From Sphingomonas sp. LaA6.9 (GTDB lineage Bacteria > Pseudomonadota > Alphaproteobacteria > Sphingomonadales > Sphingomonadaceae): a stretch of DNA of 42,044 nt. Of this stretch, positions 1 to 42,044 are shown in pieces. How positions within the stretch are numbered: position 1 is the first letter of the stretch; every line of letters starts with the position of its first letter. Position numbers and translations under genes: made by a program. Under the pieces are notes generated by a model. It was not told where the DNA came from. It ran no database searches and was given only the letters and a program-made list of their open reading frames with translations. The DNA is taken from contig NZ_JAKVIO010000036.1 in the NCBI RefSeq assembly GCF_022601895.1, positions 1 to 42,044 of the forward strand, in the 5' to 3' direction.

Positions 1-59
1 CCGAGGAAATTCGCGCGATCGGCGAGACCAAGCAGCCGCTGACCGACAAGGCTGCCTGA
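1..59 (+). CDS. 3' end of an unidentified gene (partial)
   Basis: An open frame enters from the left edge and ends at TGA 57-59. The last 18 residues are EEIRAIGETKQPLTDKAA. The reading frame is supported only by its sphingomonad-like codon use and by the strong terminator that follows 20 bases later. The piece is too short to assign to a family, so no function is given. Confidence 0.5.
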   Translation, partial: EEIRAIGETKQPLTDKAA

Positions 60-78
60 GGCATCATCACTCCAACGA

Positions 79-106
79 AAAAGGCCGGGCAATTGCCCGG
101 CCTTTT
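79..106. terminator. Bidirectional intrinsic terminator
   Basis: A perfect 28-base palindrome has arms AAAAGGCCGGGCAA and TTGCCCGGCCTTTT. It provides a GC-rich stem followed by a T run on both strands. It lies between two convergent genes, the partial gene ending at 59 and rpoZ ending at 131, so it probably stops transcription from both sides. Confidence 0.9.
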
Positions 107-130
107 CGATTTCAGCGGCGAACGGCGCGA

Positions 131-475
131 TCAGCCGTCGTAGTCGCCACCGATATTCTGGTTGCGCGGCGGGGCAGCCGCGGTCAGGCGCAGAGCCTCG
201 GCCGACTGGCTGAGCGAGCCGATTTCGTCGACGGCATCATCCTCGTCGACCTGGACGCGCTGGAGCATCGAGACGACGGCTTCCTTCATGTCCTCGGGAT
301 GAATCGTCTCCTCGGCGATCTCGCGCAGCGCGACCACGGGGTTCTTGTCGCGGTCGCGGTCGAGCGTCAGATCGGCGCCGCCCGAAATCTGGCGCGCACG
401 CTGGGCCGCAAACAGCACCAGGTCGAATCGGTTGGAAACCTTGTCGACGCAATCTTCGACGGTAACGCGCGCCAT
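131..475 (-). CDS. rpoZ: DNA-directed RNA polymerase omega subunit
   Basis: This is the omega subunit of RNA polymerase, which helps fold and hold the beta' subunit in the core enzyme and links to the stringent response. The protein has 114 residues. It begins [20 protein letters not shown] and continues with the ISGGADLTL stretch and the [14 protein letters not shown] segment, the conserved helical core of alphaproteobacterial RpoZ. The C-terminal 40 residues are acidic, then Pro/Asn/Gly-rich, and look disordered, as is usual in this family. The gene ends against a two-sided terminator and is divergent from the phospholipase D gene. The ATG at 475 is preceded by a purine-rich GGAGCGACT region. 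Identification is secure from the N-terminal half alone. Confidence 0.96.
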
Positions 476-527
476 AGTCGCTCCACTTGCTTGGCAAATA
501 TCGGAAGTAAGCCGGCGAGGTAGCCAT

Positions 528-583
528 GCCGGGCGCGCGAGTCAAGGAAATGCGGCTTTTCCCTTGCCCTTTGCACGCCCGGC
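528..583. repeat. Compound hairpin in the rpoZ-cls spacer
   Basis: The outer arms GCCGGGCG (528-535) and CGCCCGGC (576-583) are perfectly complementary. An inner, imperfect pair CAAGGAAA/TTTTCCCTTG sits between them. The structure lies just before the start of the phospholipase D gene at 599. There is no T run, so it is not a standard terminator. It may be a structured leader or a palindromic repeat. Confidence 0.4.
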
Positions 584-598
584 ACCCATTGATCGGGC

Positions 599-1771
599 AT
601 GGACGACGGACGCCCCGCACGGCGCGAAGCGCCTCTGGAGGTCGACGGCAATCGGCTGGTCCCGATCGTCGAGGGGCCCGCGCGGCTGCGGGCGCTGCTT
701 GCGCTGATCGAAAGCGCGCACAGCCGGATCCGGCTCTATTATTATATCTTCAAGGCCGACGCGACGGGCACCGCGGTGCGCGAAGCGCTGCTCGACGCGA
801 TGAATCGCGGCGTGCGCGTGTCGCTGATCGTCGACGGTTTCGGCAGCAGCGACACCCCTGCGAGCTTCTTCGCGCCGCTCAACGAGGCCGGCTGCGAACT
901 CTGCCGGTTCGTGCCGCGCTTCGGCCGGCGCTATCTGCTGCGCAACCACCAGAAGATCGCGATTGCCGATGACCGGGCCGCGATCATCGGCGGCTTCAAT
1001 GTCGCGGACGATTATTTCGCGCCGCACGAGGCGGGCAAGTGGCGCGATCTCGGGCTCGAAGTGCGCGGCCCCGCAATTGGCTGGCTCGTCACCTATTATG
1101 ACAGCCTCGATCGCTGGGTGCGGTCGGACAATGCCAGCTTCCGCGCGCTGAGGCGAATGATGGCGGAGGCGCTGCCGCCCGCATCCGGAGGCGCGCTGCG
1201 CTGGCTGATCGGCGGCCCGACGCGGCGGCTGAGCCCCTGGGCGCGGACGGTGAAGCACGATCTCGAACATGCCGGGCGCGCCGACATGATCGAGGCGTAT
1301 TTTTCGCCGAGCCGCTCCATGTTCAAGCGCGCGCGCAACGTCGCCAAACGTGGAGGCTCGCTGCGCCTCATCACCGCGCAGCGTTCGGACAACGCGGCAA
1401 CCGTGGGGGCGGCGCGGCTGCTCTACGGGGGCCTGCTCAAGCACGGCGCCGAGGTTTACGAATATCTGCCGAGCCTGCTCCACATGAAGCTGATGATCAT
1501 CGACGACGTCACCTATGTCGGTTCGGCCAACTTCGACATCCGCAGCCTGTTCCTCAACATGGAACTGATGCTTCGCATCGAGGATGCGGGCTTTGCCGCG
1601 CATATGCGCGCATTCTTCGAGAGCGAACTCGCCGATTGCGAACGTATCACGCCCGAGCTTCACAAGGCGCGCGCGACCTGGCTCAACCGCGTGCGTTGGA
1701 CGCTGTCATGGTTCGTGGTGAACGTGATGGACTATACCGTCACGCGCCGGCTCAATCTCGGCCTCGATTGA
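599..1771 (+). CDS. Phospholipase D-family cardiolipin synthase
   Basis: This is a phosphatidyltransferase of the phospholipase D superfamily, most likely a cardiolipin synthase that joins two phosphatidyl groups at the inner membrane. The protein has 390 residues. Both HxK(x4)D catalytic motifs are present: NHQKIAIADD (His117, Lys119, Asp124), followed by GGFNVADDYF, and LHMKLMIIDD (His295, Lys297, Asp302), followed by the SANFDIRS element typical of cardiolipin synthases. There is no N-terminal pair of membrane segments as in E. coli ClsA, so it is nearer to the ClsB type. The next gene, converging 6 bases downstream, is a phospholipid-type methyltransferase, which suggests a small membrane-lipid locus. 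The exact acceptor lipid cannot be read from the sequence. Confidence 0.88.
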   Translation: MDDGRPARREAPLEVDGNRLVPIVEGPARLRALLALIESAHSRIRLYYYIFKADATGTAVREALLDAMNRGVRVSLIVDGFGSSDTPASFFAPLNEAGCELCRFVPRFGRRYLLRNHQKIAIADDRAAIIGGFNVADDYFAPHEAGKWRDLGLEVRGPAIGWLVTYYDSLDRWVRSDNASFRALRRMMAEALPPASGGALRWLIGGPTRRLSPWARTVKHDLEHAGRADMIEAYFSPSRSMFKRARNVAKRGGSLRLITAQRSDNAATVGAARLLYGGLLKHGAEVYEYLPSLLHMKLMIIDDVTYVGSANFDIRSLFLNMELMLRIEDAGFAAHMRAFFESELADCERITPELHKARATWLNRVRWTLSWFVVNVMDYTVTRRLNLGLD

Positions 1772-1777
1772 GGGCCG

Positions 1778-2407
1778 TCAGTCCTTCCACGCCCAGTAGA
1801 GCTGGGCGGGCGGGATGTTCCAGAATTCGAAGCCATGGTCGATCCGCGCGAAATGCGGCGCGATGAAGTCGCGAACCTTGGGCGAGAACTGATAGACGAG
1901 GAATGCGCCACCGGGACGCAGCGCGGCCTGGGTTTCCTCGGCGATCGCCGGACCCACGCCCGTCGGGAGCGTCGAGAAGGGCAGGCCAGAGAGAACATAG
2001 TCGGCATGGTCATGGCCATGATCGGCAAGGATCTGGCGCACATCGGCGGCTGACCCAAGCACGGGCACGAAACGCGGGTCGGGGATTTCCTCGCCCAGAT
2101 ATTCGATGAAGTCGGGGTTGGTGTCGATCGCGATCAGCTTTGCATCGGGCGCGAGCCTTTTCAGGATCGGCCGGCAGAATGTGCCGACGCCCGGCCCGTA
2201 TTCGACGAAGACCTTGGTATTGGCCCAGTCGACGGGGCCGAGCATGTTGGCAATGAGCGTGTCCGACGAAGGGATGACCGAGCCGACCATCACGGGATGC
2301 TTCAGAAATCCCTTGAAGAACATTGCCCATGGACCGGAACGTTGCCGCGCCCACTCGGCGACCCAGGCAGGCAGCTTGCGCTCGGTCTTTGCGGATGATG
2401 CGGGCAT
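1778..2407 (-). CDS. SAM-dependent methyltransferase, phospholipid N-methyltransferase-like
   Basis: This is a class I S-adenosylmethionine methyltransferase, resembling the small PmtA-type phosphatidylethanolamine methyltransferases. The SAM-binding motif I is VFVEYGPGVGTF, followed by IAIDTNPDFIEYL (the acidic end of strand 2) and VLSGLPFSTLP (motif IV region). An N-terminal amphipathic stretch (FFKGFLKHPVMVGSVIPSS) matches the membrane-contact segment of the family. I chose the ATG at 2407 (MPASS, 209 residues) because GAGGA sits 6 bases upstream of it. A start at 2449 would add 14 residues without a clear ribosome site. The gene converges with the cardiolipin synthase gene, with a 6-base gap. 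Substrate identity is inferred from family and neighbour. Confidence 0.8.
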   Translation of the reverse strand: MPASSAKTERKLPAWVAEWARQRSGPWAMFFKGFLKHPVMVGSVIPSSDTLIANMLGPVDWANTKVFVEYGPGVGTFCRPILKRLAPDAKLIAIDTNPDFIEYLGEEIPDPRFVPVLGSAADVRQILADHGHDHADYVLSGLPFSTLPTGVGPAIAEETQAALRPGGAFLVYQFSPKVRDFIAPHFARIDHGFEFWNIPPAQLYWAWKD

Positions 2408-2590
2408 GAAATTCCTCGTCCGTGACAACAGTGTTACGAGCCCTCGCAAATAAAGGCGGCTTGTTCAAGTAGAGCCTAACCCATCGATACCGCAGTTTTT
2501 CCTTTCGTTCGCGCATCGTTCCGGCGTATCGGGGCGGCATGGGCATGAAACCGGACGGAGCGGTCGCCGACAAAGGCGTGACCCGCTGCC

Positions 2591-3901
2591 ATGTCGATGT
2601 TGAGCGCTGAGGAGCGCGCGCGTCGGCGCGATTTCGGACTTCTCTTTGTCGTCATGCTCACCATCGCGGCGGGCAACACCGCGATGCAGTCGGTGCTTCC
2701 CGCGCTCGGGCGCTCGCTCAAGGTCGCGGACAGCGTGGTCGCCGCGGCGTTTTCGGTGTCGGCGGCGGTCTGGGTGCTGGCAGCACCTTTCTGGGCTAAG
2801 CGGCTCGATCGCCACGGCCAGCGCACGATGGTGGTGACAGGGCTCGCCGGGTTCACGGTTTCGACGCTTCTGTGCGGCATCTTTCTCGCGGCGGGCATTC
2901 TTGGCTGGCTCGCGCCCGCACTCACCTTCGTCGCCTTTATCGGTGGCCGGCTGATCTATGGCGCCTTTGGCGCCGCGACGCCGCCTGCCGCACAGGCCAT
3001 GGTCGCCGCGCGCACCAGCCGTGACGAACGGACCAAGGCGCTGACGCTGCTCGCGTCGGCATTCGGGCTGGGCACCATTCTCGGCCCCGCGCTCGGGCCC
3101 TATTTCGTGCTCCCCGTGGTCGGCATGGCGGGTCCCGCGCTGGTCTTCGCGCTGATCGGCCTCGCCGTGTCGATCGCGGCATGGCGGCTGCTTCCCGACG
3201 ACCGCCCGATCGCGCATCCGCATGGCGCGGCGGCGAGCTATCCCTCAATCGGCGGACAGTCGACAGGGGCCACGGTGACCGCCGCGATCGGTGCGCACTC
3301 GGTCGAGGTGCGTCTGCGCGACCCGCGCATATGGCCCTGGCTGCTCTGCGGCCTGGTCATGGGCCATGCGCAGGCCATGACGGGGCAGGCGATCGGTTTT
3401 CTCATTATCGATCGGATCGGCGGCTCGCTCGAGGTCGCGCTGCAGGCGACGGGGATCGTGCTGATGATGGGCGCGGGCGCCGCGCTGCTCGTGCAATGGG
3501 GCCTGATCCCGATTTTGGGGCTGAAACCGCGCGCGCTGGTGCTCATCGGACTGGTGCTGTCGGCAATCGGCTGCGCGCTGACCGGGCTTGCGACCGACCT
3601 CTACGGCATAGCGACCGCCTTCGCGCTGTCCTCGCTCGGCTTCGGCTTTACCCGCCCCGGCTTCACCGCGGGCTCGTCGCTGGCGGTGGGCGCCAAGGCG
3701 CAGGGTTCGGTTGCGGGCAAGGTGACCTCGATCAACGGCGCCGCCTTCGTGCTGGGGCCGTCGATCGGGGTCGGCATGTACGAGCTGTGGCGGCCGCTGC
3801 CCTATTACACCGCGGCCGCCGCGCTCGTCCTGCTCTTCGCCTATGCCTGGGTCACTCTTGACCCTTCTGACCCCGCGGACGGAGCATCCCGGGAGCGATA
3901 A
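2591..3901 (+). CDS. MFS transporter
   Basis: This is a major facilitator superfamily carrier, probably a proton-driven efflux pump of the inner membrane. The protein has 436 residues with about 12 hydrophobic segments, starting with FGLLFVVMLTIAAGNTAMQS. The loop between helices 2 and 3 contains AKRLDRHGQRTMVV, the MFS signature A region. The long central loop (about residues 205-245) is hydrophilic, as expected between the two six-helix halves. A glycine-rich FGLGTILGPALGPYF resembles the motif C of drug/H+ antiporters, which points to export rather than uptake. The last 50 bases overlap the end of the CDC48-like gene on the other strand. The substrate is unknown. Confidence 0.88.
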   Translation: MSMLSAEERARRRDFGLLFVVMLTIAAGNTAMQSVLPALGRSLKVADSVVAAAFSVSAAVWVLAAPFWAKRLDRHGQRTMVVTGLAGFTVSTLLCGIFLAAGILGWLAPALTFVAFIGGRLIYGAFGAATPPAAQAMVAARTSRDERTKALTLLASAFGLGTILGPALGPYFVLPVVGMAGPALVFALIGLAVSIAAWRLLPDDRPIAHPHGAAASYPSIGGQSTGATVTAAIGAHSVEVRLRDPRIWPWLLCGLVMGHAQAMTGQAIGFLIIDRIGGSLEVALQATGIVLMMGAGAALLVQWGLIPILGLKPRALVLIGLVLSAIGCALTGLATDLYGIATAFALSSLGFGFTRPGFTAGSSLAVGAKAQGSVAGKVTSINGAAFVLGPSIGVGMYELWRPLPYYTAAAALVLLFAYAWVTLDPSDPADGASRER

Positions 3902-6152
3902 AGCCGATCGGGTCGATCTTCAGCGCATCCTGTTTGAGCCGCGCGGCCATCGTCTCATACTCGCGCTCCATCTCGGGCGTCACCGAAGCGCGCGTCTCGC
4001 CAAGCGCCTTTTCGAAATGCGCCATCGCGACCTTCTCGACGTCGAGCGACTGGCGCAGCGCGAAAAGGCCCGCGCGCCGGACCAGATCCTCGAGATCGGC
4101 GCCCGTGAAGCGATCGGTGCGCTTTGCGAGATCGTCGAGATCCACATCGTCGCCCAGCGGCATCTTGCCCGTCTGGATGCCGAGGATACGCCGGCGTCCA
4201 CCCTCGTCGGGCACGCTCACATAGACGAGTTCGTCGAAGCGCCCGGGCCGGAGCAACGCGGGGTCGATCAGATTGGGCCGGTTGGTCGCGCCGATCACGA
4301 CCACGGACTGCAGTTCCTCGAGCCCGTCCATCTCGGCGAGGATCGTGTTGACCACGCGCTCGGTCACCTGCGGCTCGCCCATCCCGCCGCCGCGCGCGGG
4401 GACGAGGCTGTCGAGTTCGTCGAAGAAGATCACGCAGGGCGCGACCTGCCGCGCACGCGCGAAGAGACGCGCGATCTGCTGCTCGCTTTCGCCATACCAT
4501 TTGGAGAGCAGGTCGCTCGACTTGGTCGCGATGAAGTTCGCTTCCGCCTCGCGCGCGACCGCCTTGGCAAGCAGGGTCTTGCCCGTGCCCGGGGGGCCAT
4601 AGAGCAGGAAGCCCTTGGCGGGGCGGATGCCGAGCCGGCGGAACGCGTCGGGATCCTTGAGCGGCAGTTCGACGCCTTCACGCAACCGTTCGCGCGCGTC
4701 GTCGAGCCCGCCGATATCGTCCCAGCTGACATTGGGCGCCTGGACCATCACCTCGCGCATCGCGGAGGGCTGGACGCGCTTGATCGCGGCCATGAAATCC
4801 TCGCGCGTGACCGACAGCGTATCGAGCACCTCGGCCGGGATCGTTCCCGCGGCGAGGTCCAGCTTCGGCATGATCCTGCGCACCGCCTCGATGGCAGCCT
4901 CGCGTGCGAGCGCGGCGAGATCCGCGCCGACAAAGCCATAGGTCGTCCGCGCAAGTTCTGCGAGGTCGACCTTGTCGCCCAGCGGCATGCCGCGCGTGTG
5001 GATTCCCAGGATCTCGCGACGACCGCGCTCGTCGGGCACGCCCACGATGATCTCGCGGTCGAAGCGACCCGGCCGCCTGAGCGCCTCGTCGATCGCCTCG
5101 GGGCGGTTGGTCGCCGCTATCACGACGAGATTGGTGCGCGCCTCCAGCCCGTCCATCAGGGTCAGGAGCTGCGCGACGAGACGCTTCTCGGTCTCGCCCT
5201 GCACCTGGCCGCGCTTGGGAGCGATCGAATCGATCTCGTCGATGAACAGGATCGAGGGCGCGGCCTTCTGCGCGGCCTCAAAGATCTCGCGCAGCTTCTT
5301 CTCGCTCTCGCCATAGGCCGAGCCCATGATCTCGGGGCCGTTGATCAGGAAGAACTCGGCATCGCTTTCATTGGCGACCGCGCGCGCGAGCCGCGTCTTG
5401 CCCGTGCCCGGCGGGCCGTGGAGCAGAACGCCGCGCGGCGGATCCACGCCGAGGCGCTGGAAAAGCTCGGGGTAGCGCAGCGGCAGTTCGACCATCTCGC
5501 GAAGCTGGTCGATCGTCGCCGCCATCCCGCCGATATCGTCATAGGTGACGTCGGCGCGGCGCGCTTCCTTGGGTTCGGTATATTCGGGAAGCAGTTCGAT
5601 CTCGGTCTCTGCATCGATATGGACCATGCCCTTGGGGCTGGTGGAGACCACCGTGAGGCGGATTTCCTGGAGCGCATAGGCTGGCGCCGCGAGCATCTGG
5701 CGCAGCTGTTGCGGCATCTCGCCACGGTCGACCTGCTGTTGCCCGACCGTTGCGATCACATCGCCCGACGAGACCGGACGCCCGATAAAGGTCCGTTTGA
5801 GCGCATTGGTCGACCCCTGAAGACGCAGGTTCTGTTGTGCAGGTGCGAACACCACACGCTGCGCGGGCTTGGTCTCGATCTTGCGGATTTCAACGAAGTC
5901 GCCCGAGCCGACGCCGGCATTGGCGCGCTGCAGGCCGTCGAGCCGGACAAGCTCGAGCCCGTCATCCTCATGATAGGGCAATACCGCGCGCGCCGCGGTC
6001 GATCGCTTGCCGATGATTTCGACGACATCGCCCTCGGCAAGACCGAGCGCCTGCATTGATGCGTGCGAAAGCCGGGCAAGGCCGCGGCCGCTGTCCTCGG
6101 GCCGCGCATTGGCGACCTGCAATCGCCGCCCCTGGGTTTCCTCGTCAGCCAT
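3852..6152 (-). CDS. CDC48/VCP-like AAA+ ATPase
   Basis: This is a hexameric unfoldase of the CDC48/p97 type with two AAA modules. The protein has 766 residues. The N-terminal 190 residues form the CDC48 N domain (double-psi barrel plus second subdomain). Module D1 has Walker A GPPGTGKT at about 246, Walker B ILFIDE at about 301, and the arginine-finger and sensor region NRPEAIDEALRRPGRFD. Module D2 has Walker A GPPGTGKT at about 519, Walker B VIFFDE at about 574 and the pore-region KWYGESE. All catalytic residues are intact in both modules. The family is general in archaea and eukaryotes but patchy in bacteria, and bacterial clients are largely unknown. It stands alone here, and its 3' end overlaps the MFS gene by 50 bases. 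Confidence 0.93.
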   Translation of the reverse strand: MADEETQGRRLQVANARPEDSGRGLARLSHASMQALGLAEGDVVEIIGKRSTAARAVLPYHEDDGLELVRLDGLQRANAGVGSGDFVEIRKIETKPAQRVVFAPAQQNLRLQGSTNALKRTFIGRPVSSGDVIATVGQQQVDRGEMPQQLRQMLAAPAYALQEIRLTVVSTSPKGMVHIDAETEIELLPEYTEPKEARRADVTYDDIGGMAATIDQLREMVELPLRYPELFQRLGVDPPRGVLLHGPPGTGKTRLARAVANESDAEFFLINGPEIMGSAYGESEKKLREIFEAAQKAAPSILFIDEIDSIAPKRGQVQGETEKRLVAQLLTLMDGLEARTNLVVIAATNRPEAIDEALRRPGRFDREIIVGVPDERGRREILGIHTRGMPLGDKVDLAELARTTYGFVGADLAALAREAAIEAVRRIMPKLDLAAGTIPAEVLDTLSVTREDFMAAIKRVQPSAMREVMVQAPNVSWDDIGGLDDARERLREGVELPLKDPDAFRRLGIRPAKGFLLYGPPGTGKTLLAKAVAREAEANFIATKSSDLLSKWYGESEQQIARLFARARQVAPCVIFFDELDSLVPARGGGMGEPQVTERVVNTILAEMDGLEELQSVVVIGATNRPNLIDPALLRPGRFDELVYVSVPDEGGRRRILGIQTGKMPLGDDVDLDDLAKRTDRFTGADLEDLVRRAGLFALRQSLDVEKVAMAHFEKALGETRASVTPEMEREYETMAARLKQDALKIDPIGFIAPGMLRPRGQKGQE

Positions 6153-6222
6153 CGGCCATATGCTCCGCTATCAACGACAGCGGCAAGATAGGTGCCCCCT
6201 CCGGCGCTTTCGACCCCGGAAC

Positions 6223-6253
6223 AAAAAAAAGGCCGATCCAAAAAGGACCGGCC
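6223..6253 (-). terminator. Intrinsic terminator, minus strand
   Basis: Read on the minus strand, the stem GGCCGGTCC/GGATCGGCC (one mismatch) has a TTTTT loop and is followed directly by TTTTTTTT. It lies 5' of the CDC48-like gene and not 3' of any annotated gene, so it must end an unannotated minus-strand transcript or act as a leader attenuator. Confidence 0.75.
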
Positions 6254-6342
6254 GTGAAAGTTTTTAGGAGAGGATGCCTGAAAGGCCTGCTCCATGTGCA
6301 GCGCAGCAAAGAATGTTGCAAGTGCGAAAAGGCTCTTTACGC
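6223..6342 (-). ncRNA. Candidate small RNA upstream of the CDC48-like gene
   Basis: On the minus strand a sigma-70-like promoter can be drawn: TTGTCC at 6378-6373, an 18-base spacer, and CATAAT at 6354-6349. A transcript starting near 6342 would run about 120 nt to an excellent intrinsic terminator, a 9-bp stem at 6231-6253 followed by eight T on that strand. Within it, a CCTCTCCT stretch is C/U-rich and complementary to ribosome-binding sites, a feature of several alphaproteobacterial regulatory RNAs. No open frame of note exists on this strand. An alternative is an attenuator in the leader of the CDC48-like gene, whose ATG is 70 bases further on. Inference from signals only. Confidence 0.45.
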
Positions 6343-6357
6343 TTGCATATTATGCAA
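6343..6357. promoter_or_regulatory. LysR-type dyad (T-N11-A)
   Basis: TTGCATATTATGCAA is a perfect 7+1+7 palindrome containing the T-N11-A core typical of LysR-family binding sites. It is 76 bases before the lysR start at 6434 and overlaps the CATAAT -10 element proposed for the minus-strand small RNA. A further TTGCAA half-site lies at 6316-6321. Binding by the adjacent regulator is inferred. Confidence 0.5.
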
Positions 6358-6433
6358 TCATAAAAGTGTCACGGACAACCAATACTGAGATCTGGCGGCC
6401 TGGATCCGCCACATGCGTAACGAGGGAGTGTAG

Positions 6434-7324
6434 ATGCGGCGTTTGCCACCCCTGACCGCCATCGAGGCCTTTGTGCAGGTCGCGAAGCTCGGCTCGATCA
6501 AGGCTGCGGCCGAAGAGCTGGCGCTGTCTTCGCCCGCGCTCAGCCGGCGCGTTCAGGCGCTTGAGCGTTTCCTCGGACGCGCGTTGTTTAGCCGGCGCCA
6601 TCAGGCACTGGTCCTCACCGAGGATGGCGAGAAGCTGTTGCGCAAGATTGCGCCGGCGATCGACATGCTGAGCCTCGCGATCGACGATCTTTCGACCAAT
6701 CACGACGTGCTGCGGCTGCGGCTCGGCATCCTGCCGCTGTTCGCATCGCAAAAGCTGATGCCGCATCTGCCCGAATTGCGTGCGAAGCATCCCGAACTGC
6801 ATCTCGATATCGACACCGCGGCGCACAGCCTGTCGCGGCTTGGCGAGGGGCTCGACGTGGCGATCCCGCTGGCGCGCGAGATCGACCCGGCACTCTATTC
6901 GCGACGGCTCGGACGCAATCGCGTCTATCCGATCGCGGGGCGCAAGCTCACCGAAGGCCCCAATGCGATCCGCGTGCCCGAGGATCTCGCGCGGACCACG
7001 GTGCTCATCCACCGCGACATGCCCGAGACATTCGAGGTGTTTCGCAATGCCCTGGGGCTCGAGGGGCTCGAACCCGTCGCAATCGACCATTTCGATTCGG
7101 GTCAGTTGATGCTCGAGGCCGCAGCCGGAGGCCTCGGCGTCGCATTCATGCTCGACAGCCATCTCGAGGACGCCGAAGACCCGCGGCTCGTGCGCCTTTT
7201 CGATATCGAGGTCGAGAGCCCGTACAGCTACTGGTTCGCATGCCGTCCGCGCGCGCTGGAAACGCGGCCGGTGCGGCTGTTTCACGACTGGCTGGTGCCC
7301 TTGTTCGAAGCGCGGGACGCGTAA
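6434..7324 (+). CDS. LysR-family transcriptional regulator
   Basis: This is a DNA-binding regulator of the LysR family, closest in appearance to the GcvA-like branch. The protein has 296 residues. The N-terminal winged helix-turn-helix reads PPLTAIEAFVQVAKLGSIKA, then ELALSSPALSRRVQALE and LGRALFSR. The remainder is a periplasmic-binding-protein-like effector domain (about 90-290). The start at 6434 follows GAGGGAG with 5-base spacing. A perfect LysR-type dyad lies upstream, as expected for self-regulation. The divergent partner is either the proposed small RNA or the CDC48-like ATPase. The effector molecule cannot be told from the sequence. Confidence 0.92.
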   Translation: MRRLPPLTAIEAFVQVAKLGSIKAAAEELALSSPALSRRVQALERFLGRALFSRRHQALVLTEDGEKLLRKIAPAIDMLSLAIDDLSTNHDVLRLRLGILPLFASQKLMPHLPELRAKHPELHLDIDTAAHSLSRLGEGLDVAIPLAREIDPALYSRRLGRNRVYPIAGRKLTEGPNAIRVPEDLARTTVLIHRDMPETFEVFRNALGLEGLEPVAIDHFDSGQLMLEAAAGGLGVAFMLDSHLEDAEDPRLVRLFDIEVESPYSYWFACRPRALETRPVRLFHDWLVPLFEARDA

Positions 7325-7343
7325 CGGGAAAAAGACGGCTCAA

Positions 7344-7361
7344 CCCCGGCTTGCGCCGGGG
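7344..7361. terminator. Hairpin between convergent genes
   Basis: CCCCGGC-TTGC-GCCGGGG forms a perfect 7-bp stem with a 4-base loop in the 53-base space between the lysR end and the cyclophilin end. There is no T run, but its location between convergent 3' ends fits a transcription stop or a short palindromic repeat. Confidence 0.5.
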
Positions 7362-7377
7362 CAGGCGCCGGTCGTGC

Positions 7378-7827
7378 TCAGCTCGTCCGTGCGGTCACGA
7401 TCTTGCCGGGGTTCGCCGGCGGCTCGCCCTTGGGCAGCGCGTCGACATGTTCCATGCCCGAGGTCACTTCGCCCCACACGGTATACTGGCCGTCGAGGAA
7501 GCGCGCATCGTCGAAGCAGATGAAGAACTGGCTGTTGGCGCTGTTGGGGTTCATCGCGCGCGCCATCGAGCAGACGCCGCGCACATGCGGCTCGCGGCTG
7601 AATTCGGCCTGCAGATCGGGAAGCTTGGAACCACCCATGCCCGTGCCCGTCGGGTCGCCGCCCTGCGCCATGAAGCCGTCGATCACGCGGTGGAAGATCA
7701 CGCCGTCGTAAAAGCCTTCATCGGCGAGCTGGCCGATGCGTTCGACATGGCCGGGGGCGAGATCGGAGCGCAGCTTGATGACGACATCGCCGCCATTGTC
7801 GAGGGTCAGGGTAAGTGTGTCCGCCAT
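7378..7827 (-). CDS. Peptidyl-prolyl cis-trans isomerase, cyclophilin type
   Basis: This is a cyclophilin that speeds cis-trans isomerisation at proline bonds during protein folding. The protein has 149 residues from the ATG at 7827, which has GGGAG 8 bases upstream. The signature reads YDGVIFHRVIDGFMAQGGDP, then TGTGMGG, NSANSQFFICF and LDGQYTVWGEV, so the catalytic Arg and the substrate-pocket Phe/Gln/Trp residues are present. There is no signal peptide, so this is the cytoplasmic PpiB-like form. An in-frame upstream extension to 8103 has no ribosome site and no family similarity and was left out. Confidence 0.93.
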   Translation of the reverse strand: MADTLTLTLDNGGDVVIKLRSDLAPGHVERIGQLADEGFYDGVIFHRVIDGFMAQGGDPTGTGMGGSKLPDLQAEFSREPHVRGVCSMARAMNPNSANSQFFICFDDARFLDGQYTVWGEVTSGMEHVDALPKGEPPANPGKIVTARTS

Positions 7828-8102
7828 GATCGGCTCCCGCAAATGTTGGAAAACTGGGCCCCATATAGCGATCCCTGACGACAGGGAAAGGGCGCGGACA
7901 TTCGTTCCAAAAGGGAGGCGGAGGCAGCGCGGGTCGCATATACGCCACCTCCGCCGGGGCTTGCGGTAAGCCTGGGCCATATATAGCCGATAGCGGCCGC
8001 GAAAACATCCCTTTTGACGGGCATTCGGTGGATTGCCTGTGCCGTTTTGTGCGCCTAGAGCAACAATATTGCCGGGGCCGTGTTTCACGAGGGGAGGCCG
8101 CA

Positions 8103-9518
8103 ATGTCCGAGACCGAGCTGAAACATCTGCCCGAGGAGTCGATGGCGGCGGCCGAGCCCAGCCACGACGCCGAGGACCGGCTGACCCCCGAATTCGTGAC
8201 CAATGTGCTCGAACGCGTCGATTCGGGTGATGCGGAGGGCGCGCGTGCGCTCGTCGAACCGCTTCATCCTGCCGATATCGCCGACCTGTTCGAACTCACG
8301 CCGTCCGATCGCCGTCAGGCGCTCGCGGCGACACTGCCCGATCTGCTCGATGGCGACGTCCTCGCCGAGATGAACGACTGGGTCCGCGAGGACCTGATCG
8401 ACGCGCTCGATCCGCATCAGGTCGCCGAGATCGCGGGCGAACTCGACACCGACGACGCGGTCGCGATCATCGAGGACATGGAGGAGGACGACCAGCGCGC
8501 CGTGCTCCGCGCGCTGGCGCCCGACGATCGCGCCGCGATCGAGGAGGCGCTGTCCTACCCCGAGGAATCCGCGGGCCGCCTGATGCAGCGCGACCTGATC
8601 GCGGTGCCCGAGCATTGGACCGTGGGCGATGTGCTCGACTATCTGCGCAGCAACGAGGATCTGACCACCGATTTCTGGGAGGTCTATGTCGTCGACGCTG
8701 CGCATCATCCCCTGGGCTGCTGCGCGCTGAGCTGGGTGCTGCGCACGCCGCGCTCGATCGCGATCTCGGACGTCATGGCGCGTGAACAGACGCTGATCCC
8801 GGTCGACATGGACCAGGAAGAGGTCGCGCTCAAATTCCAGAAATATGCGCTGATCTCGGCGGCCGTCGTCGATCAGTCGGGTCGGCTCGTCGGCATGATC
8901 ACCGTCGACGACATCGTCCACATCATTCAGGAAGAAGCGGGCGAGGACATCCTCAAGCTCTCTGGCGCGGGCGAAGGCGACATCAACGAGCCCGTGATGG
9001 ACAGCTACAAGAGCCGCGTGCGCTGGCTGATCGCCAATCTCGCCACCGCGCTGGTCGCCTCCACCATCATCGGCCTGTTCGAGGGGACGATCGAGCAGAT
9101 GGTGGCGCTTGCCGCGCTGATGCCGATCGTTGCAGGCGTCGGCGGCAATGCGGGAACGCAGACCATGGCGGTCACCGTGCGCGCGCTCGCCACCAACCAG
9201 CTGACCCAGTCGAACACCTGGCGGACGATCCGGCGCGAGATTCGGGTCGCGCTGCTCAACGGCGCCACCGTAGCGGTGGTGATCGGCGTTGGCGTCGCGC
9301 TCGCCTTCACCAATCCGCAGCTCGGCGCCGTGATAGCCGCGGCGATGATGACCAACATCCTCATCGCGGGCATGGCGGGCGTGCTCGTACCGTTGACGCT
9401 CGAGCGTTACGGCGCAGATCCCGCGGTCGCTTCCTCGGTATTCGTCACCATGACGACCGATTCGATGGGCTTTCTCGTGTTTCTGGGCCTCGCGGCGGCA
9501 ACCGGGCTTACAGGATAG
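8103..9518 (+). CDS. mgtE: Magnesium transporter MgtE
   Basis: This is a Mg2+-gated magnesium channel of the inner membrane. The protein has 471 residues. An N-terminal superhelical domain of Asp/Glu-rich repeats (about 35-140; HPADIADLFELTP, DALDPHQVAEIAGELDTDDA) acts as the Mg2+ sensor. A CBS pair follows (about 145-280; SAGRLMQRDLIAVPEHWTV and SAAVVDQSGRLVGMITVDDI). The C-terminal five-helix pore includes PIVAGVGGNAGTQTMAVTVR, the selectivity segment of the family. The start at 8103 was chosen for GAGGGGAGG just upstream. An in-frame start at 8028 has no such site. I looked for an M-box or other Mg riboswitch in the 275-base upstream space and did not recognise one. Confidence 0.95.
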   Translation: MSETELKHLPEESMAAAEPSHDAEDRLTPEFVTNVLERVDSGDAEGARALVEPLHPADIADLFELTPSDRRQALAATLPDLLDGDVLAEMNDWVREDLIDALDPHQVAEIAGELDTDDAVAIIEDMEEDDQRAVLRALAPDDRAAIEEALSYPEESAGRLMQRDLIAVPEHWTVGDVLDYLRSNEDLTTDFWEVYVVDAAHHPLGCCALSWVLRTPRSIAISDVMAREQTLIPVDMDQEEVALKFQKYALISAAVVDQSGRLVGMITVDDIVHIIQEEAGEDILKLSGAGEGDINEPVMDSYKSRVRWLIANLATALVASTIIGLFEGTIEQMVALAALMPIVAGVGGNAGTQTMAVTVRALATNQLTQSNTWRTIRREIRVALLNGATVAVVIGVGVALAFTNPQLGAVIAAAMMTNILIAGMAGVLVPLTLERYGADPAVASSVFVTMTTDSMGFLVFLGLAAATGLTG

Positions 9519-9553
9519 CTTGATCCCGGGCGCAGAGCCCCCCAAGTGGGGCC

Positions 9554-9958
9554 ATGGCCGAACTCAATCTCACCAAGGTCGCTGTCGGCTGCGCGTCGCT
9601 CGAAATCCTCACCCAGCGGATCGCCGCGCGCAGCAAGAACGAAGTCGCCGAAGTCACCACGCGCTACCGCCCCACGCGCCACGACGAGCTGATCGGGGGA
9701 TCGCTCTACTGGATCATCAAGCACAAGCTCGTCGCGCGCCAGACGATCCTCGGCTTTGAGGAAATGGAGAACGAAAAGCGGTGGATCATCCGGCTCGAAT
9801 CGCGCCTCGTCACCGTACAGCCGCGCCCGCGGCGCGCGCATCAGGGCTGGCGCTATCTCACGACCAGCGACGCGCCCGCGGATCTGGGCGCTCTCGGCGA
9901 CGCCGACGAACTGCCCCCCGCGATGCTGGGCGAGCTCTCCGCGCTCGCGCTTTTGTGA
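9554..9958 (+). CDS. DUF1489 family protein
   Basis: This is a 134-residue cytoplasmic protein of the DUF1489 family, found across alphaproteobacteria. The recognisable core is LTKVAVGCASLEILTQR, then TRYRPTRHDELIGG and SLYWIIKHKLVARQTI. Function is unknown. The basic/aromatic composition could fit nucleic-acid binding, but this is only a guess. A small GCCCC-CCAAGT-GGGGC hairpin (9537-9552) sits immediately before the ATG, and no clear ribosome site is visible, so translation may depend on the upstream mgtE transcript 35 bases away. Confidence 0.85.
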   Translation: MAELNLTKVAVGCASLEILTQRIAARSKNEVAEVTTRYRPTRHDELIGGSLYWIIKHKLVARQTILGFEEMENEKRWIIRLESRLVTVQPRPRRAHQGWRYLTTSDAPADLGALGDADELPPAMLGELSALALL

Positions 9959-10036
9959 CAATTGGCAGTTCATTAACCAAATCGTGAGGGCTTTGTCCTA
10001 AATGTCCCGGTCTGAGAAATATCAGCCGGAGTGAAT

Positions 10037-10624
10037 ATGGCCCTGTCTCCGCTCAGTGCGGTCCAAGCGACGCCCCCGGGCGCCCCGCTCGACGTTCTCG
10101 TCGTCGACGACAGCCGGACCAACCTCCAGGTCATTGGCCGCCGGCTCAATCAGATGGGCTATCGCTGCTGCCTGTGCGCCAGCGGACAGGAAGCGCTCGA
10201 TCGCATCCAGGGACGCAGCTTCGACCTCGTCCTGCTCGACATGGTGATGCCGGGGATGTCGGGCAACACCGTGCTGCGCGAGATCCGCGCCATGCAGCAC
10301 CGCCGCCACACCCCCGTACTGATGATCACCGCGCGGAGCGATCCCGGCGCGGTCATCGAGGCGCTGGGGGCCGGTGCGGACGATCATGTCGCCAAGCCCT
10401 TCGAATTCGAGGTGCTCGATGCGCGGATGCGCCGGCTCGTCGAGCGCGCGCAGGAAAACGAGGCGCTGCGCCGTTCCAACGAAACGCTCGATGCGCGGAT
10501 CGCACATCGCGCAATCGAGATCGGCGAGCTGCGTTCCAGGGTCCATGACATACTGGCCGATCGCCAGCGTCTCGCCGATTCGCTTCAGGCGCTTCAGCAA
10601 CAGGTCGAGCAGTTGGGCGGCTGA
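10037..10624 (+). CDS. Response regulator with C-terminal coiled coil
   Basis: This is a CheY-like receiver protein. The receiver domain spans about residues 17-135, with the acidic pair Asp24/Asp25 (VVDDS), phospho-acceptor Asp68 (LLDMVMPGMSG), Thr98 and Lys120 (AKPFE). The last 60 residues form a Glu/Arg/Leu-rich coiled coil with no DNA-binding or enzymatic output domain. This layout is seen in receivers that act through partner proteins, such as adaptors for histidine kinases or adenylate/guanylate cyclases. The ATG at 10037 is preferred because GGAG lies 5 bases upstream; an in-frame GTG at 10031 overlaps that site. No histidine kinase is encoded nearby, so it is an orphan. Confidence 0.88.
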   Translation: MALSPLSAVQATPPGAPLDVLVVDDSRTNLQVIGRRLNQMGYRCCLCASGQEALDRIQGRSFDLVLLDMVMPGMSGNTVLREIRAMQHRRHTPVLMITARSDPGAVIEALGAGADDHVAKPFEFEVLDARMRRLVERAQENEALRRSNETLDARIAHRAIEIGELRSRVHDILADRQRLADSLQALQQQVEQLGG

Positions 10625-10631
10625 GCTCGGC

Positions 10632-11393
10632 TCAGGCTGCGGCGATCAGCAGGATCGAAAGCCCGGGCGGCAGTGGCTCGGAGGGCGAAGCCGCCATGCG
10701 AGCCGCATCCGCGCGCACGCGTGCGAGGATCGCGGGCGGAATCGCCTCTGCATGAAAGACGGTGTCGGCCTGGCCCAGCAACCGCGCTTCGCGCAGGCTG
10801 AGATCGTCGGGATCGTCGGATCGCAGCGCGATGGTGACGAGCCCCGTCTCGACGATGGCGTCGGGGGCCGCCAGCCAGCGTGCCACCGCGTCGCGATCCT
10901 GTTCGCGCAGTGGATCGAGCGTATTTTCGAGCGCCGCGTCGATCGCGCGCCGCCGCTGATCGGGCTCGACCCAGCGCGCGCGGATCGCCGCACGGGCACC
11001 ATCAAGGGCCACCGCAAGCGCGCCCAATGAGGCCGGCAGCAGCGCCTCGATGCGCTGGCGCAGCACCTTGGCGAGCCCGGCCGACGCGCCTCCCGTCCCG
11101 ATCGCAACCAGAACGGGATCGCGGTCGACGATCGCGGGAAGCGTGAAGTCGCACAAAGCGGGACGGTCGACCGCGTTGACAAGTATGCCGCGCGCCTTCA
11201 GGCGCTCCACCGCGGCCACCGCCGACGCCTCGTCATCGATCGCGACGATGGCGAGCGCGGCTTCGCCGTCCTCCCCCACGACGATTGCCCCCGCCCGCGC
11301 GATCAGCCGCGCCTTGGCGTCGCGCGCAGCGCCCTCGCCAAGCAGGATCACGGGGCGGCCTTCCAGCCGCAGGAATATGGGCAGGCTATGCAT
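10632..11393 (-). CDS. Siroheme synthase-like precorrin-2 dehydrogenase with truncated SUMT-like tail
   Basis: The first 200 residues match the CysG-N/Met8p module, an NAD-dependent precorrin-2 dehydrogenase and sirohydrochlorin ferrochelatase. Visible elements are the nucleotide-binding VILLGEGAA, VNAVDRPALCDFTLPAIVDR (catalytic Asp) and IGTGGASAGLAKVLRQRIE. After that come about 45 residues, DDLSLREARLLGQADTVFHA and on to LARVRADAARM, that align with the beginning of a uroporphyrinogen-III methyltransferase domain but stop there. The methyltransferase GAGPGD loop is replaced by ALRSDD. The protein thus keeps only a stub of the CysG methyltransferase half, and a separate SUMT should exist elsewhere in the genome. 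The ATG at 11393 is chosen over an upstream TTG at 11429. The role is siroheme formation for sulfite reductase. Confidence 0.83.
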   Translation of the reverse strand: MHSLPIFLRLEGRPVILLGEGAARDAKARLIARAGAIVVGEDGEAALAIVAIDDEASAVAAVERLKARGILVNAVDRPALCDFTLPAIVDRDPVLVAIGTGGASAGLAKVLRQRIEALLPASLGALAVALDGARAAIRARWVEPDQRRRAIDAALENTLDPLREQDRDAVARWLAAPDAIVETGLVTIALRSDDPDDLSLREARLLGQADTVFHAEAIPPAILARVRADAARMAASPSEPLPPGLSILLIAAA

Positions 11394-11437
11394 CTCGCGT
11401 CTTGTCGCGCGGTACGTTGCGCTTGCCAAGCGGCGCG

Positions 11438-12709
11438 TCAGTCACCCAGCCAGTCGGGCACCGAATCCGCGGCGATCAGCGCTTCGAGCGGTTGGCGCGC
11501 GCGCACCACCGCCCAGCGATTGCCCGATACCAGTACCTCGGGGGTCAGCGCGCGGCTGTTATAGGTGCTCGCCATCGTCGCGCCATAGGCGCCCGAAGTC
11601 ATGAAGACGATCAGATCGCCCGCCTCCACACGGTCCATCTCGCGCGCGAGCGCGAAGGTATCGCCGGTCTCGCAGACGGGCCCGACGACATTGGCCGCGA
11701 AGCGCTCGCCCGATGGAGTCACCGCGCGGATGTCGTGCCATGCATCGTACAGGCTCGGGCGCAGCAGGTCGTTCATCGCAGCATCCGCGATCACCCACGG
11801 GTTCGCGACGCCGTCCTTGACGCGGATCACGCGGCTCAGCAGCACGCCTGCATTTGCAACGATCAGGCGGCCCGGCTCAAAGGCGAGCCGGACACCCCAG
11901 CCCTCGGTCACGCGCTTGACCATCGCGCCATATTCGGCGGGGCTCGGCGGCACAGGCAGTGCGGGGTCATAGGGTACGCCCAGCCCGCCGCCGAGATCGG
12001 CAACGGTGATGTCGTGCCCCGCCGCGCGCAGCTCGCGCACCAGCGCGCCAATCTTGGTGAAAGCCGCTTCGAGCGGCTCCAGCGCGGTCAACTGGCTGCC
12101 GATATGCACCGCGACGCCCTGCATCTTGAGCCCCGGCAACGCCGCCGCCCGCGCATAGGCCGCCAGCGCCGTGTCGATCGGGATGCCGAACTTGTTTTCG
12201 GACTTGCCCGTCGAAATCTTGGCGTGCGTTCCCGCATCGACATCGGGATTGACGCGGTAAGCCACCCGCGCCTCGACCTCGAGCTCGGCCGCGATCGCGG
12301 AGAGCATCTCGGCCTCGGGCTCGGATTCCAGATTGAACTGGCCGATCCCGTGCGCGAGCGCGAGACGCATTTCGTCGGCGCTCTTGCCGACGCCGGAAAA
12401 GATGATCCTGTTCGCCGGGATGCCCGCGGCGACCGCGCGGATCAGCTCGCCCGCCGAGACCACGTCGGCGCCAAAGCCCTCGCGCGCGAGCACCGAAAGC
12501 ACCGCGCGATTGGGATTGGCCTTGACCGCGAAGGAAATCCACGGCTCGCCCCTGCCCGCACCCGAAACCGCATCGCGGAATACGCGCGCATGGCGCTCGA
12601 TCGTCGTCTGCGAATAGACATAGACGGGCGTCCCGACCGCCTCGGCGATCGCCTCCAGCGCCACATCCTCGGCATGCAGCCTGCCGCTGCGAAGTTCGAA
12701 ATGGTCCAT
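11438..12709 (-). CDS. lysA: Diaminopimelate decarboxylase
   Basis: This PLP enzyme makes L-lysine from meso-diaminopimelate, the last step of lysine synthesis. The protein has 423 residues. The PLP lysine is Lys63 in ISFAVKANPNRAVL. The barrel carries GVAVHIGSQL and the phosphate-binding glycine loop VADLGGGLGVPYD. The C-terminal domain has GPVCETGDTFA, the substrate-binding cysteine and the Glu-x-Gly-Asp. It forms a minus-strand operon with the small lipoprotein gene (3-base gap) and argH, an order conserved in many proteobacteria that combines arginine and lysine formation. Confidence 0.96.
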   Translation of the reverse strand: MDHFELRSGRLHAEDVALEAIAEAVGTPVYVYSQTTIERHARVFRDAVSGAGRGEPWISFAVKANPNRAVLSVLAREGFGADVVSAGELIRAVAAGIPANRIIFSGVGKSADEMRLALAHGIGQFNLESEPEAEMLSAIAAELEVEARVAYRVNPDVDAGTHAKISTGKSENKFGIPIDTALAAYARAAALPGLKMQGVAVHIGSQLTALEPLEAAFTKIGALVRELRAAGHDITVADLGGGLGVPYDPALPVPPSPAEYGAMVKRVTEGWGVRLAFEPGRLIVANAGVLLSRVIRVKDGVANPWVIADAAMNDLLRPSLYDAWHDIRAVTPSGERFAANVVGPVCETGDTFALAREMDRVEAGDLIVFMTSGAYGATMASTYNSRALTPEVLVSGNRWAVVRARQPLEALIAADSVPDWLGD

Positions 12710-12712
12710 GGA

Positions 12713-12955
12713 TCAGGCCGTCGGCGGAAGGTCGAACTTGTCGTCCTCGCGCTCCTGGGACTGTTTCAGTATCTCGTCCTGGCGCTCGGGGCGCGCCTGA
12801 TCGTCAGGCGTGAGCATATCCTCGGACGTCGGCGCGGTCCGTGCGGCTGCGGGCACCGGGGGAACCTGATCCCCCGCCGGGCGCGCCAGCGGCTTCTTGC
12901 TGCCGCATCCGGCAAGCGCCAGTGCAAGTGCCGAGACGATGACCAGTTTTCTCAT
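12713..12955 (-). CDS. Small lipoprotein, LptM (YifL)-like
   Basis: This is an 80-residue outer-envelope lipoprotein. The signal peptide [17 protein letters not shown] ends in a perfect lipobox (LAGC), followed by GSKKPL. The rest is Pro/Ala-rich and then charged, without a fold that can be recognised. Length, lipobox and position between argH and lysA match the alphaproteobacterial counterparts of LptM/YifL, the lipoprotein that helps the LptD outer-membrane LPS machine mature in E. coli. There the gene sits before dapF, also a lysine-branch gene. Its start codon overlaps the argH stop (ATGA), implying translational coupling. The function is inferred from that likeness. Confidence 0.82.
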
Positions 12956-14361
12956 GCAGCCATTCCCAATGCAGTCTTTGCCTCGACGATCCGCTTGAGC
13001 ACCTCGGACGGGGCGGTGCCGCCATGGCTCGTGCGGCTCGCTACCGAAGCATCCACGCCCAATAGGCCAAAACAATCCTCGGTGATACGCGGATCGACCG
13101 ACTGGAGCACGTCGAGTGGCAGTTCGCCCAAAGTAACGCCGCGTTCCTCCGCCAGCTTGACGACGCGTCCGGTCACGTGATGCGCCTCGCGGAAGGGAAG
13201 CCCCGCCTTGCGCACCAGCCAGTCGGCAAGATCGGTCGCGGTCGCAAAGCCGCTCTCGGCCAGCGCGCGCATCCGGTCCGTACGGAAGGTGGCGCTTTCG
13301 ATCATTCCCGTCATCGCCGCGATCGAGAGGCCGAGCAGGTCGTGCGCCTCGAACACCGGCGGCTTGTCATCCTGCATATCTTTCGAATAGGCGAGCGGCA
13401 GGCCCTTCATCGTCATGGTCAGCGCGACCATGCAGCCCGCGATCCGGCCGCTATGGCCGCGCACCAGCTCGGCGGCATCGGGGTTGCGCTTTTGCGGCAT
13501 GATCGACGAGCCCGTCGACCACTGATCCGAAAGCGAGACAAAGCCGAAGGGCTGGCTCGCCCAGATGATGAATTCCTCGGCCAGCCGCGACAGATGCACC
13601 GCGCACTGTGTCGCCGCCATCAGATAGTCGAGCGCGAAATCGCGGTCCGAGACCGAATCGAGCGAATTGTCGGTGGGCTTGTCGAAGCCGAGCGCGGCCG
13701 CCGTGGCATGCCGGTCGATCGGGTAGCCCGTACCCGCAAGCGCCGCCGCGCCCAGCGGGCACTGGTTGAGCCGCCGGCGCGCATCGGTGAAGCGCGAGCG
13801 ATCGCGGCCGATCATTTCGTAATAGGCCATCAGATGATGGCCGAGGGTGACGGGCTGTGCCGATTGCAGATGAGTGAAGCCGGGCATGACGCTCGCGACA
13901 TGTTCCTCGGCGCGCGCCACGAGCGCCTTTTGCAGCGCGGCAAGCGCGGGCTCGACCATGTCGATCGCGTCGCGCACCCACAGCCGGAAATCGGTCGCGA
14001 CCTGATCGTTGCGCGAGCGCGCGGTGTGGAGCCTGCCCGCTGCCGGACCGATCAGTTCGGCGAGCCGGCTCTCGGTCACCATGTGGATGTCTTCCAGCGC
14101 GAGATTCTCGGGGACGCCACCCGCTTCATATTCGGCCGCGATCGCATCGAGCCCCTGGTTGATCGCCGCGACATCATCGGCGCCGACGATGTCCTGTGCG
14201 CCAAGCATCGCGACATGCGCCCTCGACCCTGCGATGTCCTGCCGCCACAAGCGCTTGTCGAAGGGGATCGACGCGTTTATCTCGCGCATGACAGCGGCCG
14301 GGCCCTCCTCGAAACGCCCGCCCCACATGCTATTGGAGCCCTTGGTGCGGTCTTCGTTCAT
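12952..14361 (-). CDS. argH: Argininosuccinate lyase
   Basis: This enzyme splits argininosuccinate into arginine and fumarate, the last step of arginine synthesis. The protein has about 469 residues. It has the N-terminal MWGGRFEEG, the active-site loop [13 protein letters not shown] (fumarase/lyase signature) and [17 protein letters not shown]. The catalytic His region is SGFTHLQ-like, here [16 protein letters not shown]. The ATG at 14361 has GAGG 6 bases upstream. Alternatives are 14367, or 14328 directly at MWGG, which would give the usual family length of 458. With the 14361 start the 5' end overlaps the divergent tlpA-like gene by 17 bases. Confidence 0.95.
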
Positions 14362-14929
14362 TCTCATCCTCGGCCTGGCAGCACTTGGCGGCTGCGATAG
14401 GCAATCCGAACCCGCGCCGCAAGCGCCAGACCGGCAAGCGAACGTCGCGGAAACCGTTCAGCCCGAAGCCTTCACGGGCACGCTCGACATCGCGCAACGC
14501 GGCGCCACAATGCCAAAGGACGGCTTCACCGCGCCCGATGGCAGCACGGTCACGCTCGAAAAGTTCAGGGGCAAGCCCGTGCTCGTCAATCTCTGGGCGA
14601 CCTGGTGCGGCCCCTGCATCAAGGAAATGCCCGCGCTCGACGCGCTTGCGAAGCGCGAGGCCGGAAAGTTGAAGGTGCTCACCGTCTCGCAGGATTCGAA
14701 GGGCAAGGAGGTTGTCGGCCCCTGGTTCGAGAAGAGCCGCTATGCGATGCTCGAACCCTATCTCGATCCCGAGAACCGGCTCGGCCTGAACTATGCCAGC
14801 GGCATGCTGCCGACCACGATCCTCTACGACGCTGATGGCAAGGAGGTCTGGCGCGTCATCGGCGGCATGGACTGGAACGGCCCGCGCGCCAACACGCTGC
14901 TCGCCGAGACGCTGGGCAAGGCCGGATAG
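14345..14929 (+). CDS. TlpA-like thiol:disulfide lipoprotein (thioredoxin fold)
   Basis: This is a periplasmic, membrane-anchored thioredoxin of the TlpA/ResA family, which reduces disulfides, often for cytochrome c or oxidase assembly. The signal peptide [16 protein letters not shown] has the lipobox LGGC. The redox site is WATWCGPC, followed by a cis-proline [11 protein letters not shown] place the start at GTG 14345 because GGAG sits 6 bases before it. An ATG at 14327 would add six residues but lacks a ribosome site. About 70 residues between anchor and thioredoxin core are Pro/Ala-rich linker. It is divergent from argH with essentially no intergenic space. Confidence 0.88.
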
Positions 14930-14992
14930 ACGCGATCGACCATCTGTTCGTCATCACCGACGGCCGCAAACAGTCGCCGGACGTTGCGCGCC

Positions 14993-15616
14993 TTAGCCCC
15001 TGGCGTCTTCCGCAACACTCGCCGCCTGGCCCAGATCGTGGAGCGCCTTCATCCGCGCGAAACTGACGACCTGCCCGGCCATGACGTCGAGCTGCTGGAC
15101 GATCGCCGGATCGCACACCTCCCCATCGGGATCGAACACGGGCATCATCGAATTGACCGCGACCGCCATCGGCGTCGGCCAGCCTCTCAGCGCATGCGTG
15201 ATCGAGCGCAGCGTCGCGAGCGTCGTTCCCGTCGCCTGCCAGCCCGCCGCCACCGCGATCAGACCGACCGCGCGCCCTTCGAAATAGACGCGTTCGTCCG
15301 CGGCCATATCCTGCACATAATCGAGCGCGTTCTTGATCAGGCCCGAGACGGTGCCGTGATATCCGGGTGACGCGATGACGACGCCGTCGGCGCGACGCAG
15401 CCCGTCGATCAGCGCGCGCGCCTTGTCGGTACGTTCGGCGATCTCGGGCGCATACATCGGAATGTCGAGCGACGGCCCGTCGAACAGCAGCGTCTCCGCG
15501 CCATGCGCCTCGCAGCGCCTGAGCACATGGCGCAAGGCGCGCTCGCTCGCGCTGCATTGCTTGGCGGTGCCGCCAAGCCCGACGATGAGCGGCGGACGGG
15601 TTTCGATGCTCGACAT
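14993..15616 (-). CDS. NADPH-dependent FMN reductase family protein
   Basis: This is a flavodoxin-like reductase of the SsuE/ArsH/ChrR group that uses NAD(P)H to reduce FMN, quinones or metal ions. The protein has 207 residues from the ATG at 15616 (MSSIETRPPLIVGLGG). The phosphate-binding loop is GLGGTAKQCSASE, the substrate segment is DIPMYAPE, and SPGYHGTVSGLIKNALDYV is the family signature. It is divergent from the OsmC gene across only 67 bases, which suggests a shared response to oxidants or electrophiles. An in-frame extension to 15805 runs into the OsmC gene and was rejected. Confidence 0.87.
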   Translation of the reverse strand: MSSIETRPPLIVGLGGTAKQCSASERALRHVLRRCEAHGAETLLFDGPSLDIPMYAPEIAERTDKARALIDGLRRADGVVIASPGYHGTVSGLIKNALDYVQDMAADERVYFEGRAVGLIAVAAGWQATGTTLATLRSITHALRGWPTPMAVAVNSMMPVFDPDGEVCDPAIVQQLDVMAGQVVSFARMKALHDLGQAASVAEDARG

Positions 15617-15683
15617 GCCCGCTGCTATTGAAGAAATCTGCGGTCCGGGCAAGGTGCTTGTCCGCGAACGAAGGAGATCATGC

Positions 15684-16124
15684 ATGGCGGATGGACGGAT
15701 CGAGGCGCATGTGAGCGAAACCGGCGAGAGCGCCTTTGCCGTTCGCATCGACGTTTCGGGGCATGTCCTGACGGGCGACGAGCCCGAGGGCGTCGGCGGC
15801 GGCAATCTGGGGCCCGCGCCCTATGACCTGCTGCTCTCCGCGCTCGGCGAATGTACGGCGATGACGGTGCGGCTCTACGCCCGTGACAAGGGCTGGCCGC
15901 TCGACCATGTCTCGGTCAGCCTCACGCACCGCAAGGGCGGCGTCGAGGGCCAGCCCGCCTGGACCGACAATTTCACCAAGACCGTCCATATCCACGGCGA
16001 CGCGCTCTCCGACGAGCAGCGCGCGCGGCTGATCGAGGTCGCGGGCAAATGCCCCGTCCATCGCACGCTGATGGGCACGCCGGTCATCGCAACCATCGCG
16101 GGCGACCCGCGCGGGGGGCGCTAA
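15684..16124 (+). CDS. OsmC-family peroxiredoxin-like protein
   Basis: This is a thiol-dependent organic hydroperoxidase of the OsmC/YhfA group. The protein has 146 residues. Both family cysteines are present: GECTAMTVRLYA and the C-terminal GKCPVHRTL. GNLGPAPYDLLLSALGEC is the helix signature. The ATG at 15684 follows AAGGAG by 7 bases. The gene is divergent from an FMN reductase gene, so the two probably form a small oxidant-defence pair. The fit is better to the YhfA-like branch (HRKGGVEG, no long N-terminal strand) than to Ohr. Confidence 0.9.
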   Translation: MADGRIEAHVSETGESAFAVRIDVSGHVLTGDEPEGVGGGNLGPAPYDLLLSALGECTAMTVRLYARDKGWPLDHVSVSLTHRKGGVEGQPAWTDNFTKTVHIHGDALSDEQRARLIEVAGKCPVHRTLMGTPVIATIAGDPRGGR

Positions 16125-16186
16125 TCGATTGGAATTGGTGAGAGGCTCTGCAACAAGGCTGAAGATCATAATCGAGGGGGTAGTTC

Positions 16187-17899
16187 ATGGCGTTTCGCAT
16201 TCGTCGCATGTCCGCATCGTTGCTTCTGGCGGCGCTGATCGGCGCGAGCGCTCCCCCCGCGGCCGAATACGACCTGCTGATCCGCGGCGGCACATTATAT
16301 GACGGGTCGGGCGCGCCCGGCGTGGTCGGAGACATTGCCGTCAAGGGCGATCGCATCGTCCACCTCGGCGGCAAGGCACCCGGGACGGCCAAGGAAACGA
16401 TCGACGCGCAGGGTCTGGCGGTCGCACCGGGCTTCATCAACATGCTGAGCTGGGCCAATGACTCGCTGATCGAGGACGGCCGCGCGCAGAGCGACATTCG
16501 CCAGGGCGTGACGCTGGAAGTGATGGGCGAGGGGACGAGCAGCGGCCCGCTCAACCCGCAGATGAAGAAGCTCGTGGTCGAGCGACAGGGCGACATCAAA
16601 TATCCGATCACCTGGACGACGCTCGGCGAGTATCTCGACTTCCTGACGAAAAAGGGCGTCTCGACCAATGTTGCATCCTTTGTCGGTGCTGCCACCGTCC
16701 GCGAGAATGTGCTCGGAGAGGACGATGTCGATCCGACCCCCGCGCAGCTCGCCGAAATGCGCCGCATCGTCCGTACCGCGATGCAGGAGGGCGCAATGGG
16801 CGTCGGCTCCTCGCTGATCTATGCGCCCGCCTCCTATGCCGAGACTCCCGAACTCATCGCACTGGTGAGCGAGGCCGCGCAGTGCGGCGGCATGTATATC
16901 AGCCATATGCGTTCGGAAGGCGATCGGCTCATCGAGGCGATCGACGAACTGATCGAGATCTCGAGGGCAAGCGGCGCACCCGCCGAAATCTATCATCTGA
17001 AACAGGCGGGCCAGGACAATTGGGGCAAGCTCGATGCCGCCATCGCGCGGATCGAGGATGCACGCAAACAGGGGCTGCGGATCACCGCCGACATGTATCC
17101 TTATGCGATCGCGGGCACCGGGCTTGATGCCGCGATGCCCACCTGGGTCCAGGCGGGCGGGCTGGAGACATGGATCGAACGGCTGCGCGACCCGAAGATT
17201 CGCGCGCGCGTCATCGCGGAGATGAAGGCGCCGGGCGAGGGTTGGGAAAATCTCTACCGTGCCGCGGGCGGCGCGGAAAACCTGATCGTTGTCGGCTTCA
17301 AGAACCCGGCGCTCAAACCACTCACCGGCAAGACGCTGGCCGAGGTCGCCGCGATGCGCGGCAAGAGCCCCGAAGACACCGCGATCGACCTCGTGATCGA
17401 GGACGGCTCACGCGTCGGCACGCTCTACCGGCTGATGTCGGAGGACAATGTCCGTCGCCAGATCGGCCTGCCCTGGATGAGCTTCGGATCCGACGAGGAA
17501 GCCGCGGCGACCGAGGGTGTCTTCCTCAAATACAACAACCACCCGCGCGCCTATGGCACCTTTGCGCGCGTGCTCGGTCATTATGTGCGCGACCAGAAGG
17601 CCGCGACCTTGCCCGACGCGATCCGCCGCCTCTCCGCGTTGCCCGCCGAGAATCTGGGATTGAAGCAGCGCGGGCGGCTGGCGCGCGACTATCTCGCCGA
17701 CATCGTCGTCTTCGACCCCGCCACGATTGCAGATCGCGCGACGGTCGCGAAGCCCGCGCAATATGCGACGGGCATGAGACACGTGATCGTCAATGGCGTC
17801 CCCGTGCTCAGGGACGGCGAGCATACGGGTGCGAAGCCCGGCCGGGTGGTTCGCGGTGCGGGCTGGACGGGCTGGCCCGACGGCGGGCGGTGCAAGTGA
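16187..17899 (+). CDS. Secreted amidohydrolase, N-acyl-D-amino-acid deacylase family, lacking the HxH metal pair
   Basis: This metal-dependent hydrolase of the D-aminoacylase branch is exported by a signal peptide (residues 1-25, RRMSASLLLAALIGASAPPA). The protein has 570 residues. The N-terminal strand YDLLIRGGTLYDGSGAPG, the later GMYISHMRSE (metal His), IYHLKQAG (metal His), MSFGSDEEA (catalytic Asp) and LADIVVFDP all belong to the family. The usual PGFID-x-HxH after strand 1 is replaced by APGFINMLSWAND, so the two N-terminal metal histidines are missing, and the bridging-Cys region reads VMGEGTSSGP. One metal site may remain. The substrate is unknown; N-acyl-amino acids or related amides are the family norm. 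Confidence 0.85.
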   Translation: MAFRIRRMSASLLLAALIGASAPPAAEYDLLIRGGTLYDGSGAPGVVGDIAVKGDRIVHLGGKAPGTAKETIDAQGLAVAPGFINMLSWANDSLIEDGRAQSDIRQGVTLEVMGEGTSSGPLNPQMKKLVVERQGDIKYPITWTTLGEYLDFLTKKGVSTNVASFVGAATVRENVLGEDDVDPTPAQLAEMRRIVRTAMQEGAMGVGSSLIYAPASYAETPELIALVSEAAQCGGMYISHMRSEGDRLIEAIDELIEISRASGAPAEIYHLKQAGQDNWGKLDAAIARIEDARKQGLRITADMYPYAIAGTGLDAAMPTWVQAGGLETWIERLRDPKIRARVIAEMKAPGEGWENLYRAAGGAENLIVVGFKNPALKPLTGKTLAEVAAMRGKSPEDTAIDLVIEDGSRVGTLYRLMSEDNVRRQIGLPWMSFGSDEEAAATEGVFLKYNNHPRAYGTFARVLGHYVRDQKAATLPDAIRRLSALPAENLGLKQRGRLARDYLADIVVFDPATIADRATVAKPAQYATGMRHVIVNGVPVLRDGEHTGAKPGRVVRGAGWTGWPDGGRCK

Positions 17900-17912
17900 C
17901 GCGGGCGCGGCG

Positions 17913-18959
17913 ATGACGGCTTCAGGCGCACGACGGCTGCCGCAGGGCGCCGATCTCTACGGCGATCTCGAGCCTGCGCCGCGCGTAACCCCGATCCATT
18001 ACCTGCCCGGGCTCGGCGTCGCCGCGCTCGCGACGCTCGCCGCCGGCTATCTGTCCGATCACTATGGTGCGCCACTGACGCTGATGGCGCTGCTGATCGG
18101 GCTTTCGCTCAACTTCCTCAGCGCCGACGCACGGCTGGGGCCGGGCCTCGCCTTCGCATCGCGCACGCTGCTCCGGTTCGGCATCGTCCTGGTGGGCCTG
18201 CGCATCACCATCGGCCAGGTCGCCGATCTCGGCCCCTGGGCGCTCGTCGCGCTGCTGCTGATCGTCGCCGTTACGATCGGTTCGGGGGTGCTCGCGTCGC
18301 GCGCGCTCGGGCTTGGCGCGGCCTTCGGTACGCTCGCGGGGGGTGCGGTCGCGATCTGCGGGGCCTCGGCCGCACTCGCGCTCGCTGCCGTGCTCGGCGA
18401 ACGGCGCGCGAGCCAGGCGCAGCTCACGCTCGTCCTCGTCATCATATCGGCGCTGAGCTCGTTCGCGATGTTCCTGTATCCGATCATTGCGCGCTTCATG
18501 GACCTCGGCGAGACCGGCGCAGGCTTCATGATCGGCGCCTCGATCCACGACGTCGCGCAGGCGCTGGGCGCAGGCTACTCCTTCTCGCAGCATGCGGGCG
18601 AGACCGCCGCGATCGTCAAGCTTACGCGCGTTGCGATGCTCGCCCCCGTGCTCGCCATCGTCGCGCTCTGCTTCCAGACCGAAGGCACCAGCCGCGCCGC
18701 CTTCTTCCGGCTCCCCTGGTTCGTCATCGGCTTCTTCGCACTGGCCGCGCTCAATTCGGCCATCGCGATCCCCGCCATGGTCGGCGATTTCGCCCAGCAG
18801 GCGGCAAGCGCGATGCTCGCCTGCGCGGTCGCAGCAACAGGCATGCGTTCGCCGATGAACACGCTGCTCGACAGCGGAGCGCGGCCGATGCTCGCGGTCG
18901 TCATCCCGACGCTCGTCGCGCTCGCGCTCGCCGCAAGCGCTGCGGCTTTGCTCACTTGA
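17913..18959 (+). CDS. YeiH/UPF0324 family putative sulfate exporter
   Basis: This is an inner-membrane transporter of the YeiH (PSE) family with about 10 hydrophobic helices in 348 residues. Family features are LGPGLAFASRTLLRFGIVLVG, the helix GGAVAICGASAALALAAVLG, and GASIHDVAQALGAGYSFSQH with its charged intramembrane region. Members have been linked to export of sulfate or small organic acids such as taurine breakdown products, but direct evidence is limited. It follows the amidohydrolase by 13 bases and is probably co-transcribed. The ATG at 17913 has only a weak ribosome site. Confidence 0.87.
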   Translation: MTASGARRLPQGADLYGDLEPAPRVTPIHYLPGLGVAALATLAAGYLSDHYGAPLTLMALLIGLSLNFLSADARLGPGLAFASRTLLRFGIVLVGLRITIGQVADLGPWALVALLLIVAVTIGSGVLASRALGLGAAFGTLAGGAVAICGASAALALAAVLGERRASQAQLTLVLVIISALSSFAMFLYPIIARFMDLGETGAGFMIGASIHDVAQALGAGYSFSQHAGETAAIVKLTRVAMLAPVLAIVALCFQTEGTSRAAFFRLPWFVIGFFALAALNSAIAIPAMVGDFAQQAASAMLACAVAATGMRSPMNTLLDSGARPMLAVVIPTLVALALAASAAALLT

Positions 18960-18971
18960 CGGGATCGCGCC

Positions 18972-19742
18972 TCAGACGAAAAGCGCCACGCTCTGCATGC
19001 CGCTTGCCACCGGGACGCCATCGGCGTTCCAGATCGTCATCGTCTGGCTCGAACATCCGCTGCGCGCATATTCGGCGCGTGAGCTCAGCAGCCACCAGCC
19101 GTCGCGCGTCCGCGGCTCGGCGGTCAGCATATTGACCAGCCAGGTCATCGAGCTGATCGGCCCGCGCTCGGTCGCAAGCCGCAGCGCCGCGGGCGGCAGC
19201 GCATCGGCGACGGCCATCACCGCGATCATCGGATCGAGCCCGTCACGCTCGCGCAGGCGCACCCAGCGCACCCAGTCGGCACGTCCGAAGTCGCCCTCGG
19301 CGTCGATGAATTCGAAATTCCGGAAGAAGGAATCGGCCCTCTCGCTGGTCCGCGGTGCAGACGGCCGATCGGGAAATGCGGCCGGCGCAGGCAGTGCGAC
19401 ATGGTCGATATGCGATGGCTGGTCGCCCATGAAGACAAAGGTCGCACCAAGCCCGAGCCCCGCCTCGCTGACGACGTCGGCGCCGACGAACGCGGCGGTC
19501 CGGCCGCGCCTGAGCGTCCGCGTCGCGACTTCGACCGAACCCGCCAGCGGTCCGACGAAGGATATCTGCGCGGTCCGCAACGGCGGCAGATCCTCGGCCG
19601 TCGTGCACGCCGCATGCAGCGCGAGTGCGCTCGAAAGCCCCCCATAGGCGGTGCGCCCCTGCATCCAGGTCGGTGGAATCTCGAATCGCAACCCGGTGTC
19701 GCCGGGCGCCGCGCCCGCAAGGATATCGGCCAGTGTCGTCAT
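18972..19742 (-). CDS. Acyl-CoA thioesterase family protein (double hot-dog)
   Basis: This is a probable acyl-CoA thioesterase. The protein has 256 residues in two hot-dog repeats. The first is WMQGRTAYGGLSSALALHAA with LPPLRTAQISFVGPL. The second contains GPISSMTWLVNML and SSRAEYARSGCSSQTMTIW, the Gln/Thr strand of TesB-like enzymes. No localisation signal is seen. The gene diverges from the double-TetR regulator across 95 bases, so it is the most likely target of that regulator. This would fit control of fatty-acid or aromatic-acid CoA metabolism. Confidence 0.82.
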   Translation of the reverse strand: MTTLADILAGAAPGDTGLRFEIPPTWMQGRTAYGGLSSALALHAACTTAEDLPPLRTAQISFVGPLAGSVEVATRTLRRGRTAAFVGADVVSEAGLGLGATFVFMGDQPSHIDHVALPAPAAFPDRPSAPRTSERADSFFRNFEFIDAEGDFGRADWVRWVRLRERDGLDPMIAVMAVADALPPAALRLATERGPISSMTWLVNMLTAEPRTRDGWWLLSSRAEYARSGCSSQTMTIWNADGVPVASGMQSVALFV

Positions 19743-19837
19743 GCGGTTCCTCTCCGGTGCGTCCTGGATAGGGTTTATCGCGCTCCCGATACAAGACCGA
19801 CTGTTCGAGTACAGCGCAAATTGCTAGCACTTCCGTT

Positions 19838-21085
19838 ATGAGCAGCGATACCGCCACGACGAACCGGACCCAGACCGCGCGTTTTCAGCGCAAGCGCGAG
19901 CTGATCCTCGACGCGGCCGCAGCCGAGATCAACGAGAATGGCGCGCTTGGCATGACCTTGGCGGACGTCGCGGCCATGGTCGGGCTCAACACCACCAGCG
20001 TAACCTATTATTTCAAGCGCAAGGAGGTGCTCGCCGCCGCCTGCTACGATCGCTCGCTCGACCGGATCGAGGCGATCGTCGAGTCCGCGGAACGCGCGCC
20101 CGATCCGCGATCGCGCGTCCGCGCCTATGTCGACGAAAGCTTCGCGCAGCGCGCGCGCATTCGCGATGGCGACGAGCCCCCGTTCACGGTGCTGTCCGAC
20201 CTGCGCGCCATGGAGGGCCCGGAGCGCGAGGCTCTGGCCGATCGCTACCGCGGATTGCTCCGCCGCATCCGCGGCTTTTTCGGCGCAGCGGATAATGAGC
20301 GCGCCAAGGCGCTGCTCACGGCGCGGACGCACGTGCTGGTCGAGACGATCTTCTGGCTGCCCGGCTGGCTGCAACATTATGCCACCGACGAATTCCCCCG
20401 CCTGTCCGCGCGGATGTTCGAGCTGTTCGACACCGGACTGGCGCCACGCGGCGCGGCCTGGGCGCCGGTCAGCACGCTGCTCGCCGAGGATGCCTCGCCC
20501 GAGGGGCCCGAGCTTGCGCGGCGCAACTTTCTCAAGGCGGCCACGCGGCTGATCAACGAGCGCGGCTATCGCGGGGCCTCGGTCGAGCGCATCGCATCCG
20601 AGCTCAATGTGACCAAGGGCAGTTTCTATCACCACCTCGATGCCAAGGACGAACTGGTCGTCAACTGCTTCGCGCACAGCTTCGCTATACAGACGCAGGC
20701 GCAGCGCGCCGCCGACCGCGCCGACGGCAGCCAGTGGGAGCGGCTCTGCTCGGCGATGGCGATGATCCTCGATGTGCAGTTTTCGGAACGCGGCCCGCTC
20801 TTGCGGACGACCGCGCTTCAGGCACTGCCGAGCCGCGTGCGCGGGGCGATGGTCGAGCGATCCGACCATGTCGCGCGCCGCTTTGCGGGCATGATGATCG
20901 ATGGGATCAGCGAAGGATCGGTCCGTGCGGTCGATCCGCTGGTCGCGAGCCAGACGCTGGTGGCGATGCTCAACGCCGCCTATGAGCTGCACAACTGGGC
21001 CGATGCACTTGCTCCGGCGGATGCGATCGGCCTCTACGCCTCGACGCTGGCATTCGGGCTTTTCGACGACCGGATGCTCGCCTGA
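19838..21085 (+). CDS. Transcriptional regulator with two TetR domains in one chain
   Basis: This 415-residue protein contains two complete TetR-type units in tandem. Unit 1 (about 15-205) has the helix-turn-helix MTLADVAAMVGLNTTSVTYY followed by FKRKEVLAAACYD. Unit 2 (about 225-415) has YRGASVERIASELNVTKGSF followed by YHHLDAKDELVVNCF. Each is followed by its own helical ligand domain. Ordinary TetR proteins are about 200 residues and work as homodimers; here a single chain carries both DNA-binding heads and could act as an intramolecular pair. An imperfect dyad (CTGT-N6-ACAG, 19801-19814) lies in the divergent promoter region shared with the thioesterase gene. Confidence 0.9.
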   Translation: MSSDTATTNRTQTARFQRKRELILDAAAAEINENGALGMTLADVAAMVGLNTTSVTYYFKRKEVLAAACYDRSLDRIEAIVESAERAPDPRSRVRAYVDESFAQRARIRDGDEPPFTVLSDLRAMEGPEREALADRYRGLLRRIRGFFGAADNERAKALLTARTHVLVETIFWLPGWLQHYATDEFPRLSARMFELFDTGLAPRGAAWAPVSTLLAEDASPEGPELARRNFLKAATRLINERGYRGASVERIASELNVTKGSFYHHLDAKDELVVNCFAHSFAIQTQAQRAADRADGSQWERLCSAMAMILDVQFSERGPLLRTTALQALPSRVRGAMVERSDHVARRFAGMMIDGISEGSVRAVDPLVASQTLVAMLNAAYELHNWADALAPADAIGLYASTLAFGLFDDRMLA

Positions 21086-21171
21086 CCTGCGGTCGCTGGC
21101 GCCATGAGCCGTCGCCGCGGCGCTCGATTATGCAAGCTCAATCACGGCCGCAGCCGGACGCCGCCCCGCGT

Positions 21172-21390
21172 TCAGATGTGGAGCGGCGACGCCATCGAGA
21201 TCGTGCCGCCATCGGCAAAGGGCAGGCTCGTGTCGCAAAATGCGCACTGCGCCGATAGCCTGCCGACATGCCAATTGCTGTTGCCGCAACCGGGGCAATG
21301 ATTGGCTTCCTCGCGACGATACATGATCCGGTAGCCCATAAGGCCCGGCTCGATGGTACGGGTATGTTCGACAGGCTGAATGTTACGCAT
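21172..21390 (-). CDS. Small zinc-ribbon protein
   Basis: A 72-residue protein carries two Cys pairs, HCPGCG and CAFC, spaced 16 residues apart, a rubredoxin-knuckle/zinc-ribbon arrangement. The start at 21390 follows GGGGAG with 5-base spacing. The N-terminal half (RNIQPVEHTRTIEPGLMGYR) is not recognised. A structural zinc site and nucleic-acid or protein binding are plausible, but no function can be assigned. The segment from 21086 to 21171 on its 3' side shows no clear terminator. Confidence 0.72.
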   Translation of the reverse strand: MRNIQPVEHTRTIEPGLMGYRIMYRREEANHCPGCGNSNWHVGRLSAQCAFCDTSLPFADGGTISMASPLHI

Positions 21391-21493
21391 GCTACTCCCC
21401 TTTCCTTGGTCCACCATAGCATGAACCCACGATAGACCGTTAGGTTTCGCAGACGAGCCGTGTGTTTTTACGTAGTCCCGATGGGGGACAGAG

Positions 21494-21525
21494 AAAAAGG
21501 GTGGGACGCCAATAGCATCCCACCC
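21494..21525 (-). terminator. Intrinsic terminator of the glycine-zipper gene
   Basis: On the minus strand, an 11-bp stem GGGTGGGATGC/GCGTCCCACCC (one G-T pair) with a 5-base loop is followed by TTTTT. It lies 30 bases after the stop codon of the gene ending at 21555. Confidence 0.88.
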
Positions 21526-21554
21526 CTTGTCTGCACGACGCTTGTCGGGCCGCC

Positions 21555-21857
21555 TCAGCGGCAGCGGCGCGTGCTGTCGATTTCCTTGCCGAGCAGAGCG
21601 CCGGCAGCGGCGCCGACGACGGTGCCCGTCGTGCGGTCGCCCCGTGTATCGATCGCGCGACCAAGCAGCGCACCGCCCGCCGCGCCCACGATCAGGCCGG
21701 TGGTGCCGTCCGACTTGCGGCAATAGGTGCGGCCGTCGCGACCGCGCCATTCCTTGTACTTGTAATGCTTGCCCGCCTCGGCCTTTTCGGTCGGCAAGGC
21801 CATCGTGGCGGGGATGGCGAGCGATGCGGCACCCAGAGCAAGAACAAAACTACGCAT
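21555..21857 (-). CDS. Exported glycine-zipper protein
   Basis: This is a 100-residue exported protein. An N-terminal signal peptide (RSFVLALGAASLAIPATMA) precedes a short charged region (GKHYKYKEWRGRDGRTYC). Two glycine-zipper helices follow, GLIVGAAGGALLGRAID and GTVVGAAAGALLGKEID, a pattern typical of the glycine-zipper 2TM (Rick_17kDa/OmpA-associated) family in the envelope. Two cysteines (one after the signal region, one at the C-terminal RRCR) might form a disulfide. The ATG at 21857 was preferred over an upstream in-frame start at 21950, which would bury the signal peptide. A perfect FNR/FixK-type site lies 18 bases before the start, which suggests control by oxygen. Confidence 0.82.
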   Translation of the reverse strand: MRSFVLALGAASLAIPATMALPTEKAEAGKHYKYKEWRGRDGRTYCRKSDGTTGLIVGAAGGALLGRAIDTRGDRTTGTVVGAAAGALLGKEIDSTRRCR

Positions 21858-21875
21858 AAACAACAGTCCCTTTTT

Positions 21876-21889
21876 TTGATTTTGATCAA
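21876..21889. promoter_or_regulatory. FNR/FixK-type binding site
   Basis: TTGATTTTGATCAA matches the CRP/FNR-family consensus TTGAT-N4-ATCAA exactly. It lies 18 bases upstream of the glycine-zipper start codon on the minus strand. That is close to the likely transcript start and would fit repression better than activation. Confidence 0.55.
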
Positions 21890-21922
21890 TGACCCCTAGT
21901 GAACGCGCCCATGATGTGCCCG

Positions 21923-21940
21923 GTTTCATGAACCTGAAAC
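21923..21940. promoter_or_regulatory. Perfect dyad GTTTCA-N6-TGAAAC
   Basis: GTTTCA and TGAAAC are exactly complementary arms separated by TGAACC, 66 bases upstream of the glycine-zipper gene and 34 bases beyond the FNR-type site. Size and symmetry fit a dimeric regulator site. The factor is not known. Confidence 0.4.
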
Positions 21941-22215
21941 AACAATACAAGTCACTGAATTAACGTGATTAAAAAATAAAATGATCCCATGACGCTGATT
22001 TTCGGCGCGCGTTCGCCGTCCTGCTAGGGGCCGGCGCGGCGACTGCTAAGCCGTTTTCGCGTTCGGGCACGGCCAATTGCCCGTTTTCGTCGACAAGCCG
22101 CTGCAAAGGCCATCCGGCGCAGCATGACAGGACTCGCCGCAGAGCGCGCTAAACCACTTGCGCCGGCGGCGCGTGAATGGCATCTGGCGCGCAGCCGTTC
22201 GAAGCTTGGGCTTAT

Positions 22216-22590
22216 CCCCGATATCCCCGTTATCCACAGCCCAAAGGCATGATTTCGTGCATTGCGCGACTCGGCGCGACGTGGAAATCTTTGTGTGTCG
22301 AAGCAAGGAGCCCGACGGAAACGAAGGGCAAGACTGCAGAGACAGGCCATTGTGAAAGAACGGCAATTCTTCGGAAAAGCCATTCGGAAACAGAGGTCTG
22401 GGCAAGCGATGAACCGCCGCCAGGCGAATGCCAAGGCGGAAACCCGGTGCGGATCATAGCAGGCCCATGCACCTGCCGGAGCGTTCAGGCGCAAAGGTAA
22501 GGGCAGAACGCCAGGGATACGGGGCCAACGCCGCAAGGCGAAGATAACCGGACCCGGCGCAGTGGGGGCTGGCAGCGATGCCAGCCCCCA
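22216..22590. repeat. Structured non-coding unit A (DnaA box, GANTC site, hairpin)
   Basis: This is the first of two related units in a 1.3-kb stretch without a convincing gene. It opens with a 24-base block ending in the perfect DnaA box TTATCCACA (22230-22238). Next comes TTGCGCGACTCGGC (22262-22275), which contains the CcrM-type site GACTC. It closes with CCGGAC-CC-GGCGCAG and a perfect 12-bp hairpin, TGGGGGCTGGCA-GCGA-TGCCAGCCCCCA, at 22563-22590, followed by TTTCC. The roughly 270 bases between the GACTC block and the closing block share no clear similarity with the same part of unit B. No database comparison was possible. Confidence 0.7.
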
Positions 22591-22655
22591 TTTCCGTTCG
22601 TCGACGGACGCATTCGCTGGCCGGCGAACACAGGTCTGCACGATCCGGCGCTTCT

Positions 22656-23018
22656 CCCCGATATCCCCGTTATCCACAGGGCAACTACCCCGCTTTGGCC
22701 TTTGCGCGACTCGGCACGCCATGAAAGCATCCGCCGCAGCCGAAAAGCGCTGGGCGGATACGAGCGGGGCTTTGGCGGCGACGACGCCGCGGCTGGACAA
22801 GGACGCTTCCTTGAAAGCCGCAGCGGCGGGGCAATCAATGACGACACTTGCAAAGGCTTCGCGAAAGCGCCCGCCGCGCGAGGTTCGTAGGCGAACGCCC
22901 TGCGGGGCAAGGTCATTCGACAAGGGTCCTGCGTGGATGCCTGAGAATGGGTCGTCGGTCGCACATCTGGGCGATCCGGACTTGGCGCAGTGGGGGCTGG
23001 CAGCAATGCCAGCCCCCA
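22656..23018. repeat. Structured non-coding unit B (DnaA box, GANTC site, hairpin)
   Basis: This is the second unit. The 24-base block at 22656-22679 is identical to that in unit A, with DnaA box TTATCCACA at 22670-22678. TTGCGCGACTCGGC recurs at 22702-22715, again exactly 440 bases from its partner in unit A, so the spacing between DnaA box and GACTC is fixed. The closing block CCGGAC-TT-GGCGCAG and the hairpin (22991-23018, loop GCAA instead of GCGA) repeat, but the total length is 12 bases shorter and the core differs. Long open frames crossing both units on either strand lack ribosome sites and look like high-GC chance frames. Confidence 0.7.
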
Positions 23019-23142
23019 TTTCCCGGACACCCCATCGCACCCGGATTTTCACACCTCAGCCGATGCGGACTTTGGCGGGTCTTTCGTGCTATAAGCGCAA
23101 CGAGGGGGCGGAACGAAAGGCCTCGGGAAGAGGAGCTGCGCG

Positions 23143-23442
23143 GTGTCGATCGACCGGAAACAGGTTGAGCAGGAGTTCCGTGACACAGCGGAACAGGCAG
23201 AGCCGCTGGCCGCCCGCATCGCGCACAAGCGCATCAATGGCGCCTTCATCAAGGACGACTATGACGAGAAGCAGCGCGCGCAAATGTGGGAAGTGGAGAG
23301 CGAAGGCCCTCACCAGGGACTGATCCAGACCGATCTGGTGCCCGATCCGGGCGGCGATGCCGATGCCGACGAGATCGAGGATGACGAGGACATGCTTGGC
23401 GACGTGGTCGATACCAACAAGCGACACCCGCGGCAGCGTTGA
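23143..23442 (+). CDS. Acidic protein of unknown function
   Basis: A 99-residue hydrophilic protein starts at GTG 23143, 8 bases after GAGG. The first 50 residues are charged and helical (VEQEFRDTAEQAEPLAARIA, then HKRINGAFIKDDYDEKQRAQ). The last 35 are very acidic (DADADEIEDDEDM) with a short basic end. I recognise no domain. The compact start region and codon use make it likely to be real. Its promoter must lie in or just after non-coding unit B. Confidence 0.62.
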   Translation: MSIDRKQVEQEFRDTAEQAEPLAARIAHKRINGAFIKDDYDEKQRAQMWEVESEGPHQGLIQTDLVPDPGGDADADEIEDDEDMLGDVVDTNKRHPRQR

Positions 23443-23467
23443 AACAGCGCCGCGGGCGTTGAACCTC

Positions 23468-23561
23468 GATCGTTTCAGGCCGAACCAGCCTGTTGGACCA
23501 GAGCCTGATTCACGCTTTCAACGGACAGCGCTCAGCACTTCCACGTCAAACGATCAGGCTC
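23468..23561. repeat. Inverted repeats with competing partners
   Basis: The segment AAACGATCAGGCTC (23548-23561) can pair either with GATCGTTT at 23468-23475 or with GAGCCTGAT at 23501-23509. The two pairings share the central GATC/ATC bases and exclude each other. It fills the 134-base space between two convergent genes. It may end transcription or be a palindromic repeat. Confidence 0.35.
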
Positions 23562-23576
23562 CACGCAGGATTCCCC

Positions 23577-24029
23577 TTATTTGAGCTTGAGTTCACGAAG
23601 AAGCATGCTGCCCGTTACGCGGCGCATCTTGCCGCGCGCGCCGAATTCGGTGTCGAGCACCCGCGCATTCTTCTTCACATGCGCCTCATATTCCTTTTGC
23701 TGGCGAAGCTGCTCGGGCGTGTCGTAAATCTTGTCGAAGATCGTGATGAGATAGAGATCGGGCTCGTCCTCGCGGTTGTTGGTGTTCGCAACGACGTGAT
23801 AATCCTTGATATAGCCCTTGCTCTTGGCGAACTCCTGATTCGCCTTCCATTCGCGCGCCAGATAGTCGGCATAGTTTTCGCCTTGCCCATCCTCGACGTC
23901 GATCATCGAGACTTCCCAATAAGCGTCGGGCGTGTAGGAACTTTCCTGAGCCGCGGCGGGCGCGGCGCACAGCATGGCAAACACAAGCGCTGCGGGCACA
24001 AGGCCCGCGATCCGGTCGGTTCTGGTCAT
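23577..24029 (-). CDS. Exported protein of unknown function
   Basis: A 150-residue protein has a clear signal peptide (residues 1-27, GLVPAALVFAMLCAAPAAAQ). The mature part alternates strands and helices: YWEVSMIDVEDGQGENYADY, REWKANQEFAKSKGYIKDYH, then PDLYLITIFDKIYDTPEQ. This resembles a ferredoxin-like (dimeric alpha-beta barrel) fold, but no family is named with confidence. It is periplasmic if the signal is cleaved after AAAQ. The gene faces the iron-permease-like gene across a 254-base divergent space. Confidence 0.75.
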   Translation of the reverse strand: MTRTDRIAGLVPAALVFAMLCAAPAAAQESSYTPDAYWEVSMIDVEDGQGENYADYLAREWKANQEFAKSKGYIKDYHVVANTNNREDEPDLYLITIFDKIYDTPEQLRQQKEYEAHVKKNARVLDTEFGARGKMRRVTGSMLLRELKLK

Positions 24030-24185
24030 GATCCATTTTTCCCGTCATGGCCGCGTAAGCGCGCAACTGCGCGCCGCGGCGCGTTGCATGGACGTGGACG
24101 CAACTTTGCAATGCGGATCGCGAAACGCTCTCTTTCGAGACACACGAAGCGCGAGAATGGACAAGTTATCACAGCGCAATGGCGA

Positions 24186-24205
24186 TTGGAACGCCAGCGT
24201 TCCAA
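24186..24205. promoter_or_regulatory. Perfect dyad before the iron-permease-like gene
   Basis: TTGGAACG-CCAG-CGTTCCAA is an exact 8+4+8 inverted repeat, 78 bases upstream of the ATG at 24284 and in the divergent region shared with the exported-protein gene. It could be an operator or a leader hairpin. It is not an EcfG promoter, because the GGAAC and CGTT elements are only 5 bases apart. Confidence 0.42.
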
Positions 24206-24283
24206 GTGAAGTGCGCGACGCTGCTTGCCTCGACACGCGCAAGGACACAGCATGCCCGCCGCAAATCGCCACAGGGGGCCACA

Positions 24284-24682
<399 letters not shown>

Positions 24683-24708
24683 GCGCTCGGCATCAGGGGC
24701 GGGACTCG

Positions 24709-24764
24709 TCGAACCCTCTCCCGCAAAGGCGGGACAGGGTTCGATCCGCCATGTCCGTCGGACA
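24709..24764. terminator. Twin hairpins between convergent genes
   Basis: The first hairpin (24709-24744) has 16-base arms, TCGAACCCTCTCCCGC and its complement with one mismatch, and an AAAG loop. The second (24752-24764) is TGTCC-GTC-GGACA. Together they fill the space between the iron-permease-like gene and the chemoreceptor gene, which converge here. A two-way transcription stop is likely. Confidence 0.65.
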
Positions 24765-24779
24765 GTCTGGCCAGCTGCC

Positions 24780-26666
24780 TCAGAAATCCTGCCAGTCGCC
24801 CCGGGCGGCCGCAGTGCGCCCGGCCGCGGCGTTCGCCTTCGCCATGGCCGCGACGGGCAAGGTCCTGATCGCTGTGGCAGAGGCATCGTCCTTTTTGACG
24901 ATTCGCGCGGCGACTCGCGTCGCGGTTGCGCGATCCCCGATCCGGAACTGGCCCGCCTTCTCGGTCAGCGCCACGGTTTCGACGCTAAGGTTGCGCGCGG
25001 CGGCCGAGGTTTCCTCGACCATCGCGGCGTTCTGCTGTGTCGACTGATCCATGCTCATCACCGCAACGCTGATCTGCGTGATCGCGGAAGCCTGCGCCTG
25101 ATTGTCGGTGGCCATGCGCCCCAGCAGATCATGCACCTCGCCGACACCCGCGGAGATTTCGGTCAGCGCGCCATCGATCTTCTGGACCGCGTCGACCGCC
25201 GAGACGATGTCGCTCTGCGTCACGGTCAGCTGATCGCGTGCGCGCTTCGCCTCCTCTTCGGCGCGCATGGCGAGCGCGCTGACCAGATCCGCGACGACGG
25301 CAAAGCCGCGCCCGGCGTCGCCCGCGCGTCCGGCTTCGACCGCCGCGTTCATCGCGAGCACGCGCGTCTGGAAGGCGATCTTGTCGACACCCTCGATGAC
25401 CTCGTCGATACCCTTGGCGCTCTGGCGCACGCGGCCCATGGCCTGAACCGCCTCGTCGGCGACCGAGCGGCCGCCCGAAACCGTGGTGATCGCCTCATCC
25501 GCGCGCGTCACCGTCACGCCCGCCGCCTTTGCGGTCGCCTTGATACGCTCGTCGATCTGTGCAAGCGCGGCTGAAGTCTCTTCAAGGCTCGCCGCGTTGC
25601 TCTCGGTGCGGCGTGCAAGATCTTCGGAAGCGTGGGCGATTTCGCCCGATCCGGTGCGCAGCGTCTGGGCGCTTTCGGTCACCGCGCCGATCAGATCGCG
25701 CAGGTTGGTGAGCGCCGAATTGAAGTTGGCGCGCAGCTCGGCATAGTTTTGCGGGAACTCCACCCTGATCTCGGCGGTAAGGTCGCCTTCAGCCACATTG
25801 GCGAGGCGTTCGGACACCGTATCGACCACGAATTTCTGGTCCGCATCGGCGCGCGCCTTCTCGGCGGCCGCCTGTTCCTGCGCCACCGCGGCGTCGCGAA
25901 ACACCTCGACGGCCTTGGCCATGTCGCCCACTTCATCCGCACGCTCGGTGCCGGGCACCGCGATCCGGTTGTTGCCCTGGGACAGGCTGCGCATCGCATC
26001 CTGCAGGCGCGCCAGCGGCGCGACGATCGCGGCGCGCGCGACCAGGATCGCGACCGCGAGGCCGCCTGCCACGCCGATCAGGCTGATCACCAGCATCCAT
26101 GTCGACATTGACGCTGCCTGCGCCTGGAGCGCTGCGGTGTCGGCGTCGCTCTGCTTGACGCGGTCGATCGTCAGATCGCCCAGGGCGGAGTTCATGGCCT
26201 CCAGCTCGTCGTCCGCCCTGGCGAGGAGTTGCGCCGCCTCGGCCTTGCGATTCTGCGTGCTGAGGCCGACCGCCTGCCGCGTCGTATCGTGAACGCCGTC
26301 ATAGCGCTGGCGCAGCGAGGCAATCGCGTCGGCCAGGCTCGGATCGGACTCCTTTGCGTCCTCCAGATTCTTCAGGCCCCTTTCATAGGATTTCTGAAGC
26401 AACTCCGGAGCCGCGCGACCCTTTTCGCTGTTGCCGTCATAGGAAAGCGCGCGATAGCCGATATAGACCAGATCGGTGGCGCGGCGGTTGGCGCGGCTGA
26501 GATCGGTGTTGGCCGGCAGCGAATTGACGATCAGCGAGGTATAGCCCTGATCGACCTGACCCAGCGTGCGATGGCTCAGCAAGGCGATGCCAAGCGTGAG
26601 CAGCCCCAGCATCCCCAGCAACGCGGCAACCTTGGTCGCGATCTTCATGCTCTTAAAAGTGGTCAT
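24780..26666 (-). CDS. Methyl-accepting chemotaxis protein with CheR tether
   Basis: This is a transmembrane chemoreceptor of 628 residues. Membrane segment 1 is at about 10-30. A helical periplasmic four-helix-bundle sensor follows (about 31-185, with TDLSRANRRATDLVYIGYRA). Membrane segment 2 is MLVISLIGVAGGLAVAILVA, then a HAMP domain and the long coiled-coil signalling hairpin. The hairpin tip reads VDKIAFQTRVLAMNAAVEAG and RAGDAGRGFAVVADLVSALA, the conserved site for CheA/CheW. The very last residues, DWQDF, fit the W-x-x-F pentapeptide that tethers the CheR methyltransferase. No che genes are nearby. GGAGGG precedes the ATG at 26666. Confidence 0.93.
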   Translation of the reverse strand: MTTFKSMKIATKVAALLGMLGLLTLGIALLSHRTLGQVDQGYTSLIVNSLPANTDLSRANRRATDLVYIGYRALSYDGNSEKGRAAPELLQKSYERGLKNLEDAKESDPSLADAIASLRQRYDGVHDTTRQAVGLSTQNRKAEAAQLLARADDELEAMNSALGDLTIDRVKQSDADTAALQAQAASMSTWMLVISLIGVAGGLAVAILVARAAIVAPLARLQDAMRSLSQGNNRIAVPGTERADEVGDMAKAVEVFRDAAVAQEQAAAEKARADADQKFVVDTVSERLANVAEGDLTAEIRVEFPQNYAELRANFNSALTNLRDLIGAVTESAQTLRTGSGEIAHASEDLARRTESNAASLEETSAALAQIDERIKATAKAAGVTVTRADEAITTVSGGRSVADEAVQAMGRVRQSAKGIDEVIEGVDKIAFQTRVLAMNAAVEAGRAGDAGRGFAVVADLVSALAMRAEEEAKRARDQLTVTQSDIVSAVDAVQKIDGALTEISAGVGEVHDLLGRMATDNQAQASAITQISVAVMSMDQSTQQNAAMVEETSAAARNLSVETVALTEKAGQFRIGDRATATRVAARIVKKDDASATAIRTLPVAAMAKANAAAGRTAAARGDWQDF

Positions 26667-26825
26667 TTGCCCTCCATGCCTCCATCAGGCGGCAGGAAGA
26701 TCGGCCGCCAATATCGATGAATTATAGAGGCGCAGAAGCGGTCGCGTGCCGGAGTCGCGCCAAATACTGGCGTGGACGATCGACCCGAACCGTCCAGTTG
26801 ATCAGAGGTCAGACCAAGTCATTCA

Positions 26826-26890
26826 ATCAATATAATATGTTAGTTGATATTGATGCGGCGCGTAGCATTTGCGTCTTGTCTCGCCGCATC
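26826..26890. repeat. Two inverted repeats in the prs-chemoreceptor space
   Basis: ATCAATAT (26826-26833) pairs with ATATTGAT (26847-26854), and GATGCGGCG (26852-26860) pairs with CGCCGCATC (26882-26890). Both are exact. Read on the minus strand, the second follows the prs stop by 14 bases and runs into an AT-rich stretch, so it may be the prs terminator. The first lies in AT-rich DNA that could hold the chemoreceptor promoter. The rest of 26667-26903 shows nothing I recognise. Confidence 0.45.
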
Positions 26891-26903
26891 GGCAGAGCCG
26901 CGT

Positions 26904-27839
26904 TCAGTCGAACAGGCTCGAGACCGAGCTTTCGTCGGCGATGCGGCGGATCGCTTCGGCGAGCAGCGGTGCGATCGTCAGGTGACGGATCTTCTTCGCG
27001 TCCTTGATGATCTCATGGCTGCCGATCGAGTCGGAGATGACGAGCTCGGCGAGTTCCGAGCCCTCGACGCGCGCGACCGCGCCGCCCGAGAGCACGCCGT
27101 GCGTGCAGTAGGCGACGACATCCTCGGCGCCCGCGGCTTTCAGCGCGGCGGCAGCGTTGCACAGCGTGCCCGCCGAATCGACGATGTCGTCGATCAGGAT
27201 GCAGAAGCGGCCCTCGACGTCGCCGATGATGTTCATCACCTCCGATTCGCCCGCGCGCTCGCGGCGCTTGTCGACGATGGCGAGCGGGGCGTTGTCGAGT
27301 CGCTTGGCGAGCGCACGCGCGCGCACCACGCCGCCGACGTCGGGCGATACGACCATGATGTTCTTGCCGCCGAAGCGCGCCTGGATGTCCGCCGACATCA
27401 CGGGCGCGGCATAGAGATTGTCGGTCGGGATATCGAAAAAGCCCTGAATCTGGCCTGCGTGCAGGTCGACCGAGAGCACGCGGTCGGCGCCCGCGGTGGT
27501 GATCAGATTGGCGACGAGCTTGGCCGAGATCGGCGTGCGCGGGCCGGGCTTCCGGTCTTGGCGGGCATAGCCGAAATAGGGGAGCACCGCGGTGATCCGC
27601 TTGGCCGATGCGCGCTTGAGCGCGTCGATGCAGATCAGCAGCTCCATCAGATTGTCGTTGGCGGGGTATGCCGTCGACTGCAGGACGAACACGTCTTCGC
27701 CACGCACATTTTCATGAATTTCCACGAAAACTTCCTCATCGGCGAAGCGGCGAACGCTCGCGTCGGTGAGGGGGATCTCCAGATATTCGGCGATCGCCTT
27801 GGCAAGCGGCAGGTTCGAATTGCCGGTGAGAAGTTTCAT
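26904..27839 (-). CDS. prs: Ribose-phosphate pyrophosphokinase
   Basis: This enzyme makes PRPP from ribose 5-phosphate and ATP, the precursor of nucleotides, histidine, tryptophan and NAD. The protein has 311 residues. It starts [20 protein letters not shown]. The ATP site has [20 protein letters not shown], the flexible catalytic loop carries [10 protein letters not shown], and the PRPP site is [17 protein letters not shown]. It is divergent from nadE across 109 bases holding a CCCCTTT/AAAGGGG dyad (27874-27908). PRPP and NAD synthesis are linked metabolically. Confidence 0.96.
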
Positions 27840-27948
27840 GAGTGCTGGTCCCGCGCCGTTTCCCGATTGCCCGCCCCTTTAGTCATCGAAGTGCAATCAT
27901 GAAAGGGGGCATTGCCGCAGCGGGCGCGGCTGCCTAATGCGTGGAGCC

Positions 27949-29601
27949 ATGACCGACCGGCTAACCATTGCGCTTGCACAGCTTTCGCAGCGCGTCGGCG
28001 ACATCACCGGCAATGCCGATGCGATGCTCGAATGGCGCAAGGCAACGCGCGCCGACCTGATCGTCTATCCCGAGCTCCAGCTCATCGGCTATCCGCCCGA
28101 GGATCTCGTGCTCAAGCCCGCGCTGATCGAGCGCGCGGGCGTGGAGCTTGCGCGGCTTGCAAAGGCCACGGCGGACGGCGGCCCCGCGATGATCGTCGGC
28201 ACCGTCCTGCTCGAGGATGGCAAGCTCTACAACGCACTCACCTTGCTCGACGGTGGCAGGGTTGTCGCGATAACGCGCAAGCGCGAACTGCCCAATTACG
28301 GCACCTTCGATGAAAAGCGGCTGTTCGAGCCCGCTCCCCTTCCTGACCCGATCGTCTTTCGCGGGGTGAAGCTCGGCCTGCCGATCTGCGAGGACATCTG
28401 GTTCCCGACGGTGTGCGCGCACCTCAAGGCGCGGGGCGCCGAGCTTCTGATCGCGCCGCATGGCAGCCCCTATGAGATCGACAAGGACGATCTGCGCGCA
28501 AATGGCATCGCGGCCGCGCGCGTGCAGGAGACCGGGCTGCCGCTCGTCTTCCTCAACCGTGTCGGCGGGCAGGACGAGATCGTCTTCGACGGCGCCTCAT
28601 TCGTACTCAATGCCGATGGCGAACTCGTGCACCAGCTTCCCGACTGGGAGGAGACGCTCGTCGATACGGTGTGGGAGCGTGGGCCAGGCGGCTGGCGCTG
28701 CGTGCCCGGCGAACTGCACACGCTCGATCCGCATCCCGCCGATGTCTATCACGCGATGGTCGTCGGCCTGCGCGATTACGTGAACACCAACCGCTTCCCG
28801 GGCGTGGTGCTCGGCTTGTCGGGCGGGATCGATTCGGCGATCTGCGCCGCGATCGCCGCCGATGCGCTGGGCCCCGAGCGCGTCTGGTGCGTGATGCTGC
28901 CCAGCCGCTTCACCAGCCAGGAAAGCCTCGACGATGCCGCTGAGTGCGCGGCGATGATCGGCTGCAAGCTCGACACCATTCCCATTGCCCCTGCGGTCGA
29001 GGCGTTCGACACCATGCTCTCCGACAGTTTCGCCGATCGCAGCGTCGACATCACCGAGGAGAATATCCAGTCGCGCATTCGCGGCGTGACCTTGATGGCG
29101 CTCTCAAACAAGTTCGGCCACATGCTGCTGACCACGGGCAACAAGTCGGAGATGTCGGTCGGCTATGCCACCATCTATGGCGATATGGCGGGCGGCTATA
29201 ATCCGCTGAAGGACGCCTACAAGACGACGGTCTTCGAGATCTCGCGCTGGCGCAACGGGAACCTCCCGCGGCTTGGCCTCGGCCCCGACGGCCCGGTCAT
29301 CCCCGAACGCATCATCACCAAGCCGCCCTCGGCCGAGCTGCGCCCCGACCAGAAGGATTCGGACAGCCTGCCCCCCTATGAAGAGCTCGATGCGATCCTG
29401 CACGGGCTCGTCGAGGAGGAACTGTCGGTTGACGATGTCGCGGCGCGCGGCTTCAACCGCGCCACCGTCGCGCGGATCGAGCGGCTGCTCTATATCGCCG
29501 AATACAAGCGCCGCCAGGCCCCTCCCGGCGTCAAGCTCGGCAAGCGCAATTTCGGCCGCGACCGCCGCTATCCCATCACCAACGCATTCAGGACGTCATG
29601 A
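27949..29601 (+). CDS. nadE: Glutamine-dependent NAD+ synthetase
   Basis: This enzyme converts nicotinic acid adenine dinucleotide to NAD, using ammonia released from glutamine by its own nitrilase-type domain. The protein has 550 residues. The glutaminase triad is Glu42 (YPELQLIGYPPEDL), Lys111 (KRELPNYGTFDE) and Cys147 (GLPICEDIWFP). The synthetase half has the ATP P-loop LGLSGGIDSA and TTGNKSEMSVGYATIYGDMA. The start at 27949 (MTDRLT) is preferred; GGAG lies just before it at short spacing. It overlaps gltX by 4 bases (ATGA), implying translational coupling. Confidence 0.95.
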   Translation: MTDRLTIALAQLSQRVGDITGNADAMLEWRKATRADLIVYPELQLIGYPPEDLVLKPALIERAGVELARLAKATADGGPAMIVGTVLLEDGKLYNALTLLDGGRVVAITRKRELPNYGTFDEKRLFEPAPLPDPIVFRGVKLGLPICEDIWFPTVCAHLKARGAELLIAPHGSPYEIDKDDLRANGIAAARVQETGLPLVFLNRVGGQDEIVFDGASFVLNADGELVHQLPDWEETLVDTVWERGPGGWRCVPGELHTLDPHPADVYHAMVVGLRDYVNTNRFPGVVLGLSGGIDSAICAAIAADALGPERVWCVMLPSRFTSQESLDDAAECAAMIGCKLDTIPIAPAVEAFDTMLSDSFADRSVDITEENIQSRIRGVTLMALSNKFGHMLLTTGNKSEMSVGYATIYGDMAGGYNPLKDAYKTTVFEISRWRNGNLPRLGLGPDGPVIPERIITKPPSAELRPDQKDSDSLPPYEELDAILHGLVEEELSVDDVAARGFNRATVARIERLLYIAEYKRRQAPPGVKLGKRNFGRDRRYPITNAFRTS

Positions 29602-30935
29602 CCGTCGTAACCCGTTTTGCTCCCTCGCCCACCGGCCGGCTCCATGTCGGCAACATCCGCACCGCGCTCCATAACTGGATGTGGGCGAAGAAGCATGGCG
29701 GGCGCTTCCTGCTCAGGATCGACGACACCGACGCCGAGCGTTCGACCGAGGAAAATGTCACCGCGATCCGCGCCGATCTCGCATGGCTCGGGCTGGGCTG
29801 GGACGGCGAAGCGCGCCAGTCCGAACGCTTCGCGCTCTATGAGCAAAGGTTCGAGGCGCTCAAGGCATCGGGCCGCGTCTATCCGGCTTACGAGACCGCG
29901 CAGGAGCTCGACCTCAAGCGCAAGGTGCTGCTCGGGCGGGGATTGCCGCCCGTCTATGACCGCGGCGCGCTGGCGCTCAGCGATGCCGAGCGTGCAACGT
30001 TCGAGGCCGAAGGGCGCCGGCCGCACTGGCGCTTCAGGCTCGATCACGACACGCCGATCGCGTGGCATGACCTGATCCGCGGCGAGCAGCGCTTCGACCC
30101 GCATCTGCTCTCCGATCCCGTCATCCGCCGCGCCGATGGCAGCTGGCTCTACATGCTCCCTTCGGCGATCGACGATGTCGACATGGGCATCACGCATGTC
30201 GTGCGCGGCGAGGATCATGTTTCCAACACCGCAGCACAGCTTCAGATGTTCTCGGCCCTCGGCGCAGAGGCTCCGCAATTCGCGCATGAGGCGCTGCTGA
30301 CGGGGAGCGAGGGCAAGCTCTCCAAGCGTCTCGGCTCACTCGGCGTCGATCATTTCCGTGAGGCGGGGATCGAGCCGGTCACGATCATCACCAAGCTCGC
30401 GCGCATCGGCACCAGCGACCCCGTCGAGGCGGTGACCGATCCGCAACCGCTGGTCGACAGCTTCGACTTCGCGCATTTCGGCCGCGCGCCCGCGCGCTTC
30501 GACGAGGCCGAACTGGCGCAGCTCAACGCACGCATCGTTCATCAGCTCGATTTCGCGGTGGTCGCCGATCGTCTGCCCGCGGGCATGGACGAGGCTGCAT
30601 GGGCGGCCATCCGTCCCAATCTCGAGACGGTCGATCAGGCATCGGACTGGTGGGCGGTGGTCGAGGGGCCCGTCACCGGGACCGATATCGCCGATGAGGA
30701 CCGCGCCTATCTGGGCGAAGCCGCAAAGGCCGCAGCCGAGATCGACTGGTCCGCCGATCCCTGGCACGCACTGACGGCCACGCTCAAGGAGGCGACGGGG
30801 CGCAAGGGCAAGCCGCTCTTCCTGCCGCTGCGCCGCGCGCTCACCGGGCGTGATCACGGCCCCGACATGGCGGCGCTGCTGCCGCTGATCGGCCGCGAGC
30901 GCGCGCTTGCGCGGCTTGCCGCCGTCGCGGACTGA
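29598..30935 (+). CDS. gltX: Glutamate--tRNA ligase
   Basis: This class I aminoacyl-tRNA synthetase charges tRNA-Glu, and in many alphaproteobacteria a paralogue also charges tRNA-Gln before amidation. The protein has 445 residues. The HIGH motif appears as FAPSPTGRLHVGNIRTALHN, and the KMSKS loop as GKLSKRLGS. The shorter C-terminal anticodon domain and the GRLHVGN signature fit one of the two alphaproteobacterial GltX types. Which of the two tRNAs it prefers cannot be told here. Its stop overlaps the next gene by one base. Confidence 0.95.
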   Translation: MTVVTRFAPSPTGRLHVGNIRTALHNWMWAKKHGGRFLLRIDDTDAERSTEENVTAIRADLAWLGLGWDGEARQSERFALYEQRFEALKASGRVYPAYETAQELDLKRKVLLGRGLPPVYDRGALALSDAERATFEAEGRRPHWRFRLDHDTPIAWHDLIRGEQRFDPHLLSDPVIRRADGSWLYMLPSAIDDVDMGITHVVRGEDHVSNTAAQLQMFSALGAEAPQFAHEALLTGSEGKLSKRLGSLGVDHFREAGIEPVTIITKLARIGTSDPVEAVTDPQPLVDSFDFAHFGRAPARFDEAELAQLNARIVHQLDFAVVADRLPAGMDEAAWAAIRPNLETVDQASDWWAVVEGPVTGTDIADEDRAYLGEAAKAAAEIDWSADPWHALTATLKEATGRKGKPLFLPLRRALTGRDHGPDMAALLPLIGRERALARLAAVAD

Positions 30936-31117
30936 TGGCCGAGATCATCAACCTGCGGCTGGCGCGCAAGGCGAAAACGCGTGCCGATGCAGCGCAGAAG
31001 GCCAGCGAGAACCGCGCGAAATTCGGTAGGACGGGCGCGCAAAAGGCGGCCGACAAGGCTCAACATGAGCGCCACGAACGCGCGCTCGATCAGGCTAAAC
31101 GCGACACCGACGACTAG
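30935..31117 (+). CDS. DUF4169 family protein
   Basis: A 60-residue, very basic and charged protein begins MAEIINLRLARKAKTRADAA, the conserved start of the DUF4169 family, with the ENRAKFGRTGAQKA segment. It is probably one long helix. Function is unknown. The start codon overlaps the gltX stop (TGATG), so it is translated as part of the nadE-gltX operon. Confidence 0.85.
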   Translation: MAEIINLRLARKAKTRADAAQKASENRAKFGRTGAQKAADKAQHERHERALDQAKRDTDD

Positions 31118-31164
31118 ATCGCGATACCATAGGCCGGGAACGTCGTGGTTATCGGACGCCCAGG

Positions 31165-31288
31165 TTCCTCCCCGGAACGGGGAGGGGGACCACGCGAAGC
31201 GTGGTGGAGGGGTTGGCGCGAACGCACCCATTCGGCGCCGCCCCTGCGTCAGCCCATCGGGCTGCCACCTCCCCGTACCGGCGAGGAA
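31165..31288. repeat. Palindromic intergenic repeat (REP-like)
   Basis: Three hairpins lie within 124 bases: CCTCCCC-GGAAC-GGGGAGG (31167-31185), ACCACGC-GAA-GCGTGGT (31189-31205) and AGCCC-ATC-GGGCT (31251-31263). TTCCTC and GAGGAA at the two ends are complementary. This composition resembles short palindromic elements scattered between genes in sphingomonad genomes. No gene is seen in 31118-31438 apart from this and the tonB control region. Confidence 0.65.
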
Positions 31289-31361
31289 CTTACGGTCGCA
31301 AACTCGTCCGGTAGCTCTATGAAGCGACGACGTCGCGGCCCATTGCCGTCGCGAAACAGTC

Positions 31362-31392
31362 TTGCGCGAATAATGTAATGATGTAACATTAT
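31362..31392 (+). promoter_or_regulatory. tonB promoter and operator candidate
   Basis: TTGCGC (31362-31367) and TAACAT (31384-31389) stand 16 bases apart and could be the -35 and -10 of tonB. Over them lies an exact dyad ATAATGT-N9-ACATTAT (31370-31392), loosely like a Fur box. Its 19-base part ATGTAATGATGTAACATTA (31373-31391) matches 16 of 19 bases with a site before exbD. Confidence 0.5.
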
Positions 31393-31438
31393 CTTCACGC
31401 GGTGCCTGCCGTGGCGCCGCTCCGAGGAGGAGGACGTC

Positions 31439-32095
31439 ATGCACAGCGCAGGAGGCTATCTCGACCAGAAAACCCGCAGCCCCACGAGCATGGGCGCTGC
31501 GATCGCGATCAACGCAGGGATCATCGGCGCTTTGCTGTTGAGCAGCCCCGAGATCATTCCGGAAGGAATCAAATATATCCGCCTGATCCCGATCGAAGAG
31601 GCGCCGGATCCCGCGCCCGTTCCACCCGATCCGCCCAAACAGAAGGTCGAGCCGCAGCAGACGGCCCCAAGCCAGATCACGCCGGGCGAGACCATATTCC
31701 CCAGCGAGCCGGACTTCGTTGTGCCCGGGACGACCGTCGATCCGCCGCCTCTCCCCGGCACGGGAGAAGGCACGGGCACGCTCGTCCAGGATCCGCCGCG
31801 CCCGTCGGTCTTCATCGGCCCCAAGATCAACACCAAATATCTGAACGCCTTCCAGCCGCCCTATCCCCCGGGCAAACAGCGGCTTGGTGAGGAGGGCGTC
31901 GTCGTCGTGCGCGTGCTCGTCGGCTCCGATGGTCGCGTGAAGCAGGTCGCGCGCATTTCGGCCGCCGACGACGCCTTTTACGAGGTCACCGTCCAGCAGG
32001 CACTGAAGAAATGGCGCTTTACCCCCGCCACGCGCGACGGCGTTGCGGTCGAGGGCTGGCGCGAGATGACGGTGCGCTTCGAGATCACGGACTGA
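31439..32095 (+). CDS. Energy transducer TonB
   Basis: TonB carries proton-motive energy from the ExbB-ExbD complex to outer-membrane receptors for siderophores, vitamin B12 or sugars. The protein has 218 residues. One membrane anchor (MGAAIAINAGIIGALLLSSP) is followed by a Pro-rich periplasmic spacer (about 50-125; EEAPDPAPVPPDPPKQ). The C-terminal TonB domain (about 130-218) has YPPGKQRLGEEGVVVVRVLV, KKWRFTPATRDG and the final strand EMTVRFEI. The start follows GAGGAGGAGG. The anchor lacks the usual SHLS histidine and reads GAAIAINAG. exbD is not adjacent but 6 kb away on the other strand, with a similar upstream motif. Confidence 0.9.
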   Translation: MHSAGGYLDQKTRSPTSMGAAIAINAGIIGALLLSSPEIIPEGIKYIRLIPIEEAPDPAPVPPDPPKQKVEPQQTAPSQITPGETIFPSEPDFVVPGTTVDPPPLPGTGEGTGTLVQDPPRPSVFIGPKINTKYLNAFQPPYPPGKQRLGEEGVVVVRVLVGSDGRVKQVARISAADDAFYEVTVQQALKKWRFTPATRDGVAVEGWREMTVRFEITD

Positions 32096-32124
32096 CCCGC
32101 CCAACCGGCCGGGGGTGGAATCGC

Positions 32125-32502
32125 ATGGCCCAAACGACTATCTTGGCCGCCATGGCAATCTTCCCCCGGCCCGTCTCTCCCCGGCGCGCACTCCGCGATC
32201 TGCGCGGATTCCTCGCGATGCGGCAGAAGCATGAGCTGATCTTCGGCTTCCTGTCGATCACGATCACCACGCTGCTGATGGCGGGCTTCTACGTCGATTC
32301 GCGCGTCGAAAAGCCGTGGAAGCGCGACATCCAGTATGTCGAGAGCTGGCCGCTCGACCGCAGCCTCGAACAGATTCGCGCGCAGCAGAAGATCGACGCG
32401 GAAAAGAAGAAGGTGCTCCAGGCCGAACTCGAAAAGAGGAAGCAGGAACGCATGGAGCAGTTCCGCAAGGTCGACCGGCAGCTGGACGCGCTCGGGCTTT
32501 GA
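32125..32502 (+). CDS. Small membrane protein with coiled coil, unknown function
   Basis: A 125-residue protein has one membrane segment (HELIFGFLSITITTLLMAGF) and a C-terminal coiled coil rich in Lys, Glu and Gln (about 75-120; IDAEKKKVLQAELEKRKQER). The orientation is probably N-in with the coiled coil outside, but this is uncertain. The start may be 32125 (GGTGGA upstream) or 32152. It overlaps ribD by 4 bases and follows tonB by 29 bases. I recognise no family. Confidence 0.65.
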   Translation: MAQTTILAAMAIFPRPVSPRRALRDLRGFLAMRQKHELIFGFLSITITTLLMAGFYVDSRVEKPWKRDIQYVESWPLDRSLEQIRAQQKIDAEKKKVLQAELEKRKQERMEQFRKVDRQLDALGL

Positions 32503-33500
32503 ACCGCGACGCGCGCTGGATGGCCGCGGCGCTCGCGCTGTCGGAACGCACGCGCGGGGCGACCGCACCCAATCCCAATGTCGGCTGTGTGATCGTCAGG
32601 GACGGCATCGTCGTCGGCCGTGGCTGGACCCAGCCGGGCGGGCGTCCACATGCCGAGGCAATGTCGCTGGAGCAGGCGGGTGACACAGCACGCGGCGCGA
32701 CCGCCTATGTGACGCTCGAGCCCTGCGCGCACCAAAGCCAGCGCGGCCCCGCCTGCGCCGACCTGCTTGTCGCAGCCGGCGTCGCGCGCGTCGTCATCGC
32801 GCTGGGCGATCCCGATCCGCGTACCGACGGACGCGGTATTGAGCGCCTGCGGGATGCGGGCATCGCGATATCCGAAGGTATCAGCGGTGACGCGGTGCGC
32901 CGCGCGATGGCGGGTTTCCTCACCCGTCGTGCGCATGGCCGCCCGCATGTGACGCTGAAGCTCGCCATGTCGCTCGACGGCTGCATCGCGCTCGTCAGCG
33001 GCGCAAGCCGCTGGATCACGGGCGATGCGGCGCGCGCACACACACATCTGGAGCGTTCGCGCCACGAGATGATCCTGGTGGGGCGCGGCACCTATGACGC
33101 CGACGCACCCCGGCTCGACGTACGCTTGCCCGGGCTTGAGCCGCGAAGCCCCCGACGCGCGCTGCTGACGCGTGGCGATCCCCCTTCGGGCTGGGAATCG
33201 GTGCGCGATCCGCGTGCGATCGGCGCGCTCGAGGATGTCGACCATCTGCTCGTCGAGGGCGGCGCTGCAACCGCGGCCTCCTTCCTTGCCGCCGATCTCG
33301 TCGACCGACTGCTGCTCTATCGCGCGCCGATCCTGATCGGGCACGGCAAGGCGGCGCTCGGCGATATCGGGCTCGAACGGCTCGACGACGCGCATGGCCG
33401 CTGGCGGCTTTCGGACACGCGGCCGCTTGGCAGCGACCGGCTCGAAGTCTACGAGCGCATGCGGGAGAACGAAGTATCGACCACAGGCCGCTCATCCTGA
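32499..33500 (+). CDS. ribD: Riboflavin deaminase/reductase
   Basis: This bifunctional enzyme carries out the second and third steps of riboflavin synthesis, deaminating and then reducing the pyrimidine intermediate. The protein has about 333 residues. The zinc deaminase half has APNPNVGCVIV, the catalytic GGRPHAEAMSL and PCAHQSQRGPAC (zinc ligands). The reductase half has RPHVTLKLAMSLDGCIA, SRWITGDAARAHTHLERS and DHLLVEGGAATAASFLAADL. The start is placed at TTG 32499 (overlap TTGA with the upstream gene); the next ATG at 32520 would cut into the first helix. The last two codons and the stop lie inside a palindromic repeat. Confidence 0.92.
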   Translation: MNRDARWMAAALALSERTRGATAPNPNVGCVIVRDGIVVGRGWTQPGGRPHAEAMSLEQAGDTARGATAYVTLEPCAHQSQRGPACADLLVAAGVARVVIALGDPDPRTDGRGIERLRDAGIAISEGISGDAVRRAMAGFLTRRAHGRPHVTLKLAMSLDGCIALVSGASRWITGDAARAHTHLERSRHEMILVGRGTYDADAPRLDVRLPGLEPRSPRRALLTRGDPPSGWESVRDPRAIGALEDVDHLLVEGGAATAASFLAADLVDRLLLYRAPILIGHGKAALGDIGLERLDDAHGRWRLSDTRPLGSDRLEVYERMRENEVSTTGRSS

Positions 33501-33584
33501 GGAGCCGTTGAGCGACGTCGAAACGGCATCTCGAAGGATCCTTCGAGATGAGGCTTCGTCAGGCTCAGCCTCTCCTCAGGACGA
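33492..33584. repeat. Nested palindromic repeat after ribD
   Basis: The outer arms TCATCCTGAGGAG (33492-33504) and CTCCTCAGGACGA (33572-33584) match in 12 of 13 positions. The centre is a perfect 24-base palindrome at 33527-33550 built around AAGGATCCTT. The sequence style (CATCCTGAGGAG, TCGAAGGATCCTTCGA) is that of a dispersed alphaproteobacterial intergenic repeat. Its left arm contains the ribD stop codon. Confidence 0.75.
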
Positions 33585-33620
33585 GCGGATGCCATTGTAA
33601 GCGCGATCTATGAGGCAGGC

Positions 33621-34235
33621 ATGTTCACGGGAATCATCACCGATATCGGCACGATCAAAAGCATCGAGCAGCGCGGTGACCTGCGCGCGGTGATCCAGAC
33701 CGCCTATGACACGGGCACCATCGATCTCGGCGCATCCATCGCATGTTCGGGCGTGTGCCTGACCGTCGTCGACAAGGGGCCGGGCTGGTTCGCGGTCGAC
33801 ATTTCGGGCGAGACCGTCTCGCGCACCGCCGGGGGCCAGTGGCACGAGGGCAATCGCCTCAACCTCGAACGCGCGCTCAAGGTCGGCGACGAGCTCGGCG
33901 GGCATATCGTCACCGGCCATGTCGACGGCGTTGGCCGGATCGTCGCGCTTGTCGACGAGGGCGATTCGCACCGCGTCACCATCGCCGCGCCGCGCGATCT
34001 CGCGCCCTATCTCGCGCCCAAGGGCTCGATCACGCTCGACGGCATCTCGCTCACCGTCAACAGCGTCACCGACACCGCCGATGGCGTCGAGTTCGGCGTC
34101 AACATCATCCCGCACACCGCCACGGTCACCACATTCGACGCGCTGGCGGTGGGCCGCGCGCTCAATATCGAGATCGACGTGCTCGCGCGCTATCTCGGTC
34201 GGATGCGCATGGCATTGGAAAACCATACAGGGTGA
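33621..34235 (+). CDS. ribE: Riboflavin synthase, alpha chain
   Basis: This enzyme dismutates two 6,7-dimethyl-8-ribityllumazine molecules to riboflavin, the last step. The protein has 204 residues in two similar barrel halves. The invariant start is MFTGIITDIG. The first half has IACSGVCLTVVD and the second KGSITLDGISLTVNSV. GHIVTGHVDGVG is the strand that enters the active site. I looked for an FMN riboswitch in front of it and of ribD and found none. The gene follows the palindromic repeat by 36 bases. Confidence 0.95.
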   Translation: MFTGIITDIGTIKSIEQRGDLRAVIQTAYDTGTIDLGASIACSGVCLTVVDKGPGWFAVDISGETVSRTAGGQWHEGNRLNLERALKVGDELGGHIVTGHVDGVGRIVALVDEGDSHRVTIAAPRDLAPYLAPKGSITLDGISLTVNSVTDTADGVEFGVNIIPHTATVTTFDALAVGRALNIEIDVLARYLGRMRMALENHTG

Positions 34236-34276
34236 TGTGATTTCTATTCTGGTATATCACACTGCAATGTGATAAT
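34236..34276. promoter_or_regulatory. Operator-like half-site array and extended -10 before ribBA
   Basis: Three half-sites occur: TGTGAT (34236-34241), ATCACA (34256-34261) and TGTGAT (34268-34273). The last two form an exact dyad ATCACA-CTGCAA-TGTGAT. The right arm is part of TGTGATAAT (34268-34276), a good extended -10 element. A transcript from it would begin almost at the ribBA start codon (34285), giving a leaderless or nearly leaderless message. The usual ribosome site is also badly placed (GGAG one base from ATG). Confidence 0.55.
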
Positions 34277-34284
34277 GCCGGAGC

Positions 34285-35574
34285 ATGAGCACGCAACTGA
34301 TCGAACGCGTCCGCGACCTTGTCGCCGATGGCGCCATCTCCCGCTCCGGCCTCGCACGCGCGGCCGGGCTTCATGCCAACTCGCTGCGCAGCCTTGAGGA
34401 GGCGGACTGGAACCCCACCGCCGACACGCTGAAGAAGCTCGAGAAATATCTGCTCCAGCGCGAAAAGACGCCCGCGCTCGTCCCGATCGAGGAGATCATC
34501 GACGAGGCGCGCAACGGCCGCATGTTCATCCTTGTCGACGACGAGGATCGCGAGAATGAGGGCGATCTCATCATCCCCGCGCAGATGGCGACTCCCGACG
34601 CGATCAACTTCATGGCCAAGCATGGCCGCGGGCTGATCTGCCTCACGCTCACCAAGGACCGCGTCGACCAGCTGGGCCTCGACCTGATGGCGCGCAACAA
34701 CGGCACGCGGCACGAGACCGCCTTCACCGTGTCGATCGAGGCGCGGGAAGGCGTCACCACGGGCATATCGGCCGCCGATCGCGCGCGCACGGTTGCGGTT
34801 GCGATCGACTCGACCAAAAGCGCGCAGCACATCGTCTCGCCGGGCCATGTCTTCCCGCTCGTCGCGCGCGACGGCGGCGTGCTCGTACGCGCCGGCCATA
34901 CCGAGGCCGCGGTCGACGTGTCGCGGCTTGCCGGGCTCAATCCTTCGGGCGTGATCTGCGAGATCATGAAGGACGACGGCACCATGGCGCGGATGGACGA
35001 TCTCGTCGAATTCGCGCAGGAACACGGCCTCAAGATCGGCACGATCCGCGACCTCATCGCCTATCGCCGCCAGCATGATCACCTTGTCGAGAAAAAGGCC
35101 GAGGCGAAGTTCACCAGCCGCTGGGGCGGCGAGTGGACCGCGATGACCTTTCACAACAAGGCCACGGGCACCGAGCAGGTGGCGCTGGTCAAGGGCCGCG
35201 TCGATCCCGACAAGCCCACGCTCGTCCGCATGCACGTTCTGTCGACCTTTGCCGACGTGTTCGGCGAGGAAGGCGATCGCGGCGTGATGCTGCGGCGGTC
35301 GATGGAAATTATCGGCGAGGAGGGCGCCGGCGTCGTCGTCGTCATCAACAAGCAGACCGATGCGCCCTTCACCAACGCGGTCCAGCGCAAGGCGGGGCTG
35401 CCCGCACCCGATATCGAGGAACTGCGCGATTACGGCGTGGGCGCGCAGATCCTCAACGAGCTCGGCGTGCAGGACATGGTGATCCTCACCAACACGCATC
35501 ACACGCTGGTGGGGCTCGACGGCTACGGGCTTTCCATTCTAGGGGAACGTCCCATCGATTGCGGAAAGGCCTGA
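34285..35574 (+). CDS. ribB: HTH-RibB-RibA-like fusion: 3,4-dihydroxy-2-butanone-4-phosphate synthase with degenerate GTP cyclohydrolase II domain
   Basis: The protein has 429 residues in three parts. Part 1 (1-60) is a helix-turn-helix of XRE type ([20 protein letters not shown], then [11 protein letters not shown]). Part 2 (about 65-270) is RibB, which makes the four-carbon unit of lumazine from ribulose 5-phosphate. Its active-site [27 protein letters not shown] and [14 protein letters not shown] are intact. Part 3 (about 275-429) has the fold of GTP cyclohydrolase II, but all three zinc cysteines are gone: the usual HSECLTGD...RCDCG reads HVLSTFAD...EGDRG. It should therefore be inactive as a cyclohydrolase, and a true RibA must exist elsewhere. 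The DNA-binding head suggests self-regulation. Confidence 0.9.
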
Positions 35575-35579
35575 ACGTC

Positions 35580-36005
35580 ATGGCAAAATTCCTGATCGTC
35601 GAAGCGCGCTTCTACGAGCATCTCAACGACATGCTGCTCGACGGCGCGCGCACCGCGCTCGAAGACGCAGGTCATGCCCATGAAACCGTGACGGTGCCCG
35701 GCGCACTCGAAATTCCCGCCGCAATCGCGCTTGCCGCCGAAAGCGGGCGCTATGACGGCTATGTCGCGATTGGCGTCGTCATCCGCGGCGAGACCTATCA
35801 TTTCGAGGTCGTCTCCAACGAAAGCGCGCGCGGGATCATGGCGCTCACGCTCGACGGCATCGCCATCGGCAACGGCATCCTGACCGTCGAGAACGAGGTG
35901 CAGGCGCTGACGCGCGCGAACCGCAAGGAAAAGGACAAGGGCGGCGAGGCGGCCAAGGCCGCGATCGCGATGCTCGAACTGCAGGGCCGCTTCGCCGCGA
36001 CCTGA
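35580..36005 (+). CDS. ribH: 6,7-dimethyl-8-ribityllumazine synthase
   Basis: Lumazine synthase condenses the RibB product with the RibD-derived pyrimidine. The protein has 141 residues. Recognised segments are [20 protein letters not shown] (aromatic stacking region), [39 protein letters not shown] (catalytic His) and [14 protein letters not shown]. The start at 35580 follows the ribBA stop by 5 bases, so the two are co-transcribed. This completes the ribD-ribE-ribBA-ribH cluster, lacking only GTP cyclohydrolase II and the pyrimidine phosphatase. Confidence 0.95.
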
Positions 36006-36063
36006 TTTGCGCCTGTTCCCCGCCCGAGCTACACCGGCTGCCCGGATCTGAAAGGGACAGGCG

Positions 36064-36612
36064 ATGACTTTGGGCGGGCCGATGCTGGTGACCGAGCACC
36101 TCGTGCTCCGTCCGCCCGCACGCGAGGATTTCGAGGGCTGGGTCGCGTTTCACGCCGACCCCGAGACGATGCGCTTTCTGGGCGGCGTGCAACCGCGCGC
36201 GGCCGCCTGGCGCGGCATCTGCGCAATGGCGGGCGCCTGGCACATCAACGGCTTCGCCATGTTCTCGCTGATCGAGCGTGCAAGCGGGCGCTGGGTCGGC
36301 CGTGTCGGCCCCTGGCAGCCCGAGGGCTGGCCGGGCACCGAGGTCGGCTGGGGCATAGCGCGCGAATTCTGCGGCAAGGGTTATGCGCGCGAGGCCGCGA
36401 TCGCCAGCATCGACTTCGCCTTCGACCAGCTCGGCTGGGACGAGGTGATCCACTGCATCAACCCAGAGAACACCGCGTCGATCCGGCTCGCCGAGCGGCT
36501 TGGCGCGGTCAATCGCGGCCCGACCGCCCTCCCTGCCCCCTTCGAATCCGAGCGCGTCGACTGCTGGGCGCAGAGCGCGGCCGAATGGAAGGCGCGGAGG
36601 GCATCGCTTTAG
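36064..36612 (+). CDS. GNAT family N-acetyltransferase (RimJ/RimL-like)
   Basis: This is an acetyl-CoA-dependent N-acetyltransferase of the RimJ/RimL branch with 182 residues. The N-terminal strand TEHLVLRPPAREDFEGWVAF, the acetyl-CoA loop AREFCGKGYAREAAIASIDF (Q/R-x-x-G-x-G/A) and the C-terminal INPENTASIRLAERLGA are characteristic. The substrate may be a protein N-terminus, an amine or an antibiotic and is not known. GAAAGGGACAGG precedes the ATG. It stands between ribH and convergent genes, probably with its own promoter. Confidence 0.9.
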   Translation: MTLGGPMLVTEHLVLRPPAREDFEGWVAFHADPETMRFLGGVQPRAAAWRGICAMAGAWHINGFAMFSLIERASGRWVGRVGPWQPEGWPGTEVGWGIAREFCGKGYAREAAIASIDFAFDQLGWDEVIHCINPENTASIRLAERLGAVNRGPTALPAPFESERVDCWAQSAAEWKARRASL

Positions 36613-36665
36613 GGCGATTGGGTTCGATGTTGCCGATTGATGTTTAGGAACCTTCCGGTGCAATG

Positions 36666-37328
36666 CTAATTGGAAGATGCCGAGCGGCGTCCCGAACAGC
36701 GTTTCACCGCCTCGGCCTCCAATTCACCCAGCCGTCCGTCATGCCTAACCGAAACCGTTGTCGGTAAAGCTTTTAGCCGTTCGACATCAAACGGGCCCAT
36801 AGGTCCGATGTAGCGCGCGCTTATCAGGCGATCGACGACCGTGGTGTATTGTGGCAGCCCTTGGCAGTCCACGCTATATGGGTCGCGCGTCCTGCGACCG
36901 ATGAACGTCAGGAGAAAGGCATCCCCGTTTTCCGAAGCGGCCGATGCCGGGGCGTATTTTCCTACAGCATCGTAGTCCAGTTCGATTTCGTGGGTGAAGC
37001 GAAGCGGATCGTTGGCGTCCGGAATGGCTGTCTTGTTTGGGAAAAAGCTTCTTTCCTCAAAGGTCAGGACAAAGACCCCCGTCATCCGTTTGGATGGAGA
37101 CATTTCGCGGCAGTGGCCGACGCTGCTATGCCAAGCCCCTTTCTCGCGCCGCCAGCACGGATCGTTCTTCATCAATGCTACGGCTTCGGGGTCACGTTCA
37201 AAGCGGAGCGGAGCCCCCCCGTCGAGCGGCGCGCCATCGCTGCTGCCGCACGCGGTCAGCAGCAGCGCTGCTGCAAGGATCGAAATCCGGCGATCGCATC
37301 TCATGGATCGTGCGTAGCGCCTTCCCAT
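36666..37328 (-). CDS. Lipoprotein of unknown function
   Basis: A protein of about 220 residues has an Arg-rich N-terminus, a hydrophobic signal (ISILAAALLLTAC) and a lipobox LTAC. The mature part has four further cysteines and mixed alpha/beta character, including THEIELDYDAVGKYAPASAA and GDAFLLTFIGRRTRDPYS. I know no family. The start may be GTG 37331, ATG 37328 or ATG 37304. It follows exbD within a few bases and may be co-transcribed with it. It has somewhat lower GC and less biased codons than its neighbours, which might hint at more recent arrival. Confidence 0.68.
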   Translation of the reverse strand: MGRRYARSMRCDRRISILAAALLLTACGSSDGAPLDGGAPLRFERDPEAVALMKNDPCWRREKGAWHSSVGHCREMSPSKRMTGVFVLTFEERSFFPNKTAIPDANDPLRFTHEIELDYDAVGKYAPASAASENGDAFLLTFIGRRTRDPYSVDCQGLPQYTTVVDRLISARYIGPMGPFDVERLKALPTTVSVRHDGRLGELEAEAVKRCSGRRSASSN

Positions 37329-37331
37329 CAC

Positions 37332-37766
37332 CTACTGCGTCCCCAGACTCTTCAGATAGCGCTCGTTGCCGACCATGCCGAGCCGCGTGATCCCCGCCTG
37401 CTTCACGGTCGCGAGCGTGCGGTCGAAGACCTCGTAGCGCGCCGCGCCATCGGCCGCGACGTGGAGCACGGGCCCTGCGGGATCGCGCGTCATCGCGGCG
37501 AGCCGCGCGGGCAGCGCCGCCTCGCTCACCGGCTGGCCGTCCCACAGCAGCGCATTGGCGGCGGTGATGTCGAGCCGATGGACCGGCCTCGGCACGTCGG
37601 TTGCGCCCTTGCCGGGCAGGTCGACGGGCACCTTATGCAGCTGGATCGGGATCACCATGATGAACATCACCAGCAGCACCAGCATCACGTCGATCAGCGG
37701 CGTGGTGTTGAGGTCCTTCATCAGGGTCGGCTGGGCGGGTGCGGCAAAGACGGTGCGACGGCGCAT
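37332..37766 (-). CDS. ExbD/TolR-family biopolymer transport protein
   Basis: This is a proton-channel subunit that works with an ExbB partner to energise TonB. The protein has 144 residues. The N-terminal cytoplasmic part ends in MKDLNTTPLIDVMLVLLVMF, with the membrane aspartate of the family (PLIDVMLVLL). One transmembrane helix is followed by a periplasmic domain with the terminal KQAGITRLGMVGNE. The ATG at 37766 follows AGGAGG by 5 bases. No exbB or tonB lies beside it, so it is an orphan here. A 19-base motif like the one before tonB sits right upstream. Confidence 0.9.
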   Translation of the reverse strand: MRRRTVFAAPAQPTLMKDLNTTPLIDVMLVLLVMFIMVIPIQLHKVPVDLPGKGATDVPRPVHRLDITAANALLWDGQPVSEAALPARLAAMTRDPAGPVLHVAADGAARYEVFDRTLATVKQAGITRLGMVGNERYLKSLGTQ

Positions 37767-37781
37767 GGCATCCTCCTGCAT

Positions 37782-37800
37782 TGATGTTACGTCATCACAT
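37782..37800 (-). promoter_or_regulatory. Upstream motif of exbD shared with tonB
   Basis: On the minus strand ATGTGATGACGTAACATCA matches the tonB-upstream 19-mer at 16 of 19 bases; the core ATGA-Y-GTAACAT-Y-A is common to both. It ends 15 bases before the exbD start codon. A common regulator is suggested by this, not shown. Confidence 0.45.
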
Positions 37801-37958
37801 ATCATATAGTCGTTGCGCAGCCAATATGGTTCGGACACCGCCCCGATGTTCCATTTTTGCACAGCTGACTTGCCAACATCCCGGAATTAACCAGCTTTTG
37901 CTGTTCTTTCTTCACCCTGACATGGCCTAGGTTCGCGCACGAACAAGGATCACCGCCC

Positions 37959-38627
37959 ATGGCCCGGATTGCCCTTTCCACGTCCACGCTCTTGTGCGCC
38001 GCGCTTCTGACGCTCGGCGCGTGCAGCAACGAGCCCGATCAGGCCGAGCTTGCAAAGCTCGACAACAGCCTTGCGGGCAATGCGTCCGACCCGGCGCTCA
38101 CGGGCGCGCTCAGGGACCAGATCGTCGTCGATCCAAAGCGCGCCGGTCCGCCGGCCGCGCCGGGGCCGAAGCCGAGCGCCGCGCAACTCGGCGCACTCAA
38201 ACGCGCGCCCGCGCCCAAAACCACGCCCGATCCCGTCGATCCCGCAAAGCTCGCCGCCGCGAAGGCCGACGGCAGCAAACAAGCCTGCATGTCCGGCCTC
38301 GCCTATCATGCCAGCTGGGCGACGAGGCTGCCCACCGACCTTCCGCTGTTTCCGCAGGCGCGCGTCAGCGAGGCCGCGGGCAAGGACGGCGCCGGTTGCC
38401 ATGCGCGCGCGATCACCTTCGCGACCGCCGCCGATATCGGCCAGGTGATCGACTTCTACTATACGCGCGCGACCGCCGCGGGCTTCACCGCCGAGCATGT
38501 CCGCGAGGGGCAGGAGCATATCCTTGGCGGCACGCGCGACCGCGATGGCGGCGCCTATTACCTGCTTGCGCGCGCGCTGCCCAAGGGCGGCACCGAGGTC
38601 GACCTGATCGCCAATATCGGCCGCTGA
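37959..38627 (+). CDS. Lipoprotein of unknown function
   Basis: This is a 222-residue lipoprotein. The signal peptide LSTSTLLCAALLTLGAC ends in the lipobox LGAC. A Pro/Ala/Lys-rich, disordered linker follows (about 60-105; RAGPPAAPGPKPSAAQLG). The C-terminal domain (about 110-222) contains WATRLPTDLPLFPQARVSEA and VIDFYYTRATAAGFTAEHVR, a pattern seen in small periplasmic alpha/beta domains of sphingomonads. No function is known. AAGGATCACCGCCC precedes the ATG, and a GTTCG-CGCA-CGAAC dyad (37931-37944) lies 14 bases further upstream. Confidence 0.75.
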   Translation: MARIALSTSTLLCAALLTLGACSNEPDQAELAKLDNSLAGNASDPALTGALRDQIVVDPKRAGPPAAPGPKPSAAQLGALKRAPAPKTTPDPVDPAKLAAAKADGSKQACMSGLAYHASWATRLPTDLPLFPQARVSEAAGKDGAGCHARAITFATAADIGQVIDFYYTRATAAGFTAEHVREGQEHILGGTRDRDGGAYYLLARALPKGGTEVDLIANIGR

Positions 38628-38683
38628 GGCGCTTCGCGATACAATAGGTGCATTGCCCGCCATTTTTGGGCTAAGGGCGCGAC

Positions 38684-39061
38684 ATGCGGAATCTCATTCT
38701 CGTCATGGTCGGCGGCGCGCTCGGCAGCGCGGCGCGCTTCGGCGTCGGCCGGCTGACGCTCCAGCACCTTGGTCCCCATTATCCCTGGGGCACGTTGATC
38801 GTGAATCTCGTCGGCGGCTTCGCAATGGGGCTGCTCGCGGGGCTGCTCGCGCGCTTTGGCGCGGGGGCCGAGGGCTATCGCCACCTGATCGGCATCGGCC
38901 TGCTTGGCGGCTTCACCACATTTTCCGCCTTCAGCCTCGATGCGGTCAACATGATCGAGCGCGGCGGCATGGCATCCGCCGCCGCCTATGCGCTGATCTC
39001 GGTGATCGGGTCGATCGTCGCTCTGTTTGCGGGGCTCTGGATGGTAAGGGCATTCGCATGA
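38684..39061 (+). CDS. crcB: Fluoride exporter CrcB (Fluc)
   Basis: This is a dual-topology fluoride channel of the inner membrane that protects against cytoplasmic fluoride. The protein has 125 residues and four helices. The pore Asn is in the GTLIVNLVGGFAMG helix (about residue 41), and GGFTTFSAFS (75-84) holds the phenylalanine box and the central sodium site. There is no fluoride riboswitch that I recognise in the 56 bases upstream. The stop overlaps the next start (ATGA). The crcB-RluA-HAD-ATP12 order is common in alphaproteobacteria. Confidence 0.94.
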   Translation: MRNLILVMVGGALGSAARFGVGRLTLQHLGPHYPWGTLIVNLVGGFAMGLLAGLLARFGAGAEGYRHLIGIGLLGGFTTFSAFSLDAVNMIERGGMASAAAYALISVIGSIVALFAGLWMVRAFA

Positions 39062-40167
39062 CCAACAATACTCCCGCCGATGTCCGCCAGTTCACCGTCG
39101 CCGACGACGATGACGGCATCCGTCTCGACCGCTGGTTCAAGCGGCACCTGCCCGATGTCAGCTTCAACCTCGTTTCGCGCTGGGCGCGCACCGGCCAGCT
39201 GCGCATCAATGGCAAGCGCGCGACCCCCGGCGACCGGATCGAGGCGGGGCAGGTGCTGCGCGTGCCGCCCGCCGAACCCGCCAGGGCAGAGACCCCGACG
39301 GCCAGGCCCAGGCGCGAACGTCCCCAGCTCAGCGAAGACCAGCTGGCCTATGCCCAGTCGTTCGTCATCCACAAGGATCGCTCGGCGCTGGTGATCAACA
39401 AGCCGCCGGGGCTCGCGACGCAGGGCGGCACCAAGACGTCGGAGCATGTCGACGGCTTGCTCGACGCACTGATCTTCGAGGCCGAAGGGCGGCCCAAGCT
39501 CGTCCATCGGCTCGACAAGGATACGAGCGGAGCCCTGCTGCTCGCGCGGTCTTCGCGCGCCGCGGCAAGCTTCGCCAAGAGCTTTTCGAGCCGCACCGCG
39601 CGCAAGGTCTATTGGGCGATCGTGGTCGGCGTGCCCGATATCGATGACGGCATGATCGAGCTTCCGCTCGCCAAGCAGCCGGGCACGGGCGGCGAGAAGA
39701 TGCATGTCGACGAGAAGGAGGGCCTGCCCGCACGCACGCGCTACCGCGTGATCGAGCGCGCGGGCAACCGCGCCGCCTGGGTCGAGCTACAGCCCTTTAC
39801 CGGGCGCACGCACCAGCTTCGCGTCCACATGGCGGCGATCGGCCATCCGATCGTCGGCGACGGCAAATATGGTGGCAAGGAGGCCTTTCTGACCGGCGGG
39901 ATCAGCCGCAAGATGCACCTTCATGCGCGCCGCATCCGCATCGATCACCCCGATGGCGGACAGGTCGACGTCACCGCCGAGCTGCCCCGGCATTTCGCCG
40001 AGAGCATCGAGACGCTCGGTTTCGACCCGCTGCTCGCCGAGGCGCTGACGATCGACGAAGTCAAATTTTCGGAGACCCCCGAGGGCAAGCGCCGCAAGGC
40101 CGCCGCCATCGCCAAGGACAAGCGCAAGGAGCGCAAGGGCGAGAGGCGCGGGCGGGGGCGCGACTGA
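39058..40167 (+). CDS. RluA-family 23S rRNA pseudouridine synthase (RluC-like)
   Basis: This enzyme converts selected uridines in large-subunit rRNA to pseudouridine. The protein has 369 residues. The N-terminal S4 RNA-binding domain (about 10-75) reads RLDRWFKRHLPDVSFNLVSR and LRINGKRATPGDRI. The catalytic domain has KLVHRLDKDTSGALLLARSS (catalytic Asp) and the later ELQPFTGRTHQLRVHMAAIG. A 35-residue Lys/Arg/Glu-rich tail (AIAKDKRKERKGERRGRGRD) is an unusual basic extension that may bind RNA. The start overlaps crcB by 4 bases, and the stop overlaps the following gene by one base. Confidence 0.92.
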   Translation: MTNNTPADVRQFTVADDDDGIRLDRWFKRHLPDVSFNLVSRWARTGQLRINGKRATPGDRIEAGQVLRVPPAEPARAETPTARPRRERPQLSEDQLAYAQSFVIHKDRSALVINKPPGLATQGGTKTSEHVDGLLDALIFEAEGRPKLVHRLDKDTSGALLLARSSRAAASFAKSFSSRTARKVYWAIVVGVPDIDDGMIELPLAKQPGTGGEKMHVDEKEGLPARTRYRVIERAGNRAAWVELQPFTGRTHQLRVHMAAIGHPIVGDGKYGGKEAFLTGGISRKMHLHARRIRIDHPDGGQVDVTAELPRHFAESIETLGFDPLLAEALTIDEVKFSETPEGKRRKAAAIAKDKRKERKGERRGRGRD

Positions 40168-40769
40168 TGCATCCGGGTCCGCAGTTTCGCTGGGAGGATC
40201 GCGACGCTCTCCGCGATTTCGTGACCGGGATCGGCTTCGGCGCGCTGTTCGCAGCGACGCCCGATGGGCCTCGCGTTGCGCATGTCCCTGCGGTCTTTGT
40301 CGATGACGCGACGCTCGGTTTCCATATCGCGCGCGGAAACGGCATCGCGCGTCACCTCGATGGCGCCGACGCGCTCTATGTCGTTCAGGGCCCCGATGCC
40401 TATATCAGCCCCGACTGGTACGGCATGGAGGATCAGGTCCCGACCTGGAACTATCTTGCGGTCGAGCTCGAAGGGCATGTCCGCAAGATGGAGCCGGACG
40501 CGCTTCTGGCGCAGATCGACAGGCTTTCGGCGCTGCACGAGGCGCCGCTTGCACCCAAGCCCGAATGGACGCGGGACAAGATGACGCCCGGACTCGTCGA
40601 CAGGATGCTCGGCGCGATCACCGGCTATACGCTCGAGATCACCGCATGGCGCGGCACGAAGAAGCTCGGACAAAACAAGCCCGAGGCGGCGCGCGAGCGT
40701 GCGGCCGATGCGCTCGAGGCGGCAGGCAAGCGCGCGATGGCGCATCTGATGCGGAACATGGCAGGGTGA
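40167..40769 (+). CDS. PaiB-type FMN-binding protein
   Basis: This 200-residue protein has the split-barrel flavin-binding fold of PaiB, described in Bacillus as a negative regulator of sporulation and degradative enzymes. Visible signature stretches are VAHVPAVFVDDATLGFHIAR, AYISPDWYGMEDQVPTWNY and VELEGHVRKM. The C-terminal helix is KLGQNKPEAARERAADALEA. There is no helix-turn-helix, so a role as a flavin-dependent enzyme or sensor is as likely as DNA binding. It belongs to the crcB-RluA operon by overlap on both sides. Confidence 0.9.
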   Translation: MHPGPQFRWEDRDALRDFVTGIGFGALFAATPDGPRVAHVPAVFVDDATLGFHIARGNGIARHLDGADALYVVQGPDAYISPDWYGMEDQVPTWNYLAVELEGHVRKMEPDALLAQIDRLSALHEAPLAPKPEWTRDKMTPGLVDRMLGAITGYTLEITAWRGTKKLGQNKPEAARERAADALEAAGKRAMAHLMRNMAG

Positions 40770-41428
40770 CCAACCGCCTCGCGCTTTTCGATTGCGACGG
40801 CACGCTCGTCGACAGCCAGGCCAATATCTGCATGGCGATGGAGCATTGCTTCGAACAGGCGCGGCTCGCGCCCCCCGACCGCGCCGCGATCCGACGGATC
40901 GTGGGCCTGAGCGTGCCGCAGGCGATCGCCGCATTGCTGCCCGAAGGCGATGCCGCGCTGCATCTGTCGCTCGCCCAGGACTATAAGCGCGCCTTCCATG
41001 CGCTGCGCGGCAAGGGGCTGGTCGACGAACCGCTGTTCGAGGGTATCGCCGCCGCGCTCGACGCACTCGAGGCCGATGGCTGGCTGCTGGGCGTCGCGAC
41101 GGGCAAGTCCGATCGCGGGCTTGCGCTGTGCCTCGATCATCACGGCCTGAAACAGCGCTTCGTCACGCTCCAGACCGCCGACCGCCACCCGTCCAAACCG
41201 CACCCGGCGATGATCGAAGCCGCGATCGCCGAGGCCGGCGCCGCCCCCGAGACGACGGTGATGATCGGGGACACCAGCTTCGACATGCTGATGGGCCGCG
41301 CGGCGGATGCGCATGCACTGGGGGTGGCCTGGGGCTATCACGCGCCCGAGGAACTGCTGATTGCCGGCGCGCACGGCATCGCGCTCGAGCCCGTAGCGAT
41401 CCCGACGCACCTCAAGGAATTTGCATGA
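40766..41428 (+). CDS. HAD-family hydrolase (phosphoglycolate phosphatase-like)
   Basis: This is a haloacid-dehalogenase phosphatase of subfamily IA, 220 residues. Motif I is FDCDGTLVDS (nucleophile and acid Asp), motif II VATGKSDRG (Thr), motif III KPHPAMI (Lys), and motif IV MIGDTSFDMLMG (two Mg2+ Asp). A helical cap lies between motifs I and II. Best resemblance is to Gph/phosphoglycolate phosphatase, but the substrate is uncertain. It starts at GTG 40766, overlapping the PaiB-like stop by 4 bases (GTGA). Confidence 0.92.
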   Translation: MTNRLALFDCDGTLVDSQANICMAMEHCFEQARLAPPDRAAIRRIVGLSVPQAIAALLPEGDAALHLSLAQDYKRAFHALRGKGLVDEPLFEGIAAALDALEADGWLLGVATGKSDRGLALCLDHHGLKQRFVTLQTADRHPSKPHPAMIEAAIAEAGAAPETTVMIGDTSFDMLMGRAADAHALGVAWGYHAPEELLIAGAHGIALEPVAIPTHLKEFA

Positions 41429-41652
41429 CTCCCGAACAGGCCGAGGCGCAGGCGCGCGCACGATATTTCGTCATGACCTTCACCCGGATCGCGGGCGCGC
41501 TGATGATCTTTTTCGGCCTCGTCATCACCGCGGGCCGCTTCGAGGCCATTCCGCCGGCCGTCGGTTATGTCCTCGTCGTGCTCGGGCTCATCGACACGGC
41601 GCTGATGCCGAGGATGCTCGCGCGCCGCTGGCGTACGCCGCCCCGGCCATGA
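41425..41652 (+). CDS. Small two-helix membrane protein
   Basis: A 75-residue protein has two membrane segments, IAGALMIFFGLVITAGRF and AVGYVLVVLGLIDTALM, and a basic C-terminal tail, so both ends are probably cytoplasmic. It is overlapped by 4 bases at both ends by its neighbours (ATGA at 41425-41428 and 41649-41652). The location between a HAD phosphatase and the ATP12 assembly factor recurs in related genomes to my memory, but the function is not known. Confidence 0.78.
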   Translation: MTPEQAEAQARARYFVMTFTRIAGALMIFFGLVITAGRFEAIPPAVGYVLVVLGLIDTALMPRMLARRWRTPPRP

Positions 41653-42044
41653 AGCGCTTTTACAAGCAGGCCGAGGCGAGCGCGGCCGAGGGCGGGTTCG
41701 CGATCGCGCTCGACAGCCGCCCCGTGCGCACGCCGGGACGCGCATCGCTGATCGTACCGACGCGCGCGCTGGCCGACGCCATTGCCGGTGAATGGATGGC
41801 GCAGGGCGACGATATCGATCCGCGCAGCATGACCTGCACCGGCCTGTCCAACGCCGCGATCGACCGCGTTGCGCCCGACCCTGCGGGCTTTGCGGCGGGT
41901 CTCTCGGTCTATGGCGAGAGCGACCTGCTCTGCTACCGCGCCGACAGCCCGGCAGCGCTCGTCGCGCGCCAGGCCGATCGCTGGGATCCGCTGCTCGACT
42001 GGGCGGCGCAGCACTACGATATCGTCTTCGCGGTCGCGACGGGG
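41649..42044 (+). CDS. ATP12-family F1-ATPase assembly chaperone (partial, cut by window end)
   Basis: This is the first 132 residues of an ATP12-type chaperone, which binds the F1 alpha subunit during ATP synthase assembly. It begins MKRFYKQAEASAAEGGFAIA, then LDSRPVRTPGRASLIVPTRA, LADAIAGEW and DLLCYRADSPAALVARQADR, then WDPLLDWA, the signature of the family. The gene has no stop in the window and its C-terminus lies beyond 42044. The start overlaps the previous stop (ATGA). It is the last gene of the crcB run. Confidence 0.93.
   Translation, partial: MKRFYKQAEASAAEGGFAIALDSRPVRTPGRASLIVPTRALADAIAGEWMAQGDDIDPRSMTCTGLSNAAIDRVAPDPAGFAAGLSVYGESDLLCYRADSPAALVARQADRWDPLLDWAAQHYDIVFAVATG

Follow-up and report, generated by a model that had tools for sequence, protein, structure and literature searches.

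The window, a stretch of 42,044 nucleotides from Sphingomonas sp. LaA6.9, contains riboflavin genes on its plus strand in the order ribD-like frame, ribE, ribBX and ribH. The ribD-like frame (32316..33500) has deaminase and RibD_C matches starting at residue 64, and its real start is probably inside the frame. It is followed by ribE (33621..34235), in which Pfam detects the lumazine-binding domains of riboflavin synthase and which adjoins the putative operators described below on their upstream side. At the other end, the lumazine synthase gene ribH (35580..36005, assigned by Pfam) begins 5 nt past the ribBX stop codon, and we infer that ribBX and ribH are co-transcribed. The open reading frame between ribE and ribH (34285-35574, plus strand) encodes a single chain of 429 residues, consisting of a likely XRE/Cro-like helix-turn-helix head (residues 1–62; 34285..34470), a RibB domain (residues 69–260; 34489..35064) and a RibA-like domain, RibX (residues 270–422; 35092..35550), that lacks the zinc cysteines and two further RibA segments. 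The head is described from Pfam, an alignment of heads, an AlphaFold2 model and Foldseek, the RibB domain from the Pfam DHBP_synthase match and motif conservation, and RibX from Pfam, NCBIfam and alignment. Judged by its sequence, the product is a RibBX protein with an extra N-terminal head.

The RibB domain matches DHBP_synthase (PF00926) with an E-value of 5.3e-85. Both the RxGHTEA motif and a second RibB motif of 11 letters, which we take to be catalytic, are invariant across 46 headed proteins. By these criteria the RibB part of the headed protein is intact, as the initial annotation had proposed for this dihydroxybutanone-phosphate synthase. Moreover, a PF00926 search of the whole genome returned one RibB, namely the product of the headed ribBX gene. 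RibB is a homodimer.

The third domain presents a different picture. Its Pfam match to GTP_cyclohydro2 (E 7.3e-34) would speak for a still active GTP cyclohydrolase II, yet the domain scores only 55.9 bits against the NCBIfam ribA cut-off of 205.85. In an alignment of 167 RibBX rows with the RibA of this genome, cysteine occupies the three zinc columns in 0%, 1% and 0% of the rows, which bears out the earlier observation that all three cysteines are replaced; the C-x10-C-x-C zinc site of GTP cyclohydrolase II is absent from RibX. In the same rows the RQEGRGIGL loop of RibA is unconserved and part of its YSLQDQGFDTVDAN stretch is missing; in such loops the alignment is uncertain. A complete RibA with the C-x10-C-x-C site (SECLTGDVLGSLKCDC), whose existence the initial annotation had proposed to check, was found elsewhere in the genome as a 369-aa open reading frame on contig C15. 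In addition, according to the excerpted text of PMC10012899, the RibBX proteins of Aeromonas salmonicida, Shewanella oneidensis and Bradyrhizobium have a RibA-like domain without the critical zinc residues and without GTP cyclohydrolase II activity; the same excerpts cite Brutinel 2013 and Nouwen 2021 for RibBX. RibBA proteins with degraded RibA domains are known in proteobacteria, as the initial annotation remarked. Taken at the level of sequence, the third domain is therefore no working RibA, and an enzymatically active one is hardly credible.

Other parts of RibX have been kept. RxH, D, GxGAQIL, LLTN and GYG are retained across the pooled headed, headless and outgroup rows, and the losses are the same in the pooled headed and headless RibBX rows. 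The idea that the dead RibA pocket senses GTP is unlikely on this sequence evidence, because segments of RibA beyond the cysteines have been lost as well; RibX is, in addition, common to headless relatives. Flavin or another pathway metabolite is a possible signal. A regulatory X domain is plausible by analogy, since in S. oneidensis the X domain reportedly regulates RibB in a way that is not understood (PMC10012899, excerpts), and it would not be specific to headed proteins.

The genome's RibA (L001:1429-2535, minus strand, contig C15 of G000) has a peculiarity of its own. About 180 N-terminal residues have no convincing Pfam match and are covered by NF006456 at a score under its cut-off. At a guess, this stretch may be a worn-out RibB, which would make the protein a mirror image of RibBX.

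Residues 18–56 of the head match HTH_3 with an E-value of 0.0044 when the whole protein is searched, below the Pfam cut-off. The first 64 residues alone, the check by HTH profile that had been suggested for the N-terminus, give an E-value of 2.5e-4 and 21.4 bits, and the Pfam cut-off of 23 is not reached. As the score stays under the curated cut-off, we call the head XRE-like and do not file it as a family member. Among 35 diverse heads, HTH_3 was matched at E ≤0.01 in 11. All 35 share A24, G28, L29, H30, N32, L34, R35, W42, N43, P44 and T48, eleven invariant columns that read A, GLHxNxLR, WNP and T. Codon positions 1, 2 and 3 differ between heads by 0.294, 0.217 and 0.557 per site. These codon-position differences, the invariant columns and the recurrence of the head in 115 loci identify it, at the sequence level, as genuine coding sequence, and its wide conservation speaks against translation starting further downstream.

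An AlphaFold2 model of the head based on 43 sequences (mean pLDDT 82) has helices at residues 2–15, 20–27, 35–38 and 46–61. In a Foldseek comparison with the PDB, we recognised 49 of the 50 best rows as XRE/Cro-C1-type regulators or antitoxins, including HipB, CapH, SinR, P22 c2 and C-proteins; for several of them the class is our own assignment. The remaining row was the N-terminal domain of MuB. Foldseek E-values were weak (best 0.049, none ≤0.001), with probabilities of 0.84–1.00, and a PDB search by sequence profile, built from the heads, returned no HTH protein, the sole match being an O-methyltransferase (E 0.081). The expected recognition helix is short in the head model, and the full-length model has no helix assigned there. 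For the XRE-type helix-turn-helix proposed for about residues 1–60, structure prediction thus gave XRE-type matches, but with weak E-values and without a full recognition helix. Overall, the modeled fold is likely to be XRE-like. The full-length model reaches a mean pLDDT of 73.7, with parts of RibB under 50; given this middling quality, no conclusion on domain packing was based on it.

How common is the head? Our survey of the family comprised 149 genomes, 146 with a match to the protein and 3 without. Two of them (G010 and G090) gave weak matches only and were left out of the family loci. Among the matches listed, second copies included, there are 150 family loci, of which 115 carry the head and 35 do not, so that a survey of sphingomonad RibB proteins does find the same head in relatives. 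Named carriers include records of Sphingomonas, Sphingobium (including SYK-6), Sphingopyxis, Sphingorhabdus, Novosphingobium and Erythrobacter. A separate search by pattern gave at least 594 matches, at least 575 of them encoding a relative; 80 were kept. Elsewhere in the order, the sampled genomes give matches that mostly start near residue 64, and the head was found in none of 20 further loci (18 from other families of the order and 2 from the same family), including one in G225 where the match starts at residue 21.

Searches for heads beyond the family covered samples of the class and the phylum. In the class sample of 289 genomes, E ≤1e-8 yielded the head in 3 genomes of the same family and 1 genome with a stand-alone XRE-like protein, and E ≤1e-5 raised the number to 5 of 289, the extra match being L303. 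The phylum sample of 299 genomes gave, at E ≤1e-5, 9 genomes of the same family and 4 weak matches in one other family (L299, L300, L301 and L302, in four genomes, E 4e-6 to 9e-6). Heads outside the family were therefore set aside as a candidate, these samples having produced mainly own-family genomes, one stand-alone XRE-like protein and a few weak matches. The stand-alone XRE-like protein of the class sample, of 72 aa and with the same WNPTAET motif, is encoded at L191:1453-1671 (minus strand) in a genome of another family. Upstream of its gene lies a perfect palindrome, TCGCACTGAAGTGCGA, with the same arm and gap design as at headed ribBX. This is a single case; the protein is perhaps a relative of the head's donor.

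A palindrome of this design also precedes the headed gene of the window. The main putative operator, O1 (34257..34272, no strand assigned; TCACACTGCAATGTGA), differs by 1 mismatch from TCACATTNNAATGTGA, ends 12 nt before the ribBX ATG and follows the consensus TCACATT-NN-AATGTGA. In headed loci the search covered the 150 nt preceding the head and its first 12 nt, with 14 positions scored. The 115 loci had 0, 1, 2, 3 and 4 mismatches in 33, 48, 22, 9 and 3 cases, respectively, so that, among the matches listed, 112 of 115 had the palindrome at ≤3 mismatches and all 115 at ≤4; these counts are descriptive, as the pattern was picked after reading headed upstream sequences. In contrast, none of the 35 headless loci, with about 260 nt searched in each, had a site at ≤3 mismatches, and one had a site at 4 (headed versus headless, Fisher P 4.5e-31, uncorrected for relatedness). 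About 1.3% of Markov shuffles of the headed regions reached ≤3 mismatches; in two control stretches of the headed loci, the counts were 0 of 113 and 0 of 115. The 80 loci fetched by the head alone (L192-L271) served as a follow-up set, drawn from the same family and including 6 repeats of the first set; all 80 had a site at ≤3 mismatches (0, 1, 2 and 3 mismatches in 20, 36, 23 and 1 loci). A search of the order added ten headed loci, three of them repeats, nine with ≤3 mismatches and one with 4. None of 21 further headless rows (18 from other families and 3 from the same family, one a repeat) had a site at ≤3 mismatches, and two had one with 4.

Within the 115 headed sites, ACA in the left arm and GT in the right arm are invariant, and TA mostly comes next after the site. 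The site starts 21–31 nt before the approximate start codon in 77 of the 115 loci and 36–96 nt before it in the other 38. It is present at ≤3 mismatches in 38 of 39 headed loci with ribE directly upstream and in 74 of 76 without, so its presence is independent of the neighboring genes. The headed gene is followed by ribH in 78 of 115 loci. Among the 35 headless genes, 25 are flanked by ribE and ribH and the other 10 by neither. Five genomes (G085, G122, G127, G133 and G181) have both kinds of gene, and there only the headed copy has a site at ≤3 mismatches.

A degenerate, putative second operator, O2 (34225..34240, no strand assigned), lies 32 bp upstream of O1. It has 5 mismatches, retains an intact right half, GATGTGA, and overlaps the ribE stop codon. 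A second site at ≤5 mismatches starting 16–50 bp from the first was present in 76 of 115 headed loci, compared with 14% in shuffles, and the spacing was 30–33 bp, or about three DNA turns, in 64 of the 76. Two sites on one face of the DNA suggest cooperative binding by two dimers.

Across the whole genome we counted 30 sites at ≤3 mismatches versus 2 for the reversed pattern, and the sole 1-mismatch site is the ribBX promoter. Of 12 headed and 4 headless genomes, 9 had a site at ≤1 mismatch, one apiece. Eight of the 12 headed genomes had such a site; in 7 it is located at the headed gene, and in G079 it lies about 950 bp past the end of that gene. In the headless genome G091 the site is far from the ribBX gene. 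The headed genomes G021, G031, G144 and G126 had no site at ≤1 mismatch.

From these sequence comparisons we consider it highly probable that HTH-RibBX is both the cell's only RibB and an autoregulator of transcription, most likely a repressor of ribBX(-ribH). The proposal in the initial annotation that the protein acts on its own gene thus gains strong support from a conserved predicted operator that accompanies the head. In the mechanism we propose, each half of TCACATT-NN-AATGTGA would be contacted by one of the two heads of an enzyme dimer, O2 could take up a second dimer on the same face of the DNA at a distance of about three helical turns, and the complex would block RNA polymerase. Surplus RibBX would then reduce transcription of ribBX and of the downstream ribH. 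Less certainly, DNA binding may depend on the ligand state of RibB or RibX (substrate, product or flavin), and the enzyme would therefore be its own flux sensor. Repression is the likely sign. It is argued from the position of the site, because the promoter hexamers could not be placed: a promoter scan near ribBX found none of the sigma-70-like type.

Several observations count against an autoregulator. The HTH_3 match is below cut-off, and the models show the recognition helix shortened or not at all; 4 of the 12 headed genomes examined have no site at ≤1 mismatch; of the sites at this threshold two are away from the gene, including the one in a headless genome; and headless relatives do without the head, the site and an FMN riboswitch. 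The head might also bind the operator as an activator, or as a ligand-free constitutive dampener, providing dose control while sensing nothing. We regard this as possible, though less likely than not, given that operator and head are tied and that RibX has suffered equal losses in headed and headless rows; because these losses are the same with and without the head, nothing ties RibX to a signal. An activator is disfavored by the 77 of 115 sites that begin 21–31 nt before the start codon, a position fitting repression, the other 38 being at 36–96 nt; a dose-only dampener would gain nothing by being the enzyme itself, which is an argument only.

Alternatively, another regulator could own the palindrome, with the head being a dimerisation or scaffold domain and the link arising through the headed genes' own promoter. 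The 25 of 35 headless genes that lie between ribE and ribH may indeed lack a promoter of their own, and the HTH match of the head is weak. However, 38 of 39 headed genes behind ribE also have the site, the modeled fold of the head looks XRE-like, and the best sites are mostly at ribBX, so the owner would have to be a one-gene regulator mirroring the presence of the head. We judge such an owner improbable. Since the palindrome sits in a short intergenic stretch, it could also be an RNA or terminator signal and not a protein site, an explanation to which we give next to no weight. A hairpin loop needs more than two bases, and the two-base gap is too short for one; moreover, no terminator-like site was found, and the palindrome has no Rfam match. 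An RNA switch at ribBX was rejected as well: the window has a single Rfam match, located far from the gene (6216-6293, minus strand), a suhB/mmgR sRNA at 53 bits, above the gathering score. With Infernal under stricter filters, no FMN riboswitch was detected in any of 99 family genomes, from headed and headless species, while 7 of 14 control genomes were positive.

The autoregulator favored here has partial counterparts. BirA, PutA and NadR are enzymes that repress genes of their own pathways through known ligand switches; the headed RibBX resembles them as a putative own-pathway repressor, but the enzymes are unrelated and the ligand switches are known there. RbkR is an archaeal riboflavin kinase with an HTH head that regulates riboflavin genes. 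Like RbkR, the headed RibBX is a flavin-pathway enzyme with its own HTH, whereas the enzyme, the head and the domain of life differ. BzdR has an XRE-type head. That DNA-binding head sits on a shikimate-kinase-like fold, and BzdR, thought to be a fusion of a DNA-binding domain with an enzyme, has lost the ancestral activity and controls benzoate-degradation genes (PMC3602430, excerpts). The present protein shares the arrangement of a DNA-binding head on an enzyme fold, but its RibB motifs are intact and it is the genome's only RibB. In Wolbachia, also an alphaproteobacterium, the transcription factors wBmxR1 and wBmxR2 bind the promoter of a bifunctional riboflavin gene and are reported to regulate a ribA reporter positively (PMC3518464, excerpts); unlike the headed RibBX, they are separate proteins, unfused to the enzyme.

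The closest known counterparts are the RibBX proteins of A. salmonicida, S. oneidensis and Bradyrhizobium, with which ours shares RibB fused to a zinc-less RibA-like domain, here alongside a separate complete RibA; in A. salmonicida, ribBX lies in the main operon with ribD, ribE and ribH, and ribA is elsewhere (PMC10012899, excerpts). The protein described here adds a head of about 62 residues and a predicted operator; the excerpts of PMC10012899 mention no DNA-binding head. No title or abstract opening in the open-licence PMC literature searched concerned a headed RibB or a sphingomonad riboflavin regulator, and a term search of the partial text of a 2025 review (PMC12542839) returned no "helix-turn-helix", "RibBX" or "sphingom". 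RibBX itself is known; what appears new, as read from sequence, is the DNA-binding head with a conserved putative operator, that is, a probable autoregulating enzyme built on RibBX. For a large bacterial family that lacks detectable FMN riboswitches, it offers a concrete, testable answer to how many of the members control riboflavin synthesis. It would also be a naturally occurring example of an enzyme whose sequence is intact and which has gained a DNA-binding domain to control its own expression. A new approach opens to RibBX, for whose X domain no mechanism is settled. Natural controls are available within the family, where headed and headless homologues occur side by side, sometimes in one genome.

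To follow the history of head and operator, we used a quick RibBX tree of 167 rows with a midpoint root; 112 of the 115 headed loci entered it, three being too short. On the tree as drawn, headless genes are nested among headed genes; 9 changes of the head are required, and 12 of the operator when it is cut at 3 mismatches. For counting contrasts, four long-branch headless rows were dropped, leaving 163 rows, 145 of them family rows. In five independent, well-supported contrasts the operator follows the head in 4.8–4.9 on average, and the opposite occurs in none; a sign test on these five gives P 0.06, which is the floor for five contrasts, so that 0.05 is unreachable. More tentatively, and with more doubt than confidence in the reading as a whole, head and operator may form a portable autorepressor module whose origin was a stand-alone XRE regulator and its operator design, and which was gained or lost several times as a unit, with the enzyme reading its own working state through ligand occupancy of RibB or of a rebuilt RibX pocket that would set tetramer bridging of O1 and O2. 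If this is true, sphingomonads, with no FMN riboswitch detected in the 99 family genomes, control vitamin B2 through an enzyme that monitors itself.

A wider regulon in the genome was considered and rejected, as no rib gene was among six open reading frames checked by Pfam at the next-best sites. In the 300 nt before ribA, the best palindrome match has 6 mismatches. The four next-best sites, each with 2 mismatches, are at loci with a DoxX gene, a DUF1552 gene, an S24-peptidase-like gene and a thiolase. The site upstream of the DoxX gene (L154 centre; G000 C32:38009-38024) is itself a perfect palindrome, TGACATTTAAATGTCA, and is perhaps the site of another regulator.
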